Assembly: GCF_903946935.1 (NCBI RefSeq)
Contig: NZ_CAJAXH010000214.1
Location: 1 to 64,000, forward strand
From: an uncultured Thiodictyon sp.
GTDB lineage: Bacteria; Pseudomonadota; Gammaproteobacteria; Chromatiales; Chromatiaceae
Direction: 5' to 3'
DNA: 64,000 nucleotides
Shown here: one piece after another, positions 1 to 64,000 of the stretch
Layout of the letters: each line of letters starts with the position of its first letter
Position numbering within the stretch: position 1 is the stretch's first letter
Program-made: the position numbers and the translations under genes
Notes under the pieces: generated by a model
Told to the model about the DNA's origin: nothing
The model's input: only the letters and a program-made list of their open reading frames with translations
Database searches by the model: none

Positions 1-1566
1 TGTCAACCCAAAGTAGAAATGTCCCCTATTCCGCAAAGTAGAGATGTCCCCTGTTGGCGGGGGCAGGGGGCGAGATGCAGGGGAGGGGCCGCCGGGTCGG
101 CGGGCCAGACGTAGGGAGCCCGTAGGGCGACCGGAGTCTGGCCCGCCGACCCGGCGGGGCGCCACGGACCGGGGTCAGACCGCGGGGGCGGCAGGGCTTG
201 GCGCAGCGGTCGCGGCGCCGGGGATAGCTGGGCGGCGCCACGGATGGTCGGCGCCGGGCTTGGACGTGCGGTGCTGCGTGGCGAGCGCCGCGTCGACGCG
301 CGCGTTGAGCGTCTTGTCGTCGGCCGGTGGCGGCGGGTGCTCGCCCTTGCGATAGGTCGTGTAAGGCAGCTCCCGCCCGTCGTAGAGCAAGGTGACCTCG
401 CCACTCGGCAGCGCGCAGACCGTCACCTTGGCCCCGCGCAGGCGATACCCTGGTCCGTCGTGGCGAACCTGGTAGAGGACGTTGCGAAATTGCAGGGCGA
501 GGTTCTTGGACAGGACCCGCTCGTGGTGCTCGCACAGGAGCAGGTCGAGCTCACGGGGACGGTGCGCAAGTGTTCGGTGCGCGTCCTCCTCAATGCTCGG
601 GGCCACGGCGAAGCGGCGGTTGTAGTCGGCGATAAACTCGGGCAGGAAGGCGTTGGCAGCCACCATCGCGTCGATGCCGCGCAGGCGCAACTCCTTGACC
701 AGCCGGTCCTGCAAGGTCTGATTGGCGCGCTCCACGCGCCCCTTGGCCTGCGGGCTGTGCGCCTGGATCGCCTCAATCTCCAACCCCGCCAGCGCGCGCC
801 CGAACTGGGTCAGCGTGTGGCCGTTGGCGGCCTCCTCGCGCGTCAGCCGGAAGATGCTGTGGCGGTCGGAGTACAGCGCCACCGGCCGCCCATGACGCTC
901 CAGATGCGCGCGCAGCAGTTGCATGTACGCCGCCGTGGTCTCGGCGGGGAAGAACCCCAATTGCACCAGCCGCCCGGTGGCGTCGTCGATGAAGACCAGG
1001 AGCGTGCAGCGCCCGCTGCGACCCTCGAACCAGTCGTGCGGCGAGCCGTCGATCTGGATCGGCTCGCCGAAGCGACCCCGCCGCGCGCGCAGTTGGTACG
1101 CACGTGCCGCCTTGCGCCGCTTGGGTTTCCACAGCGCCAGCTCGATTTGCAGCCCGCGTACCGTCTCCACCGAGACCGCCATCCCATGCACCTCGCGCAG
1201 CTTCTCGCACGCCAGCGTGGGACCGAAGTCCGCATAGCGCTCCACCAACAGGGCGCGAATGGCTTCGCGCACCGGCTCCTTCAGCCGCCGGTTCGACGGC
1301 CGACCCACCCGCTGGCTCACCAGTGCGCCCGCCCCGTCCCGCCGGTACGCCGCCACCAGCCGCTTCACCTGCCGCGTCGTCACCCCCAACTGCTCGGCCG
1401 CCTGCCCCTGCTTCAGCCGCCCCTCCGCCACCGCCTCGACCGCCCGCAGACGGTGCAGCGCCTTCTTCGTCATCTCGATGGTCTCCTCCGGCATCACGCC
1501 CCCTCGGTTGCCCAAAGGGGACATCTCTACATTGCACGGAGGGGACATTACTACTTTGGGTTAACA
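1..1566 (-). mobile_element. Complete insertion sequence, ISNCY/IS481-like
   Basis: The element is bounded by 27-bp imperfect terminal inverted repeats at 1-27 and 1540-1566 (25 of 27 match; both begin TGT[C/T]AACCCAAAGTAG). A second, subterminal copy of the AAGTAGA-ATGTCCCCT motif lies at 34-52 and, inverted, at 1516-1530, so each end carries two probable transposase binding sites. One transposase gene fills the interior. The left end coincides with the window edge, so a target-site duplication cannot be checked. The element stops 81 bp before the start of the putative lasso precursor gene. The family assignment comes from the single long DDE transposase with an N-terminal helix-turn-helix. 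Confidence 0.85.
175..1494 (-). CDS. DDE transposase of the insertion sequence (439 aa)
   Basis: The protein carries out cut and paste or copying of the flanking inverted repeats. An N-terminal helix-turn-helix (about residues 10-60: GRLKQGQAAEQLGVTTRQVK) precedes an integrase-type catalytic core with the acidic residues in IQIDGSPHDWF, FIDDATGRL and GRVERANQT, so the DDE triad appears intact. The C-terminus is rich in Pro and Ala. I chose the ATG at 1494 because GAGGGG precedes it by a few bases; an upstream in-frame start at 1548 would run through the subterminal repeat. It resembles ISNCY-family transposases and is more distantly like IS481. It is probably functional, since no stop or frameshift is seen. 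Confidence 0.85.
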   Translation of the reverse strand: MPEETIEMTKKALHRLRAVEAVAEGRLKQGQAAEQLGVTTRQVKRLVAAYRRDGAGALVSQRVGRPSNRRLKEPVREAIRALLVERYADFGPTLACEKLREVHGMAVSVETVRGLQIELALWKPKRRKAARAYQLRARRGRFGEPIQIDGSPHDWFEGRSGRCTLLVFIDDATGRLVQLGFFPAETTAAYMQLLRAHLERHGRPVALYSDRHSIFRLTREEAANGHTLTQFGRALAGLEIEAIQAHSPQAKGRVERANQTLQDRLVKELRLRGIDAMVAANAFLPEFIADYNRRFAVAPSIEEDAHRTLAHRPRELDLLLCEHHERVLSKNLALQFRNVLYQVRHDGPGYRLRGAKVTVCALPSGEVTLLYDGRELPYTTYRKGEHPPPPADDKTLNARVDAALATQHRTSKPGADHPWRRPAIPGAATAAPSPAAPAV

Positions 1567-1583
1567 CTGGCGGTGAGTAATGA

Positions 1584-1613
1584 TTGTATCCGTGAGGCGG
1601 TTTATCGTAAACT
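1584..1613 (+). promoter_or_regulatory. Candidate sigma-70 promoter of the precursor gene
   Basis: TTGTAT (1584-1589), an 18-bp spacer and TAAACT (1608-1613) sit just outside the right end of the insertion sequence and would give a 5' leader of about 25 nt. The -35 and -10 boxes are moderate matches. Nothing else on this side of the IS could drive the small gene. Confidence 0.3.
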
Positions 1614-1647
1614 ACTGATGAATTAACCAACGAGCATGAGGCCAGCT

Positions 1648-1836
1648 ATGATCGACTCGCGTGACATTCGTCCCACCGACGGCTTGCGCCAGGACGCACC
1701 CAGCGCTACCACGCAGGGGGCGCGGAAACTCTATCTGGCACCCCATATTCGGCGGATCGAAGTGGGCGGCGGCACCCAGGCCGGAACGGGGTCGTATAAC
1801 GATGCGACCAATTATCCCGATCCGGGAATCTCCTAA
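1648..1836 (+). CDS. Putative lasso peptide precursor (62 aa)
   Basis: The start at 1648 is preferred over the in-frame ATG at 1636 because GAGG (1638-1641) lies 6 nt upstream. The second half reads YLAPHIRRIEVGGGTQ followed by AGTGSYNDATNYPDPGIS. The Y-x-x-P-x-[LI] element is the leader motif that B1/RRE proteins bind in many lasso precursors, and Thr at the penultimate leader position is the conserved protease signal. Cutting after TQ gives an 18-residue core starting Ala-Gly with Asp at position 8, suited to an Ala1-Asp8 macrolactam, and ending in Ser. From memory, paeninodin has the same layout: Y-x-x-P leader, T-x before the core, AG-x-G start, C-terminal Ser that is phosphorylated. The gene converges on the cyclase gene with a 4-bp gap. 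An alternative 7-residue ring (cut after TQA) is possible. The product is inferred, not proven. Confidence 0.72.
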   Translation: MIDSRDIRPTDGLRQDAPSATTQGARKLYLAPHIRRIEVGGGTQAGTGSYNDATNYPDPGIS

Positions 1837-1840
1837 TCAC

Positions 1841-3766
1841 TCAAAATCTCAGCAAAAAAAGACCCACCCCCAGACCACGCAGCAGGATGGTGAGGGCCCG
1901 GCGACTGGTGTCGCGCGTCACCGCCTGCCCCAGGTCTTGATAGGCGGCGTGCATTTTGGGCAGGTCAAGCCACGCGCGCGCCAGCGGGTGAGCGGTGAGC
2001 CGCGCCAGCGCCGCGCCGACTGCCGCGCGCTCTTGGTTCAGCCGATAGCCGACATCGGCCCCCTGCAGGCCCCGCGGACCCGGGTGCAGCACGGCGTCCG
2101 GCAGGTCGCCGCTAAACCCGGCCCGGATCAGACCGCGGCCCCGGCCCTGCGCCCAAAACACCGGGTCCGGCGTCTGCCAGCAGAATTCAATCACCCGGCG
2201 ATCCCGGGTCGGGTCGCGGACCTCGAGTCGATGTGCAGCGCCGTTTTCCATCCACGCGGCCCCCAAGGTGGTCGAACCGCGTCGGCCCAGGCGAAACTGG
2301 GCGAGCAGGGGATGACGGGGATCGAACAGGGTACTGAAGTCGCCGTTACAACGGGCAGCGCGCATGCGCCGCGCGAGCCTCAGGTCGGCGGCGAACGCGG
2401 GATTGATCGCAGAATACTGCCCCCAGGGCACGGCGCCGCGACGGCCGATGCGCTGCACCGCTTGCCTGGCCGGCGCCAACAGCGGACGCACGAGCCGCCG
2501 TTTAATGAGCTGTCCCGCACCCAGCGGGCTGTCACGCAATGCGGCCCGCAGGGCACCCCAGCGGCCGCCCAGCAGCGCGGGCAGCAGGCTGCCGGTACCG
2601 CTCCACGAGACCGTGGCATTGCCACCCTGACCGGTCAGCAACACCCGCACACCGTGTTGCCTGGCCTGGGCCAGGATATCCAGTATCCAGTAGGCATTGG
2701 CGACGCCATGTTGCGGCTGATCGTGGAGCTCAAGCATCCGCTCGATGGCACCCACCAGGTCGGCGCGCGGGGCGGCGATCGGGATGAACTCGATGTTGCC
2801 GATATGCTCGGCGGTCGCGCGCGCCAGCGGGCCTTCATCGCCCAGCCGGGAGGCCCACAGGGCACTGGCCGGGCCGAAGTGGGGCACCGAGGTATAGGCC
2901 ACCAGCCGTTCGCCGCGCGCCGCCAGACGCGGCGCGGCGAGGGCCGCCACCGATCCGGAATCGAGCCCCGCACTGAGCATGAGTGCCACCGGCCCCGCGG
3001 CGGTGCATAGACGATCCTGCACCGCGCGACCATAAACGTCTCGAAAGGCCGATAGATAGTCCCCGCCCGGCGCCGCCGCGAATTCACTCAACCGCTCGGG
3101 ATACCACCAGCGCTCGACCGCCACGCCGCCGGGGCCGGCGCACAAGGCGCAGCCGCCGGGCAGACGGCGGATGTCGGCATAGGCGGTGGAGTCGGCCCGG
3201 GCGGGGTCATGGAAGACGGTCAACAGCCGGGCCAGGTAATCGGCATCGGGCCGCTTGGGGATCGCGGGATGAACCAGCAGCGCCTTGATACTGGTCGCAA
3301 ACACCAGCCGACGGGCATCGTGCCAGAAATACAGGCCGGTATTGCCCGCTGCATCGCGCCCGATCCACAGACGGCGGCGGCGCCGATCCCAGATGGCACA
3401 GACCCAGTCGCCATACAGGTGCTGCGCACACGCCTCGCCCCAGCGCCGCCAGGCCAGGGCCACCAGCCGACTATCCGGGAGTGTCGGCCACGCGGCCCGC
3501 GCCACACCCAGCTCGCGGGCCAGATTGTCGCGGTCGTCCAGCCGGATATGGCCCGCCAACACCAGGTCCGACTCGATCAGCGGCTGGCAATCCTGGGTGT
3601 CCTGCGGCCTGATGTGCAGCAGGCGCGCACCCAGGGCCAGGGGGCCCTCCTGCCAGCGCCCGCCGCCATCCGGCCCCCAGTCCGCCATGGCCCGCTCCAT
3701 GGCCGCCAGCGTTGCTGGCGCGGGACTCGCCGGCGCCAGCGAGAGTTCACCGTAGAGGCCAGCCAT
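1841..3766 (-). CDS. Asparagine-synthetase-like lasso macrolactam cyclase (641 aa)
   Basis: This is an AsnB/McjC-type protein, expected to adenylate the Asp side chain of the core peptide with ATP and let the N-terminal amine close the ring. The N-terminal glutaminase-like domain (about 1-210) starts MAGLYG and so lacks the catalytic Cys2 of true asparagine synthetases, as lasso cyclases do. The synthetase domain has the pyrophosphate loop SAGLDS at 265-270 and runs to the end. It is the last gene of a minus-strand operon behind the sulfotransferase (107-bp gap). Length is typical for lasso C proteins. A role as an ordinary amidotransferase is less likely given the RRE protein, kinase and facing precursor. 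Confidence 0.82.
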   Translation of the reverse strand: MAGLYGELSLAPASPAPATLAAMERAMADWGPDGGGRWQEGPLALGARLLHIRPQDTQDCQPLIESDLVLAGHIRLDDRDNLARELGVARAAWPTLPDSRLVALAWRRWGEACAQHLYGDWVCAIWDRRRRRLWIGRDAAGNTGLYFWHDARRLVFATSIKALLVHPAIPKRPDADYLARLLTVFHDPARADSTAYADIRRLPGGCALCAGPGGVAVERWWYPERLSEFAAAPGGDYLSAFRDVYGRAVQDRLCTAAGPVALMLSAGLDSGSVAALAAPRLAARGERLVAYTSVPHFGPASALWASRLGDEGPLARATAEHIGNIEFIPIAAPRADLVGAIERMLELHDQPQHGVANAYWILDILAQARQHGVRVLLTGQGGNATVSWSGTGSLLPALLGGRWGALRAALRDSPLGAGQLIKRRLVRPLLAPARQAVQRIGRRGAVPWGQYSAINPAFAADLRLARRMRAARCNGDFSTLFDPRHPLLAQFRLGRRGSTTLGAAWMENGAAHRLEVRDPTRDRRVIEFCWQTPDPVFWAQGRGRGLIRAGFSGDLPDAVLHPGPRGLQGADVGYRLNQERAAVGAALARLTAHPLARAWLDLPKMHAAYQDLGQAVTRDTSRRALTILLRGLGVGLFLLRF

Positions 3767-3873
3767 GGGCGATGCTCCAGGATCGATTGGAATGAAACAG
3801 GTTCGCGTAGAGATCGCGCCGCGACCCGGTGGGCGCGGCTTGCCGGCATCGGCGGGGCGCCGGACGCGCGGCG

Positions 3874-4719
3874 TCAGGCATCGAGATAGCCGAACCGCCG
3901 CATGACCTCGGCATGATCGTCGATGATGCGTTCGACCTGCCCAGCGGTCAATTGTGTGCGCCAGTCGCCACTGCGGCCCCGACGGAAGAAGCGTTCAGTG
4001 TGCTGGGGGCGTTCGTGAAAGCCCCGCTGCGCCTCCTGCCGGGCCAGTTCACCGAAGGCGCTGAAGCGGATGGCCTTGTCGATGCGTGCAGCGTCCTGCG
4101 GCAGGCCGAGAAAGGCCGCGGCAGCGGTAAAGGTGGGCCGCGGGGCGCCCAGCATGTCCTCGAAGCGGATAATCTTCACCCGCAACCCCGGCGCCTCCAC
4201 CCAACTGCGCACATGCTCCGACCAAGTGCCCAGGCACTGTTGGACCTGGGACGGCAGCGCGCGGCGCGACTTGGCCAGGGCCATGCGCGGATTCCCCATC
4301 CGGGCGATCGCCTCCTCCACGGTGCAGTGCCAGTGATTGGCGGCCGAGGGGGCGACATCCAGCGGATTGCGGATGAGATAGAGCGCGCCCAGCGTGGCCT
4401 CCCGGCTGACGAGCGGTTCGCCGTCGGCGGTCAGGGTATAGGCATCATGGATCTTGTGATAGCCGATTGCCGCGCCCTCGTCTTGCAAGGACCAGCGGTA
4501 GACCGCCGGGCGCAGGCGCTCCACCTCCTCGGGCGTCAGTTCGGCGGTATCGAAGCCGAGCACCTGGTCCAGCCAGCCCCGGGCGCTGGCGATGTTGCCG
4601 GTGCGCAGTTCATTGATATCGACCGGGGCCTCGCCATCCTCTTGCAGATTGCGCAGGAAGGCACGCAACCAAGTATTGCCCGACTTGGGATAGGAGGCGA
4701 GCCAATAGATCCCGACCAT
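3874..4719 (-). CDS. PAPS-dependent sulfotransferase (281 aa)
   Basis: It is predicted to move a sulfuryl group from PAPS to a hydroxyl acceptor. The start MVGIYWLASYPKSGNTWLR holds the 5'-phosphosulfate loop (SYPKSGNTW, residues 9-17), and LYLIRNPLDVAPSAANHW is the 3'-phosphate binding strand and helix. The start at 4719 is fixed by this motif and lies 1 bp after the stop of the kinase gene, so the two are translationally coupled. Sulfotransferases are known companions of kinase-containing lasso clusters, and the acceptor may be a Tyr or Ser/Thr of the core peptide, but the substrate cannot be read from sequence. Confidence 0.85.
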   Translation of the reverse strand: MVGIYWLASYPKSGNTWLRAFLRNLQEDGEAPVDINELRTGNIASARGWLDQVLGFDTAELTPEEVERLRPAVYRWSLQDEGAAIGYHKIHDAYTLTADGEPLVSREATLGALYLIRNPLDVAPSAANHWHCTVEEAIARMGNPRMALAKSRRALPSQVQQCLGTWSEHVRSWVEAPGLRVKIIRFEDMLGAPRPTFTAAAAFLGLPQDAARIDKAIRFSAFGELARQEAQRGFHERPQHTERFFRRGRSGDWRTQLTAGQVERIIDDHAEVMRRFGYLDA

Positions 4720-4720
4720 T

Positions 4721-5623
4721 TCAGGGATGCGCGGCGAGGTCGGCGAGGATGCGATCCACCAGTGCGTCCAGTTCGAAACCGCGCTCCGGGCGGGTGATGC
4801 GGGTGAGGTGGATACGCCCGGCGAGCTTGCCACAGAGTTGCAGATGTTCGCGCTTGAGGGCCATCCCTTCCAGAAAACGGACGCGATAGGTGTTGTTGCG
4901 CAGCGGCGTAAAGCGCTCCAGACCGTGGATGGGCTCACAGCGGGTGTCCGGCAGCGGGTGACTGCCCAGGATGTAGACCCAGCGGATCGGCAGGGGCACC
5001 CCGATCACGGGGCTCGCCAGTGGATAGTTGAACTTCGCCAGCGCTGGGCGGATGCGGCGCAACTGCGCGGTGTCGATGTGCAGCCGCTGCGCAGTGTCCT
5101 GCCACAGCTTGATGCGCGGGAAGCCCGGCAGGGCGCGACAGTCGGCATCCACTGCAATGACGTCATCGCCCAGGATCTCATAACCGCGCCGCAGGAAGCC
5201 CGCCGCCAGGGTGGACTTACCCGCACCCGAAGCCCCGACGCAGACCATACATTGCTCGCCAATGCGAATGGCGTTGCCGTGCAGCACCAGCAGACCGCGT
5301 TGGAAGAGCAGCGCCCCGAGTGCCGAGCCGAGCAGAAAGACCCGGATGCTGTCCTCGTCCACGCCGGGTTCGGGGGCGATCGTAATCAGGTTCCCATCGC
5401 TCACCAGAAACCGCGCGATCCGCGGCACCCGCAGCCAGAGCGCACGGGGGCTAACCCACAGGAAGGGGCCGCGTTGCCGGCCGTCAGTCAAACCTTCAGT
5501 GGGAACCTGACCGAGGCGAATCTGCACATCGGGTTCGCTTCGCGCGGCTGAGGCAGCGGCGGCCAACAGTTCCGGCAGGGCGAGATCGCTGACGAAGGTC
5601 AGTCCGTAGCAGGTGTAGATCAT
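4721..5623 (-). CDS. HPr-serine-kinase-like lasso peptide kinase (300 aa)
   Basis: The protein has a P-loop GASGAGKS (130-137) and the downstream acid pair in ILGDDVIAVD, matching the HPr kinase C-terminal fold, but it lacks the usual HPr kinase partner genes. In known lasso clusters this family (PadeK type) phosphorylates the C-terminal Ser of the precursor. The precursor here ends in Ser, which makes that role likely. It sits second in the operon, 58 bp after the PqqD-like gene, and its stop nearly touches the sulfotransferase start. The N-terminal 110 residues are divergent. It could also act on a different peptide or small molecule. Confidence 0.8.
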   Translation of the reverse strand: MIYTCYGLTFVSDLALPELLAAAASAARSEPDVQIRLGQVPTEGLTDGRQRGPFLWVSPRALWLRVPRIARFLVSDGNLITIAPEPGVDEDSIRVFLLGSALGALLFQRGLLVLHGNAIRIGEQCMVCVGASGAGKSTLAAGFLRRGYEILGDDVIAVDADCRALPGFPRIKLWQDTAQRLHIDTAQLRRIRPALAKFNYPLASPVIGVPLPIRWVYILGSHPLPDTRCEPIHGLERFTPLRNNTYRVRFLEGMALKREHLQLCGKLAGRIHLTRITRPERGFELDALVDRILADLAAHP

Positions 5624-5681
5624 CGCTGGACGGACGGCCGTAACGCCCGCCTGACGACCAAAAGGCGTGAAGGGCGCGCTG

Positions 5682-5978
5682 TCATGCGAGCTGCACCAGC
5701 CCCAGGCCGATCAATTCTTGGGTAAAGTGCAGCAGGTCGCTGCGGCAGGTGGGTTCGTCAACCGCGAATTCACCACAAATGGTCACGGCGAGCTCATCCA
5801 CCGTCACCGGCCGCTCCAGCAATTCCCAGATACGCGGCCCGACGCCGCTGATACCGTAATATTCGCCTTCCTCAATGCTCATCATGACCAGATCGCCATC
5901 CATGTCGGCGGCGACCAGGTCCGAGTTGCGAATGATCGGGGTGGTCGGATCAATGGTCGTCATGGGTCCACAGCTCAT
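5682..5978 (-). CDS. PqqD-family RRE (lasso B1-like) protein (98 aa)
   Basis: This is a small winged-helix PqqD-like protein, which in RiPP pathways binds the leader peptide and delivers it to the protease and cyclase. The pattern LVAADMDGDLVMMSIEEGEYYGI, then GPRIWELLE and VDELA, is typical of PqqD/B1 proteins. It is the first gene of the minus-strand operon. The start may instead be the ATG at 5963 (MTTIDPTTP), because neither start has a strong ribosome site. The usual fused or adjacent B2 cysteine protease is absent on either side within the window. Confidence 0.82.
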   Translation of the reverse strand: MSCGPMTTIDPTTPIIRNSDLVAADMDGDLVMMSIEEGEYYGISGVGPRIWELLERPVTVDELAVTICGEFAVDEPTCRSDLLHFTQELIGLGLVQLA

Positions 5979-6199
5979 GGTTGGAGGTCATTACGGCGAG
6001 GCGGCGGATGCGGCGAACGCGGGTTCGATGCAACAGCACCAAGGCAACACAAGACAACCTCTTAGGGGAGCCTTGAACATGACGCCGGGCACCCCACGGG
6101 GCCCGTCGGTGCCGCAATGTGCAATCAAGGTCCCAACATCTCGACTGGATTCCATGATAACCCAGATGCGCGCGCGCGTGCAGCACGGGCGGCCCCGGC
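5979..6199. other. Intergenic region upstream of the lasso operon
   Basis: The stretch lies between the RRE gene and the stop of the SUMF1-like gene, both on the minus strand. It should hold the promoter of the lasso operon, but I see no convincing -35/-10 pair. None of its frames shows the Cys-His-Asp motifs of a B2 protease. Confidence 0.4.
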
Positions 6200-7732
6200 T
6201 CAGGGTGGCGCGGGGTCCATCCAGGGTTCCGCGGGAATGTGCGCGGGGCTCTGGAGATAGCGGCCGCCGGGTGGCGGCGGTGTACTGTGCGCGGGGGACT
6301 TTGCCCGTTGCCGCTGCCGGGCGCTACGCTCCTCGAGCACGCGGCGGGTCTCGGCGCTCAATTGCCCCGTCATCGCGAGCCCGGATTCGCGTTGGAACTC
6401 GCGCAATACTACCGCAAAGGCGCGGTCGAAGCGGTCCGATGCCGGATCGCAAGGGTATCCCAAGTCACTGAGTTGCTGCCGCACCCGACGCCGCTCGTCG
6501 CTCGTGAGCGCGGGTGCCGACTGGGCGCGCGCGGGAGGCGGCTCCAGGTGCAGGCGCACGGTGACCGGCGCGGCGTCCGGCAGGTCGACCGTCGCCGCGG
6601 CGGGCGTGTAGCCGGGCGTGAGCGGAGACGCCTCGATGCGATGGCTACCGTGTCGCAGACCGGTCAATTCCAGGGGCGTCCCCACCCCAAAGGAGCCCTG
6701 TAGCTCGCCATCGAGCAGCACCATCGCACGGGCATCCAGCTCGATGCGCAGGCGTGCGTCCGCCACGCTGGCCGCCGCGCTGCCCCCCGAGGTGACGACC
6801 GGGGCGGCCAGCACCACCCGCAAGCCGGTGTCGGCGCTCGTCACGTCCCCGGCCGTATCATAGGGCTGGACCTCGACCCGGGCATCCGCGCGCAGTTCGT
6901 CATCGGCGCTGTGGATGCCCCCGCCCATCAACACATCGCCCCCGACCTGACCGGGGAACTGCGTTGAGCGATAGGGGTCGTTCATGACCTCCCAGGCGTT
7001 TCCATAGAGGTCATGCAGACCCAGCGGATTGGGCAGGCGCCGGCCGATGGGGGCAATCTCGCCGTCGGCATTGCGGTTGTACCAGGCGTGGCGCGCCAGT
7101 CCCTCCGGCATGGGATAACGGCGCGCCGCAAAGGTGTCGTCTGTCACCTGCGCCCCACCCCGGGCGGCATATTCCCATTCCGTACTCAGGGGCAGCCGGA
7201 CGAAGGCCGGCTGGCCGTCGACCCGCGGCAGGCAGGGTGTTGGCCCAATCGTGCAGGGCGGAATCCGCGCGGCATTGGCGTGCAACCAGCGCGAGAGTTG
7301 CGCCGCAAAATTCACCGCGTCGATGCGGCTGACGCCGACCTGGGCGGTCGCCAGCATCGCCGCTTGGGCGTTCCCGGGGGGCGGCAGCGCCGGACAGGAC
7401 CGCCCGGCAGCCTGCGCGATGACCGCCCGATACTGGAGGACCGTGACCTCGTATTTGCCGATCAGCAGATAGCGTTGCCCGGCCTCGCCGGGGCCGGTCA
7501 CGGGGCCGGTAAAGGGCCCGACCAGCGTGGTGCGGGGGCTGCCCGCCGGGGTCGCGACCGGCCGGAAGGCCAAGGCACCGCCGCAGGGCAGCGGCAGGAT
7601 CACGTCGTCGGGCAGTGGGCGGGGGTTGTAAGACCCCGGCGGCCAGGGCGACGGAGCGGCCACCGCACCCACCGCGGCGAGCACAAGTGCGGCCCCGAGA
7701 ACGGGGCCGCACCTGGTCGCCGGACGCGACAT
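6200..7732 (-). CDS. Secreted SUMF1/FGE-like protein with PEGA and peptidoglycan-binding domains (510 aa)
   Basis: The start at 7732 gives a signal peptide (MSRPATRCGPVLGAALVLAA, cut near AVAAPS). A formylglycine-generating-enzyme fold follows (YLLIGKYEVTVLQYR, LPLSTEWEYAARGG, NPLGLHDLYGNAWEV). The final domain motif MGGGIHSADDELRADARV has no catalytic cysteines, so it is not a sulfatase activator. A PEGA-like stretch (LRIELDARAMVLLDGELQG...TPGYTPAAATVDL) and a PG_binding_1 repeat (VRQQLSDLGYPCDPASDRF...LREFQRESGL) come next, then a Pro-rich tail. It probably acts in the periplasm or at the cell wall. It is divergent from the ABC transporter gene. Function is unknown; a second SUMF1-like protein lies at 57422. 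Confidence 0.75.
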   Translation of the reverse strand: MSRPATRCGPVLGAALVLAAVGAVAAPSPWPPGSYNPRPLPDDVILPLPCGGALAFRPVATPAGSPRTTLVGPFTGPVTGPGEAGQRYLLIGKYEVTVLQYRAVIAQAAGRSCPALPPPGNAQAAMLATAQVGVSRIDAVNFAAQLSRWLHANAARIPPCTIGPTPCLPRVDGQPAFVRLPLSTEWEYAARGGAQVTDDTFAARRYPMPEGLARHAWYNRNADGEIAPIGRRLPNPLGLHDLYGNAWEVMNDPYRSTQFPGQVGGDVLMGGGIHSADDELRADARVEVQPYDTAGDVTSADTGLRVVLAAPVVTSGGSAAASVADARLRIELDARAMVLLDGELQGSFGVGTPLELTGLRHGSHRIEASPLTPGYTPAAATVDLPDAAPVTVRLHLEPPPARAQSAPALTSDERRRVRQQLSDLGYPCDPASDRFDRAFAVVLREFQRESGLAMTGQLSAETRRVLEERSARQRQRAKSPAHSTPPPPGGRYLQSPAHIPAEPWMDPAPP

Positions 7733-7830
7733 GCTGGGCGTGTCGGTGAACACTGTCGTTGAACACGGTCCTTGAACCTGAGAGATCAGGCACTTATTTT
7801 AGAACTTATTCTGACGCCCAGTGGAACCCC

Positions 7831-9618
7831 ATGCGCCCTGCCCCGCCCCTGCCCCAACGCCCCACCACCCGCAACCTGGGCCCGCTGCTGCGGCTCTTGA
7901 GCTTCGTCCGACCCTATCGGGGGCGCGTCCTGTTGGCCGCCCTCGCCCTGCTGGTGGCCGCCGCCGCGGTACTCGCCTTCGGGCAGGTGATTCGGGAGGT
8001 GGTGGACCATGGACTCAAGACCGGATCGGCGGACGCCCTCAACCGTTCACTCGTGTTCTTTCTCGCCGTAGTGCTGGCGATGGCCGCGGCCATCCTGGTG
8101 CGCTCCTACCTGCTCGCGTGGATCGGCGAGCGGGTCATCGCCGACGTGCGCACGGCGGTCTTTACCCGGGTCTTGAGCCTGGACGTGGGCTTCTTCGAGA
8201 CCACCCGCACCGGCGAGGTCATCTCGCGTCTGACCTCCGACACCACACTGTTACAAACGGTGGTTGGCTCCACCCTGGCGATGGCGCTGCGCACCTCGCT
8301 CCTGGTGCTCGGCGGTCTGATCATGCTGGCCCTGACCAGTCCGCATCTCACCGGCCTGGTGCTGCTCGGGGTGCCGGTGGTGGTCCTGCCGCTGTGGCTG
8401 ATCGGTTACCGCCTGCGGCGCCTGGCGCGCGCCAGTCAGGACCGCATCGCCGATGTCGGTGCCTATGTGGATGAGTCGATGCATGCCATCCGCACCGTGC
8501 AGTCCTTCTGCCACGAGGCGATCGACCGGGCGCGCTACGGTGAACGGGTGGAGTCGGCCTTCGAGACCGCCCGGCGGCGTGCCGGCCTGAGCGCCGCCCT
8601 GAGCGCCATCGCCACCGCGCTCACCTTCGGTGCCATCGGCGCGGTGCTGTGGGTCGGCGGCCGGGAGGTGCTGGCGGGACGCCTGAGCGGCGGCGAACTC
8701 TCCGCCTTCCTCTTCTATGCCGTGCTGGTGGCCAGCTCAGTGGGCAGCCTGAGCGAGTTGGTGGGTGAACTGTTGCGCGGCGCCGGGGCGAGCGAGCGGT
8801 TGATGGAACTGCTCGCCACCCAGTCGCAGATCCGTCCGCCCGCCGAGCCGCGGCCCCTGCCGAGCCCGGTGCGGGGACAAATCGACTTTGTGGACCTGGG
8901 GTTCGCCTATCCGGCCCATCCGGACCTGCCGGTGCTCCGGGACCTGCGGGTAACCATCGAACCTGGGGCCAAGGTCGCGCTGGTCGGTCCCTCGGGTGCC
9001 GGCAAGACCACCCTGTTTCAACTCCTGCTGCGTTTCTATGACCCGCAACAGGGCGCCATCCAGTTCGATGGGGTCGATCTGCGCGAGCTCGACCCGCAGC
9101 GCCTGCGCGGGCAGATCGCCGTCGTCCCCCAGGACCCGACGATCTTCGGCGCGGATGCCTGGGAGAACATCCGCTATGGCCTCACCGGCGTCCCGGATGC
9201 CGCGGTACGCCGCGCCGCCGACGCGGCACATGCAAGCGAGTTCCTGGACCGACTGCCGAACGGCTTCGACACCTTCCTGGGCGAGCGCGGGGTGCGGCTC
9301 TCAGGCGGCCAGCGCCAGCGCATCGCCATCGCGCGGGCGATCCTGCGCGACCCGGCCCTGCTGTTGCTGGATGAGGCGACCAGCGCGCTCGACGCCGAGA
9401 GCGAGCGGTTAGTCCAACTCGCACTGGAGGAGTTGATGAAAGGGCGCACCAGCATCGTCATCGCCCACCGCCTGGCGACCGTGCGCAAGGTCGACCGCAT
9501 CCTGGTTATGGAGCACGGACGCCTGGTGGCCGACGGCACCCACGAGGCGCTGATGGGCCAGGGGGGGCTCTATGCGCGGCTCGCCTCGCTCCAGTTTCGC
9601 GACCAGGTAGGGGAATGA
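7831..9618 (+). CDS. ABC exporter, fused permease and ATPase (595 aa)
   Basis: This is an MsbA-related half-transporter of the type common in proteobacterial chromosomes. Six membrane helices span about residues 30-300. The nucleotide-binding domain has Walker A GPSGAGKTT, Q-loop VVPQDPTIFG, signature RLSGGQRQRIAIARAIL, Walker B LLLLDEATSALD and the H-loop VIAHRL, so it should be active as a dimer. I prefer the ATG at 7831 over upstream in-frame starts because the conserved part begins here. It lies beyond the SUMF1-like gene from the lasso operon and on the other strand. It could export the peptide, but the family is widespread without lasso genes. Confidence 0.85.
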   Translation: MRPAPPLPQRPTTRNLGPLLRLLSFVRPYRGRVLLAALALLVAAAAVLAFGQVIREVVDHGLKTGSADALNRSLVFFLAVVLAMAAAILVRSYLLAWIGERVIADVRTAVFTRVLSLDVGFFETTRTGEVISRLTSDTTLLQTVVGSTLAMALRTSLLVLGGLIMLALTSPHLTGLVLLGVPVVVLPLWLIGYRLRRLARASQDRIADVGAYVDESMHAIRTVQSFCHEAIDRARYGERVESAFETARRRAGLSAALSAIATALTFGAIGAVLWVGGREVLAGRLSGGELSAFLFYAVLVASSVGSLSELVGELLRGAGASERLMELLATQSQIRPPAEPRPLPSPVRGQIDFVDLGFAYPAHPDLPVLRDLRVTIEPGAKVALVGPSGAGKTTLFQLLLRFYDPQQGAIQFDGVDLRELDPQRLRGQIAVVPQDPTIFGADAWENIRYGLTGVPDAAVRRAADAAHASEFLDRLPNGFDTFLGERGVRLSGGQRQRIAIARAILRDPALLLLDEATSALDAESERLVQLALEELMKGRTSIVIAHRLATVRKVDRILVMEHGRLVADGTHEALMGQGGLYARLASLQFRDQVGE

Positions 9619-9717
9619 GGACTGCGCCGGCCACAACGATGGGCCTAAACAGCGCCGTTCTCACACGGAGACACAAAGATCACAAAGGCGTTCTGTGAGC
9701 GGTTTCCGGATTCAGAC

Positions 9718-9822
9718 GTAGCCCGGATGGAGCGGCGGAATCCGGGTGCAGACTCGCAGAGGCACAAGATATCGGCCATTTGCGGCGGCGCCCTGGATTC
9801 CGCTGCGCTCCATCCAGGCTAC
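9718..9822. repeat. Inverted-repeat intergenic element, GTAGCC-GGATGGAGCG family
   Basis: A roughly 30-bp arm beginning GTAGCCCGGATGGAGCG at 9718 is repeated inverted up to 9822, with about 45 bp between. A second full copy lies at 60701-60807 and a single arm at about 43865-43900. It forms a large hairpin between the ABC exporter and the 3' end of pilE. There is no ORF inside. It resembles a non-autonomous, REP/MITE-type element. Confidence 0.7.
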
Positions 9823-9836
9823 AACGGCCGCGAGGT

Positions 9837-10337
9837 TCAGCGCTGCCAGCAGGTCGCTACGTCGCCGCTCGCCCCCTGAATCCCTGCCTGATCCAGTGTC
9901 AGGGTGCCACAGGCATCGCCGGTCATGGTTCCGGTCGGCACCGCGGACAGGGTGAAGCAGTGCCCCAAGGTGCAGGGCGCTTCGTCTGAATAGGCGACGG
10001 TGATAGTGTACTTGGCCGCGCCGCGCTCGGGCGATTGCTCGCGAGGGAGGCTCACGCAACCTGATCCGGGTGGGGTGCAGGCCGTCGTGCAGTTGGCATC
10101 CGTGCGATGGTAGCAATTGTTCACCGTATAGTTGCGCTCCAGAAATTGCGCATCCTCCAGCAGCGCCCCCTTGACCTCGGCACGGCTGCCGCGCCGCACC
10201 TGAGCGACATAGGAGGGATAGGCCACTGCCGCCAGGATGGCGACAATGACCAGAGTGACCATCAGCTCGACGAGGGTGAAACCCACCAACCCCGCACCCG
10301 GTGAGTGCCGCCCGGCGCTTTTGTTACAGTGCATCAT
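9837..10337 (-). CDS. pilE: Type IV minor pilin PilE (166 aa)
   Basis: The leader ends in GLVG, followed by FTLVELMVTLVIVAILAAVA, the class III prepilin cleavage and hydrophobic helix with Glu5, so it should be processed by PilD and inserted in the inner membrane before pilus assembly. The C-terminal domain has six cysteines including a disulfide-type pair near the end (GDACGTL...ATCWQR). The start is at 10337 or the next ATG at 10334; the upstream part of the open frame lies inside pilY1 and is not real. It is the last gene of the operon fimU-pilV-pilW-pilX-pilY1-pilE, the same order as in Pseudomonas aeruginosa. Confidence 0.88.
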   Translation of the reverse strand: MMHCNKSAGRHSPGAGLVGFTLVELMVTLVIVAILAAVAYPSYVAQVRRGSRAEVKGALLEDAQFLERNYTVNNCYHRTDANCTTACTPPGSGCVSLPREQSPERGAAKYTITVAYSDEAPCTLGHCFTLSAVPTGTMTGDACGTLTLDQAGIQGASGDVATCWQR

Positions 10338-10357
10338 CTTCACCACCCTGCCATTGT

Positions 10358-13300
10358 CTATCGGAGGATTTCCCGCCAATTCAAGCGCCCGGTATTGCCG
10401 AAACCGAAGTTGATCAGGGTCGAAACCAAGCGTCCATTGACCAATGACGAGACGCTCACACCGGTCCCGGCCCCGGGCGCGCCAGTGATCAGGGTGCTGC
10501 CGCCCAAGGCCGCGCCGACCTGGTATCCCGCTACGGGCTTGTCTTTTGAGTCGATCATACCATCGCCATTCGTATCGAATATATTGAAACTTGGCTGGCC
10601 ACCGCTTTTCCAATCCAAGACCATAAGAAAACCAGTCCCGCCAGCGTCACAAGACTTTGTCCCAGCAGCGGCTGTCGAAGGAATCAAGGTGTTGAAAAAA
10701 ATGAGGTTCCGAACCCGCTTCGGGATCCCCGTATTACGTTCTCCCGGCTTGATCATTGGAATAGAGGTCATGTTCATTAGGTCCAGATACCAACCCAGAT
10801 GCGTTGCCGTGCAGGTACCCGTACAGTTTGCATCCGCACCCGTCGCTGCGGTGCGCCAGTTGATCGGGTTCGTGCTGACGATGCGGTATGCCGTCAATGA
10901 CGCCGCTGCGGTCCCTGCGGTCACTGTTTGCTTAAGTAGATCCTGCCCACGCGACCGCCCCCCCACCGCCACCCGCGTTGCGCCATCGTGCCTGTCCCAA
11001 ATACCATACAGCGTTTGTACCGCCGTACTAAGATTATCGGTCGTTTCGAGATACTTGCCGGTACCGATAAAGAGCATCTGTCCACCAAGGTCATGGAAGA
11101 TCACCTCGGGCGGTGCCACGATGGGCTGGCGACTACCGGTGGGACCCTGAGCAACAAACAGTGGTGCGCCGGAGAAAGCGACTTTCGCGGTCGCTGTATC
11201 CGTCACGCTGACATCGCTCGCATTAGGCCCGATCAGGAATTTCCACAGGTTGCCTTGCAGATCGCCGGCATAGACGGTATCGGCATAACCGTCGCCGTCG
11301 CTGTCGATCGGGACTGGAGTGGAGAGGCCATTATCGACCGCCGTCATCGCGGCAGCAGCGGTAATCTTGACAAAGCCATCGGAACTCAGATGCCCGTCGC
11401 TGCCTGCTCCAATGAATGCGACATAGAGTACAGCGCCGCCTCCCGTGCGGTAACCGTTGCCCAGAACCACCGCCCACCTGCTGCTGGTACATGACGATGC
11501 CGTACCGGCGGTGCAGACCCGTACAATCTGCTTTGCCTGCCTGCTGTCTGCGGTGCTCGGGGACAAGTTAAAAACGTTGCCCATATCGCTATCATCCGCG
11601 TCGCCGAACTCCCATAGCAAGAGGTTTGCTGCGCTACCTTCGCTGAAGGTGGCCGGGTCTGAGATATCTAGGGCATAATAGCCCTTACCCCCGCCACCGA
11701 GGGAGCCGACCAACACCGTGCGCCAGTCGCCGGTCCCCATATCGGCATCCGCCACCATGGGCGACCCATCGACAAAGTACCGGTGATTCTTGTTGTAGCT
11801 CTGCGCCGCGAGGTACGAGACATTCGGACAATAGGTGGTAGGCGGAGATGCTGTGAGGTTTGTACATAAGGGATCAAGGGAAGTTGACGTCGTCACCACT
11901 CGCGGAAAGACCGCGGAAGGAACATAGGCCAATATCTCATTGCCCGCGGTGCTCGTGGGCTGGCCCGCCATGGTCAACGAGGCATCAAAGCCATGCAACA
12001 TGCCGTCATTCCCACCCACATAGACCACCGGCTTACGGTTAAGCTTCCCCTTGCGGAAAATCGTATAAGACGCGTCCGCGAAGCCCGCCTGCGGCGCGCC
12101 CACATACCAGGGGCTGGAGTCGATGATGTCTCCCAACTTAAAATGGACACCCTTGGCCAAACGCTGGCGAAACTTGGTCGCCGTGCAGGTCCCGTTGGTA
12201 AAGATGCCGCTGATGCCCTCCCGGTCGGCGCTACCCCGCAGGAAGTCGACCCGATCCGCACCACAGTGATCCGTGACCCCTGCCGCGTTTCTATCGAACG
12301 ACGCCTGCTGGTCCGTCGACAGACTTGAATAGATGAAGGGCACGCCTTCCGTGCTTCCCCGGGTGATGATTGTCCGGTCGCCCGGCTGCTGCGCGTTCAT
12401 CTTATCACCCGCATCCCATTCGGGCATCATCGTCAATACGCCATTGGTATCAATCCGGTAAGACAGCAATTGGCCACTCCAGTCTGCACTGGAAAACTTC
12501 GCCTGAAAGATTCGGCTATTGATCTGAAGATTTGTCGAGTTGGTGGCGACCGCAGCGGCCGATGCGTCCGGTTGGGACGCCGCATCGAAGATGCTCGACA
12601 GGGCCGCGGCCAGCAGCGCCGGATTGCGTATCTCGTAATAGTTGTCAGGGATGCCATTCCCGTCCGCATCCCATTCCGATGTCACATTAGGAGCCGGGAT
12701 TCCGATGGTCGGCGTGGACTCGGTGAACCCGCCGTACTTGGCCGCGTACCAGAGGGGACTCTTCAGGAGGCTGGCGCTGGATGTCCCTTGGGTGAAGGTG
12801 GTCACATCCGGGCTCGTCGCGCTGGCTGGTAATTTATCTCCGACGTTGAAATTCGCACCGCCCGGCCTCAGGATGGGATAAGAAGGTCCGTCGTTACTAC
12901 TCCCCGAGACGGTATAACCAAAGGTGAGTGCGTGGCCCGCGTTTGCTTGTATCGCGCAGGTTACAATCTTGATTTCAGCGCTTGCAACATTCGTCCAGGG
13001 ACCGATCGTGGCATACGCCTCGCTATTGGAATTATTCACATCATGGATCGGGCACAGCATCTTGAAGGTACCGCAAGCCGTCCCGACGCAATAGCCGAGT
13101 CGTTGGATGCCGTCCATATCATAGTCGTTACCCCAGGTGGAGTCCTCCCAAGTGATCGTATAGCACTGGGCGCTGGCACCATTGCCGCTGCAGGTCTTGG
13201 TCTTTGCTGTGGTGTCAGTGCCCACGTCGGCTTGGGCCACGTTGGTATCGACGATAAGATTGGTCATCGAGCAGTTACGCCAGCCGGTCGCGCTGGTGGT

Positions 13301-15202
13301 CCAAGCGCCGGTACCCCCGCTGCTGTTCGCTTGGCAGGCCGGCAGCAGGGTTACCTTGCCAGTACCGACGGTCGGGCTGAAACTCGGCAGCGACTCCGCC
13401 AGTTGCAGCACATAGGTATTGAGCGGCTGGCGCAGCGCCCAGTCCTTATTGATCGGATTGCTGCCGCCCCAGCGGGCCTCGCGATTCGTCAGATAGGCAT
13501 GACGCAGGTCGATCGTCTTGGGTGCGTAGGCCAGGCCGGCGATGGCATAGCCCCCTTCAAGGCTCGGGACCTCAGGACAGATACCCTTGGCATGGGCCAG
13601 GTCGGTGACCGTTTTGGCGGTACATTGGTTATTTGCATCGGCGCCAGTCCCATCGATCAGATCGCCGATCAAATAGCTCTTGCCATTGAGATTCTCATGG
13701 GTTGCATCGCCCACGGTCACGGTGAGGGCCGCCGCATCGATCGCCGTCCCGCCGTTCGGCGTGAAGCTGGCGAGTTCGTCGGTATCGAATGAATTGAGCC
13801 CAGTGGATAAGACCACGATACTGGACAGACCACACCACTCATTCGTCGGGAGCGGATCGGTCCAGGTTACTTGTGGAATTTCAATGATTTTGGTCGGACT
13901 GATATCGCTGACATTGAAGGCCGATGTGGCGCCAGCGTTAGCAAAGTAGCGCAACGCCTCGAGATACATCTCACCCAAGGGATTTCCCCAATCGACGCAA
14001 TGGCCATTGGTGAAACTCAAGATCCCGGGGCTGTTGCAGGAATACTGATGAGAGCCGTTTCGTCCCGCTGAGGTATATTGAAACCCTGCAATATGCAGTC
14101 GATTCAAAGTATTGATAATACCTGCATCAGCATTTGATTGATTGATGAACTGGCCGGTACAGACATCGATTTCGTCGTTCGCATTATTGTCGCCGCAGAC
14201 ATCGCTACTGGTGATGGAAGTATTATTGTTGTTGGTGAGATGCAGAACATTCTTGCGCAACACCCCGCCGGATTTATTAGCGGCGTAACTGCCGGTCATG
14301 AGGCCGAAGAGGGTTCGCCGATCCGCATCGACATCGCCGTATTTTTGCAACAAACCGGTGGGCTTGAGTATTTGTACCGCCGTGGTCGGGTGGGTGTAGG
14401 GCTTGCAGTTGCTTTCCAATTTATCGGTGACACACACCTGTACCCGAGCGTTATAGGTAGCCAATAGCACAGTGGGTTGCGTGCTGTTACCGATGTTTAC
14501 CGCACATTGGGTCACCTCCGATGCATCCCATTGCGGCCAAGTACCCGACGCCACCTTGATCAGCGGGCTCGCCAGAGGAAAGGCCATCTGCCCTGTCAAG
14601 GTGGTGCTAGTGGTGTCGGTGACATTGCACAAGGAGATGGAAGTTTGCCCGCTCCTACCGGTGAGCGATTGGATGGACGGCATCGTACCTGTCGGGGTAT
14701 AGACTTTGACGAATGCATGGACATCCACGGGCAGAAATTGGCGCTCCAGCACCGTCTCGTAACCGGTACCCACAGTATCGGTCGAGCGATAGCCGCCATA
14801 CAGCGTCTTGCGTAGCAGGTCCATGCGCGTCATGCTGGCCCAGTTGAGAAAATTGCCGCTCCATGTGCTACCGCCGCATTTGTGAGTTCTGGTGGCTACT
14901 GCCTCAGCGGGTTCAAATCGCTTTTTTCCAGTGCCATCGTTATAGGTATAGCACCTGCCGAAATCAAAATAGCCATTATAGTCAATTGCATCGTTGTAGG
15001 TGCTGTCCGCGACTACATCCCCCGTCAGGTTGGTATAGTCCGTAAATGCCTTCATCGACAGTTGGTGATCGCGCGAGATCAGGAGCAGGATGCGTGGGTC
15101 CACCGACGCGTTGATCAGCGGGCCTTGCGAAAGGTTCAGAGCGAGGGTCGGCATCGACCACGCTCCCAACAACAAGACCGGCAGGATGCATTTGACGTTC
15201 AT
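10358..15202 (-). CDS. pilY1: PilY1 pilus tip adhesin / assembly protein (1614 aa)
   Basis: A signal peptide (MNVKCILPVLLLGAWSMPTLA) leads into a long, Cys-containing, von Willebrand-like N-terminal region that is expected to differ between species. The C-terminal part is the conserved seven-bladed beta-propeller, seen in VVYVGGNDGMLHGFDA and in the calcium loop DSDGDGYADTVYAGDLQGN, which in PilY1 controls pilus extension and retraction. A second EF-hand-like loop (DTNGDGMIDSKDKP) lies near the C-terminus. It is longer than the 1161-residue P. aeruginosa protein. It sits between pilX and pilE on the same strand, and base use is slightly lower in GC than the flanking genes, which is common for surface proteins. 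Confidence 0.92.
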   Translation of the reverse strand: MNVKCILPVLLLGAWSMPTLALNLSQGPLINASVDPRILLLISRDHQLSMKAFTDYTNLTGDVVADSTYNDAIDYNGYFDFGRCYTYNDGTGKKRFEPAEAVATRTHKCGGSTWSGNFLNWASMTRMDLLRKTLYGGYRSTDTVGTGYETVLERQFLPVDVHAFVKVYTPTGTMPSIQSLTGRSGQTSISLCNVTDTTSTTLTGQMAFPLASPLIKVASGTWPQWDASEVTQCAVNIGNSTQPTVLLATYNARVQVCVTDKLESNCKPYTHPTTAVQILKPTGLLQKYGDVDADRRTLFGLMTGSYAANKSGGVLRKNVLHLTNNNNTSITSSDVCGDNNANDEIDVCTGQFINQSNADAGIINTLNRLHIAGFQYTSAGRNGSHQYSCNSPGILSFTNGHCVDWGNPLGEMYLEALRYFANAGATSAFNVSDISPTKIIEIPQVTWTDPLPTNEWCGLSSIVVLSTGLNSFDTDELASFTPNGGTAIDAAALTVTVGDATHENLNGKSYLIGDLIDGTGADANNQCTAKTVTDLAHAKGICPEVPSLEGGYAIAGLAYAPKTIDLRHAYLTNREARWGGSNPINKDWALRQPLNTYVLQLAESLPSFSPTVGTGKVTLLPACQANSSGGTGAWTTSATGWRNCSMTNLIVDTNVAQADVGTDTTAKTKTCSGNGASAQCYTITWEDSTWGNDYDMDGIQRLGYCVGTACGTFKMLCPIHDVNNSNSEAYATIGPWTNVASAEIKIVTCAIQANAGHALTFGYTVSGSSNDGPSYPILRPGGANFNVGDKLPASATSPDVTTFTQGTSSASLLKSPLWYAAKYGGFTESTPTIGIPAPNVTSEWDADGNGIPDNYYEIRNPALLAAALSSIFDAASQPDASAAAVATNSTNLQINSRIFQAKFSSADWSGQLLSYRIDTNGVLTMMPEWDAGDKMNAQQPGDRTIITRGSTEGVPFIYSSLSTDQQASFDRNAAGVTDHCGADRVDFLRGSADREGISGIFTNGTCTATKFRQRLAKGVHFKLGDIIDSSPWYVGAPQAGFADASYTIFRKGKLNRKPVVYVGGNDGMLHGFDASLTMAGQPTSTAGNEILAYVPSAVFPRVVTTSTSLDPLCTNLTASPPTTYCPNVSYLAAQSYNKNHRYFVDGSPMVADADMGTGDWRTVLVGSLGGGGKGYYALDISDPATFSEGSAANLLLWEFGDADDSDMGNVFNLSPSTADSRQAKQIVRVCTAGTASSCTSSRWAVVLGNGYRTGGGAVLYVAFIGAGSDGHLSSDGFVKITAAAAMTAVDNGLSTPVPIDSDGDGYADTVYAGDLQGNLWKFLIGPNASDVSVTDTATAKVAFSGAPLFVAQGPTGSRQPIVAPPEVIFHDLGGQMLFIGTGKYLETTDNLSTAVQTLYGIWDRHDGATRVAVGGRSRGQDLLKQTVTAGTAAASLTAYRIVSTNPINWRTAATGADANCTGTCTATHLGWYLDLMNMTSIPMIKPGERNTGIPKRVRNLIFFNTLIPSTAAAGTKSCDAGGTGFLMVLDWKSGGQPSFNIFDTNGDGMIDSKDKPVAGYQVGAALGGSTLITGAPGAGTGVSVSSLVNGRLVSTLINFGFGNTGRLNWREILR

Positions 15203-15221
15203 GTTTTCGCCTTCGATAATC

Positions 15222-15275
15222 GGCAGTGCTTGTATCTACCCGGGGTCTGGCAGTGCTTGTATCTACCTGGGGTCT
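15222..15275. repeat. 27-bp tandem duplication upstream of pilY1
   Basis: Two adjacent 27-bp units (15222-15248 and 15249-15275) differ at one base. They lie in the 142-bp gap between pilX and pilY1, the only sizeable gap inside the pilin operon, so they could affect spacing or translation of pilY1. They do not pair into a hairpin. Confidence 0.7.
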
Positions 15276-15344
15276 TCGTCATGAATTACGGCGGGTTGGT
15301 CGGCAACGCCATGATGCAATTGGAGACCGGATCGATCCACCGCG

Positions 15345-15878
15345 TTAGCCGGTTGGTTTGAATACTTCCTCCATCATCACTTGCGTGCCGGGGCTGGCGC
15401 CGCGGGCAAGCACTGTGATGCGATAATAGGTGTCGGAGTTTTTTGTAAAGCATTCGATCAGATAGCGCGGCTGGGCCAAGACTCCCGGAATAGCCGTCGC
15501 ATTCGTAAATCGTCCGTAAGGTACGCTCGGCGCCACTGTTGGCGAAGTGAGGTAACTATAGTTCGCTGTTGCGCTGTTACATTGACCGTCATCGCTGGTG
15601 TCGCTCGTGTCGCCTCCGCAAGCGGCCGTAAATCCACTACAACCGGAAATGGCACGCGCCGATCCGGGTACTGAATTCATCAGGTCTCGCTCCGCATCGC
15701 GCAGGCCCATTTCCGCGGCGCGCAGGGCGATGTCGCGGTCGCGCAGGTTGCCGGCCATGCGCTCTTCGAGCGAGCCCATACGCGCGGCGGACACCGCCAT
15801 GAGCGTCATCATGACCAATAGGATCAGGGTCGTGATCAGGGCGATGCCGCGCTGACGAGGCGACTGTGAGCTGTGCAT
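15345..15878 (-). CDS. pilX: Type IV minor pilin PilX (177 aa)
   Basis: The N-terminus MHSSQSPRQRGIALITTLIL has the short basic leader and hydrophobic helix of PilX proteins; position +5 after Gly is not the usual Glu, as often seen in PilX. The motif EERMAGNLRDRDIALRAAEMGLRDAE is the family signature. It primes pilus assembly with PilV, PilW, FimU and PilY1. It begins 6 bp after the pilW stop. Length is normal. Confidence 0.88.
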   Translation of the reverse strand: MHSSQSPRQRGIALITTLILLVMMTLMAVSAARMGSLEERMAGNLRDRDIALRAAEMGLRDAERDLMNSVPGSARAISGCSGFTAACGGDTSDTSDDGQCNSATANYSYLTSPTVAPSVPYGRFTNATAIPGVLAQPRYLIECFTKNSDTYYRITVLARGASPGTQVMMEEVFKPTG

Positions 15879-15884
15879 GGTCGT

Positions 15885-16766
15885 TCAGTCAGGTGTGCTG
15901 GAAATGCGGTTGCGCAGGGCGAAGGTCGCGACAAAGGCGCGGCGCTGGCGCGTGTCGGTCGCGGTCGTATAGCGGGCTGCACCGGTGGCGGTACCCAAGG
16001 CGCCGTCACAATTGAAATAGGTCTGGGGCGACGACACACTGCCTTGCCTTTCTGTTGCCGATTCCGAATCCGAACGGACCAGTACGCACACCCGCGCGGT
16101 GACGACCTTGCTCCAGTTGGCAGGGGTCGCCGAATAGCTGTCCACGGACTGGTTGCCGCTGGTATCGCTACCGTAGAGTATCCGTAAATCCTCGATGTTA
16201 TCAAGCAAAATGTTATCGTTCGTCGCCGCGGCAGCGGTTGGGCAGGCGGTGGGGGGAGTCGGTGGGGTCGCGGCTTGGACGGCATTGCAGCGCAGGGAGA
16301 AGGTCCCGGTCGTCGCGTCCACGCCGATAAAGAAGGTCTGCTGGACGATTTGACCGGTAATCGCTTGCGCCTGACAATCCAGCTCGCCGGCAATGCCCTG
16401 ATATTGAATAGCAAAAGCCATCGTCGGAGCGGCCGGGCAGGCGCTGCTGACAGTCGTGATCGGCGTCCCGGTAAAGGCGGTCGCGACGGTGCCCGAACCG
16501 AATGGGATGTTGATATAGCCGGCCTGACGCAGGTTGCGGCCGATCAGGTCCAGGGCATAGCGCCCGGTCTCCTGAATGCGCGCGGCATCTTGCGCCGTGC
16601 GGGAGGACTGGTTGCTGGCGAAGAAGACGGCGCCGACGGCGGCGATCAGCACCAAGCTGATGCCGAGTGAGATCATGAGCTCGATCAGCGTCACGCCGCG
16701 CTGTCGCTCGATCGCGAACTGGGTGGACCGGACCTTGGCGATGGAGATTGGACGCTGGGTGTTCAT
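15885..16766 (-). CDS. pilW: Type IV minor pilin PilW (293 aa)
   Basis: The prepilin site RQRG|VTLIELMISLGISLVLIAAV is followed by the PilW pattern FFASNQSSRTAQDAARIQETGRYALDLIGRNLRQAGY. The ATG at 16766 overlaps the pilV stop (16763-16765), so the two genes are translationally coupled; the longer open frame upstream lies in pilV. It is a structural part of the priming complex at the pilus tip. There is no sign of decay. Confidence 0.88.
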   Translation of the reverse strand: MNTQRPISIAKVRSTQFAIERQRGVTLIELMISLGISLVLIAAVGAVFFASNQSSRTAQDAARIQETGRYALDLIGRNLRQAGYINIPFGSGTVATAFTGTPITTVSSACPAAPTMAFAIQYQGIAGELDCQAQAITGQIVQQTFFIGVDATTGTFSLRCNAVQAATPPTPPTACPTAAAATNDNILLDNIEDLRILYGSDTSGNQSVDSYSATPANWSKVVTARVCVLVRSDSESATERQGSVSSPQTYFNCDGALGTATGAARYTTATDTRQRRAFVATFALRNRISSTPD

Positions 16767-17278
16767 GGGGTAAAGCGGGTGACAAAGCATCGCGTATTCG
16801 GCGCGGTGCCGCTCGGGCAATTGGTGTCGGACGAGGCAGAACCCTGATCGTTCATCCCCTTTTCGTGCCACATCATCGTCACGACGAAAATGCGACCTGA
16901 ACCGCCGATAGCGGCACTGACAGTCCCCGTGCCGCCTGGCAAGACGGCGGCGGTGGCCTGCAACCATTGATAGTGGTCGGTCTGCGCCATTTGGGCGACC
17001 GAACAACTGGAGGCAACGCAGCCCGGGTCGGCCGGGGGGGTCGCGGTCAGGTTGTCATAATTGCCCGCATTGGCTCCGACCAGATTGGCCGCGATCCGGT
17101 CGGCAATGTTGTAGGCCTGTTGGACGGCGATGGTCCGATAGAAGCTGCCATGGCTGTTGGCCAGACTGCGGGCCTGTAATCCGGCCAACCCCAGCAGGCC
17201 GATGGCGAGCAGGACCATGGTCACCAGCACCTCGATCAGACTGAAGCCGTGCGGGCGCGCCGTGGATGTCATGGACAT
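16763..17278 (-). CDS. pilV: Type IV minor pilin PilV (171 aa)
   Basis: The leader MSMTSTARPHG is followed by FSLIEVLVTMVLLAIGLLGLAGLQ, with Glu5, the PilV signature including the GLAGLQA stretch after the helix. The alternative ATG at 17272 overlaps the fimU stop (17269-17271), so either start is coupled to fimU. It is part of the minor pilin priming set. A pair of Cys in CVASSCSV and another near CFVTRF suggests a disulfide-stabilised head. Confidence 0.87.
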   Translation of the reverse strand: MSMTSTARPHGFSLIEVLVTMVLLAIGLLGLAGLQARSLANSHGSFYRTIAVQQAYNIADRIAANLVGANAGNYDNLTATPPADPGCVASSCSVAQMAQTDHYQWLQATAAVLPGGTGTVSAAIGGSGRIFVVTMMWHEKGMNDQGSASSDTNCPSGTAPNTRCFVTRFTP

Positions 17279-17796
17279 GCGAGGCCAGATGCCAAGGGGC
17301 CGGTCTTCACGCGCCCCAATGCCGAGAGGACAATCCCCCGGGCCTTGGTCGCGCCCCGCGTATCGCACAGGCGTAAGGTATCGTTATTGCCCGTGCCAAT
17401 AAAGCCAGTGCTTTGGAACGTGAATTTTGCCTTCGTCGCCTGCAACGTATTGCTCGGCAGGGCGGGATGGACCTGCAAGATCAGGTCGGAAGCGTCCACT
17501 GAGCCGTTTTTTCCGGGGTCGGTAAAGACCAGCCATCCCTTATCCCAGTCGGTGCTGTCAGCACAGGTGGTATCCGTCGCCCGGCCGCAGACGGTCACTG
17601 GGACACCACGCTTGACCGCCTCGCTCTTGGCATAGGTCAGGGCCAGGACTAAGTCATTGGCGAGCGCGGTGCGGCGACCATTGAACGCCAGCGCCTGAAA
17701 CGACGGCGCGGCCAGCATGAGCAGGATGGCTGCAATGCTGAGGGTAAGCAATAATTCGACCAGGGTGAAACCCCCGGCCCTGTCTATGCGAATCAT
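17269..17796 (-). CDS. fimU: Type IV minor pilin FimU / GspH-like (175 aa)
   Basis: The prepilin peptidase site AGG|FTLVELLLTLSIAAILLMLAAP is followed by the GspH/FimT-type domain (ALANDLVLALTYAKSEAVKRGVPVTVC). It is the first gene of the six-gene operon and is expected to join PilV, PilW and PilX. The ATG at 17796 places the cleavage Gly at residue 9. An upstream TTG at 17820 is possible but has no better ribosome site. Confidence 0.85.
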   Translation of the reverse strand: MIRIDRAGGFTLVELLLTLSIAAILLMLAAPSFQALAFNGRRTALANDLVLALTYAKSEAVKRGVPVTVCGRATDTTCADSTDWDKGWLVFTDPGKNGSVDASDLILQVHPALPSNTLQATKAKFTFQSTGFIGTGNNDTLRLCDTRGATKARGIVLSALGRVKTGPLASGLACP

Positions 17797-18250
17797 CAAT
17801 GCGTACTCTTTAAACTCCAAGCCCGCTTGTTAGTCCTCTCCGACCGACCGTCCGTCCGGCAGTGTCGGGAAAAATAGCCTGCGTCCAAGAAGCTCTTCGG
17901 AGTTTTCGCCCCATCCGTGGTGCGCTATCGTTGTGGGTTTGCCGCAGTGAAGAATACTTCTGTTTGGCGAGATACGCAATCAGATTATTGTTAAGCGACT
18001 CTCAATATCGCTAAGTTCCTTCCGCATGGCTTAGGCAGTTAGCTTTTCCAGCCTCACAGGCAATGACAACATGCCGTAACAATACTGTCATCTCCGGCCA
18101 ATCATCCCTGCGACGTAAAGCGCTGCGACTCTGGGGGCGCCGCACCCAAGTCACGGCCCGGCCCGGCCCCGCAGTAAACCGCAACGCGGCAATGACTTGC
18201 GAGGTTTCCCGCACTGGGGCGCGGCGCTCCCGGGCGGTCTGAAGGCCAAC
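17797..18250. other. Intergenic region, about 450 bp
   Basis: It lies between the stop of tcdA and the start of fimU, both on the minus strand, and should hold the pilin operon promoter. I found no sigma-54 type GG-N10-GC element and no convincing -35/-10 pair, no RNA gene and no repeat. The short open frames here have no ribosome site or recognisable sequence. Confidence 0.4.
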
Positions 18251-19054
18251 CTAAACGCCCCAGCGGCCGCAGCGCACAATCTCCAACGCCTGCGCCGCCA
18301 GCACCATCCCGAAGCTGGCCGTGACGGTGACGCATGAGCCGTAGCCATGGCAGTTGAGGCTGCCGTCCGCCGCGCAGCCACCGGCCGCAGGGGGGGCGAC
18401 CGGCTCGCGCGAGAACACGCAACGCACGCCGATGTGTCCGGTGCGCGGCGCCCCGAGCTTGCGCAACCGCTGACGCAGCGCCGCCAGCAGCGGGTCGTGG
18501 GTGACCAGCGCCAGGTCATCGACCGTCACACACTGCGGCGCCGACTTACCCCCCGCCGCCCCAGCGCAGACCAGCGGGTGGCCGCCGAGCAAGGCCCACT
18601 GCGCCATGGCGAGCTTGGCCTGCCCCTGGTCGCAGGCGTCGATCACCACATTCACCGGACCGGGCAGCAGCGCCGGCCAGTTGTCGGCCTCGACAAAGGC
18701 CTCCACCGCCGTCACCTCGCAGTCGGGATGGATATCGGCGATGCGCCGGCGTAGCGCCTGCACCTTGGCCGCGCCTAGGGTGCTGCCAAGGGCCTGGACC
18801 TGGCGGTTGATATTGGACTCGGCCACATGATCCAGGTCGATCAGCACCAGCGCGTCCACCCCCGAGCGCGCCAGCGCCTCCGCCGCCCAAGACCCGACGC
18901 CGCCCACCCCGACGACGGCGATGCAGGCGGCGCGCACCCGGTCATAGGCCGCCTCGCCCCAGAGACGACGCAGACCGCCGAAGCGCCGCTCGGCGTCCGA
19001 CGAGGGCGGCACGCCATCGATCGGAAGGGAGGGCAGGATAGGCTCAATGGTCAT
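18251..19054 (-). CDS. tcdA: tRNA threonylcarbamoyladenosine dehydratase TcdA (267 aa)
   Basis: This E1-like enzyme uses ATP to dehydrate t6A at tRNA position 37 to cyclic ct6A. The nucleotide-binding loop VVGVGGVGSWAAEALARSGV, the following LIDLDHVAESNINRQVQAL and the motif VVIDACDQGQAKLAM are characteristic. The late segment GVRCVFSREPV and the C-terminal SLNCHGYGSCVTVTASFGM are typical of the CsdL/TcdA family. Full length. It is a single gene with no operon partner. Confidence 0.92.
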   Translation of the reverse strand: MTIEPILPSLPIDGVPPSSDAERRFGGLRRLWGEAAYDRVRAACIAVVGVGGVGSWAAEALARSGVDALVLIDLDHVAESNINRQVQALGSTLGAAKVQALRRRIADIHPDCEVTAVEAFVEADNWPALLPGPVNVVIDACDQGQAKLAMAQWALLGGHPLVCAGAAGGKSAPQCVTVDDLALVTHDPLLAALRQRLRKLGAPRTGHIGVRCVFSREPVAPPAAGGCAADGSLNCHGYGSCVTVTASFGMVLAAQALEIVRCGRWGV

Positions 19055-19177
19055 GTCGGACTGTGACGCGGTCTTGATTTCTTGTCATCTTGTGACGCTC
19101 GATGCCCCCCTTTGGCCTATGATTCACGAACGCGGGGGCCAGTCCCCCGGCCCAAAGCAACTTAACGAGAGAGGGAT

Positions 19178-19366
19178 ATGACGATGATCAAAATACAGAC
19201 GTCGACAGCGATTCGCACCAGTGCGGAGATCCGCGGTTTCCGCTCGCTCAAACACCCGGTCGGGCCGCGCCTGCGGGCGCTGGACTGGGGCCGCATGATG
19301 CAGGGATGCGCGCAGCGGATGGCACGGGCGGACCATAAGGCCTGGCGCGCCAGCCAGGGCCGCTGA
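19178..19366 (+). CDS. Small basic hypothetical protein (62 aa)
   Basis: The ORF is preceded by GAGAGAGGG at a good distance, one of the clearer ribosome sites in the window, and followed at once by a perfect hairpin. The product MTMIKIQTSTAIRTSAEIRG... is rich in Arg and has no membrane segment or Cys pair. I do not recognise the family. It lies divergently from tcdA. Confidence 0.5.
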   Translation: MTMIKIQTSTAIRTSAEIRGFRSLKHPVGPRLRALDWGRMMQGCAQRMARADHKAWRASQGR

Positions 19367-19368
19367 TA

Positions 19369-19391
19369 GGTCACCCGGCGGCCGGGTGACC
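19369..19391. terminator. Palindromic hairpin after the small ORF
   Basis: GGTCACCCGGC and its exact inverse GCCGGGTGACC are separated by a single G. The stem is 11 bp but no T-run follows, so it is a weak terminator candidate; it lies between convergent genes and could serve either strand. Confidence 0.35.
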
Positions 19392-19401
19392 TTGGGGGCC
19401 G

Positions 19402-19722
19402 TTATGGACTGCCCCACATGACATTTTCCCCCGCCGCCGCCGCAGCCTCCAGTAGATCGATCAGCGGCAGTGTACGGTGGGCCAGGCTCACATGCTGGCC
19501 CTCCCCGTCGTCCTTGGTCCCGGGGGTGGGCGCGGGATCGAGCGGTTCGTCCGCGTGCTCGGAGACGGCGGCGCGCAGGCGTTGCAGTGCCTCCGGCACG
19601 TCCGCCGCCAGAATGGCGCCGGGGACGGTGCCGCTCTGGCCCATGAGCTTGAGCAGGCTGACCGCCACCTCGCCAAACATGGTGATATTGGCGTGGGCCT
19701 GGGTCTCGAAGGTGACCAACAT
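19402..19722 (-). CDS. DUF1840 family protein (106 aa)
   Basis: The N-terminus MLVTFETQAHANITMFGEVA and SLLKLMGQSGTVPGAI match the DUF1840 family found in beta- and gammaproteobacteria; the C-terminus has the usual VSLAHRTLPLIDLLEAA. GGGAG lies upstream of the ATG. Function is unknown. It is probably cytosolic, with no signal peptide or membrane segment. Confidence 0.85.
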   Translation of the reverse strand: MLVTFETQAHANITMFGEVAVSLLKLMGQSGTVPGAILAADVPEALQRLRAAVSEHADEPLDPAPTPGTKDDGEGQHVSLAHRTLPLIDLLEAAAAAGENVMWGSP

Positions 19723-19860
19723 AGGAGTCTCCCTAAGGTGTGTCGCGGCCGATGCGACCGCCTACCCACTCTAGCAAAATCGCGCCGCCGGCGGCCGGCC
19801 ATGTCAGCAATGCCGCAGCACTGATCGATCGGGCATGCGCCCAAGCCCCGCAACGACTCA

Positions 19861-19983
19861 TGCCAAGGCGCCAAGCTCGCCAAGGAATACAATAGGCTAG
19901 ACCCAGTATCCAGATAACCCGCCAGCGACTCACCAGGGTTGGTAACATATTGGAAAATCTTGGCGAGCTTGGCGCCTTGGCGT
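19861..19983. repeat. Long-armed inverted repeat, 24-25 bp arms
   Basis: TGCCAAGGCGCCAAGCTCGCC at the left arm is found inverted near 19959-19983, about 75 bp apart. It lies just before the broken hsd locus and contains no ORF. It is possibly a non-autonomous mobile element. Confidence 0.6.
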
Positions 19984-20054
19984 GACAATACCATTTTTCT
20001 CGATCATCGCCGCCAAGCGTCTGCCCCTGCATCCGGCCGAGAAAGGACCCGCCC

Positions 20055-21446
20055 ATGGATCAAGCCCAGCTCAACTGGCTGACCAACTTTATTTGGAATA
20101 TCGCCGACCCTGAGCCCGCGGCCGGTGGGTGACCTACCCGGACTCGACAACCACTCGATGGGCACGCTGTTCGAAGAGCTGGTCCGCCGCTTCAACGAGG
20201 ACAACAACGAGGATGCCGGCGAGCACTGGACACCGCGGGATGCCGTACGCCTCATGGCCAATCTGATGTTCCTGCCGGTGGCCGAGCGCATCGAGTCCGG
20301 CACCTACCTGCTCTATGACTGCGCCTGCGGCACCGGCGGCATGCTCACCGTGGCGGAGGAAACGCTCAAAGAGATCGCCGCCGCCACGGCAAACAGGTCG
20401 CCACCCACCTCTATGGCCAGGAGATCAACGCCGAGACCTATGCCATCTGCAAGGCCGACCTCCTGCTCAAGGGCGACGGCGAGGCGGCCGACAACATCGT
20501 CGGCGGACCGGCCCACTCCACCCTCTCGGCCGATGCCTTCCGCTCCCGCGAGTTCGACTTCATGCTCGCCAATCCGCCGTATGGCAAGTCCTGGAAGGGC
20601 GACCTGGACCGGCTGAACTACGGCGGGTCCAAGCAAGACATCACCGACCCGCGCTTCGTCATCAACCATGCCGGCGACCCCCAATACTCGCTGATCACCC
20701 GCTCCAGCGATGGCCAACTGCTCTTCCTGGTCAACAGGACCCCAATTTTCGCGAAAGAGGCAGAACGATGGTCTTACGGCATCACATCCGATATGTGGAG
20801 TCTCCGACCTGAGCATTTCAAAGTTATCTCTTCGGTGCTCCCGCCATCTGAGGAACAAGCCGCCATCGTGCGGTTCCTGGACCATGCGAATCGAAAGATC
20901 GACGGATTTATCCGCAACAAGCGCAAGCTGATTGGGCTACTGAACGAACAGAAACAGGCCATCATTCACGGTGCCGTTACCCGCGGGCTCAATCCCGATG
21001 CCAAACTCAAGCCTTCCGGCATTCCCTGGCTCGGCGACATCCCGGAGCACTGGGGCATTACCCCATTGAAAGGTGTCTGCTTAATCCAATCTGGGATTAC
21101 CCTGGGAAAGACCTACGCTGAAAAACAGCTTAGCGAGTTTCCATATCTTCGGGTTGCCAACGTGCAGGCTGGTCATCTCTCGCTCACACAAGTAAAGTCA
21201 GTGCGACCGGAATTGGCGCTGGAAATCGATCCCGTGGTTACCGCCATCACCCGCACCGAACGCGAAATCGCCCTGATGCAGGAATACCGCACGCGGCTCA
21301 CCGCCGATATCCTCACCGGCAAGCTGGACGTGCGCGAGGCGGCGGCGCGGCTGCCGGACCTGCCCGCCGACACCGCCGCGGACCCAACCGACGACGGACT
21401 CGACATGGCTGATATTGCCGATGACGCCGAGATCGAGGAGGATTGA
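20055..21446 (+). pseudogene. hsdM: Fused remnant of type I restriction-modification hsdM and hsdS
   Basis: The ATG at 20055 starts MDQAQLNWLTNFIWNIAD, the HsdM N-terminus, but soon reaches a stop near 20130. The next segment (GLDNHSMGTLFEELVRRFNEDN...CACGTGG) is in another frame, and after about 20390 the frame shifts again to HLYGQEINAETYAICKAD and the methylase motif NPPYGKSWKG. At about 20745 the HsdM reading runs directly into HsdS (LPPSEEQAAIVRFLDHANRKID...SGIPWLGDIPEHW), and inside HsdS another piece is missing before ALMQEYRTRLTADILTGKLDVREAAARL. Several deletions and two frameshifts have therefore removed most of both genes; no active methylase is expected. It is followed by a repeat and a broken hsdR. 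Confidence 0.85.
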
Positions 21447-21478
21447 CCCATGACTGAACTCACCGTCGCTCTCCATCT

Positions 21479-21618
21479 CGTTCCCACGCTCCGCGTGGGA
21501 ATGCATCCCGGGACGCTCCGCGTCCCGCGGTCGGCACCCTGCCCGAGCGGTCGCGACAGGCAGTGACTACGGGACGCAGAGCGTCCACAAATGCATTTCC
21601 ACGCGGAGCGTGGGAACG
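21479..21618. repeat. Inverted-repeat element, TTCCCACGCTCC family
   Basis: The left arm CGTTCCCACGCTCCGCGTGG (21479 on) is found inverted up to 21618; both arms also contain their own small palindromes. It lies between the hsdS and hsdR remnants, just after a possible gene start at 21450 (MTELTVALHL) that it cuts off. Related copies lie at 35108-35212 and 58982-59086. Confidence 0.65.
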
Positions 21619-21648
21619 AAACATAGGATGGGGCGGAGTACTGTAGCC

Positions 21649-22758
21649 ATGACCGCTGATACCACCGAAAAGGGCCTCGAAGACCTGATCATGCGGTACA
21701 TGACCGGATCGGATGGGCTGTTTCACGGACCCGGCACGGGCGTGGCCGAGCCGCTCGCCTTGGCTGGCGGCAGCGGCTGATTTGCCGGACACCCGGCCGC
21801 CTACGACCGCGAATACGCGGTGGACGTGGAGCACCTGTTCCGCTTCCTGAAGGACACCCAGCCGGAGCGCTATGCCAAGCTCGGCATCGGCGACTACCGG
21901 GACAAACTGGGGGTGGCGCGGCGGAAATTTCTCGCCCGCCTGCATACGGCGATCAGCCGGCGCGGGACCATGTGTACCGCGCTCAAGGGCAGCAAGGGGC
22001 GGGCCTTGGAGTCCTGGTTTCTGCCGTTCAACCAGGGCTGGAATGACGGGGCCGGCAATCCGCCCAACCCGGACGGCATCAAGACCGATTATCTGTGGCG
22101 GTGCATACTCACGCCGGCCGGACTCACCGACATCCTGGAGAACTATGCCCAGGTGGTCGAGGAGATCAATCCGAAGACCGGCAAGAAGCGTTACATTCAG
22201 GTCTTCCCCCGCTACCATCAATTGGACGGGGTGCGGCGCCTACTCGCCGCTGTCACGGCGCACGGCGTCGGTCAGCGCTATCTGGTCCAGCACTCCGCGG
22301 GCAGCGGCAAGTCCAACTCCATCGCCTGGCTGGCCCATCAGTTGATCGGCATTCTCAACGACGGCGGGGCGTTGTTCGACTCCATCATTGTCATCACCGA
22401 CCGTCGCATCCTGGACCGGCCGATCCGCGCGACCATCAAAGACTTCGCGCAAGTCGGGAGCATCATCGGCGCGGTGCGCGACGGGGCCGGCTCGAAGACC
22501 GAGCAATTGGCCAAATATCTGAAGGACGGCAAGAAGATCATCATCTGCACGGTGCAGACCTTTCCCCATGTGGTCGAGAGCTATTACCGACTCGCCAAGA
22601 CCATTACCGGCGATCCGCTGTTCGCGCTCAAACGGGTTATCACCGCACTCTTTACCGATGACGCCCAGTTGTTCAAAAAATTCCAGGACAACCAATCGTT
22701 CCGGCACTGGCTGACGGATACGATGTTTGCGATGACTTATGAAGATCAAGGCCGATGA
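21649..22758 (+). pseudogene. hsdR: Broken hsdR (type I restriction endonuclease subunit)
   Basis: The ATG at 21649 begins MTADTTEKGLEDLIMRYMTG, an HsdR N-terminus. Codon 44 (21778-21780) is TGA where the frame otherwise continues cleanly (FAGHPAAYDREYAVDVEHLF). The P-loop region LVQHSAGSGKSNSIAW and VITDRRILDRPI are intact, but after FALKRVITALFTDD the sequence jumps to what looks like a later part (FKKFQDNQSFRHWLTDTMFAMTYE) and ends at about 370 residues, whereas HsdR is near 1000. A nonsense codon plus a large deletion make it non-functional. Confidence 0.85.
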
Positions 22759-22773
22759 TCAAGGCCGATCGGC

Positions 22774-23193
22774 TCATCGTCCGCAACAGCGCTTGTACTT
22801 GGTCCCGCTGCCGCATGGGCAGGGCTCATTGCGCCCGGTACCGGCATATTTCTTGGTGGGCCGCCGCGGTGCCGGCCGCGCAATCTCGTGGGCAGCCACA
22901 CTGGCGGACTCCGCGATGGGACCCATCTGGCTCATTCCCGGAAACAGCTCGTGGTGGCGTTCGATCATCGGCGTGACGATGGTGCGCTTGAAATCCGCAA
23001 ATTCCTCGTCATCCATCTTCAGCTCCGGCTGCACGCCGGCCAAGAACTCGTCTCGCTTCTCCTGCGGCACCAACGCCAGGTTCCAGCAGAGTTGGCTCAG
23101 TGTCATCGCCTGTTGCAGCTGTTCTGGCGATCCGTCGGTCCCATCGATCAGCGGTTGTGCGAAGGTCGCAAAAGCTTTGCCAAAGGCCCCCAT
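22774..23193 (-). CDS. SEC-C motif protein (139 aa)
   Basis: The C-terminus [22 protein letters not shown] is the zinc-binding SEC-C motif found at the end of SecA and in many small proteins. The N-terminal 100 residues are helical and acidic, resembling YecA-like proteins. GGAG precedes the ATG. It is a neighbour of dnaE on the same strand, with no evident link to it. The molecular role is unknown. Confidence 0.8.
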
Positions 23194-23257
23194 AAGAACA
23201 TCTCCGGATAATAACGGCTAAACCGTTTGAATTAAGGCGTCGCGGCCGGGGCCGCTC

Positions 23258-26869
<3,612 letters not shown>

Positions 26870-26928
26870 GAGGGGCTCGGCTGTAGTTTGGGATGGGGAC
26901 GTCGCGATCGCGGGGCGGGGAGTTTAAC

Positions 26929-27010
26929 GTGAAAGTCGCGCTGGGAGCGCGGTCCGCTTCCCCTCCCCTATTGGGGGAGGGGAAGCGGCCAAGGCCGTTA
27001 CAAAAAGATG
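26929..27010. repeat. Dispersed intergenic repeat with G-rich hairpin
   Basis: GTGAAAGTCGCGCTGGGAGC starts an 80-bp segment with a CCCCTCCCC...GGGGAGGGG hairpin and ends ...GGCCGTTA. A second copy with the same order lies at 62487-62570. Both sit immediately at the ends of genes (upstream of dnaE, downstream of ubiD). Confidence 0.65.
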
Positions 27011-27095
27011 GAGGGGCGAACGGGCGGCCAGACTCCCTGTGTGTGTTTTTGAGCTACAATGGCCATCTACCGAACGCTTAAGCCGGAGGGCAGCG

Positions 27096-27134
27096 ATGGA
27101 CCCCACGGCGAACCGAATCTTTGAGCAAAAATGA
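27096..27134 (+). CDS. 12-codon ORF overlapping the toxin start, probable antitoxin remnant
   Basis: GGAGG (27085-27089) lies ideally before this ATG, and the ORF MDPTANRIFEQK ends at TGA, which overlaps the toxin ATG (ATGA). The sequence resembles the first residues of small addiction-module antitoxins. Either the antitoxin was deleted to its first 12 codons or this is a translational leader that couples the toxin. Confidence 0.5.
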   Translation: MDPTANRIFEQK

Positions 27135-27487
27135 ACTGTAAACCGGGGGATTTAGTCCTGATCCCTTTCCCCTCCGCCGACTTGCAGTCGCCCAAGAGGC
27201 GTCGGGTGCTGGTCCTGACCGCGCCGAATCAGCATGGCGACTTTATCGCCCTGGCGGTGACGAGTGTACAGCCGCCGGAACATGGGCTGGAGATTGGCAA
27301 GGATGCCCTGACGTCAGGCGCCTTGCCCTGTCAGAGCTGGGTCCGCCAAGACAAAATTTTTACCCTGAGCGAGGACGACAGCGTCAGGGCCTTCGGGCGG
27401 GTCACGCCGGATTTCCTGAGGAACGCGCTCGCTGGGCTGCGCGAACTGGTTGGACAAGAAAACAGCTCAACGCAGCGGCCCGGATAG
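27131..27487 (+). CDS. PemK/MazF-like toxin (118 aa)
   Basis: The start MNCKPGDLVLIPFPSADLQ followed by RRRVLVLTAP and FIALAVTSVQP matches the PemK/MazF barrel, an mRNA endoribonuclease family. Length fits. The conserved early Arg/Ser-type active site residues cannot be confirmed by eye. Its start overlaps a 12-codon ORF rather than a complete antitoxin gene, so it looks like an orphan toxin, possibly inactive or controlled from elsewhere. Confidence 0.72.
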   Translation: MNCKPGDLVLIPFPSADLQSPKRRRVLVLTAPNQHGDFIALAVTSVQPPEHGLEIGKDALTSGALPCQSWVRQDKIFTLSEDDSVRAFGRVTPDFLRNALAGLRELVGQENSSTQRPG

Positions 27488-27605
27488 GCACCGAGCAGGG
27501 TCTGCACGCAGACGGTCGGTTGGACATCTTGATGTGAGTCCCGGCTGGCGTTCCGCCCGCCAAGCCGTATAGTGGCCGACTGACCGGATCACGAGGAGCC
27601 TGACC

Positions 27606-28382
27606 ATGGCCGCACCCAATCTGCAACCACTGCGCCCCTTGCAGGCGCAACTCAACGCCCATCCCATCTACAGTGCCATCCGCGAGCTGCGGGACCTGCG
27701 GGTCTTCATGAGCCATCATGTCTTCTCGGTCTGGGACCTGATGTCGCTGATCAAGTACATGCAGCAACACCTGGCACCGACCCAGGTGCCCTGGAGCCCA
27801 CCCGGGGACCCGGCCCTGCGCCACTTTATCAACCAGTTGGTGCTGGAGCAGGAGTCGGACAGCGCCCCGACGCGCGACGGTGGGGTCCGCTATGGGAGCC
27901 AGTTCGAGTATTACTGCCAGGCGATGGACGAGGTCGGCGCCGACGGTAAGTCCCCGCGGCGCTTCCTCGCCCTGGTCGCCGAGCGTGGGCTCGATCAGGC
28001 GCTCTACTCCGACCTGGTGCCCCTGCCCGCCCGCTATTTCAGCGAGACCACCTTCGGTTTCATCCGTGAGGACCAGCCGCACGTGGTGGCCGCCGCCCTG
28101 GTGTTGGGCCGCGAGCACCTGATTCCAGACATGTTCCTGCGATTCCTGACGCAGATGACCCTGGGCCCGGCGCAGGCCCCATCCTTTCATTACTATCTGA
28201 ACCGCCATCTCCACTTGGGCGAACACGGCCAAGGCCCACTGGCCATGCAGCTGCTGGAGAGGCTGTGTGACAACGACCCGGTGCGTCTTGAGGAGGCGGA
28301 AACCGCCGCAGAAGAGGCGATCTGCGCCCGGCTGCGCCTGTGGGACGGCGTGCTGGAGGCCATCGAAACCGGCCGCCGCTAG
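27606..28382 (+). CDS. DUF3050 family protein (258 aa)
   Basis: RVFMSHHVFSVWDLMSLIKYMQ and FINQLVLEQESD, with HYYLNRHLHLGEHGQGPLA, match the DUF3050 family, thought to have a heme-oxygenase-like helical fold with conserved His. GAGGAG lies upstream of the ATG. It ends on CTAG, sharing bases with the stop of the convergent lytic transglycosylase gene. The biochemical role is unknown. Confidence 0.88.
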   Translation: MAAPNLQPLRPLQAQLNAHPIYSAIRELRDLRVFMSHHVFSVWDLMSLIKYMQQHLAPTQVPWSPPGDPALRHFINQLVLEQESDSAPTRDGGVRYGSQFEYYCQAMDEVGADGKSPRRFLALVAERGLDQALYSDLVPLPARYFSETTFGFIREDQPHVVAAALVLGREHLIPDMFLRFLTQMTLGPAQAPSFHYYLNRHLHLGEHGQGPLAMQLLERLCDNDPVRLEEAETAAEEAICARLRLWDGVLEAIETGRR

Positions 28383-29131
28383 CCGCCCACCCGCTCCGCC
28401 GCCAGGTGCTGGAGCACCTGGCGCACATAGTTCTGGGTCTCGGGATAGGGCGGGATCTGATTGCCATTGCGGATCACGGCGTTCTCACCCGCGTTGTAAC
28501 CGGCCAGGGCCAGGGTCAGGTCCTGGCCGAACAGGTTGAGCAGGTCGCGCAGATAGGCCGCCCCGCCGCGGACATTCTCCACCGGGTTGAATGAATCCTT
28601 GACACCGTAGCGCGCGGCGGTGCCGGGCATCAGCTGCATCAGCCCTTCGGCACCCGCCCGGGACACGGCCTCGTGGTTGTAAGCGGACTCGGTGCGGATC
28701 ACGGCGTGCAACAACTGCGGACTCAGCCCATAGACCTGGGCATAGGCATTGATGACCCGCTCGAAGCGGGCGCGCCGCGCGGCCAGCGACTGATCCGTGG
28801 CCGATGCCGGAGGCAGCGCCGGGGCCAGCGGCGGAGCAAAACGGGGGGCGGGCACCGCCCTGAGGCTCAGGGCAGAGACCCCGGCGGGACTCGAACCGAG
28901 GCCGAGCTTGGCCAGGCGCTGGCGATTCTCGCTCACCAGGCGCTCGCGCTTCTCACTCGCCAGGCGCTCCGACTCCCGCTTCCACGCGAGCCGATATTTG
29001 GAGCCGGCGAGCGGGGCGTCGGTGAAATAGGTGTTGCCCTTGCCGTCCACATATTTGAAGACGTCCGCCCGGGCATCGGCCAGCAGCAGCGCCGACGCCG
29101 CGATCGCCAGTATCGGCATGACCCTCGGCAT
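28379..29131 (-). CDS. Secreted lytic transglycosylase with DUF4124 domain (250 aa)
   Basis: A signal peptide (MPRVMPILAIAASALLLADARA) is followed by a DUF4124 segment (VFKYVDGKGNTYFTDAPLAG), a charged helical linker, and an SLT domain from about residue 130. The catalytic Glu lies in HAVIRTESAYNHEAVSRAGA, and GLMQLMPGTA and LALAGYNAGENAV are typical. It cleaves the glycan strands of peptidoglycan in the periplasm. It is single and convergent to the DUF3050 gene. Confidence 0.92.
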   Translation of the reverse strand: MPRVMPILAIAASALLLADARADVFKYVDGKGNTYFTDAPLAGSKYRLAWKRESERLASEKRERLVSENRQRLAKLGLGSSPAGVSALSLRAVPAPRFAPPLAPALPPASATDQSLAARRARFERVINAYAQVYGLSPQLLHAVIRTESAYNHEAVSRAGAEGLMQLMPGTAARYGVKDSFNPVENVRGGAAYLRDLLNLFGQDLTLALAGYNAGENAVIRNGNQIPPYPETQNYVRQVLQHLAAERVGG

Positions 29132-29526
29132 GTCTAACTACCCCCCGTAACAACAAGGACTGAAGCCGCCTCCACCCACCGGCGCACCGCCACGGCGAGC
29201 CCATCCGGGACTGCCCACCGACTCCGCCCACAACGCAGGCACGCTCGCCCGTGCCCGGAGTCCACACGGCGAGCCGGTCGCGACCGAGCCTCAGGAAGGC
29301 GTCGCTGAGTGACTCACGCGCAATGATCCCAACGTCCCAGCCCTTCTGCGAACCTTAGCACCGATTGTAGAAAAGTGCGACACCGAGACTGTGGAACAGT
29401 TCTCAAGTACCATCAAAGAGTCTCAGAGGCGTTCATTGATTCCAGAGATTTTTGATAAGGTTATATTTACCACTTAGTGTGGTGCTAGAACCAACGACCG
29501 TCTGTCGGTCAAATGCGATATTGCTA
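29132..29526. other. Intergenic region, about 400 bp, no gene seen
   Basis: It lies between divergent genes. No RNA gene or repeat is recognised; the promoter of the M15 peptidase gene lies at its right end. Confidence 0.4.
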
Positions 29527-29554
29527 TTGCGTTTCCGCTCTTCCTGCCTATAAT
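29527..29554 (+). promoter_or_regulatory. Sigma-70 promoter for the YcbK-like gene
   Basis: TTGCGT (29527-29532), 16 bp, TATAAT (29549-29554). The -10 box is perfect. Transcription would begin near 29561, about 36 nt before the ATG at 29597. Confidence 0.6.
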
Positions 29555-29596
29555 CGCGCTGCATCGTCCACTACGTCCACATTGTCCGGGGGGAAC

Positions 29597-30124
29597 ATGA
29601 ATCGACGTTATTTTCTAGGGTTGTCTTTGTCCGCGATGGCCGCACCCGTGCTGGCCAAGAAGCCAACGGAACGTCCACGCGCACTGTCCCTGCATCATAT
29701 GCATACCGACGAGAAGATCTCAGTGGTCTACCGCGAGGGCGATCACTACAAACGCAGCGCACTGCAACAACTGAATTATTTCCTGCGGGATTTCCGCACC
29801 GGCACCACCATGCCGATGGACCCGCAACTGTTCGACCTGCTACACGATGTGAAGGTGTCGCTGGGCGACCCGGATGCCCGTTACGAGATCCTGAGTGCCT
29901 ACCGCAGCCCGCAAACCAACGCGATGCTGCGCGCCGAAGGCCACGGCGTTGCACGCAACAGCATGCATCTGTACGGCCAGGCCCTCGACATCCGCTTCCC
30001 CGACTTGGGCATCAGCCACATCCGCGACGCGGCACTGTCCCTGGGTCGCGGCGGCGTTGGCTACTATCCGAGCTCAAACTTCGTCCATGTCGACACCGGC
30101 AATGTCCGGACCTGGCGCGCCTGA
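29597..30124 (+). CDS. YcbK-like DUF882/M15 family peptidase (175 aa)
   Basis: A twin-Arg-like N-terminus (MNRRYFLGLSLSAMAAPVLA) suggests export. The M15/DUF882 core shows ILSAYRSPQTNAMLR, then SMHLYGQALDIRF and FVHVDTGNVRTW, the Zn ligands His-Asp-His of D,D-peptidase-like enzymes, so it probably cuts peptidoglycan peptide links in the periplasm. GGGGGAAC stands before the ATG; the longer open frame upstream lies in the promoter. A strong terminator follows. Confidence 0.9.
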   Translation: MNRRYFLGLSLSAMAAPVLAKKPTERPRALSLHHMHTDEKISVVYREGDHYKRSALQQLNYFLRDFRTGTTMPMDPQLFDLLHDVKVSLGDPDARYEILSAYRSPQTNAMLRAEGHGVARNSMHLYGQALDIRFPDLGISHIRDAALSLGRGGVGYYPSSNFVHVDTGNVRTWRA

Positions 30125-30148
30125 CCGCCCGCCGCCCTTAATCGGCAC

Positions 30149-30181
30149 AAAAAACGCGGGGCCTCGGCCCCGCGTTTTTTT
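30149..30181. terminator. Strong bidirectional intrinsic terminator
   Basis: An A-run, CGCGGGGCC, TC, GGCCCCGCG and a run of seven T form a GC-rich stem flanked by A and T tracts. It serves the peptidase gene and possibly the convergent RNB gene whose stop is at 30234. Confidence 0.9.
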
Positions 30182-30233
30182 GTGAGGATAACCTCCCGAG
30201 GTGGCCCGATCAACGCAGCACAACCGTCAGGCA

Positions 30234-32033
30234 TTAGCCCAACACCCGGAAGCTGGCCGTCTGGGCCGGGATATCCACCTCGCGCACGGCGACCCGCACG
30301 CCCTGATTCAATTCCGGTTCATCGCGCAACCGCAGTCGCGTCTCCAGCGCCAGCGTCGGCACCAGGGCGAGCCCCTTGCGGTCGTCCTTGCCCACGATGG
30401 TCGCCTCCCCCTGCCAGTCCGGGTTGTCTTTGAGATAGACGAGCTTCCAGTGCAGATTCGACAGGCGCTCCGCGCGTCGCACCACCCCGGCGGCGGTCTC
30501 GGCCTCGGCGATGCGCTCGGTGACCTGCTCCACGGTGAGGAGCGGCTCCCCGCGCAGCCAGGCGCGGATCTGCTGGTGGACGAGCAGGTCCGAATAGCGC
30601 CGTAGCGGGCTGGTCGCCCGGGTGTAGAACTCCAGCCCCAGCCCCGCGTGCAGGTCCGGTGTACCCACCAGGCGGGACGGCTTGAAGGCGCGACGCCTGG
30701 CATACATGGCGGCCAGGTCGCGGGGCGGTTCGGCCGGCTCCGGCGGGGCCTGGGTCGCATAGGCAATCGGGATCGCGTGCTCCAGACAGAAACGCGCGGC
30801 ACCCTCCCCCGCCATCAGCATGGCGTCCGCCACCAGTTCCCGGCTCGCCAGCCGCGGCAGGGGGCGGATCGACACCCGACCATCCTGGACCCGCACACTC
30901 ACCTCCGGCAGGTCCAGGCTGGTGGCCCCGGCGGCGAGGCGGCGGGCGCGGAAGCGATCGGTCATGGTACACATGGCGGCGAAGGGGGCCTCCCCCAGGC
31001 GCCCCTCGACTTCTTCATAGGTCAGACGCTGGGCACGGATCCAGGTGCGATGCACCTCGGTAGCACACAGCGCCCCGTCGGCGTCGCAGCGCAAGGCAAA
31101 TGACAGGGCGGGCGAGACCGGTTGCAACCCCAGCCCCAGGCGCTCGGTGACGCCCAGGGGCAGCATGTTGATAACCCCCTCAGGTAGATAGAGATTGCTC
31201 CCCCGGGCGCGCGCCTCGCGCTCGATCTCGCCCGTCGGCTCAATCAGTGCGGCGACGTCCGCCACATGGACCCACAGGCAGTCACCGTCCAGGCTCAGTG
31301 CATCGTCGGGGTCCTGGTTGCCGACGTCGTCGATCGCATAGGCGGGCAGCCCGGTGAGGTCCAGCCGGTCCTCCTCGGGAAGTTCCGCGACCGGCTGCAC
31401 GGATTCAGCGGTCGAGATCCCACAGCGGCCGGGATAGGGATTGTGCCGATCCGCCCAGTAGCCGACCTGGATCAGCGCCCGATGGGCGTTGACCGGGTTC
31501 TGCTCATGCCCCAGTGCATCGAGGATGCGGCTCCGCTCGGTCTGCCCCAGGGCCAGGCGCTCCACCTCGACCAACCGCGGCCGATCCTCCGGTGCCGGGC
31601 GCGCCTGCGCCATCCGCGCGAGGAAGTCCTGCCAATCGCGCTCGGCCGCCGCCTTGGCCCCGCGCTCGGCGCGGTCGCGCTCCACCTCAGCGCGGGTGCG
31701 GGCACGCAGGGTCGTCGGGTTGCCGGTAAACTTGAGCCCATCCGCCACCAACTGCCAGGCCGCCCAGGCGGTCGCGGGGGTAAAGGCCTCAAAGGCGAGC
31801 TCGGCCAGTTCCTGCAAGGTCGTCATGCCGCCCTCCAGCAGTTCCCAGGCGGCCTCGGGTTCCCCTTGTTGTGGCAGTAAATCCCCCAGGCCGCGCAGCG
31901 GTCCCGGATGGAGCAGTTCCAGGTCCTTGGGCCGCACCCGCTTGGTCTGCCCCGCCTCCAGCTCGATCTCGATCTTTTCCCCGACGCTGACCACACGGGC
32001 GGGCCGTATCTTGTAGAGCACCAGGCTGTTCAC
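30234..32033 (-). CDS. RNB-domain exoribonuclease (RNase II/R family, about 599 aa)
   Basis: It degrades single-stranded RNA from the 3' end. The RNB catalytic block AYAIDDVGNQDPDDALSLDG carries the metal-binding aspartates, and SPLRRYSDLLVHQQIRAWL is the conserved RNB C-terminal helix. The N-terminal 200 residues are a helical and beta region rather than classical cold-shock domains, and the S1 domain is short, as in the short RNB proteins of cyanobacteria and proteobacteria. The start is uncertain: I propose GTG 32033 (VNSLVLYKIRPARVV); no strong ribosome site is seen. Confidence 0.85.
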   Translation of the reverse strand: MNSLVLYKIRPARVVSVGEKIEIELEAGQTKRVRPKDLELLHPGPLRGLGDLLPQQGEPEAAWELLEGGMTTLQELAELAFEAFTPATAWAAWQLVADGLKFTGNPTTLRARTRAEVERDRAERGAKAAAERDWQDFLARMAQARPAPEDRPRLVEVERLALGQTERSRILDALGHEQNPVNAHRALIQVGYWADRHNPYPGRCGISTAESVQPVAELPEEDRLDLTGLPAYAIDDVGNQDPDDALSLDGDCLWVHVADVAALIEPTGEIEREARARGSNLYLPEGVINMLPLGVTERLGLGLQPVSPALSFALRCDADGALCATEVHRTWIRAQRLTYEEVEGRLGEAPFAAMCTMTDRFRARRLAAGATSLDLPEVSVRVQDGRVSIRPLPRLASRELVADAMLMAGEGAARFCLEHAIPIAYATQAPPEPAEPPRDLAAMYARRRAFKPSRLVGTPDLHAGLGLEFYTRATSPLRRYSDLLVHQQIRAWLRGEPLLTVEQVTERIAEAETAAGVVRRAERLSNLHWKLVYLKDNPDWQGEATIVGKDDRKGLALVPTLALETRLRLRDEPELNQGVRVAVREVDIPAQTASFRVLG

Positions 32034-32228
32034 GGGGGGGCTGGATTGATAGGTCGACAAGGGGCTGATTGCTCCGCGGTGATGGGGGCTCGGGACTGAG
32101 CTGGTTCGATGAATCGGGCGGGCGCGGCCCCGGAGCGGGACTCGGCTTTGGGTATGATACCCCGATGCCGCGATCGACTGGCGCCAGCGCACGGTACCGA
32201 CCACCCGACTTTGATTGAGGACCACAAC

Positions 32229-33239
32229 ATGAACACAGACTGGAGCGCCTTTTTGGCCGCCCGCGGTACCCCTGGCGCCAACGGGGACACCGCGACTGAC
32301 TGCACCCGCTACGACCTCTCACACCTGGGGCTGATCGCCGTCCAGGGCGCCGACGCGGATGGATTTCTGCAGGGGCAGTTGACCAACGACATCCGCACCT
32401 TGAGCGCTACCCAGTGCCAACTGACTGCCCATTGCAGCCCCAAAGGCCGCATGCTCGACCTGTTCCTGGCGCTGCGGCTGCCCGCTGGCATCGGCCTGCA
32501 ACTGCCGCGCGAGCGGGTCGCCCCGGCGCTCAAACGCCTGGGGCTCTATGTGCTGCGCTCCAAGGTCACGCTGGTAGACCACAGCGACGGCCCGGTGCGC
32601 ATTGGGCTGGCGGGCACCGGCGCTCCCCGGGAGTTGGAGCGCCGCGGATTACCGGTGCCCGAAGGGGATTTTGCCGCGGTCGCTGCCGATGGGGTAACCG
32701 TGGCGCGCCTACCCGGCACCGCACCGCGCTTTGAGCTGATCGCCGAATGCGCACGCCAGATCGACCTCTGGGACGCCCTAGCGCCGGTCTGCGCCTGGGG
32801 CGATGCGGACGACTGGGCCCGGCTCGACCTCCGCGCCGGCATCCCCAGCGTTTACACCGCCACCAGCGAAGCCTTCGTGCCGCAAATGGCCAATCTCCAG
32901 TTGCTCAACGGGGTCAGCTTCACCAAGGGGTGCTATACGGGACAGGAGGTGGTCGCGCGGATGCAATACCTGGGCACGCTCAAACGCCGGATGTATTGGG
33001 CAGAAGTCCAGACGCAGACACCACCCCAGCCCGGCGACGCGCTTGAATCGCCCGCCAGCACCTCGGAGCAAGGTGCTGGCCGGGTGGTGGATGCACGCCG
33101 CAGCGGTGAGGGCCGCTATGAACTCCTCGCCGTGGTCGAGATCGCGGCGGCCGAGACCGGCGAGGTGCGGCTCGGCGCGGATGGGCCGCAACTGAAGCTC
33201 CAGGCCCCGCCCGATGGCTTCCTGGCAGCCGCCGGGTAA
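32229..33239 (+). CDS. ygfZ: YgfZ, folate-binding Fe-S/tRNA modification protein (336 aa)
   Basis: The GcvT-like fold and the invariant motif KGCYTGQEVVAR identify YgfZ, which binds tetrahydrofolate and helps assembly or repair of Fe-S enzymes such as MiaB. LGLIAVQGADADGFLQGQLTNDI is the family N-terminal signature. GAGGA lies before the ATG at 32229. It is divergent from the RNB exoribonuclease gene with about 195 bp between. Confidence 0.93.
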   Translation: MNTDWSAFLAARGTPGANGDTATDCTRYDLSHLGLIAVQGADADGFLQGQLTNDIRTLSATQCQLTAHCSPKGRMLDLFLALRLPAGIGLQLPRERVAPALKRLGLYVLRSKVTLVDHSDGPVRIGLAGTGAPRELERRGLPVPEGDFAAVAADGVTVARLPGTAPRFELIAECARQIDLWDALAPVCAWGDADDWARLDLRAGIPSVYTATSEAFVPQMANLQLLNGVSFTKGCYTGQEVVARMQYLGTLKRRMYWAEVQTQTPPQPGDALESPASTSEQGAGRVVDARRSGEGRYELLAVVEIAAAETGEVRLGADGPQLKLQAPPDGFLAAAG

Positions 33240-33250
33240 TCCGGCTCAGG

Positions 33251-33841
33251 TTAGGAGATCGCGCGCCGAAACGCCTGCACCGCGTCGTATTGGTCCGGCA
33301 TCCGCGCATGGGCGGCGAGCAGGGCCAGGTCCAGGTCCGGCAACAGTCGGCTGCGGGTGGCGCGGCGGTAGCCATCCGGCTCCAATACATGGACCTCCAG
33401 GTCGCTATTGCGCCAGAGCCAGACCTCTGGGATTCTCAACCCCTGGTAGAGGGGCAACTTGCTCAGCGCCTCGTGGGTGATAACGACCTCAATGACCAGG
33501 TCCGGCAGGGGCTTGTCGGAGCCGATGCAGTAGGACTCATCCGGCTCCCCGGCGGCCCGCTCGGGCTGTTTCAGGGTGAAACCGCCGCGGCCGTAGAAGC
33601 GAATCCCTTTCGTGGTCAAATAGGCATCGAGCAGATAGCTGATGCTTCTCTTGCGTGTTTCGTGCTCTGGTCCGACCGGCGACATGATCTCCAGGCTCCC
33701 ATCCAGGTAAGTGAGGCGGACGGCGCGGCTGTCCTCGAAGCAGGCGGACAACTGCTCGAAGCGCTGCCAGGGAATGCCTTCGAGCAGGATGCGCTGCGCC
33801 GCGTGGTCGGCGACGGCGGGTGGGGCGATGACGGTGGGCAT
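33251..33841 (-). CDS. Uma2 family (DUF820) nuclease-fold protein (196 aa)
   Basis: The PD-(D/E)XK-like core shows RLTYLDGSLEIMSP...GPEHE and KPLPDLVIEVVITHE, with RIPEVWLWRNSDLEVHVL, all typical of Uma2. The family occurs in many copies in cyanobacteria and Chromatiales; its role is unknown. The start at 33841 (MPTVIAPP) follows GGGAGG. Its 3' end converges on ygfZ with an 11-bp gap. Confidence 0.88.
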   Translation of the reverse strand: MPTVIAPPAVADHAAQRILLEGIPWQRFEQLSACFEDSRAVRLTYLDGSLEIMSPVGPEHETRKRSISYLLDAYLTTKGIRFYGRGGFTLKQPERAAGEPDESYCIGSDKPLPDLVIEVVITHEALSKLPLYQGLRIPEVWLWRNSDLEVHVLEPDGYRRATRSRLLPDLDLALLAAHARMPDQYDAVQAFRRAIS

Positions 33842-33956
33842 GGGTAGGATTCCTCCCGTTCGGGTCGCGTTGGGCCGGTGCAATGGCGGCCGTGGCTCAA
33901 CGATAGCACCGGCGGGGCTGGCGTGGAATCGGTGGCGGACGCCGAACCAATCCGCG

Positions 33957-34256
33957 CACCATTATCGCGGGTTGGGTCCAGGCCCTGCCGCCGGCCGAAA
34001 AAGACAGCCTGCTCGCCGACCTCCTGCTCTCTGAGCACCCGCACCCCCTCGCCGCCCTGCGGCAGGCACCCGGCAGGCCGGCAGCTACGGACAGGCCGTC
34101 ACCCTGCTGCAAGACCTGCGCGACCTGGCAGCAATGGACCAGCAGCCGGACGCCTTCAGCGGGCGCATGGCCCGTCTGAGTGACGCACACGCGAAAAAAC
34201 CGGCACTGATCCGCCGGTTTCGCGAGGCCAAGCTGATCGACCGACCGCCATGCTGA
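33957..34256 (+). pseudogene. C-terminal remnant resembling a SWIM zinc finger protein
   Basis: Reading GWVQALPPAEKDSLLADLLLSE in one frame and, after a frameshift near 34070, SYGQAVTLLQDLRDLAAMDQ...ARLSDAHAKKPALIRRFREAKL in another, this looks like the last 90 residues of a SWIM-type protein, ending at TGA 34254-34256. No start or N-terminal part is left. The resemblance is by pattern only. Confidence 0.5.
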
Positions 34257-34372
34257 ACCTTCCTCTGGACTAGACTCGTGACACCGTTGTGCAGTGTCAC
34301 GCCTGTGTCAGGCGCTCTGCGCCGCGAGTGCAGACCGCCGCCGCCATCGCCCCCCACCGGAGAGCCACCGCC

Positions 34373-34969
34373 ATGACCGAGCACATGCCGATTCAAGACC
34401 CGGAAGATTTCAGCCCCGAAGACCTGATGCGCCTCGCCGAGGTCCTCTTCTCGCCCTTGAGCGGCGTGAACGAACTGGAACGGGCCTGCATGACCCTGGC
34501 CCATCTGCCTACCGCCGAGGCCCAGGACCTCTTAAAGCGCTTCACTGCATCCTCGCGCGCGGCGGAGGTGAGCTGGCTGGAGTGTGCCGTCGAGGAGGGA
34601 CAACAAGTCCTGATGGAACCGACAAATGACCTGGAGGAACGGGAGTTTCTCACCCTCAAGGTCATCCAGGAGCTGACCGACGAGTCCTATGAACTGGAGG
34701 CCAAGCGCGACCAGCAGCGGGTCTCCATCGAGAAGGGTGAGATTCGACTCGGTGCCCTCCAGGCGCTCGCCGCAGCCGGCAAATACGACCCCATTGCGGT
34801 CCTGGGTTATTCTGGCGGTATCGATTGCGAGCGCAATGACATGGACGAATTGACCGAGGAGATTGCACTCAAGGAGGCCATGATCGAGCACCTGCGCGCC
34901 TCGATCACCACCCCGAGATACCGCGATGTCGACCCGGAGTTCATGCGGCATGTGCATTGGGATGCCTAA
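34373..34969 (+). CDS. Acidic hypothetical protein (198 aa)
   Basis: GGAGAG stands before the ATG at 34373. The product is acidic and mostly helical, with a likely coiled coil (EREFLTLKVIQELTDESYELEAKRDQQRVSIEKGEIRLGAL cut here only for position, residues about 88-130). It has no signal peptide or membrane helix. I do not recognise the family. It stands next to a decayed gene and a mobile repeat but itself shows no damage. Confidence 0.7.
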   Translation: MTEHMPIQDPEDFSPEDLMRLAEVLFSPLSGVNELERACMTLAHLPTAEAQDLLKRFTASSRAAEVSWLECAVEEGQQVLMEPTNDLEEREFLTLKVIQELTDESYELEAKRDQQRVSIEKGEIRLGALQALAAAGKYDPIAVLGYSGGIDCERNDMDELTEEIALKEAMIEHLRASITTPRYRDVDPEFMRHVHWDA

Positions 34970-34984
34970 GCTGGTGAACGCCCT

Positions 34985-35107
34985 TCTAGCAGGCTGTCGG
35001 ACTTAGTGATGCAACCGATTGAATACAAAGAGTTTCCTCTTTTGCGCCAAAAAGTCGTTTTCCTGTTTAATCAATCGGTTACGCCATCAAGTCCGACAGG
35101 CTGCTAG
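34985..35107. mobile_element. MITE-like element with 19-bp terminal inverted repeats
   Basis: The left end CTAGCAGGCTGTCGGACTT and the right end (its inverse, 18 of 19 match) bound about 120 bp, with the inverted similarity extending further inward (ACCGATTGA). CTAG stands at both outer ends, consistent with a 4-bp target duplication. There is no ORF of note. The ends resemble those of IS1182-like elements, but this is from memory. Confidence 0.65.
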
Positions 35108-35212
35108 CTCCCACGCTCCCGCGTGGGAGCAAGTGCGGGCGCTCCGCGTCCAGTGCCAAGACCGGACGCGGAGCGCCCGCACGGCATTCCCACGCTGGAG
35201 CGTGGGAACGAG
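35108..35212. repeat. Composite palindromic repeat, copy A
   Basis: CTCCCACGCTCC and GGAGCGTGGGAACGAG border inner arms GTGCGGGCGCTCCGCGTCC/GGACGCGGAGCGCCCGCAC. The reverse complement of this element is found at 58982-59086. It abuts the MITE-like element and truncates the ATPase gene fragment at 35216. Confidence 0.75.
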
Positions 35213-35215
35213 AAA

Positions 35216-35653
35216 CGGGAAGCGCTGCTTCCTGTGGCCAGCAGGGTCGGGCTTGCCGGAGTTCAACATGGCCACGTCCCGATCCACGGCAGCGGCCTTC
35301 TCCGGCTGCCCCGTGGCCTCGAACCAATCGCCGAGCGCATCCAGGCAGTTGCACCAGAAGACGTGCAGGTTGTGGACGTTGTATTGCTCCTCCCGGAAGG
35401 ACAGGGGCAACAGCACCGCGCTCAGCGCCGGGGCGTCGCGCACCCCGATTGCCAGACGGCGCAGGAGGCTGGTCTTGCCCATGCCCCGCTGTCCCAGAAT
35501 CAAGTGATGGGAGGCAAGACCCGAGGAATCAATCTCCGCGAGGCGACCGAGCAGACGCTCGACCAGATCGCCGCGGGCGACGAAGCTCGCGAGGAAGGCG
35601 GCATCGCTCAGGATGGCCGGGTTGTAGACGGCAAGACCCAGTAGATCGCCCAT
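35216..35653 (-). pseudogene. Truncated P-loop ATPase, N-terminal part
   Basis: The ATG at 35653 starts MGDLLGLAVYNPAILSDAAF; the Walker A motif LGQRGMGKTSLLRRLA is intact. The reading ends where the composite repeat begins, after about 145 residues (AAAVDRDVAMLNS), with no Walker B. It was the second gene of a pair with the upstream fragment, whose stop lies 3 bp before its ATG. Confidence 0.7.
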
Positions 35654-35656
35654 GGC

Positions 35657-36072
35657 TCAAAGCACCACGTACCGCAGCCACCACTCGCGCAGCAGGTGCA
35701 GCCGCGCCGGCGGGCCACGTCGGCAATAAAGTCGCGGGCCGTCTCGGGATCGAAAGGCCCCAGAGTGAAGGGGTCCAGGTCGTTGAGTGCGCCCTCCACC
35801 TGGTTACGCCGGGCGATCGTATCGAGCCCGATGGAGCCAGTGTAAAGCCAGCGGATGCGCCGGTGCTTCTGACGCATGCCGCGCAGCCAGTACAAGAACT
35901 CCCGGATCGCTGCCGCCCCGCCCCGTTCCTGGAGCGCCGCGACGAAGACCGGCAACTCGTCGATCAGGATCAACCAGGGCGGGGCCTCGTTGTGGTCGTC
36001 CAAGTGAGCGAAGAGTTGATCGGCAAACTCGGGCCAGTCGTCTCCCATCTGAAGGTGTTGCAAGTGTAGCAC
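35657..36072 (-). pseudogene. Truncated ATPase, C-terminal part, with frameshift
   Basis: The fragment DDWPEFADQLFAHLDDHNEA then LILIDELPVFVAAL (Walker B) and IRWLYTGSIGLDTIARR is the middle and end of an AAA-type ATPase. The N-terminal Walker A part is missing, cut at a perfect palindrome (36070-36103). A frameshift near 35720 separates it from the natural end LHLLREWWLRYVVL, read in another frame. Non-functional. Confidence 0.7.
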
Positions 36073-36103
36073 TACAAATCCGTAGCGCTACGGATTTGTA
36101 GTG
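36070..36103. repeat. Perfect 34-bp palindrome
   Basis: CACTACAAATCCGTAGC is followed directly by its exact inverse. It lies exactly at the broken N-terminal end of the ATPase fragment, so it may be the scar or abutted ends of a lost mobile element. An operator role is less likely because no intact gene begins nearby on that side. Confidence 0.8.
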
Positions 36104-36254
36104 ACTGGCACCCCCTGGCAGCGATCCGATAACGGCTGCGGCGCCCCACCGCCATCTAACCTCACGAGCGACCCAGAAATCGACCTTGTTACGGCCGGTT
36201 CGGACGGCCGTTCGCGACCGTGCCGCGCTCGACAAGGTGGCGCTCGCTGACCTA

Positions 36255-36282
36255 TTGCAACCGCTAGCTGGCCGCTTATCAT
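36255..36282 (+). promoter_or_regulatory. Candidate promoter of the RND efflux operon
   Basis: TTGCAA (36255-36260), 16 bp, TATCAT (36277-36282), about 68 bp before the ATG at 36350. Confidence 0.4.
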
Positions 36283-36349
36283 TGTGATTCCTTATGTGGT
36301 TTCGCATAATTCCCTTCCCTGCGATCCGATTCGTCCCCAAAGGCCCCCC

Positions 36350-37471
36350 ATGTTCCGACGCCTCCTCCTGGTACTCTTGGCCCTGGCCGCCGTGATCGGC
36401 GCTCTGGCCTATCTGAAATACGGCCAGATCCAGGGCCAGATTGCGATGTTCTCCAAGCCGATGCCGGCGCCGGTGGTGGCGGTGGCGCAGGTGCGGGAGA
36501 CCCGCTGGGAGCCGACCCTGGACGCGGTGGGCTCGGTCCAGGCGGTGCAGGGGGTGGAGGTCAGCAATCAGGTGGCCGGCCAGGTGAAGGAGATCCGCTT
36601 CGACTCCGGGGCCACCGTGCGCCAGGGGGAGATCCTGGTGCGCCTGGACGACGACGTGGATCAGGCGGAGCTTGAGGGGCTCAAGGCGGCCGAGCGGCTC
36701 GCCGCACTCAAGCTCAAGCGCAACAGTACGCTGTTGAAAGATAAGGCAGTCTCGCTGGGCGACGTCGACGACCTGGCGGCCCAGCTCGACCAGACGCGCG
36801 CCCAGGTCAAGTCCAAGCAGGCGACCATCGACAAGAAGGTGATCCGCGCGCCCTTCGACGGCCAGCTCGGCATCCGTAAGGTCGACCTGGGCCAGTTTCT
36901 GAAGGAGGGCACCGCCATCGTGCTGTTGCAGGCGCTGGACCCGCTCTATGTGGACTATGCCCTGCCGGAGCGTGAGATCGGCCGCATCCGAGTCGGCCAA
37001 CCGGTGCGGGTGCGGGTGGCCGCCCAACCGGATGCGGTATTCCAGGGCAGCATCGCCGCGATTGCACCCGGGGTGGACCGCGGCACCCGCAGCGTGCAGG
37101 TGCGTGCCCGCTTTGCGAACCCCAAGGTGCAACTGCGCCCCGGCATGTTCGCCCGGGTCGAGACCGTCCTGCCGGTGCAGGAGCGGGTGCTGACCCTGGC
37201 GCGCGAGGCGGTCACCTTCAACACCTATGGCGACTCGGTGTTCCTGGTGGAAGAGCAGGCCGGCACGCTCAAGGTCCAGCGCCGCCAGATCGAGACCGGC
37301 GCGGTGCGCGGGGATGAGGTGACGGTGGTGACTGGGCTCAAGGCCGGCGACCGGGTGGTCTCGGCCGGGCAGGTCAAGCTCACCAACGACCAGGCGATCC
37401 AGATCAAGGGTGCGGATCAGCCGCCGGCCGCGGCGACGGCGCCGACCCAGACCGGGGCCAAGCCCGAATGA
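36350..37471 (+). CDS. RND efflux periplasmic adaptor (373 aa)
   Basis: This membrane fusion protein links an RND pump to an outer membrane channel. One N-terminal membrane anchor (MFRRLLLVLLALAAVIGALA), then the lipoyl half-motif VSNQVAGQVKEIRFDSGATV, a short helical hairpin (residues about 90-150) and the second lipoyl half (KVIRAPFDGQLGIRKVDLGQFL), then a beta-barrel domain. The start at 36350 is chosen by the anchor. It is coupled to the pump gene by a 4-bp ATGA overlap. No outer membrane channel gene follows. Confidence 0.93.
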   Translation: MFRRLLLVLLALAAVIGALAYLKYGQIQGQIAMFSKPMPAPVVAVAQVRETRWEPTLDAVGSVQAVQGVEVSNQVAGQVKEIRFDSGATVRQGEILVRLDDDVDQAELEGLKAAERLAALKLKRNSTLLKDKAVSLGDVDDLAAQLDQTRAQVKSKQATIDKKVIRAPFDGQLGIRKVDLGQFLKEGTAIVLLQALDPLYVDYALPEREIGRIRVGQPVRVRVAAQPDAVFQGSIAAIAPGVDRGTRSVQVRARFANPKVQLRPGMFARVETVLPVQERVLTLAREAVTFNTYGDSVFLVEEQAGTLKVQRRQIETGAVRGDEVTVVTGLKAGDRVVSAGQVKLTNDQAIQIKGADQPPAAATAPTQTGAKPE

Positions 37472-40400
37472 AGTTCACCGATATCTTCGTCTACCGCCCG
37501 GTGCTCGCCGCCGTCGTGAGCCTGTTGATCTTCATCCTAGGGATTCGCGCCTTCATCGATCTGGAGGTCCGCCAGTACCCCAAGACCCAGAACACCGTGG
37601 TGACCATCACCACCGCCTACCCCGGGGCGAGCAGCGATCTGGTCAAGGGTTTCATCACCACGCCGCTGCAACAGGCCATCGCCGAGGCCGACGGCATCGA
37701 CTTCCTGTCCGCCACCAGCACGGCCGGGGTCTCGGTCATCGAGGCCAACATGCGCCTCAACTACGACCCCAAGGCGGCGGTGGCCGAGATCCAGGCCAAG
37801 GTGGCGAGCCGGATCAATGTGTTGCCGGAGACCGCCCAGAACCCCGTCATCGACTCCACCACGGGCAACTCCACGGCCCTGATGTACCTGGCCTTTTACA
37901 GCAAGGTCATGGACCTGCCGCAGATCACGGACTATGTGCTGCGGGTGGTCCAACCCCAGTTGCAGGCACTGCAAGGCGTGGCCAAGGCGCAGTTGCTCGG
38001 CAACAAGACCTTTGCGATGCGCATCTGGCTGGACCCGGCGCGCATGGCGGCCCTGGGGGTGACCGGGGACGACGTGACGCGGGTCCTGCGGGCCAACAAC
38101 TATCTCTCGGGCATTGGCAAGCTCAAGGGCGACCTGGTCCAGATCGACCTCTCGGCCACCACGGATGTCAGCCGGGTGGAGGACTTCAGCCGGCTGGTAG
38201 TGCGCGCCGACGGCGACACCCTGGTCCGTCTGGAGGACATCGCCCGCGTCGAGCTGGGCGCCGCGGACTATGACTCCACCACGCTCTACAAGGGCAACCC
38301 CGCCATCTTCATCGCGGTGGAGCAGACCCCCGGGGCCAATCCGCTCGATGTCGCCAAGCGGGTCCGCGACCTGCTGCCCAAGCTGCGGGCCGATTTCCCG
38401 CAGGGGCTCGACGCCTTCGTGCCCTATGACGGCAGCGCCTTCATCGATGAGTCGATCCGGGAGGTCTTCAAGACCCTGGTCGAGGCGGTGCTGGTGGTGC
38501 TGCTGGTGATCTTCCTGTCGCTTGGCTCGCTGCGCGCCGCCCTGGTGCCCGCGGTGGGGGTGCCGCTGTCCATCGTCGGGGCCGGGTTCCTCATGTTGCT
38601 GATGGGCTTCTCCATCAACCTGCTCACCCTATTGGCCATGGTGCTCGCCATCGGGCTAGTGGTGGACGACGCCATCGTGGTGGTGGAGAACGTCCATCGG
38701 CACCTGGAGATGGGCAAATCCAATATCCAGGCCGCGGTGGACGGGGCGCGCGAACTGGCCCTACCCATCATCGCCATGACCACGACCCTGGTAGCCGTCT
38801 ATGCCCCCATCGGTTTCATGGGCGGGCTGGTCGGCACACTGTTCACTGAATTCGCCTTCACCCTGGCCGGCGCGGTCCTGGTCTCCGGCGTGGTGGCACT
38901 CACACTCTCGCCCATGCTCTCGGCCCTGGTGCTGCGCTCCGGTGCGCAACAATCCGCCTTTGAACTGCGTGTCGAGCACACCTTTGAGTCACTGGCCAGG
39001 GGCTACCGGGGGCTGCTCCATCGCTGGCTCGCCTTCCCCTCGCTCACGCTGCTGGTGGCGCTGGTCGTCATCGGTGCCATTTATGCCATGTACAGCATGA
39101 CGCAGAAGGAATTGGCGCCCACCGAGGATCAGAGCATCCTGTTCTTCATGGGCACCGCGCCGCAGACCGCCACCATCGATTACGACATCCGCTATATCAG
39201 GGAGATGTTTCCCATCTTCGACGCCATCCCGGAATACACGGATTCATTCCTGGTGGCCGGCTTCGGCGGGGACCAATCCTCGGTCTTTGGCGGATTCAAG
39301 ATCGCACCGGCGGCCGCGCGCAAACGCAGTCAGGACGCCATCCTGCCCGAGCTGCAAGGGGCGCTCTCGCAGATCGCGGGGCTCAATACGGTGGTCTTTC
39401 CGCTCCCCAGCCTGCCGACCCCAGGCAATGGTATCCCGGTGGACTTCGTGATAGTCTCCGACCGCGATTACAAGGAGTTGGACGGATTGGCGGACAAGCT
39501 CGTGGGCGCGGCCATGGGCAGCGGCAAGTTCATGTTCCTCTCCAAGGACGTGAAGCTGGAGCGCCCCCGCACCGTGCTGGAGGTGGACCGGGAACTGGCC
39601 GGCGCCATGGGTATCAGCATGGCGGACCTGGGTACGAGCCTTGCCAGCATGCTGAGTGAGAACTATGTCAACTGGTTCAGCCTGGAGGGGCGCAGCTACA
39701 AGGTCATCCCCCAGGTGGAGCAGCGCTTCCGCAATGACGCGAGCGAACTGAAGGACTATTACATCCGCAACAGTGCTGGGGAACAGGTGCCATTGAGTAC
39801 ACTGGTGAAAATCCGCCACGAGGTGGAGCCATCCAAGCGCACCCAGTTCCAACAATTGAACGCCATCACGCTCTCCGGGGTCCAGATGCCCGGCGTGACC
39901 TTGGGCGATGCGCTCGCCTTTCTGGAGGAACAGGCCAAGGCCATCTTCCCGCAGGGTGTGCGCTATGACTTCAAGGGCGAGTCGCGCCAGTTCAAGGGCG
40001 AGGGCACGGCCTTGGAGGTCACCTTCTTCCTCTCGCTCATCATCATCTATCTGGTGCTGGCGGCGCAATTCGAGAGTTGGCGCGACCCCTTCGTCATCCT
40101 GATGTCGGTGCCGGTCTCAGTTGCCGGGGCCATGGCCTTTTTATTCCTGGGTTTCGCCAGCATCAATATCTATACGCAGGTCGGCCTCATCACCCTGATC
40201 GGGCTGGTAACCAAGAACGGTATACTCATCGTCGAGTTCGCCAACCAATTGCGCACGCGCGAGGGTTTGAGCAGACGCGAGGCGGTGGAGCGCGCCTCGA
40301 CCATCCGCCTGCGCCCCATCCTCATGACGACGGTGGCGATGCTGGTCGCCATGGTCCCGCTGCTGATCGCCAGTGGCCCCGGGGCGGTGAGCCGCTTCGA

Positions 40401-40560
40401 CATCGGGCTGGTGATCATGACGGGCTTAGGCATCGGCACGCTCTTCACCCTGTTCGTGGTGCCCTCCTTCTATCTGCTGCTCTCGTCCGCGGTCCATGGG
40501 GGGCACGGGGTGCCGACGCAATCCGCGCGGCCGACCGACCATCCGCAATCTCAAGCATGA
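37468..40560 (+). CDS. RND efflux pump permease (1030 aa)
   Basis: This AcrB/MexF-like proton antiporter has 12 membrane helices and two large periplasmic loops. MKFTDIFVYRPVLAAVVSLL is the first helix; the proton-relay pair DD is in LAIGLVVDDAIVVVENVHRH; the second half repeats with GLVTKNGILIVEFANQLR. FPxGxxxxVPYD-like text (FPQGLDAFVPYDGSAFI) is standard. Length is full. Substrates cannot be predicted; no regulator gene is adjacent. Confidence 0.95.
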   Translation: MKFTDIFVYRPVLAAVVSLLIFILGIRAFIDLEVRQYPKTQNTVVTITTAYPGASSDLVKGFITTPLQQAIAEADGIDFLSATSTAGVSVIEANMRLNYDPKAAVAEIQAKVASRINVLPETAQNPVIDSTTGNSTALMYLAFYSKVMDLPQITDYVLRVVQPQLQALQGVAKAQLLGNKTFAMRIWLDPARMAALGVTGDDVTRVLRANNYLSGIGKLKGDLVQIDLSATTDVSRVEDFSRLVVRADGDTLVRLEDIARVELGAADYDSTTLYKGNPAIFIAVEQTPGANPLDVAKRVRDLLPKLRADFPQGLDAFVPYDGSAFIDESIREVFKTLVEAVLVVLLVIFLSLGSLRAALVPAVGVPLSIVGAGFLMLLMGFSINLLTLLAMVLAIGLVVDDAIVVVENVHRHLEMGKSNIQAAVDGARELALPIIAMTTTLVAVYAPIGFMGGLVGTLFTEFAFTLAGAVLVSGVVALTLSPMLSALVLRSGAQQSAFELRVEHTFESLARGYRGLLHRWLAFPSLTLLVALVVIGAIYAMYSMTQKELAPTEDQSILFFMGTAPQTATIDYDIRYIREMFPIFDAIPEYTDSFLVAGFGGDQSSVFGGFKIAPAAARKRSQDAILPELQGALSQIAGLNTVVFPLPSLPTPGNGIPVDFVIVSDRDYKELDGLADKLVGAAMGSGKFMFLSKDVKLERPRTVLEVDRELAGAMGISMADLGTSLASMLSENYVNWFSLEGRSYKVIPQVEQRFRNDASELKDYYIRNSAGEQVPLSTLVKIRHEVEPSKRTQFQQLNAITLSGVQMPGVTLGDALAFLEEQAKAIFPQGVRYDFKGESRQFKGEGTALEVTFFLSLIIIYLVLAAQFESWRDPFVILMSVPVSVAGAMAFLFLGFASINIYTQVGLITLIGLVTKNGILIVEFANQLRTREGLSRREAVERASTIRLRPILMTTVAMLVAMVPLLIASGPGAVSRFDIGLVIMTGLGIGTLFTLFVVPSFYLLLSSAVHGGHGVPTQSARPTDHPQSQA

Positions 40561-40744
40561 CATCGCCCGCTTGTTCAAAGAAACCCCCAGCCTGCGTCGT
40601 TTCCTGGTGGAGGAACTGGGCGAGGCTTACCCTGAAGCGGTGGAATGGGCGGCAGACGAAACCGGGCTGATTGACGATACCTTTCCCTTGGCCTGCCCCT
40701 ATTCAATAGACGACATCCTGAGCCGGGACTTCTGGCCGGAGTGA
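40554..40744 (+). pseudogene. C-terminal remnant of a DUF29 protein
   Basis: KHDIARLFKETPSLRRFLVE, then AYPEAVEWAADETGL, CPYSIDDILSRDFWPE matches the last 60 residues of DUF29 proteins. No proper start exists: the frame enters from within the pump gene. Probably a fragment left by a deletion. Confidence 0.65.
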
Positions 40745-40832
40745 ACAAGGCAAGGCCGCTGCCGCTCTGCGGCCTCGATCACCGTGTCGGCCGTCGGGGC
40801 CTGCGGCGTACAGCGTCTGACACATGCGTGCC

Positions 40833-40853
40833 ACCGCTGGAGCGGTGGCACGA
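40833..40853. repeat. Short perfect hairpin
   Basis: GTGCCACCGCT, GG, AGCGGTGGCAC: an 11-bp stem in the gap between the DUF29 remnant and the glutathione peroxidase gene; no T-run follows. Coordinates are approximate within a few bases. Confidence 0.4.
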
Positions 40854-41014
40854 GCGCCGAGGAGGGGCGGCGTGGCCGGAAGGTCGATCACGGCCCGCTC
40901 GGCCGTACCGCGCGCGTCCCCGCGTTTTTCGCGTCAATCGCCTTGGACGATTGCAATTTCCGGTGTACGCACCATTTCCACAGGTCACACCCTGTTCGTT
41001 CTGGAGCGCCCATC

Positions 41015-41581
41015 GTGAAATCTACCCTGTTCGCCCTCGGCCTGGTCGCCATCAGCGGCGGCGTTTCCGCCGAGGCGCCGGCCACCGCGCCGGCCGCTGC
41101 CGCCTGCCCGCCCCTGCTCGATCTCAAGGTTCGCCGACTGGCCGGAGAGGAGGTCGTCGACCTCTGCGAGGCCTATCGAGGCAAGGTCATCCTGGTGGTC
41201 AACACCGCCAGCAAGTGCGGCTTCACCCCACAGTACGAGGGGCTGGAGGCACTCTATCGCAAGTACCGCGACCGCGGCCTGGTGGTGCTCGGCTTCCCGT
41301 CCAATGACTTCATGAAGCAGGAACCCGGCAGCGAGCAGGAGATTGCGAAGTTCTGTCGACTCACCTACTCGGTCGAGTTCCCGATGTTCGAGAAGGTCAG
41401 CGTGACCAAGGGCAGCGCCGCACCCCTGTTCGAGCGACTGGTGGCCGCCGGCGCCCCCTATCCCAAGTGGAATTTCTACAAATACCTGATCGACCGCAAC
41501 GGCAACTATGTCGATTATTTCGCCAGCATCACCGGGCCGGAGAGTAACAAGGTCACGCAGGCGATCGAAAAGCTCCTGTGA
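41015..41581 (+). CDS. Secreted glutathione peroxidase (188 aa)
   Basis: It starts at GTG 41015 with GGAG upstream and gives a signal peptide (VKSTLFALGLVAISGGVSA). The peroxidatic Cys is in VVNTASKCGFTPQYEGLE; LGFPSNDF and KWNFYKYLID supply the Gln/Trp/Asn partners, so the active site is complete. Cys replaces selenocysteine, as in most bacterial enzymes. It should reduce peroxides in the periplasm, probably with thioredoxin-like donors. An upstream ATG frame (40784) would lack the signal peptide. Confidence 0.9.
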   Translation: MKSTLFALGLVAISGGVSAEAPATAPAAAACPPLLDLKVRRLAGEEVVDLCEAYRGKVILVVNTASKCGFTPQYEGLEALYRKYRDRGLVVLGFPSNDFMKQEPGSEQEIAKFCRLTYSVEFPMFEKVSVTKGSAAPLFERLVAAGAPYPKWNFYKYLIDRNGNYVDYFASITGPESNKVTQAIEKLL

Positions 41582-41604
41582 GGACAGCGACCTGAGTAGG
41601 CACC

Positions 41605-43554
41605 ATGTACGCGACACCGCAAACCGACGACGGCTGGATCACCCACGTCCATGGGCGGGAGGGCGAGGCCCTGGTGGTGGATGCGCACTTTGTCCTCCCC
41701 CACCAATTCTGCGAGCAAGTGCGCGGGCGGGAGTCGGAGTTGGTGTTCGCGGCGCGCAGCCGCCTGGCGCGGCTCGGAATCAACATCACCCCATTGGGTG
41801 AGCCGGTACTCGATGGGTGTGCGTGCGACCTGCGCCTGGAGGTCGTCGCCGCCATCCAGGCCTACGGGATGGCCGAGCACTTGGAGCGGCTGGCGGTCGC
41901 CGGGATGCGGGTCGGCCGGCTGGTCTTCTGCCCCCAGGATACCCGGCTCAATTCAACCGAGATCCACACACTGATTCGGGACAACCAGATCCAGGTGCCC
42001 GTCGGCTTTTCGCTGGACACCCACGGTTACCTGATCCTGCGGCCCCAACAGCAGGTCTTTCAGTTTCGCACGCCGCTCGCCTATGAGGAGGTCCACGCGG
42101 TCGCCTATCACGCGGATGGCAAGGAACTGCTCAACCGCCTCCAGGTCCGCACCCAGGTTGCCAATATCGAATTGGCCCCGATGGATGGCCTGGTGACGGC
42201 CTGCTCCATGTTCCTGCACCGACACTTTGTGGTCCTGCAGAACCGCGACGATGCGCTCGGCGTCCACCTTCAGGCCACCGTGCTGGACCCGATCTCCACC
42301 CGCGGCACCAACATCTATCTGGAATTCATCAACCGCTCAGACCAACTGATCGTCAACCCCACGGTGGCCGCCACCGTCCATCCGGCCACCCGCCGGGAGC
42401 CGCAGCGCCACTACTGGCACGGCGGGCCGCAGGACCAGCAGAGCGCGGCCGAGTCCGAGTACCGGGCGCTCATCCAGGTGTTCGACCGGCTGGAGGCCGC
42501 GCCGCCCCTGGCCGCGGACTGTCATCGGCTGATGGCCGCGACCAGCGACCCGGCGGCCCTGCTGCGCGGCGGCGCACCTGACCTGCTGTGCCTGCGACCG
42601 GACAGCCCCGAGCGCCCCCACACCGCCGAGGAGGCCGCCGCCGCCGGCACGACACCCCAGTGCGACGCCTGCCCCACCCCACTGGATCGACTCGCGGACG
42701 ACGCCGGGGCAACCCTCTTGCTCGGCTATTTCCCCAACCTGATTGAACACGCTGAGATCTGCGCCGCGGCGCTCCGCCGCAAGGTGGCCAGTGTGTGCTT
42801 CCGGCGCACCGCCTTCGAGCACGGGGTCTTCCTCTCCGACCGCGACCACGGTCGCCTGGCAGACTATGAGGGGCTGGGGCTGAAGGTGTATTGGTGTAAC
42901 GAGGCCCGCGGCCACGTCCTGCGGCATGTCTTTCGGGGCTTGCGGGGTTATTTCACTGAACCGGATACGGTCGACCGGTTCCGTTCAGCCCTGATCTTCG
43001 CCATCTATGGCTCGGTCAAACCACTGAGCGACCAAGAACTGGGCCACACCGAACGACTCATCGAACACCTCAAGGGGCTCTTCGGCAACGACATCGGCAT
43101 ACTCACCGGCGGCGGCCCCGGGTCGATGCAACAGGTCACCGACATCGCCAGCCGCCAGGGCCTCTTGATCGGCTCCAGCTTCATCGAGACCATGGATCAG
43201 GAGACCAACAAGAGCGCCGATTTCTACCAGACCTTCCAGGCACGCAGCCGCCAATCGCGCCAGCGCTGGTTCGAGATCGCGAGCTTCCACATCTTTCTGA
43301 TCGGCGGCGTGGGTACGCTGGAGGAGATCGGGCTCACGCTCACCGACATGAAACTCGGGGTCATCGAGGCCAGCCCGGTGGTCTTCCTCGACAGCGCCGC
43401 CGGGGGCGACTTCTACTGGGAAGGGCTCAAGACCCAACTCACGCGCATGGTCCGCGCCGGGCGCGCGCCCGCGTGGCTGCTCGACAACATCCTGATGACC
43501 GCCGATCCGGAGGAGGTCCCGCGCTTCTACAAGAAGACCCTGCGGCTGGGGTAG
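41605..43554 (+). CDS. Large LOG-domain protein (649 aa)
   Basis: The C-terminal 230 residues (about 420-649) form a LOG/lysine-decarboxylase-type Rossmann domain with GILTGGGPGSMQQVTDIA and FLIGGVGTLEEIGLTLTD, the phosphate-binding signatures of cytokinin-activating or nucleotide nucleosidases (compare PpnN). The N-terminal 420 residues have no domain I recognise, but contain beta-rich stretches and a CDAC pair. It starts 23 bp after the peroxidase stop, so the two may form an operon. Probably a nucleotide hydrolase with a regulatory N-terminal part; substrate unknown. Confidence 0.8.
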   Translation: MYATPQTDDGWITHVHGREGEALVVDAHFVLPHQFCEQVRGRESELVFAARSRLARLGINITPLGEPVLDGCACDLRLEVVAAIQAYGMAEHLERLAVAGMRVGRLVFCPQDTRLNSTEIHTLIRDNQIQVPVGFSLDTHGYLILRPQQQVFQFRTPLAYEEVHAVAYHADGKELLNRLQVRTQVANIELAPMDGLVTACSMFLHRHFVVLQNRDDALGVHLQATVLDPISTRGTNIYLEFINRSDQLIVNPTVAATVHPATRREPQRHYWHGGPQDQQSAAESEYRALIQVFDRLEAAPPLAADCHRLMAATSDPAALLRGGAPDLLCLRPDSPERPHTAEEAAAAGTTPQCDACPTPLDRLADDAGATLLLGYFPNLIEHAEICAAALRRKVASVCFRRTAFEHGVFLSDRDHGRLADYEGLGLKVYWCNEARGHVLRHVFRGLRGYFTEPDTVDRFRSALIFAIYGSVKPLSDQELGHTERLIEHLKGLFGNDIGILTGGGPGSMQQVTDIASRQGLLIGSSFIETMDQETNKSADFYQTFQARSRQSRQRWFEIASFHIFLIGGVGTLEEIGLTLTDMKLGVIEASPVVFLDSAAGGDFYWEGLKTQLTRMVRAGRAPAWLLDNILMTADPEEVPRFYKKTLRLG

Positions 43555-43574
43555 CCTAGTACCCCATCCACCCT

Positions 43575-43770
43575 ATGTTGCATGCCGACCCCAACGGGGT
43601 CGAACATATCAGCCCAGGGCAACGCCCTGGGTTAGCGTTGTTTATTAGGCCTAGCCCTGAAAGGGCGTGACATAACGGTGGGGCTCCTGATGTCACGCCC
43701 TTTGAGGGCTGGGGTCTGTTATCCGTCATACCCAGGGCGTTGCCCCGGGGCTGGTATGTCGCGCCCCTTC
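43575..43770. repeat. Dispersed repeat block with CAGGGC-GCCCTG hairpins
   Basis: The block contains ACCCCAACGGGGT, CCCAGGGCAACGCCCTGGG, a CCTGAAAGGGCGTGACAT/ATGTCACGCCCTTTGAGGG pair, ACCCAGGGCGTTGCCCCGGGG and GCCCCTTCGGGGC. Each is a hairpin, arranged symmetrically so that the whole can fold on itself. Elements of this type recur in genomes with many group repeats. No ORF. Confidence 0.6.
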
Positions 43771-43864
43771 GGGGCTTGAGTACGCGCAAGAGTAGGCGGT
43801 ATAAGGTACCATCCCTGACGCAGAAGTCGCGCAGGGACATTGGGGATCAGGACCCCGCAGCAGG

Positions 43865-43905
43865 GACCTGGATTCCGCTGCGCTCCATCAAGGCGACAAC
43901 CAGCG
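43865..43905. repeat. Single arm of the GGATGGAGCG element
   Basis: GGATTCCGCTGCGCTCCATC matches the right arm of the elements at 9718-9822 and 60701-60807; the left arm is missing. Confidence 0.55.
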
Positions 43906-43996
43906 CCCCGATGGAATAGGTGCCCAATCTCCATGGCGGACCACGGTGGCCCTAGTACACCCCCGTGCCGCCGTTCGGTTCGCACCCAGTGCTGGA

Positions 43997-44362
43997 TCAG
44001 TAGCGACCGCCACCCTCCCTGCCACCGCCGTCGCGATCACGGTCGCGACCGCCGCCACCCCCCCAACCGCCGCCGCCACCGCCACCGCCACCGCCACCGC
44101 CACGCGGACGGTTTTGCTGCTCACGCGGGCGCGCCTCGTTGACGGTCAGCTTGCGCCCCTTGAACACGGACTCGTTCAGTTCTTTGATCGCGCTGTCGGC
44201 CGCGCCGTTGTCGGGCATGTCCACAAACCCGAAGCCCTTGGATTGTCCTGAAAATTTGTCCTTTATGACCTCCGCGCTCGCGAGCTCTCCATACTCGCCG
44301 AAGATTTCACGCAAATCATCGTCGGTGACGCTATAGGTTAAGTTGCCTACGTAGATCCTCAT
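43997..44362 (-). CDS. RRM-type RNA-binding protein, glycine-rich tail (121 aa)
   Basis: A single RRM with RNP2 (IYVGNL) and RNP1 (KGFGFVDM) is followed by a run of Gly with Trp, and an RDRDRDGGGREGGGRY tail. The architecture equals that of cyanobacterial Rbp and proteobacterial cold-induced RNA-binding proteins, which bind and stabilise mRNA at low temperature. The Gly run is coded by a GCC/ACC-rich simple repeat, a place where assembly or slippage errors can occur. Confidence 0.92.
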   Translation of the reverse strand: MRIYVGNLTYSVTDDDLREIFGEYGELASAEVIKDKFSGQSKGFGFVDMPDNGAADSAIKELNESVFKGRKLTVNEARPREQQNRPRGGGGGGGGGGGGWGGGGGRDRDRDGGGREGGGRY

Positions 44363-44774
44363 CGCTATCTCTCACGCTCTTGTGTATTGATCGTAGGGAG
44401 CCCGCCGAGCGACCAACACACAAGTCCGCTCGCCGGAAAGAATCTACGCGGCGCCCGGGGGTCCGGCAGCGCCTGGCCGTCGGCAGCCGGGGCGTGCGAA
44501 CGACGATACGAGGTGAAAAGTAGTGGATCGGGATCGATGCGTCAACCGTCATTCGATCAAAATTATCGGCCGCTACGCGACGAGCGACGCCGACGCCGCT
44601 CGGTTGGCCGAGGCGGCGCGGCGCACCCGCGGCGAATCACTGATTGCCGAACAGTGACACAGGCATTTCAGACCCTCCCAGAATCGCTCATCGGTCGAAG
44701 GCCCCGCGTCAGCGGGAGCTCAGAGGCGGCGGATTACCCCCCGTATGCTGCGGCGCAGCAAGGCGGGGGTGCGG
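44363..44774. other. Intergenic region, about 410 bp
   Basis: This is the 5' region of the RRM gene and 3' region of the DUF2726 gene. A long mRNA leader of the RRM gene could lie here, as in cold-shock genes. No RNA gene or clear promoter was identified. Confidence 0.35.
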
Positions 44775-45620
44775 TCAAGAGCGCCGCCGCCGCAGCGTGG
44801 GCTCGTCATCGTGTTCAAGGGACTCGTCGATATGAAAGGCGGGGCCCGGGTCCAGGTCGCCATGGGCCGTGAGGATCGGTTCGATGCGCGGGGCGGACGC
44901 CGGGGGCGCCTTGGTCTGCTCTGGGGTCGGCGCTGGATCGGGGGCGGCGGACGGTACCGGCGCGGGCCGCTGGTCCGCCACCTTGGGACGCACCCGCACC
45001 GGCCGCAAGCGCGGCTCCCGCGCGTCGTCCACCGACACCTCGGAGAGGCTGTGCCGGACCTCCTCCGGCGCCTGGCGCACCGGCTCGGCTGGGCGCACCG
45101 GGGCCGGCGCCGGCGGGCGCAGTGCGTCGATGACGGATTGGACAAGCTGCGCCAACTCCGACTCAAAATAGCCGTCCGCCTCGCGCAGCCGCACGAAGGG
45201 CAGACCGGCGGCGGCGCAGACCCGATCCAGGGTGTCGCGCGGCACCGCCCGGCCCAGGCGCGAGCGGGGCACCAGATTCACCGCGCAGGCGATGGCCCCG
45301 GTCGCCGCCTGGCAGACCAGAAAGTCGAATTGCCGATCCCCCATGCGGGCATAGGCACGGCGCCGCGCCGCGCGGTCCAGCCGCGGCCGCAGGCCGATCA
45401 CCTCCGCCACCCGCACCCGGCCATAGACCCGATAGTCCGGGCCCACCGCGCGCTCCAGCACCGCCAAAAAGGCGCGCTGGGGCGGCGAGAACAGCGCCTC
45501 ATCCGCCACATAGGGCCAGCGCGCGCGGCGCCCGAAGCGCCGGTATAGGCTGAGGATCAGGGCCAGGAGGAGCAGCCCCGCCAGGCCGAGCAAAAAATAG
45601 AAATGTCCCACGTCAGTCAC
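44775..45620 (-). CDS. Membrane-anchored DUF2726 protein (281 aa)
   Basis: One N-terminal membrane helix (FYFLLGLAGLLLLALILSLYRR) is followed by a DUF2726 domain (ALFSPPQRAFLAVLERAVGP...RVAEVIGLRP...FDFLVCQAATG...CAVNLVPRS), a nuclease-like fold of unknown role. The C-terminal 100 residues are Pro/Ala-rich and probably unstructured. Single gene. Confidence 0.85.
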   Translation of the reverse strand: MTDVGHFYFLLGLAGLLLLALILSLYRRFGRRARWPYVADEALFSPPQRAFLAVLERAVGPDYRVYGRVRVAEVIGLRPRLDRAARRRAYARMGDRQFDFLVCQAATGAIACAVNLVPRSRLGRAVPRDTLDRVCAAAGLPFVRLREADGYFESELAQLVQSVIDALRPPAPAPVRPAEPVRQAPEEVRHSLSEVSVDDAREPRLRPVRVRPKVADQRPAPVPSAAPDPAPTPEQTKAPPASAPRIEPILTAHGDLDPGPAFHIDESLEHDDEPTLRRRRS

Positions 45621-46482
45621 CTGATGGCTGGCCGCCGCGGCACCCGTCGCGCCGATGCAGCGCGCCCGCAGCCAGCCATACGTTTAGAGACACCGACCGC
45701 ATGCTCGGCGCCGTCGTGAAAACAAAAGCTTAGAATATTACACGAGTAGCGCGCCGCAAGTCACGCGGGATGGCGCGCGATGTCACTCTGGCTGCCACGC
45801 TCCTGCGTAGGAGCAAGCGCGGGCGCTCCTAAGCTGGACCATCACTGCCATTAGATCAAAGGTTAAGCTCCCGCAGCGGCGCGGGGACGGGGGCATTGAT
45901 CGTCATTCCGGTCGGGACGCCGGAATCCAGGCCAGGTACGGCAGCCTCTCGGCCGCCGCGAACGCGCAGAATATCGCGGACTGGCCGGAACGGTGTTCAA
46001 GGCCGGCCCGGGCAGTCAGAACAAGGCCATCTTTCTACTTGTCGCGCACTGCAATCCTGGCATGCGGCGCGCCCAGCCCGATGAAGTCTTGCCGCGGCGG
46101 CCCGGCAACGCCGATAATCTTCTTGGCAGGTGCAACAAAAGAGTTTTTGCAACGCCTGAAGCGTCCGGCGCGACTGCCGCAACACATTGCTTTTATTGCA
46201 TTCTATCAGGCGCTGGCAGACAGGCTTACCAAAGCCCGGCTGGTGAGGTCCAACAAAATTTCCGGCAACGCTGACAACATTCTTAGTAGGTCCGCCAAAG
46301 TCTTCAGCAAGCCTGGCACCTTTCCCAGCAGGTCCGCCAAAGTTTCCAGCAAGCCTGACAACCTTCCCAAGAGGTTGAACTGGATGGCATCATTCCTGGC
46401 GATCCGAAAAGGTAAGCGCCCCCTGGCTTGCGCTGGCCGGGGGGCCTAGCTTATGCAGGTCTATGGCTCGGCTCCCCATCGC
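45621..46482. other. Gene-poor stretch, about 860 bp
   Basis: It holds a partial copy of the GCTCC-type repeat (45790-45829, CACGCTCCTGCGTAGGAGC then GCGGGCGCTCC), a small hairpin near 45903 (ATTCCGGTCGGGACGCCGGAAT) and the decayed 42-bp repeat region at 46075-46380. No intact gene was found. Confidence 0.5.
46080..46440 (-). pseudogene. Decayed gene with 14-residue amphipathic repeats
   Basis: GGTCCGCCAAAG recurs at 46289-46300 and 46331-46342, period 42 bp. On the minus strand this reads GLLETLADLLGKVP then GLLKTLADLLRMLS, two heptad-pair units, followed by ALPEILLDL. Further left a third, frame-shifted echo (AKTLLLHLPRRLSALPG) occurs. No start codon with a ribosome site and several frame breaks make it a likely pseudogene of a Leu-rich helical repeat protein. 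Confidence 0.35.
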
Positions 46483-48969
46483 TCACTGACCCAGAATCGC
46501 CCTCCAACCACCGCGGTTTGGCAGGCAATTCCAGCAGAAGTTATCGACTGGTTTACCCTTGCAATTATAACAAACCAGGGCAAAGTCCTGATCCAAAGGG
46601 GTAGCGTTATTGGGCACGCCATCCCCGGCGATATTGGCCGCGGTGACGGTGATGGCGATGGCGATGGCCCCCGTCGTTGTGGCCGGCAGGAAGATGGCCT
46701 CGGCATTGTTGGCATTGTCCGCCGTTCCACCCGTCGTGCTCCAGCGACCGGCGAAGTGATTGCCCAGGTAGGTGACGCCGTTCACCACCACGGTCAGGTT
46801 GAGATTGTTCACCTGTGGGCTGGTGCCGATTGCGCCGGGGGCATCCGTGTAGCTCATGACGATGCGCAGGGGTTTGGTGGTGTCCGCCACTGAACCCGCC
46901 CAGGTCCAGGTCTGGCCCGTGCTGGTGAAGACATGCGACTGGTCGACCAGGGCGCGCGTGGTATTATCGAAGGCCGTCTTCATGTCTGGCATGCCGAAGC
47001 CCTGACTGTTGCTCGGCAGGGTATCATTGGCGGAAACGCCTGTAAGATACGTCGGATGGGCAAGCATGTAGGCCTTGATAAGCGCCGGACTGGGCGTCGC
47101 GAAGCCAGCATTGATTTGCAGCCACCGGTAATAGAGGGAGGCGATACCCGCGACCGCCGGCGCCGAGTGGCTGGTGCCGGAGGATGCTGCAAATAGTGTC
47201 TGGCCGGCAGGCTGGTACTGGTCGCATACCCCCGTGCCGTCATAGACGGCGCTCGTGCTGGCCGTGCCTTGGATATGGGTGCCGGGGGCGATGACCTCGG
47301 GTTTGATCCGACCGCCCGGGGCCGGTCCGCGACTGGAAAAATAGATGACATCCATGGCATTATTCGCACCCGTAGGACCAATGCCGCAGCCGTCGGTCCA
47401 GTTACCGGCCTCGTTAATGGGGCGCTGGTTTTCGGACGCACCCACCGTAATCATATTCTTGCCGTTGCCCGGGGTGCCGATGGTGTCCACCGTGGGACCG
47501 GAATTGCCGGCCGAGAAGACATAGACCATCGGCTGATTACCGGCCGTACTTGGATCAGCGTCGCGCACCCCACTATCATAGGCCTGCGAAGAAGCGTCAT
47601 AGGTCCCCGCGCAAAAGTCGCAGCCCCAGGAGTTGGAGCTGATCAGCGCGCCGTTGTCATGCTCGCTCTTGATCAAGCTGGTGTCCGTGCCGCCACAGCC
47701 GGAGATGTCGTAATACCCAATGTTGGCGAAGATCTTGGTGTTGCCCGTCCGACCGTAGGGGTTGATGCCCAACCCGCGCTGATAGGCGCTCGGATACTGG
47801 TACGGAAAGCCCGTGCGCGCGTCGTAGCTGCTGATGATGCTGGTGTTGATATGACCATGGCCAGCCGCACCGTCGGCACTGGCGTCGGTCGTGCAGTTCT
47901 TGGCAAAGGCCACGCGGCTGACTGTACCGCCGCCCAGGGCGGTCAGGGTCACATCGCCAGCGCCGTTGATCGTCGTACCATTGCCAACACCATCATCCGC
48001 TACCGAAACAATCGGATAGTCAGTCGGGCTCTGGCTGAAGCCCAGGCTGTTCAACCAAGCCTGGTAGCCAGGTCCACTGGGGCCACTGCCTGCCCCATCG
48101 AGGTTCCCGGCGACAATCTGCCCCTGGACCTCGTCCATCAAATGGCGCGGGAAACGCTCGCCGATCCAAACTACATCGGGTAGCAGGGCAATGCTCAGAA
48201 GGTCCGAAGCCCGCACTGAGACCATAGTGTTTTCAAATGCCAGGATCGGTGACCAGTCAGACAGGCGCTTGACTGTCAGGCCGGCAATGAAGTCTTGCGA
48301 GGCCTTCTTGTTCGGGTGGTTGTAAAGTTGGATGACCACCGGCACGACCTCGCTGCCATTAGCGCCGCTCAGGATGCGGTTCTCGATGGAGGCCCCGAGC
48401 TTGAAGGCTGGCTGATGGGGCGCGCTGTATTGTACGAAATCCCTGGCCTTGGCCATGTTATCCAACTGGGTACGGCCCGCTGCGGCGGTCCAGACGAGAT
48501 AACCATTGTTGGCAATGTATTGAACGGGAGTGCCGCCGGCAGCAACGACCGCATCCAGCCAAGCCTGCTTGATCGGCCCCACGAACTGTATGACCTGCAG
48601 GGCCGCTCCCGCATTATTCTGGCTTGCCAGTACTGAAGGGAGGTTAAGCTGACCAGCCCGGGTGTCTACCGGATGCCGATCGAACAGGAGCGTGTCCATG
48701 AGTGGGTCCACCTGGACCTGGGCACTCGTCTGCGCAGATAGACTGGCCCGCGCTGGGTCGCTGACTTTATATAGCGCAAAGGTCCCGTAGTCATGCCAGA
48801 GTGTCACCCCAGGCTTCCCACTATCGAGTACCCCAGCCGGAGCGATGACCTTATGCACGGTGGTTCCGCTCTCTGGCGCGGAACTCACCGGCACAGCAGG
48901 AGAAAGGGGCATGGCAATGCCCGTGACCATGAAAGCGGCTAACAGCTTAACCTTACCCGATTTATACAT
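46483..48969 (-). CDS. Secreted subtilisin-like S8 protease (828 aa)
   Basis: A signal peptide (MYKSGKVKLLAAFMVTGIAM) and a long prodomain-like region (to about 300) precede the S8 catalytic domain. The triad is Asp in VSVADDGVG (325/326), His371 in GHGH and Ser600 in SSGTSHSAPAVAG; the oxyanion Asn489 is in SAGNSG. The C-terminal region (690-800) is a beta-rich P-like domain, ending in a Cys-rich tail (CYNCKGKPVDNFCWNC). It should act outside the cytoplasm; substrates unknown. GC is a little lower than that of its neighbours. Confidence 0.92.
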   Translation of the reverse strand: MYKSGKVKLLAAFMVTGIAMPLSPAVPVSSAPESGTTVHKVIAPAGVLDSGKPGVTLWHDYGTFALYKVSDPARASLSAQTSAQVQVDPLMDTLLFDRHPVDTRAGQLNLPSVLASQNNAGAALQVIQFVGPIKQAWLDAVVAAGGTPVQYIANNGYLVWTAAAGRTQLDNMAKARDFVQYSAPHQPAFKLGASIENRILSGANGSEVVPVVIQLYNHPNKKASQDFIAGLTVKRLSDWSPILAFENTMVSVRASDLLSIALLPDVVWIGERFPRHLMDEVQGQIVAGNLDGAGSGPSGPGYQAWLNSLGFSQSPTDYPIVSVADDGVGNGTTINGAGDVTLTALGGGTVSRVAFAKNCTTDASADGAAGHGHINTSIISSYDARTGFPYQYPSAYQRGLGINPYGRTGNTKIFANIGYYDISGCGGTDTSLIKSEHDNGALISSNSWGCDFCAGTYDASSQAYDSGVRDADPSTAGNQPMVYVFSAGNSGPTVDTIGTPGNGKNMITVGASENQRPINEAGNWTDGCGIGPTGANNAMDVIYFSSRGPAPGGRIKPEVIAPGTHIQGTASTSAVYDGTGVCDQYQPAGQTLFAASSGTSHSAPAVAGIASLYYRWLQINAGFATPSPALIKAYMLAHPTYLTGVSANDTLPSNSQGFGMPDMKTAFDNTTRALVDQSHVFTSTGQTWTWAGSVADTTKPLRIVMSYTDAPGAIGTSPQVNNLNLTVVVNGVTYLGNHFAGRWSTTGGTADNANNAEAIFLPATTTGAIAIAITVTAANIAGDGVPNNATPLDQDFALVCYNCKGKPVDNFCWNCLPNRGGWRAILGQ

Positions 48970-49559
48970 ACGTGCTCCGAATCGTCTTGGTCAACAGCAA
49001 ATTGGTGCCGAAGTGCGAGCTCAACCGGCGGGTTGTGCAGCCGAGTTCAGCGCCGGAGGGCAGTCCACCGTCGGGGTTCGAGCGCCGCCCCGCATACGAG
49101 AAGGCCGATGGGCCAACAACGCAGTACGACCCGACGTCAGGGCTAAAGGGGCCAGGCTCGAATACATTCCGGCACGACATAACCGAAATTAACTCGCATC
49201 CGATCCATTTATCCTATTCGTGCCCTGGCTGCCCCAAACAATTGGGGCAAATGCTAGCTGAAGTTTCCGGCTTTTCCAGGGGGGTACCAGAAGGGCGGGG
49301 GGGTACGCTGGGGGGATTTTCGAGGGGTTTGCCCAGATCCAGTCAAACCCTGCGAAAACTCCCGGCCCCAAGTGCCTAGCCCTGGACGGTTTTCAGAACC
49401 CGCAAGCTTCTGATGCTAGTACATGACCAACAACCAGTCAAGTCATACTGAAAAAGATTTGTTGACGCTGAGATCGCTATATTAAGCAACCTTTACACAT
49501 GGGGCGCCCCATTATCAGAGCCACCCGCAGACGCCCTCATTCCTGCCGCCTTGCGCACC
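48970..49559. other. Intergenic region, about 590 bp
   Basis: This is the upstream region of the protease gene. It contains G-runs (49275-49330) and an A/T-rich patch near 49440-49500 that differs from the GC-rich surroundings. No gene, RNA or convincing promoter was found. Confidence 0.35.
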
Positions 49560-49873
49560 GCTGGCCGGGCTGAACGACGTCATCAAGGGCCAGCCCCTGG
49601 TGATCGCTGAGAGCGATGGGGAGGCGATCCGCCCGCATCCGAAGTTCCGGGTGTTCGCCACCGGCTACTCGGTGGGCGCGGGGGGCGGCTCGGGCCTCTA
49701 TCAGGGGGGCTTACGCCAAGACCTGGCCTTCGTGGACCGCTTCCGGGTGGTCCTGGTCGGTTACCGGGAACCTGCGGTCGAGAAGGAGATGACCTATCCG
49801 GATGGATCGGTCAAGGAGTGGGGCTACGCCGAGTTGGGCACCGAAATTGACTTGCCCCCGATCTGCAACCAGA
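49560..49873 (+). pseudogene. Fragment of a CobS/MoxR-like AAA ATPase
   Basis: LNDVIKGQPLVIAESDGEAI, then FRVFATGYSVGAGGGSGLYQG and FVDRFRVVLVGY resemble the Walker B to sensor region of CobS/CbbQ-type AAA proteins. The start and C-terminus are missing, and the reading passes into unrelated sequence after about 49790. Confidence 0.55.
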
Positions 49874-50272
49874 ATGCAGGTACTTTTGAGATTGCTGGAT
49901 ACGGATGTCTGTATCGAGTCCCTGCGCGGCAACCCGCTGGTCATGGAGCAACGACGCGCGACCCAGGACCGCGTGGCAACCACCTGGATCACCGCCTGCG
50001 AGCTGGCCTACGGCGCCGCTAACTCACGGGCAGCGGCAGCGAATCGGAGCCTAGTGACCGAATTTCTGGCCACCCTCCCGATCCTGGATTTCAATCTCCC
50101 CGCGGCCCTTGATTTCGGTCACCATAAGGCACGATCGCCCTGTAGGCCTTCGTCATTAGTCCGGCCAGATCCCGGCTGGCACTCGTCGCGGCCTGGGGGC
50201 CGCTCCTACGGCGTAGGAGCGGCCCCCAGGCCGCGACGGGCTGCGGCGACGACCCATGGCCGGAATTTATGA
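49874..50272 (+). pseudogene. Truncated VapC-type PIN toxin
   Basis: MQVLLRLLDTDVCIESLRGN and WITACELAYGA contain the first Asp and the Glu of a PIN domain, an RNase fold. After NLPAALDFG the frame enters a palindromic repeat (50184-50238) and the last Asp-containing part is lost. No antitoxin gene precedes it. Inactive. Confidence 0.65.
50184..50238. repeat. Perfect 55-nt palindrome, GTCGCGGCCTGGGGG family, copy 1
   Basis: Two 27-nt arms around a single central G (CTCCTACG-G-CGTAGGAG) form a perfect hairpin. The same sequence occurs at 56772-56824. It ends the VapC fragment. Confidence 0.85.
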
Positions 50273-50323
50273 TCAAGGCCGCGCAGTACCCTTGCGAGCG
50301 CCGCCCCGGGAGCGAACTACGCC

Positions 50324-51586
50324 ATGAGACTGTTCGACATCATCGCCGCACTGATCACGCTGTCGGCGCTGTTCAGTTGGTTCAACTACCGCTTTTTGAA
50401 GCTGCCGACCGCCATCGGGCTGATGCTGATCGCGCTGCTCGCCTCCCTGGCGCTGCTGCTGCCGATCCCGGGCAACGACGGCTTGGAACAGGAGGTGCGG
50501 CGGCTGCTCGACAGCATCGACTTCGACGAGACCGTGCTGCACGGCATGTTGGGCTTTCTGCTGTTTGCCGGGGCGCTGCATGTGCGGCTCGCCGATCTGG
50601 CCAGGCACAAATGGGTGATCCTGCTGCTGGCGAGCGTGGGCGTGCTGATCTCCGCCGTGCTGGTGGGCCTGGGCGCCTGGCTGCTGTTTTTCCTGGTCGG
50701 TCTCCCGATCCCGCTGATCTATTGCCTGCTGTTCGGCGCGCTCATCTCACCCACCGACCCCATCGCGGTGCTCAGTATCCTCAAGCAGGCCGCGGCGCCC
50801 AAGAGCCTGGAGAACAAGATCACCGGCGAGTCGCTGTTTAACGACGGGGCGGCCGTGGTGCTGTTTCTGGTGCTGGCGCGGATCGCCGGCGGCGACGAGT
50901 TGGCCCACCCCGGTCTGTTCATCGAGGCCTTCCTGACGGAGGCGCTCGGCGGCCTGGCCTTGGGGCTGGCGAGCGGTGGACTGGCCTATCTGATGATGCG
51001 CGGCATCGACAACTATCAGGTGGAGGTGCTGCTGACCCTGGCGGTGGCGAGCGGCGCCTATGCGGTGGCGGAGCACTGGCACGTGTCGGCGCCGATTACG
51101 GTCGTGGTCGCCGGACTCTTGATCGGCAATCTGGCCCGCGAAGGGGTCTGGTCGGCCGAGACGATGCGCTATGTCGACGCCTTCTGGGAGCTGATCGACG
51201 AGGTCTTGAATGCGGTGCTGTTCGTGCTGATCGGCCTCGAGGTGATGGTGTTGACCCTCAGCGGGTCCATTCTGCTCGCCGGCCTGCTGGCCATCCCGCT
51301 GGTGCTGCTCGCCCGGGCGGTCAGTACCGCCCTGCCGCTTGCGGCACTGCGGCGCTTCCGCACCTGGTCGCCGGGGGTGGTCGCGATCCTCACCTGGGGC
51401 GGGCTGCGCGGCGGCATCTCGGTGGCGATGGCGCTCTCGCTGCCGCACGGCGAGGTCCGCGACCTGCTGGTCTCGGTGACCTATATCGTGGTGGTCTTCT
51501 CTATTCTGGTGCAGGGACTCACCCTGGGACCCTTCATTCGGGCGACCGGCCGGCGGGCCGATCTGGAGTTCTCTGCCAGTCGATGA
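50324..51586 (+). CDS. CPA1 family Na+/H+ antiporter (420 aa)
   Basis: About 12 membrane helices are visible. ALISPTDPIAVLSIL and ESLFNDGAAVVLFLVLA hold the ion-binding Asp residues (TDP and ND motif) of CPA1 exchangers. ILTWGGLRGGISVAMALSLP is the typical late helix. It exports Na+ for H+ across the inner membrane. Short C-terminus with no cytoplasmic regulatory domain. Single gene. Confidence 0.93.
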   Translation: MRLFDIIAALITLSALFSWFNYRFLKLPTAIGLMLIALLASLALLLPIPGNDGLEQEVRRLLDSIDFDETVLHGMLGFLLFAGALHVRLADLARHKWVILLLASVGVLISAVLVGLGAWLLFFLVGLPIPLIYCLLFGALISPTDPIAVLSILKQAAAPKSLENKITGESLFNDGAAVVLFLVLARIAGGDELAHPGLFIEAFLTEALGGLALGLASGGLAYLMMRGIDNYQVEVLLTLAVASGAYAVAEHWHVSAPITVVVAGLLIGNLAREGVWSAETMRYVDAFWELIDEVLNAVLFVLIGLEVMVLTLSGSILLAGLLAIPLVLLARAVSTALPLAALRRFRTWSPGVVAILTWGGLRGGISVAMALSLPHGEVRDLLVSVTYIVVVFSILVQGLTLGPFIRATGRRADLEFSASR

Positions 51587-51611
51587 CCTGCCGATGCCAT
51601 CAGTTCCCGCC

Positions 51612-52091
51612 CTAGGGTCGGCGCGCGCGCTCCAGCGCGGCCTCCGCGGCCTGCACCTTCTGCTGGGCCGCGGCCACCCGCCGCTCGTAGTCAGGAGTGG
51701 AGATGCGGTCGCCGCCGGGGGTGACCTGCCAGTCCTCCGCGCCGTGGATCTTCGTCTGCTCCAGTTCAGCCGTGGCCTGGATCACGGCCTGCTGGGCCTG
51801 CCTCACCTGGTCTGGATTCGGCGTCGGGGCCGTTTCAGGCGGGGGCGTCGCCGGGGTCTTGGTCTCACCCGGCGCGTCTGGTGCGCCGGTGCGGACCTGC
51901 AACTCCTGCACGGTTCGCGCGCCACCCGCGGGCGGGGCCGCCGAATAGGTCACACGGCCCTCGGCGTCCACCGATTTGAAGATCGCCTCGGCACCGACCG
52001 GCCCGGCGACGGCCAGTACACAGACGATCACCCACGCGCCGCGCGGGCGGGTCAGGGGGCGTATCCAGGAGCGGATGGAGACGAGATTCAT
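51612..52091 (-). CDS. DUF4124 exported protein (159 aa)
   Basis: The N-terminal signal segment (TRPRGAWVIVCVLAVAGPVGA) is followed by a DUF4124 domain (IFKSVDAEGRVTYSAAPPAGG), a Pro/Thr-rich linker and a C-terminal coiled-coil-like helix (ERRVAAAQQKVQAAEAALERAR). The family is common in gammaproteobacterial periplasm; role unknown. Convergent with the antiporter gene. Confidence 0.82.
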   Translation of the reverse strand: MNLVSIRSWIRPLTRPRGAWVIVCVLAVAGPVGAEAIFKSVDAEGRVTYSAAPPAGGARTVQELQVRTGAPDAPGETKTPATPPPETAPTPNPDQVRQAQQAVIQATAELEQTKIHGAEDWQVTPGGDRISTPDYERRVAAAQQKVQAAEAALERARRP

Positions 52092-52125
52092 CTGGGCGTT
52101 ACCATTGAAGTCAGGCCAGGACCCG

Positions 52126-52179
52126 GTGGGAGCGGCTTCAGCCGCGACCCGCCCTCGTCGCGGCTGAAGCCGCTCCCAC
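52126..52179. repeat. Hairpin element, GTGGGAGCGGCTTCAGCCGCGAC
   Basis: 23-nt perfect arms (52126-52148 and 52157-52179) with an 8-nt loop. It belongs to the widespread REP-like hairpins with the GGAGCGGC core and lies upstream of the DUF4124 gene. Confidence 0.8.
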
Positions 52180-52254
52180 GGGCGGTGGCGCGGGCGCCAT
52201 GGCGGCTAATGTAACGCGGCGGGCAGGTGCTTGGCTACGCGCCTTTACGCGCCT

Positions 52255-53001
52255 TTAATGATAATGCTCGGTGCTGTACTGTCCCGGGGCATTGCGGCGA
52301 TGCCGCACCAGTCCGCGCGCCTCCAGGAGGAGCTTGACCTCCTTGATCATGGCGGCGTTACCGCACAGCATCACGTGACTGGCGGCCGGATCGATGCGCA
52401 CCCCCACCCGCGCCTCCAAGTCCCCACTGGTCAGCAGATCGGTGATGCGCCCAGCCAGGGCTTGGGGGCAGGACTCCCGGCTCACCACCGGGACGAAGAT
52501 GAACCGCTCTCCCCAGCGCTGGGCGATGGCGGCGATGGTCTCGCCGTAGACCAGATCGGTGGCACTGCGCACCCCATGGACCAGGACCACCCGCTCAAAG
52601 CGCTCCCAGGGGTCCGGGGTGCGCAGGATGGAGAGATAGACCCCAATGGCCGTGCCAGTGGCCAGCAGCCAGAGGGTCGCGGCGGCCTCGACCGCCTCCA
52701 GGGTGAAGATGCCCCCGGCCTTGGCCGAGACCCACACGGTGTCACCGGGGTTGAGGGCCGAGAGATAGGGGGTCAGCGGCCCCCCCGGCAGCTCGTTGAA
52801 GAGGATCTCCAATGGACGCTCAGACGGCGGATTGACCAGCGAGTAGGGCCGCCCCACCCGCTCGCCCGCGATATCCATGGCCACCTTGACGAACTGGCCC
52901 GCCCTGAACTCGCCCAGCGGGGCGTCCAACTGGATGCTATAGAGGCCCTCCGTCCAGGTATGCTTACCGACCACCGTCCCCTTGACCCATTCGTTCATCA
53001 T
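52255..53001 (-). CDS. fpr: Ferredoxin/flavodoxin-NADP reductase (248 aa)
   Basis: FAD domain motif GRPYSLVNPP (normally RPYS) is followed by the NADP part with LLATGTAIGVYLSIL and VMLCGNAAMI. The C-terminal YSTEHYH with an aromatic residue close to the end is that of bacterial subclass II enzymes. It moves electrons between NADPH and ferredoxin or flavodoxin. GACGATG region gives either of two ATG starts (53001 or 52998). Confidence 0.93.
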   Translation of the reverse strand: MMNEWVKGTVVGKHTWTEGLYSIQLDAPLGEFRAGQFVKVAMDIAGERVGRPYSLVNPPSERPLEILFNELPGGPLTPYLSALNPGDTVWVSAKAGGIFTLEAVEAAATLWLLATGTAIGVYLSILRTPDPWERFERVVLVHGVRSATDLVYGETIAAIAQRWGERFIFVPVVSRESCPQALAGRITDLLTSGDLEARVGVRIDPAASHVMLCGNAAMIKEVKLLLEARGLVRHRRNAPGQYSTEHYH

Positions 53002-53120
53002 CGTCTCTTACCTGCCCAGGAGTTGCCGAATCTCAGTCCCAGGGGGCCCCGCACCCCCTGTCACCTATGTGCGGGGTTAGATTGGTCCGGCGGGACGCGC
53101 ATTCAAACCGCGGCCAGCCC

Positions 53121-53474
53121 TCAGTCCCCATACTCCGCCGCCCGCCGGGCGTCGCCCCGCACACGCTCCGCCGGATAGCGCTGCTCGTTGATGGCAATCT
53201 TGCGGTAGGCGGCGGCGATAGGGTCGACCCCGAGGCGCTCGGCGATCCGGATCAGATAGATGAGGCAGTCGGCCACCTCCATGGCCACCTGCTCCTTCTT
53301 CTCCGGGGCCAGGTCCAGACTCTGCTCCTGGGTCAGCCACTGGAAGTGTTCCAACAGTTCGCCCACCTCCCCCGCCAGGGCCATGGACAGATTTTTGGGT
53401 GAGTGGAACTGCTCCCAGTCACGCTCCTGGGCAAAGCGGATCAGGCGGGCATTGAGATCGTCCAGGCTGTCCAT
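53121..53474 (-). CDS. MazG-like nucleotide pyrophosphohydrolase (117 aa)
   Basis: The helical MazG core with EVGELLEHFQWL and EVADCLIYLIRIAERLGVD carries the four metal-binding acids (EVGE...EVAD). SPKNLSMALAGE is the classic start. It hydrolyses non-canonical or dCTP-like nucleotides to the monophosphate. It begins 5 bp after the argH stop on the same strand, hence an operon. Confidence 0.92.
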   Translation of the reverse strand: MDSLDDLNARLIRFAQERDWEQFHSPKNLSMALAGEVGELLEHFQWLTQEQSLDLAPEKKEQVAMEVADCLIYLIRIAERLGVDPIAAAYRKIAINEQRYPAERVRGDARRAAEYGD

Positions 53475-53479
53475 CGCCG

Positions 53480-54895
53480 TTAGCCCGCGGCCAACCGCGC
53501 GCGGGCGCGGGCGATGGCGGCGCGCACCTGGGCCGGCGCCGTGCCCCCCAGGTGGTCGCGGGCGGCCACCGAGCCATCCAGGGTGAGAACGGCGAAGACA
53601 TCGGGTTCGATGCGGTCCGAAAACCCGCGCAGTTCATCGATGGTCAGCAGTGCCAGGTCGCGCCCCTCCCGCACCCCCAGGGCCACCGCCTGACCGACGA
53701 TCTCATGGGCGTCGCGAAAGGGGATGCCCTTGCGCACCAGATAGTCCGCCAGATCCGTGGCGGTGCTGAACCCCTGGGCGGCGGCGGCGCGCATCCGCTC
53801 CCGTCGGCAGGCGACGTGGCCCATCATGTCGGCATAGACCTTGAGACAGCCCTTCACATTGTCCACGGTGTCGAAGAGTGGCTCCTTATCCTCTTGATTG
53901 TCCTTGTTGTAGGCGAGCGGCTGACCCTTCATGAGGGTCAATAGCCCCATCAGATGGCCGAAGATCCGCCCGCTCTTGCCGCGCACCAACTCAGGCACGT
54001 CCGGATTTTTCTTCTGCGGCATGATGGACGAGCCGGTGCAGAAGCTATCCGACAGCTCCACGAAGGCGAACTGCGCGGACGACCAGAGGATCAGCTCCTC
54101 GGAGAAGCGCGATAAATGCATCATCAGGATCGCCGCCGCGGCGCTAAACTCAATGGCAAAGTCGCGATCCGAAACGGCGTCCAAGGAGTTCTCCGCCGGG
54201 TGGTCGAAGCCCAGGAGTTGCGCGGTCAACTGACGGTCGATGGGGTAGGTGGTGCCGGCCAGGGCGGCGGCCCCCAGCGGCATGACGTTGACGCGGCCCC
54301 GGCAATCGGCCAGGCGCGCGCGGTCGCGCTCCAGCATCTCGAACCAGGCCATCATGTGATGACCGAAGGTAATCGGCTGGGCCACCTGGAGGTGCGTGAA
54401 ACCGGGCATGACCGTGTCCGCCTCGCGCTCCGCCAGGTCCAGCAGGGCGGCCTGGAAGCGAACGATCGCCTCGCGGATGGTGTCGATCTCATCGCGCAGC
54501 CACAGGCGCACGTCGGTGGCGACCTGGTCGTTACGCGAGCGCCCGGTATGCAGACGCTTGCCGGCCTCGCCGATGGCCGCCGTGAGGGCCGTCTCCACAT
54601 TCATGTGGACGTCCTCCAGCGGGATGGACCAGATGAAGTCGCCGGCGTCGATGCGCTCACGCACCGCTGTGAGGCCGGCGACGATCTGGTCGGCCTCCGT
54701 CTGGCTCAAGATGCCCTGACGGGCCAGCATGGTGGCGTGGGCGATGGAACCCTGGATGTCGTAGCGGTAGAGTCGACGGTCGAAATCTACCGAGGCGGTA
54801 AAGGCCTCGACGAAGGCGTCCGTCGGGGCGCTGAAGCGCCCGGCCCAGGGTTTCCCGGCGACGGCGGACGGGGTGTGACTTGGCTCGTGCATCAT
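53480..54895 (-). CDS. argH: Argininosuccinate lyase (471 aa)
   Basis: This catalyses the last step of arginine synthesis, argininosuccinate to arginine and fumarate. The fumarase-family signature [22 protein letters not shown] is intact, as are [13 protein letters not shown] and [19 protein letters not shown]. Full length. Start at 54895 or the next ATG 54892. It is head to head with the LytTR gene. Confidence 0.97.
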
Positions 54896-55022
54896 GAGGT
54901 CTGACCGGTGACAAATGGGTCATTCTACATGCGCCCCGTCCGCGTCGCACGGTCGGCCGCCAATAAACGCCAACGAACGCAAATAAATTCAAGGGGTTCA
55001 ACCCGCTGGTGGAGAACGCGGT

Positions 55023-55436
55023 ATGACAGCAGCAACGACGAGCCAGGTGGATGACAACGCCCGCGACGCGGCCGAGCCGGGGCGACGGCGCTCGCTCAGC
55101 GCGCGTTACCTGGGCGGACTGCGCCGCGTACCGATCGATGACATCATTTTTCTCCTGGCCGAGCACAAATATGTCACGGTGCGCCACACCGGGGGCGAGC
55201 TCCTGGTGGACGAATCGCTGAAGGCCCTGGAGCAGGAGTTCGCCGACTGCTTCCTGCGCATCCACCGCAACGCACTGGTGGCGCGTTCGCGGCTGTTGGC
55301 CGTGGAGAAGGGCGCGGCCGGCGGCCTCGCGGTGCGGCTGCGCGACTGCCCGCAGCGACTGCCGGTGAGCCGTCGACACCTCGCCGAGTTGCGCCGGTGG
55401 CTGAGTAGCAGCGCGCGCCCGCGTGCCGCAGAGTAA
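55023..55436 (+). CDS. LytTR DNA-binding protein without receiver domain (137 aa)
   Basis: The LytTR domain covers about residues 30-130 (DIIFLLAEHKYVTVRHTGGELLVDESL...FLRIHRNALVARSRL...LPVSRRHLAELRRWL). In pseudomonads argH is next to algR, whose C-terminal half is this domain; here the N-terminal receiver is absent and the first 30 residues are a short basic stretch. GGAG lies before the ATG. It could be a constitutive regulator or a remnant of AlgR; the DNA-binding part looks intact. Confidence 0.82.
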   Translation: MTAATTSQVDDNARDAAEPGRRRSLSARYLGGLRRVPIDDIIFLLAEHKYVTVRHTGGELLVDESLKALEQEFADCFLRIHRNALVARSRLLAVEKGAAGGLAVRLRDCPQRLPVSRRHLAELRRWLSSSARPRAAE

Positions 55437-55571
55437 AAATCGCAACGCCGCCTGACGCTAAAGTGGACCCCATGCGTTGGTCCTCAGCGATGGGTACAAT
55501 CGCACCCATCGCGCAGGCGCTAGACCTGCCCCACTGCCGCCCGGCGTCGCCGGGCCGATTTAGAGGTGACC

Positions 55572-56699
55572 ATGCCCGGCTTGCTCCCCGCCGTCGATCC
55601 CGACGGCCTGCTCGAATATTCGGTGGTCTTCACCGACCGCTCGCTCAACCACATGTCCCAGTCCTTCCAAGGCGTGATGCGCGACCTCTCCGCCATGCTC
55701 AAGGAGGTGTACCACGCCCACGCCGTGGCGATCGTGCCCGGCGGCGGCACCTACGGCATGGAGGCCGTCGCACGCCAGTTCGCCACCGGCAAGAAGGCGC
55801 TGGTGATCCGCAACGGCTGGTTCAGCTACCGCTGGACTCAGATCTTCGACATGGGCTCGATCCCGGCCGAGTCCGTGGTGCTCAAGGCGCGACCGGTGGA
55901 CGCGGGACCGCAGGCGGCCTTTGCGCCGGCGCCGATCGAGGAGGTGGTGGCCGCGATTGCCCAGCACCGGCCGGACATCGTGTTCGCGCCCCATGTCGAG
56001 ACCTCGGCCGGCATCATCCTGCCCGACGACTATCTGCGCGCGGTAGCCGAGGCGGTACACGCCGTCGGGGGGCTCTTCGTGCTCGACTGCGTCGCCTCGG
56101 GCGCCATCTGGGTGGACATGCAGGCGATCGGCGTGGACATCCTGATCAGCGCACCGCAGAAGGGTTGGACCAGTTCGCCCTGCGCCGCGCTGGTGATGCT
56201 GAGCCCCTTGGCGCGCGAGCGCATCGACGCCACCACCAGCACCAGCTTCGCCTGCGATCTCAAGAAGTGGCTACAGATCATGGCCGCCTACGAGGGTGGC
56301 GGTCACGCCTACCACGCCACCATGCCCACCGACTCACTGGCGCAACTGCGCGACGTGATGAAGGAGACCGCGGCCTATGGGTTTGAGAAGGTGCGGGCGG
56401 AACAGTGGGAACTCGGCACCCGGGTGCGTGCGCTGCTCGCATCCCGCGGCATCCGCAGCGTGGCGGCCGAGGGCTTCCAGGCGCCGGGCGTGGTGGTGAG
56501 CTATACCAGCGACGACGGGCTCAACAGCGGCGCCAAGTTTGCCGCCGTTGGCGTGCAGAGCGCGGCCGGCGTGCCGTTGCAATGCGACGAGCCGGCGGGG
56601 TTCAAGACCTTCCGTGTCGGCCTCTTCGGGCTCGACAAGCTGCACAATGTCGAGCGCACGGTGGCGAACCTGGAGCGGGCGCTGGATCAAGTGCTCTGA
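55572..56699 (+). CDS. Class V PLP-dependent aminotransferase (375 aa)
   Basis: The PLP-binding Lys lies in ISAPQKGWTSSP, and VPGGGTYGMEAVARQF, FVLDCVASGAI are the cofactor-phosphate and Asp motifs of alanine-glyoxylate/serine aminotransferases. GAGGTG precedes the ATG at 55572. The donor and acceptor cannot be told from sequence. The 3' end lies inside a 51-bp tandem duplication. Confidence 0.9.
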   Translation: MPGLLPAVDPDGLLEYSVVFTDRSLNHMSQSFQGVMRDLSAMLKEVYHAHAVAIVPGGGTYGMEAVARQFATGKKALVIRNGWFSYRWTQIFDMGSIPAESVVLKARPVDAGPQAAFAPAPIEEVVAAIAQHRPDIVFAPHVETSAGIILPDDYLRAVAEAVHAVGGLFVLDCVASGAIWVDMQAIGVDILISAPQKGWTSSPCAALVMLSPLARERIDATTSTSFACDLKKWLQIMAAYEGGGHAYHATMPTDSLAQLRDVMKETAAYGFEKVRAEQWELGTRVRALLASRGIRSVAAEGFQAPGVVVSYTSDDGLNSGAKFAAVGVQSAAGVPLQCDEPAGFKTFRVGLFGLDKLHNVERTVANLERALDQVL

Positions 56700-56773
56700 G
56701 GCACCGGGTCATTCCGCTTAGTGGAGCGGGCGCTGGATCAAGTGCTCTGAGGCACCGGGTCATTCCGCTTAGT
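56672..56773. repeat. 51-bp exact tandem duplication
   Basis: Units 56672-56722 and 56723-56773 are identical. The first contains the last codons and stop of the aminotransferase gene; the second repeats them outside the gene and runs into the palindrome at 56772. Confidence 0.9.
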
Positions 56774-56824
56774 CGCGGCCTGGGGGCCGCTCCTACGGCG
56801 TAGGAGCGGCCCCCAGGCCGCGAC
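56772..56824. repeat. Perfect 53-nt palindrome, copy 2
   Basis: Identical core to the element at 50184-50238, 26-nt arms. It lies between the duplication above and the hicB gene. Confidence 0.85.
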
Positions 56825-56887
56825 CGGTCGCCACAGGAGTGCCCGGCATTTTGATCACGGTTGGAACGCGAAGAGGGGCAAAACGCC

Positions 56888-57124
56888 ATGCAGAAACCGT
56901 TGTTCGTCCATGCTGACTGGGATGAAGAGGCTGGCGTCTGGGTCGCCGACAGCGTCGAGGTCCCCGGCCTGACCACTGAGGCCGCAACCGTCGAAGACCT
57001 GGTCGCCAAGCTCAAGGTCATGATTCCCGAACTGTTGACCGCCAACGGCACGCCGATTCAGGAGGCGGTCCCCTTCGAACTCCTGATCCGGCGCTTCGAC
57101 ACCGCTTACCGTGCCGCGGCCTGA
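56888..57124 (+). CDS. hicB: HicB-like antitoxin (78 aa)
   Basis: The partial RNase H-like fold FVHADWDEEAGVWVADSVEVPGLTTEAATVEDLV is that of HicB antitoxins (DUF1902). There is no C-terminal DNA-binding extension, so autoregulation would rely on another protein. The stop overlaps the toxin ATG by one base (TGATG), giving coupled translation. Start at 56888 by homology. Confidence 0.87.
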   Translation: MQKPLFVHADWDEEAGVWVADSVEVPGLTTEAATVEDLVAKLKVMIPELLTANGTPIQEAVPFELLIRRFDTAYRAAA

Positions 57125-57321
57125 TGGGCAGCAGCCTCACCCCTGAGTTGAAGCGGCTGCTGACACAGGCCGGCTGCGCCTTTGAACGACACGGCAAGGG
57201 CGACCACGACATCTGGTACAGCCCGCTCACCGCGCGCCGCTTCACGGTCGACCATAAGATCGTGTCCCGTCACACGGCCAACGGCGTACTGCGGCAGGCG
57301 GGTTTACCCAAGGCGTTCTGA
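57124..57321 (+). CDS. hicA: HicA-like toxin (65 aa)
   Basis: A double-stranded RNA-binding fold with the active His in FERHGKGDHDIWYSP is typical of HicA mRNA interferases; the following VSRHTANGVLRQAGL is the C-terminal helix. Together with hicB it forms a complete type II module in antitoxin-first order. Confidence 0.88.
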   Translation: MGSSLTPELKRLLTQAGCAFERHGKGDHDIWYSPLTARRFTVDHKIVSRHTANGVLRQAGLPKAF

Positions 57322-57421
57322 TCCGGCCAGCCGCATCCATGCATACTGCCCGGCGCCCGCCATGGTGGATGCGCTGCCCTTACCCACCCTACGGCTTTGA
57401 TTGTGTGATGGAGTCCTTGCC

Positions 57422-58949
57422 ATGCCCCGCTACCTGCTCGCCGCGCTGCTGCTGGCCGCCCTGCCCTGCCTGGCCCAGGAAACCGGCTTCTCCCGCGAGG
57501 AGATCCGCACCATGCACGACTTCGGGGTGCGGATGGCCCTGGAGGGCGAGCGCAGCCCCTATGTCATCCCCGCCGACCTCGACCCGGGGCGGCTGGTGCA
57601 GGCCGAGACCGTCAGCTTCCACGGGCTCGACCTGCAACGCCTGCCGCCCTGGCTCGGGCGCTTCACCCGGCTGCGGCACCTGGATCTGTCCGGCACCCAG
57701 GTCAAGGCGGGCCAACTCGCCCCCCTGCGGGGGATGAGCGTATTGGAGCACCTGGACCTGACCGGCGTCCCGCTGTTCGCCGCCGGGGGCGGCGCGGCGG
57801 ACATGGACCCACTCTGGGGCGCGCTGCGCAATCTGCGCATCCTCAAGCTCGGGGGCACCAAGGGTACGGCGGGCGCCTACGGCACATTGGGGCAACTGAC
57901 CAACCTGACCCACCTCGACCTCTCCGGCAATGGCCTGTCCGACCTGGCCCCGCTGGGTTTGGCCTCGCTCCAGTCGCTGCGCACACTAAACCTGAGCGGC
58001 AGCGCGCTGGGCCGACTCGACCCCGGTCTGTTGCCGCCCAATCTGAGCGAACTGGATCTGGGCAATAGCCGACTCACGGCCTTCACCTGGCGCGACGGGC
58101 TCGATTTTCCGCAACTGGCTCAGTTGAAGCTCGGCGGCAATCCGGGCCTGACGATCGATCCGGGCTGGGGGGATGTCTTTCTCATGCAGCGGCTGGTGGC
58201 GCTGGAGGTGGATAGCACGGTGGCGGTTCCCAAGGGCTGGCGGGAGAAACTGATCCGCCCCCAACTCGACGCCTTCAAGCAGGCGCAGCCCGGGCGCATG
58301 GCCGCGATCAAGGCCGGCTGCTTTGCGATGGGTGAGAAGGGCCAGACGCACCAGGTCTGTGTGGACGCCTTCAAGATCGGCCGCCATGAGGTGACCTTTG
58401 CCGATTACGACCTGTTCTGCGATGCCACCGGCCGGGCCAAGCCGGCGGACGCGGGCTGGGGCCGCGACCAGCGGCCGGCGATCAATATCGATTGGCAGGA
58501 TGCCACCGCCTATGCAGACTGGGTCAGCCAAGTCACCGGCGGGCGCTACCGGTTGCCGACCGAGGCCGAGTGGGAATATGCCGCCCGCGCCGGGACCGGT
58601 ACCGACTATTGGTGGGGCGATGCGATCGGCCAAAACCGGGCCAACTGCGATGGCTGCGGGAGTCGATGGGACAACAAACAGACCGCCCCGGTCGGGAGCT
58701 TTCCGGCCAATCCCTGGGGGCTGCATGATACGGTCGGCAATGTCTGGGAATGGACCTGCTCGGCCTATGATGCGACCTATGGTGGTGGGGAGAAGACATG
58801 CGCACGCAAGAATGATGCCGCTGCCCGGGTGTTGCGTGGCGGCTCCTGGCTCTCCTACGCGAGGCGCGCCCGCGCGCCGGTACCGTTTCGGGTACGGCGC
58901 CGGCTACCGCTTCCTCAACCTCGGCGTGCGGCTCGTCCAGGACTATTGA
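57422..58949 (+). pseudogene. Secreted LRR and SUMF1-like protein with 3' frameshift
   Basis: From ATG 57422 the protein has a signal peptide (MPRYLLAALLLAALPCLA), leucine-rich repeats (LRHLDLSGTQV, LTHLDLSGNGLSDLAPL, LRTLNLSGSAL, residues about 80-220) and a SUMF1/FGE-like domain (IGRHEVTFADYDLFC...LPTEAEWEYAARAG...GLHDTVGNVWEWTC...RVLRGGSWLSYARRAR). The last 23 residues, RYRFGYGAGYRFLNLGVRLV, are in the +1 frame from about 58870, so a single-base frameshift breaks the natural end (TGA at 58947-58949); the unshifted frame runs on through a repeat to 59095. It may be a sequence error. No FGE cysteine pair is present. Confidence 0.75.
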
Positions 58950-58981
58950 CCTTTACACTTTATGACTTTTTCCCTTTTTCT

Positions 58982-59086
58982 CTCGTTCCCACGCTCCAGC
59001 GTGGGAATGCCGCGCGGGCGCTCCGCGTCCGGTCTGGCCGCTGGACGCGGAGCGCCCGCACTTGCTCCCACGCAGGAGCGTGGGAG
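58982..59086. repeat. Composite palindromic repeat, copy B (inverted)
   Basis: This is the reverse complement of the element at 35108-35212: TTCCCACGCTCC at the left, inner arms GCGGGCGCTCCGCGTCC/GGACGCGGAGCGCCCGC, GGAGCGTGGGAG at the right. It lies 32 bp after the LRR/SUMF1 stop. Confidence 0.8.
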
Positions 59087-59179
59087 CCAGAGTAACGGGG
59101 TACAATCAACGGGTCCGGGCGGTTCGCCGCCGCCCGGCTCAGTCCCAGCATCCATCTCTGCCGATTGGGGTCGCTCGCC

Positions 59180-59806
59180 ATGGTCAGCCGCATCGCCGCC
59201 TCTTCCGCCCGGGTCGATCAGGACCGCCGCCGTCTGTTGCAAGCGCTCGGCGCCACCCCGGCACTGTTCCTGCCGGCCGGTCTGGTTGAGGCCAGTGCCA
59301 TGGACGTGACCCGCCTGCACCCCACCCGCTTCGTCGGCGGTCTGATCCTGGATTTTGCCGCGGCGGTGCTGGTGAACCTGGCGTCCGGCTATGTCGCCGA
59401 CCAGTTGCGCGCCGGTTCGGTCGCGGCCGGCCGCGTGACCCTTGCCACCGCCGTGCCCCAGAACGAGGGCGGGGCCGGGGCCTTCGACCATGTGGGTTAC
59501 AAGGTGTCGGTGGTGCGCCTGGGTGTGGTCGACTACCAGGCCAATCAGCGTCGGCTGCTGGCCCTGCTGCTCAAGGAGCCGGGCCAGGAGGCGCGCTTCG
59601 CCGCCCTGCGTGACTATCTGCGCGACGAGCGCATCCGCGTCAAGCTAGCGGACGGCGACTACTCCCAGTTGCTCGGCGCCGACCTGACCCCGGACGACCT
59701 GTTTACGCTCGACTATCTGGACGTCCCCGCCGAGCGGCTCCCCGCGCACTACCGCAACCTGATCCAGGCGAGCGGCGCGCGGGTGTTCGATACCTGGTAC
59801 GGCTGA
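59180..59806 (+). CDS. Hypothetical protein (208 aa)
   Basis: A soluble alpha/beta protein with no signal peptide, membrane helix or motif I recognise. Notable segments: TLATAVPQNEGGAGAFDHVGYKVSVV and DYSQLLGADLTPDDLFTLDYLDVPAERL. Codon use matches the neighbours and no stop interrupts it. The ATG at 59180 is used because the upstream one (59165) has no ribosome site. Confidence 0.65.
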   Translation: MVSRIAASSARVDQDRRRLLQALGATPALFLPAGLVEASAMDVTRLHPTRFVGGLILDFAAAVLVNLASGYVADQLRAGSVAAGRVTLATAVPQNEGGAGAFDHVGYKVSVVRLGVVDYQANQRRLLALLLKEPGQEARFAALRDYLRDERIRVKLADGDYSQLLGADLTPDDLFTLDYLDVPAERLPAHYRNLIQASGARVFDTWYG

Positions 59807-59833
59807 CCGTGGCGATGCGCCGCCGCGACAACT

Positions 59834-59881
59834 GGAGGTCGAGGCTTCAGCCGGTGGAGTCCGGCTGAAGCCTCGACCTCC
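59834..59881. repeat. Hairpin element, GGAGGTCGAGGCTTCAGCCGG
   Basis: 21-nt perfect arms with a 6-nt loop (TGGAGT), between convergent genes. It could act as a terminator but has no T-run. Similar in style to the hairpin at 52126-52179. Confidence 0.75.
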
Positions 59882-59906
59882 GGCAGCGTCTTGGGCGGGC
59901 GAAACC

Positions 59907-60350
59907 TCATCGCGGCCCCCGATCCGCCTCCCATCCCTTGCAGGCAAGCGCGATATAGCGCGGCACCGGTCGAGCGCCGGTGCCGTAGGCGCTCACCGTG
60001 CGGGGTGTCAGGCCCAGGGCGGCGGCGGCCTGGGCGAGCGACAGGCCATGACGCGCGCGCCACTGCACAAAGGTGCGGGTGTTTTCGTCCGGGGCCTGTT
60101 GCGCCTGTACGTCCAGCCAGAGGGTGTCGGCACCGATCTGGATGTCCAGCGCCGGCCAGGTGACGGCCCAGCCCTCGCCGGGGATCACCCTGGCCCCGGC
60201 AAAGGCGGATGCCTCGCGCAGCGGGGCGAGGCCCGGGGAGGCGTCGAGCAGCGGCGTGAAATCGAGCGTGTAGGTCCGTCCGTCAACGAATGTCAGGCGC
60301 AGCCGGTGCCCGGTAAGGGCTTCCGCGCCGCTCAGGCGGGGGCGTTTCAT
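59907..60350 (-). CDS. DUF2442 and HTH-XRE protein (147 aa)
   Basis: The N-terminal DUF2442 part (LTGHRLRLTFVDGRTYTLDFTPLLD) is joined to a C-terminal XRE helix-turn-helix (WRARHGLSLAQAAAALGLTPRTVSAYGTGARPVPR). The ATG at 60350 overlaps the stop of the DUF4160 gene (ATGA), so it is translationally coupled. DUF4160/DUF2442 pairs behave like toxin-antitoxin modules by layout; here the HTH could make this the autoregulating antitoxin. Confidence 0.82.
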   Translation of the reverse strand: MKRPRLSGAEALTGHRLRLTFVDGRTYTLDFTPLLDASPGLAPLREASAFAGARVIPGEGWAVTWPALDIQIGADTLWLDVQAQQAPDENTRTFVQWRARHGLSLAQAAAALGLTPRTVSAYGTGARPVPRYIALACKGWEADRGPR

Positions 60351-60574
60351 GAGTGCCATCGGTGCCATTCCTCCATCAATTCGTCGCGATGCGCGGTAAC
60401 CCAGGCCAACACGTCGGCTTGCAGTCCGCGGGGCCAGACGCCATCCGAGTCCAGGGTCGCAAGATCGATGATCACATCGACGCTGCCACCAACCAGGTGG
60501 ACGTGTGCCGGCGCGTGGTCACGCTCGCGCAATTCCAAGCGGTACTTGCCGCGAAAGCGGTGTTTGCTGGTCAT
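60347..60574 (-). CDS. DUF4160 protein, probable partner of DUF2442-HTH (75 aa)
   Basis: The fold signature RLELRERDHAPAHVHLVGG (with the HxPxHxH-type His cluster) and WVTAHRDELMEEWHRW is DUF4160. It is small and basic, the first gene of a two-gene operon. It may be the effector of a toxin-antitoxin-like module, but this activity is not established for it here. Confidence 0.82.
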   Translation of the reverse strand: MTSKHRFRGKYRLELRERDHAPAHVHLVGGSVDVIIDLATLDSDGVWPRGLQADVLAWVTAHRDELMEEWHRWHS

Positions 60575-60652
60575 GCGTCGATGGTATAGAAATTATTTCT
60601 AGCGCGCAACAGCGTGTAACCAGCGTTCCCGGCTCAGAGGGCCGGTACAGGT

Positions 60653-60853
60653 GTGACACCGCTAGAGAGATTGTGAAAGTATTCGATACGTGTTGTCGTC
60701 GTAGCCTGGATGGTGTGCAGCGGAATCCAGGTCTCGGCCGCAACCAACTGATTCATAGTGTATCTGCGAGGCCGCCCCCGGATTCCGCTGCGCTCCATCC
60801 GGGCTACATCGGGCACGCTCCGAATACTTTCACAGTCTCTGGAGCAGTGTCAC
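60653..60853. mobile_element. Nested inverted-repeat element
   Basis: Outer arms of 33 nt (60653-60685 and about 60821-60853; 29 of 33 match, GTGACAC...TGTGAAAGTATTCG) enclose the 107-bp GTAGCC-GGATGGAGCG element at 60701-60807. The total is 200 bp with no gene. Confidence 0.7.
60701..60807. repeat. Inverted-repeat element, GTAGCC-GGATGGAGCG family, second copy
   Basis: Left arm GTAGCCTGGATGGTGTGCAG, right arm ending GCTCCATCCGGGCTAC. Same family as 9718-9822. It sits inside the outer inverted repeat listed separately. Confidence 0.7.
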
Positions 60854-61016
60854 GAGGGGAAGCCTCCCCTTCCGCCGGGCGGGCGGCGCCCAAAACAGGA
60901 TGTTTTATTTGCGTTTATTGGCGTTCATTTGCGGACACCCAATCTTCTCAGGTTGAGTAACCCCCGCCGATCCCCGATCATGCCGACCCAACCCGCAGAT
61001 CTTGAGCAGTGCGCAC

Positions 61017-62486
61017 ATGAAATACGCCGACCTCCGTGACTTCATCGACCAACTGGAAGCCCGCGGGGAGCTCAAGCGCGTCCGCCTGGCGGTGGACCCG
61101 TACCTGGAGATCACCGAGATCTGTGACCGCACATTGCGCGCCGGCGGTCCGGCGCTGCTGTTCGAGCGGCCCAAGGGGTCGCGGGTGCCGCTGCTCGGCA
61201 ACCTGTTCGGTACCCCGCAACGCGTCGCCCTGGGCATGGGCGAGGAGTCCGTGACGGCCCTGCGCGAGGTCGGGCGGCTGCTGGCGTTCCTCAAGGAGCC
61301 GGAGCCGCCCAAGGGGATGCGCGAGGCCTGGGCGGCGCTGCCGATCTTCAAGAAGGTCCTGGACATGGCCCCGAAGGTGCGGCGCAACGCGCCCTGCCAG
61401 GAGCAGGTCGTTGCCGGTGAGCAGGTGGACCTGGGGCGCTTTCCTATCCAGCACTGCTGGCCGGGGGACGCCGCGCGGCTGATCACCTGGGGCCTGGTCA
61501 TCACCCGCGGGCCGGAGAAGGCGCGGCAGAATCTCGGCATCTACCGCATGCAGGTGTTGGGGCGCAATCGGGTCATCATGCGCTGGCTGGCGCACCGCGG
61601 CGGGGCCTTGGACTTCCGGGACTTCCAACGCGCCCACCCGGGCCAGCCCTTCCCGGTCGCGGTCGCCCTGGGGACGGACCCGGCGACCATCCTGGCGGCC
61701 GTCACCCCGGTGCCCGACAGCCTGTCCGAGTATGCCTTCGCCGGGCTGCTGCGGGGCAGCCGCACCGAGGTGGCCGCCTGTCTGGGGTCGGACCTGCAAG
61801 TGCCGGCGCGCGCCGAGATCGTGCTGGAGGGCCACATCTACCCGGATGACCTGGCACCGGAGGGCCCCTTCGGCGACCACACCGGTTATTACAACGAGGT
61901 CGACCGCTTCCCGGTCTTCACCATCGAACGGATCACGGCGCGCGCCGAGCCCATCTATCACAGCACCTATACCGGCCGGCCGCCGGACGAGCCGGCGATC
62001 CTCGGGGTGGCGCTCAACGAGGTCTTCGTGCCGATCCTGTGCAAGCAGTTCCCGGAGATCGTGGACTTTTACCTGCCGCCCGAGGGCTGCTCCTACCGAC
62101 TTGCAATCGTTAGTATGAGGAAGCAGTATCCGGGGCACGCCAAGCGGGTGATGATGGGTGTCTGGTCATTCCTGCGTCAGTTCATGTACACCAAGTTCGT
62201 CATCGTGGTGGACGAGGACGTGAACACGCGGGACTGGAAGGACGTGATCTGGGCCATGACCACCCGCATGGACCCCGTCCGCGATACGGTGCTGATCGAG
62301 AACACCCCGATCGATTATCTGGACTTTGCCTCCCCGGTATCCGGGCTCGGCTCCAAGATCGGCTTCGACGCCACCAATAAGTGGCCGGGGGAGACCACCC
62401 GCGAATGGGGTCAGCCGATCCGCATGGATGAGGCGGTGCGCGAGCGCGTGGATCGGATCTGGGCCGACCTTGGGATTGCCGATTGA
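61017..62486 (+). CDS. ubiD: UbiD, 4-hydroxy-3-polyprenylbenzoate decarboxylase (489 aa)
   Basis: This prenylated-FMN dependent enzyme removes CO2 in ubiquinone synthesis. [21 protein letters not shown] is the standard start; the prFMN/metal motif [20 protein letters not shown] and the catalytic ...[14 protein letters not shown] (Glu-x-Glu-type acid cluster) are present. Full length, compared with 490 in E. coli. No ubiX is adjacent. Confidence 0.95.
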
Positions 62487-62570
62487 CTGTGAAAGTCGCG
62501 CCGGGAGCGCGCTCCACGTCTCCCTCGCCTGTTGGGGGAGGGTGGCGCAGGCGCCATGGCCGTTAGCGAC
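62487..62570. repeat. Dispersed intergenic repeat, second copy
   Basis: TGTGAAAGTCGCGCCGGGAGCGCG and ...GTTGGGGGAGGG...ATGGCCGTTA repeat the element at 26929-27010. It begins at the ubiD stop codon. Confidence 0.65.
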
Positions 62571-62727
62571 GCAAAACACCAATAAAATATGGTTATGCGT
62601 CCGGTTGCCCGGTATGGCATAGTTGGTCCGGCGCCACCGACTTCGGTGAGAAGGACTTTGGTATCGCTATGATTTCTGCGAGACTTACCCGACTGTGCCA
62701 AGCGACCACCATCACTCTCACAGGTCC

Positions 62728-63696
62728 ATGCCGAGGAAGGCCGTGCAATTCCCAGATACCGAGTATTTTTCGCTTGAGCTTGCGAGTCCGCAGGGCGACG
62801 GCGCAATCGAGCCAAAGCACCAGGCCTGCCTGATTCCCCAGGCAGCAAACGCGACGCCCTTCGCCCTGGATGCCCCGCAGAGCATCGTCGGGCGCGGCCA
62901 CGACGTGGACTATTGCATCAACGATGTCCGGGCGTCGCGTCGGCATGCCAAGGTGCTAGCCTTGCACAATCGCTACTATGTGCAGGACTTGGGCAGCACG
63001 AACGGCACTTACCTTAACGGCGACCGCATCGAGAACGAGCGTCTGGCCCACGGCGACCTGATCACGTTCGGCCGCACCCAGTTCCGGTTCGAGATCGGGA
63101 CCGACCTGGATGCCAATTATCTAAAAAAACTGACACTGGATACAGTGACATCCCTGGCCGAGGCGGTCGACAAGAAGGATCCATACACGGGGAGCCACTC
63201 ACAGTCAGTCGCTAAGATCAGCGAGCGCTTGGCCCTGGCACTGGGTCTGGACCAGGCCGCCGCGGAGCGGGTGCGCATCGCCGCCCGGCTGCACGATATC
63301 GGTAAGATCGGCGTCCCGGACGCGGTGCTGCGCAAGCCGGGGCCACTCACCGCGGCGGAATTCGCCCTGATCCGTAAGCATCCGGTGGATGGTGCGAGCA
63401 TCCTCGCCCCGCTCGGCTTTCTGGCTGACCTGTTGCCGGCGATCCGGCACCACCATGAGCGATTCGACGGCGGCGGCTATCCCGACGGGCTGGTGGGTGC
63501 GGCCATCCCGCTGGCGTCCCGCATCATCCAAGTCGCCGACACCTATCATGCAATGGCCTCCAACCGACCCTACCGGCGCGCCCAGCCGCCGGAGTTCATC
63601 CGTACGGAGTTGACCCGGCACGCAGGCACCCAGTTCGACCCAGAGGTCATCGCCGCCCTCCTGGATATGTTGTCGTCCCTGCATGCGCCCGACTGA
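62728..63696 (+). CDS. FHA and HD-GYP domain protein (322 aa)
   Basis: An FHA phosphothreonine-binding domain (residues about 50-115: IVGRGHDVDYCINDVRASRRHAKV, DLGSTNGTYLNG) is fused to an HD-GYP domain (LHDIGKIGVPD at 188-198, HHHERFDGGGYPDG at 241-254), the c-di-GMP phosphodiesterase type with an intact His-Asp and GYP motif. It could tie c-di-GMP breakdown to Ser/Thr phosphorylation. Start at 62728 by domain layout; a GTG at 62695 is possible. Confidence 0.88.
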   Translation: MPRKAVQFPDTEYFSLELASPQGDGAIEPKHQACLIPQAANATPFALDAPQSIVGRGHDVDYCINDVRASRRHAKVLALHNRYYVQDLGSTNGTYLNGDRIENERLAHGDLITFGRTQFRFEIGTDLDANYLKKLTLDTVTSLAEAVDKKDPYTGSHSQSVAKISERLALALGLDQAAAERVRIAARLHDIGKIGVPDAVLRKPGPLTAAEFALIRKHPVDGASILAPLGFLADLLPAIRHHHERFDGGGYPDGLVGAAIPLASRIIQVADTYHAMASNRPYRRAQPPEFIRTELTRHAGTQFDPEVIAALLDMLSSLHAPD

Positions 63697-63855
63697 GGAA
63701 GGCGCACGGGCCGGCCGCTGGGTGAACAACCGGTAAGTTGTAGAACGCGGCCCCAGCGTATAAGGTTGCCTCCTTTCGCCAGCCAGCGAGCGCGGGACGC
63801 GGGCACTGCGCGGCCGACCTCGTCACCCATTTACCTTACGGATTACCCCCTCCCT

Positions 63856-64000
63856 ATGCTCCAGGCGGCGAAGCTCGAATGTCGGCGCGGCGACCGCTTG
63901 CTGTTCTCCGGGCTGGATTTTACGATCGACGCGGGGACCCTGCTGCATGTGCGCGGGCGCAACGGCAGCGGGAAGACCACGCTGCTGCGCACCCTCTGCG
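63856..64000 (+). CDS. ccmA: CcmA, haem exporter ATPase, 5' part
   Basis: MLQAAKLECRRGDRLLFSGL with Walker A GRNGSGKTTLLRTL is the start of CcmA, the ATPase of the cytochrome c maturation ABC complex. The gene continues past the window edge; ccmB and others probably follow. Confidence 0.85.
   Translation, partial: MLQAAKLECRRGDRLLFSGLDFTIDAGTLLHVRGRNGSGKTTLLRTLC

Follow-up and report, generated by a model that had tools for sequence, protein, structure and literature searches.

The window, by which we mean the whole 64,000-nucleotide stretch of uncultured Thiodictyon sp. DNA analysed here, carries at positions 1648-5978 a class II-type lasso peptide cluster, in which a precursor gene on the forward strand (A) faces an operon encoding B1, a kinase (K), a sulfotransferase (S) and a cyclase (C) (Table 1). 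We give about even odds (roughly 0.5) to the reading that this is a real cluster broken up by insertion sequences, working through a pathway in which any B2 cutting is done by a single unlinked B2 protease encoded on contig C58. Judged from the sequences, the lasso peptide would probably be phosphorylated and perhaps sulfated. The gene families, the leader pattern and the synteny with a genus mate bear out the preliminary description of a lasso cluster with both a kinase and a sulfotransferase, and rechecked ORF coordinates place its five genes where it had put them.

Table 1. Genes of the lasso cluster and the neighbouring insertion sequence in the window.
Feature	Position	Strand	Description
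Precursor A	1648..1836	+	62 aa; leader YLAPHI, T at -2, core AGTGSYNDATNYPDPGIS
Cyclase C	1841..3766	-	Asn synthetase-like, without Cys2, convergent with A
Sulfotransferase S	3874..4719	-	PAPS-type, 281 aa; ATG 4717-4719, stop at 3874
Kinase K	4721..5623	-	HprK-like lasso kinase, 300 aa, one base before S
B1	5682..5978	-	Discrete RRE, PqqD family
Transposase	175..1548	-	ISNCY-type insertion sequence; NCBIfam NF033594 445.6 bits, cut-off 250

Precursor A combines a [Y/W]xxPx[LVIAFY] leader, Thr at -2 and an Asp or Glu at core positions 7-9. The leader Y-x-x-P-x-I and the Thr before the cut site that had been proposed are seen as Y-L-A-P-H-I and T at -2, with D8 in the core, which would form an A1-D8 ring and ends in PGIS with the C-terminal Ser18. 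GAGG lies a few bases 5' of the ATG at 1648; an alternative ATG at 1636 would give 66 aa. A promoter scan, of little weight by itself, returned three promoter-like sites in 1400-6300 against 0.6 expected, and the sole site near A on its strand overlaps the start codon of A. The cyclase exceeds the cut-off of Pfam PF00733 (Asn_synthase, 94.3 bits), and its best NCBIfam match is the lasso cyclase model NF033535 (242.6 bits, under the cut-off of 525); Ala occupies position 2, in agreement with the reported lack of Cys2. B1 scores 57.1 bits against Pfam PF05402 (PqqD), over the cut-off, and 75.3 bits against the NCBIfam lasso model NF033536, under the cut-off of 80. With C and B1 both below the NCBIfam lasso cut-offs, the gene set is divergent. 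A second PqqD protein (C106) belongs to another cassette.

K reaches only 26 bits against Pfam Hpr_kinase_C (cut-off 33.3). Its confidently predicted structure (mean pLDDT 91.1) matches those of PEP carboxykinase and HPr kinase, and in a 17-row alignment H115, K136 and D153 are invariant and D154 nearly so; these residues appear to correspond to the published His-Lys-Asp-Asp residues of the kinase. S matches Pfam PF00685 (Sulfotransfer_1) at 80.4 bits, over the cut-off, and PKSGNTW, K89, H91, R117 and S125 are invariant in a 7-row alignment; we take PKSGNTW to be the PAPS loop, the His to be catalytic and the Arg and Ser to be the 3'-phosphate pair. The nearest solved structures to S (PDB) are Teg12 and SULT1. 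Teg12/Teg14 and SULT1 share the sequence family and PAPS-site residues of S, but have glycopeptides and small phenols as substrates. The trees of S and K carry little weight, since only three of 12 inner branches in the S tree were starred and the bootstrap of the kinase tree had not settled. A class-wide kinase search added only five further genomes of 369.

The genus mate G142 carries a syntenic block with flanks as in the window (91% identity for the MsbA-like transporter, 71% for the FGE-like gene). B1, K and S are 80%, 81% and 77% identical to their G142 counterparts, with dN/dS of 0.30, 0.19 and 0.22, and the C-terminal half of C is 58% identical with dN/dS of 0.34, all of these values being averages that include the time before the insertion sequence arrived. 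A syntenic precursor, of the kind expected beside an orthologous cluster, is present in G142 at the equivalent place and convergent (L033:1249-1458, minus strand), and it ends in Ser. It retains YxxP, Thr at -2 and an acidic residue in the ring, with F1 and D9 in place of A1-G2 and D8, so that the positions predicted to be conserved are so only in part. Lasso cores are expected to vary, and the F1 and D9 are therefore no refutation of the cluster. Synonymous sites between the two precursors are saturated, which makes the dN/dS of A uninformative.

In G142, B2 adjoins transporter D. Our cluster itself has no B2 leader peptidase: none lies between positions 1 and 25000 of the window, and a genome-wide PF13471 search found none on its contig, which agrees with the earlier view that B2 is not linked to the cluster. 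Among the explanations offered for this, an unlinked protease is the one found. A single PF13471/lasso_biosyn_B2 gene, on contig C58, is the only B2 over the cut-off in the whole genome (completeness 99.96% as computed); a match on C89 scores 13.1 bits, far below 26. The C58 gene reaches 79.4 bits against NCBIfam NF033537 (lasso_biosyn_B2, cut-off 33) and has an open reading frame that encodes SNCFPQA and KAHAWV, motifs that we take to be catalytic; its dN/dS against the B2s of three family members is 0.15-0.22. It sits more than 22 kb from either end of its 49-kb contig, on the entirety of which profiles for S, K, B1, C, D and the nucleotidyltransferase match nothing else.

A B2 copy left of the insertion sequence had also been suggested. 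The ISNCY-type element spans about 1-1566, with terminal inverted repeats at 1-85 and 1483-1566; the contig begins inside it, and the ATG of A is about 81 bp from its end. Strong matches to it occur on 13 other contigs, all of which, some in part, were searched with G142 flank ORFs of at least 150 aa. Only C224 matched the G142 flanks, with D (83% identical to that of G142) and FG-GAP-type ORFs and with no B2. From synteny we infer that C224 is the leftward continuation of the window's contig, joined through the insertion sequence. Repeats flank its D block at either end: the window's element at one and, on the side where G142 has B2, a different repeat with matches at 25 further places, 14 of which coincide with the first base of a contig. 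Since less than about 200 bp of C224 precede the start of D, any B2 farther out in that direction would have to be on a separate contig. As C224 lacks B2 and the genome search gave only the C58 gene over the cut-off, we rejected a copy left of the element; the native B2, which stands beside D in G142, was not found in this assembly.

Judged by its sequence, the C58 B2 is not of the lineage belonging to this cluster. It is only 42% identical to the G142 B2 and falls in a 13-row group (97/95) that excludes the latter, although K and S of the cluster closely resemble those of G142; the C58 B2 therefore evolved apart from this B1 and leader. Of the 194 family genomes, 57 have PF13471 genes and 10 have S relatives, and because B2 is the commoner, a lone B2 is no proof of a link to the cluster. 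An orphan sulfotransferase (S2), the only cluster-type gene on the 13.6-kb contig C268, suggests that the C58 B2 could likewise be a remnant of a different lasso cluster. A second complete cluster owning it was rejected from the loci looked at. The second-best cyclase-model match (C285), the one locus inspected singly out of it and eight other such loci, is an N-acetylglutaminylglutamine amidotransferase (958.7 bits).

The same observations make it quite possible that the cluster is a decaying relic yielding no peptide, two insertion sequences having cut A-C-S-K-B1 from the D/B2 side, with the native B2 lost and the C58 B2 and C268 sulfotransferase as stray remnants of a second cluster. The element close before A, the repeats bounding C224, the foreign clade of the C58 B2 and the orphan S2 all fit such decay, but each of the five genes has an open reading frame, as does the C58 B2, and the dN/dS of K, S and B1 is 0.19-0.30.

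It is highly unlikely that the cluster does without B2 altogether, whether because some other protease removes the leader or because its removal is not needed. Linear polyphosphorylated peptides (LPP), as described in the available part of PMC13381572, offer a precedent in that an SpI-like peptidase, resembling signal peptidase, takes the place of B2; they share with the window a discrete RRE, a YxxP leader and an HprK-like kinase but lack a cyclase. Against this, a B2 with intact motifs is present in the genome, and a B2 is encoded in the fetched stretch of 44 of the 64 related loci.

In the pathway that we favour, B1 would bind the YxxP leader, K would phosphorylate Ser18 at the C-terminus of the precursor, S would add sulfate to the peptide or to a group installed by K, B2 would cut after TQ, any such cutting being by the single unlinked C58 enzyme acting in trans, and C would close the A1-D8 ring. 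The calculated monoisotopic mass of the lasso core is 1780.754, which would become 1860.720 with HPO3, 1860.711 with SO3 and 1940.677 with both, phosphate and sulfate being only 0.0095 Da apart. Lasso kinases act on a C-terminal Ser, according to the passages available from PMC8498205 and PMC9266682. In these passages the paeninodin cluster (PadeK, ThcoK, SyanK) resembles the window in its HprK-like kinase with lasso A, B1 and C, its precursor ending in Ser and its His-Lys-Asp-Asp kinase residues; the window differs in its YxxP leader, sulfotransferase gene, unlinked B2 and gene order. A WxxP leader is nearly invariant in paeninodin-like precursors, a statement made for Bacillota only in the part of PMC13381572 at hand. 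The label paeninodin-like thus suits the kinase and the C-terminal Ser, found also in G142, but not the YxxP leader of A.

Such kinase-sulfotransferase clusters had been thought little described, but the pair is widespread and was noted as early as 2014. Of the 80 sulfotransferase loci fetched, 57, from many phyla, have K immediately upstream of S, and the median gap in related loci is 1 nt. Genome mining in 2014 reported the same extra enzyme pair, an HPr kinase and a sulfotransferase, in lasso clusters of anaerobes and called its role unclear (PMC4289311); the passage terms the strains Gram-positive, the adjacent table lists delta-Proteobacteria, and the passage contains neither a precursor analysis of the pair nor a B2 in trans. 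In 2016 the presence of a sulfotransferase gene was noted for kinase clusters of Firmicutes. The portions of the literature at hand on lasso clusters with the pair give no product or reaction for the sulfotransferase.

New here are the tight K-S pairing, a majority of precursors with terminal Ser, a class with Ser/Thr5 in the ring, and cores without Tyr. A pattern search gave 45 precursor candidates in 62 kinase-sulfotransferase loci against seven in the same loci reversed, so that the hits exceed chance as a set. Thirty of the 45, picked without selecting for this feature, end in Ser (0/7 in reversed DNA). In the second class Ser/Thr5 in the ring replaces the C-terminal Ser; the LPP kinase, which acts on an internal Ser (S3), provides a precedent (PMC13381572, in part). 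Tyr is absent from 12/32 tail-Ser cores and 10/10 ring-Ser/Thr cores, which rules it out as a general target of S and suggests that S may act on the site of the kinase. The one hydroxyl that the cores share at a single position is that of the kinase's Ser, which leaves no other fixed hydroxyl for S. The core of A has Ser5, Tyr6 and Tyr12 besides Ser18, and the L099 core, AGGPGITDAGFLS, has one extra hydroxyl only. Loci with a kinase but no S nearby gave six pattern hits in four loci (three in L204, one each in L028, L206 and L062), numbers too small for a firm control: three were plausible by eye (two in L204, one in L028), all with terminal Ser, and three were set aside, one with terminal Ser. 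Among kinase-sulfotransferase loci, L202 has a plausible precursor with terminal Ser, and L201 a chance-looking hit without it.

We propose, very tentatively, that K and S act in turn on one residue, K phosphorylating the shared Ser (C-terminal, or ring Ser/Thr5) and S sulfating the phosphate or a sugar on it. Pseudomycoidin (PsmK, PsmN), in the sources partly available, parallels this in the kinase-primed tailoring of a C-terminal Ser by a second enzyme that builds on the phosphate; that enzyme is a nucleotidyltransferase homologue, whereas the window has a sulfotransferase. S might instead act on a sugar, lipid or envelope glycan, the kinase neighbourhood marking a further product layer such as a sulfated phospho-sugar. 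In 36 of the 64 kinase-sulfotransferase loci there is a protein resembling the NTP_transf_5 protein of G139, the pseudomycoidin nucleotidyltransferase homologue, which may be of the same Pfam family, adds a hexose to phospho-Ser, and the cores leave S no fixed hydroxyl. We nevertheless think a non-peptide target unlikely: no NTP_transf_5-like gene lies within 1648-5978, and none was found in the fetched stretch of 28 of the 64 loci, although K and S are coupled.

The survey narrows the question of what S does, as Tyr sulfation cannot be the general answer. Sequential action of K and S, if true, would represent a novel type of peptide modification, distributed across many phyla. Should the C58 B2 be active in trans, genome mining that relies on clustering can mistakenly reject functional lasso systems.

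The cluster in the window is a real, somewhat shredded lasso peptide cluster of an already known kind. Its five genes are arranged as in the preliminary description, with the precursor on the plus strand opposite a minus-strand run of RRE protein (B1), HprK-like kinase, sulfotransferase and cyclase, in which the kinase stop and the sulfotransferase start are one base apart. Pfam models match the cyclase, sulfotransferase and B1 above cut-off and the kinase weakly as an HPr kinase (26 bits, cut-off 33.3). The NCBIfam lasso models matching the cyclase and B1 both score under cut-off, so that gene set and synteny carry the assignment more than any one model does. The predicted kinase structure is confident (mean pLDDT 91.1, pTM 0.89); the known structures closest to it are PEP carboxykinases, and HPr kinases come lower in the list. 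The catalytic His-Lys-Asp-Asp set that passages of a review give for lasso kinases (PMC9266682) is present as H115, K136, D153 and D154, according to our own mapping to the literature residues.

Contig C333 of the genus mate G142 keeps the order MsbA-like transporter, FGE-like gene, B1, kinase, sulfotransferase, with identities to the window of 91%, 71%, 80%, 81% and 77%, respectively. Another contig, C520, begins within the cyclase gene; a precursor gene convergent with the latter encodes 69 aa with the YxxP leader motif, Thr at -2 and the core FRPIGVWSDGGSPSLVMS. Because C333 stops inside the sulfotransferase and C520 opens inside the cyclase, we infer that the two are adjacent. Between the two species, dN/dS is 0.30 for B1, 0.19 for the kinase, 0.22 for the sulfotransferase and 0.34 for the C-terminal half of the cyclase. 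The cyclase is far more divergent (58% identity) than the kinase or sulfotransferase, which could reflect a joint change of cyclase and core, or a wrong pairing of C520 with C333.

Features of the cluster, its relatives and its surroundings
Feature	Location	Context	Basis
Lasso cluster	window 1648-5978		
FGE-like gene	window 6200-7753	beside B1	weak NCBIfam matches and sequence reading
MsbA-like transporter	window 7759-9618	beside B1	TIGR02204 820.3 bits, cut-off 780.4
Leader peptidase B2	C58:22423-22941	own genome, 173 aa	lasso_biosyn_B2 (NCBIfam) 79.4 bits, cut-off 33
Large FG-GAP/VCBS-like ORFs	L033 1676-6080	G142, between precursor and D	sequence reading
Large FG-GAP/VCBS-like ORFs	L080 2274-4483	C224, between precursor and D	sequence reading
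Orphan second sulfotransferase	L191 12509-13339 (-)	C268, own genome	65% identity to window sulfotransferase
Possible RiPP cassette	L010 4867-9154	C106, own genome	
Sulfotransferase-first pair	L063 13672-15563	G032	
Run of four precursor candidates	L100 13713-14919	Chloroflexi or Armatimonadetes MAG	
Run of four precursor candidates	L105 5238-6424	Chloroflexi or Armatimonadetes MAG	
Precursor without final Ser	L100:14746-14919		looks real by eye
Precursor without final Ser	L114:11303-11455		looks real by eye

The leader peptidase B2, previously described as missing, is present in the genome as its only PF13471 gene over the cut-off, although it is indeed not linked to the cluster. It is flanked on contig C58 by genes that read as queC-like and DAHP-synthase-like, and no profile for other cluster genes matched in the whole 48.8 kb of that contig, so that more than 22 kb separate B2 from any neighbour located on a different contig. 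Its identity to other B2s is 66-75% for five family members, 54% for a sixth and 42% for G142. In the B2 tree it falls inside a 13-row group (97/95) without the G142 B2, which joins one long-branched row (L123) in an unsure placement; the sulfotransferases of the window and G142 pair with each other (97/94). Identity and tree position both place the C58 B2 in a different lineage from the G142 B2. B2 is separated from the kinase-sulfotransferase pair in G139 (about 10 kb), G038 (18 kb), G032 (17 kb) and G119 (2.4 kb), and the two are on separate contigs in G121, G074 and G142, so that loose linkage of B2 is common in the family. Among these eight genomes, the window's included, it is the only one in which B2 was found deep in a contig without any other cluster gene.

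In G142, B2 is divergent from the ABC transporter D, some 9 kb away from the cyclase. The D homologue of the window's genome (83% identical) is located on contig C224, one end of which is the same insertion sequence end that opens the window; C224 alone of 13 contigs bearing this element matches the G142 flank. The opposite end of C224 (bases 1 to ~139) has matches at 25 further sites, 14 of which start at base 1 of a contig, and is therefore a second repeat. Homology to G142 ends at C224:157, ~75 bp before the B2 start as placed in G142. The simplest history would be two insertions bounding the D block, with loss or displacement of B2. Large ORFs of FG-GAP/VCBS-like type lie between precursor and D in G142 and on C224.

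Some lasso clusters were already said in 2014 to contain an HPr kinase and a sulfotransferase, with their role stated as unclear (PMC4289311), and Zhu 2016, as told in PMC8498205, observed Firmicutes clusters that begin with a putative sulfotransferase gene. Among the open-licence PMC papers listed by the literature searches, none reports a sulfated lasso peptide in its title or the opening of its abstract, and the portions consulted of a review of lasso modifications name neither sulfotransferase nor sulfation (PMC9266682). Sulfotransferase matches at E 1e-20 occur in at least 10 of 194 family genomes (A1 alignment, up to 12 candidates scored per genome), in 8 of which the kinase adjoins. Among the best 80 loci of a genome_contigs scan, a non-random set picked by similarity to the sulfotransferase that gives no share of the pair among lasso clusters, 57 have a same-strand kinase within 1 kb upstream (median gap 1 nt; -30 to +60 nt in 51, 812 nt in one), and none was found in the remaining 23. 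The locus of G032, one of the 8 family genomes with an adjoining kinase, is the one case seen with the sulfotransferase first. An ORF-based rule over the best 80 and the family loci gave 64 loci with an adjacent pair (56 among the 80), including overlapping same-genome stretches (L030/L058, L029/L065) and two equal-scoring MAGs (L093/L094). Of these 64, 56 contain B1, 46 the cyclase and 44 B2; 32 have all three and four have none of them, and an NTP_transf_5-like protein occurs in 36. Row labels of the kinase tree span eleven phyla, some rows being MAG contigs without a cyclase seen.

The window's genome also holds an orphan second sulfotransferase ~220 bp from the end of contig C268, where no other cluster-type genes were found. 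A cassette on C106, with an HprK-like protein (weak ScmC match), a PqqD-type RRE and ORFs reading as radical SAM protein, signal peptidase and nucleotidyltransferase, is perhaps a separate RiPP system.

A precursor search that left the last residue free, over 62 adjacent kinase-sulfotransferase loci under its stricter rule, gave 45 candidates from 33 loci. Thirty of these, spread over 25 loci, end in Ser; a reversed-DNA control gave seven candidates, none with a final Ser. Five of the other 15 share the ring feature G4-S5-x-x-D8, two look real and eight are, by eye, chance-like frames. A ring-motif search (Ser or Thr at position 5) yielded a second class of 10 precursors at seven loci, in which invariance of G4 and S/T5 is built in, except for the five from the unconditioned search. 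In the kinase tree, a single clade (100/100) unites five of the seven ring-class loci; the remaining two sit together elsewhere, alongside one tail-Ser locus. Three changes of the class label are needed, versus shuffled means of 6.4 and 6.5; of 500 shuffles, 1 reached so low a count for the tail-Ser label and 0 for the ring label. Kinship alone can help produce such a low count, and labels were set by hand, with 32 of 59 rows unlabelled. In the window core, Ser5 occurs together with a C-terminal Ser, and the cluster's kinase falls among those of tail-Ser loci. Two MAGs, from Chloroflexi and Armatimonadetes, have four precursor candidates per single pair, those of L105 being of the ring class.

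Adding the cores of G142 and G032 to the 30 candidates gives 32 tail-Ser cores, with the cut site set at the first fitting Thr; two of them (L136, L147) may go with a neighbouring cyclase. Tyr is absent from 12, and over the nine leading and seven trailing positions a hydroxyl occurs in more than 13 of the 32 only at the final one; every core has at least one further hydroxyl besides the final Ser. Kinase-only loci gave three plausible precursors, all with a final Ser, and three more pattern matches set aside by eye. Because these precursors also end in Ser, the kinase alone likely accounts for the shared C-terminal Ser, which would leave the sulfotransferase without a common position of its own. 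Its target may then either vary between precursors or be the group made by the kinase.
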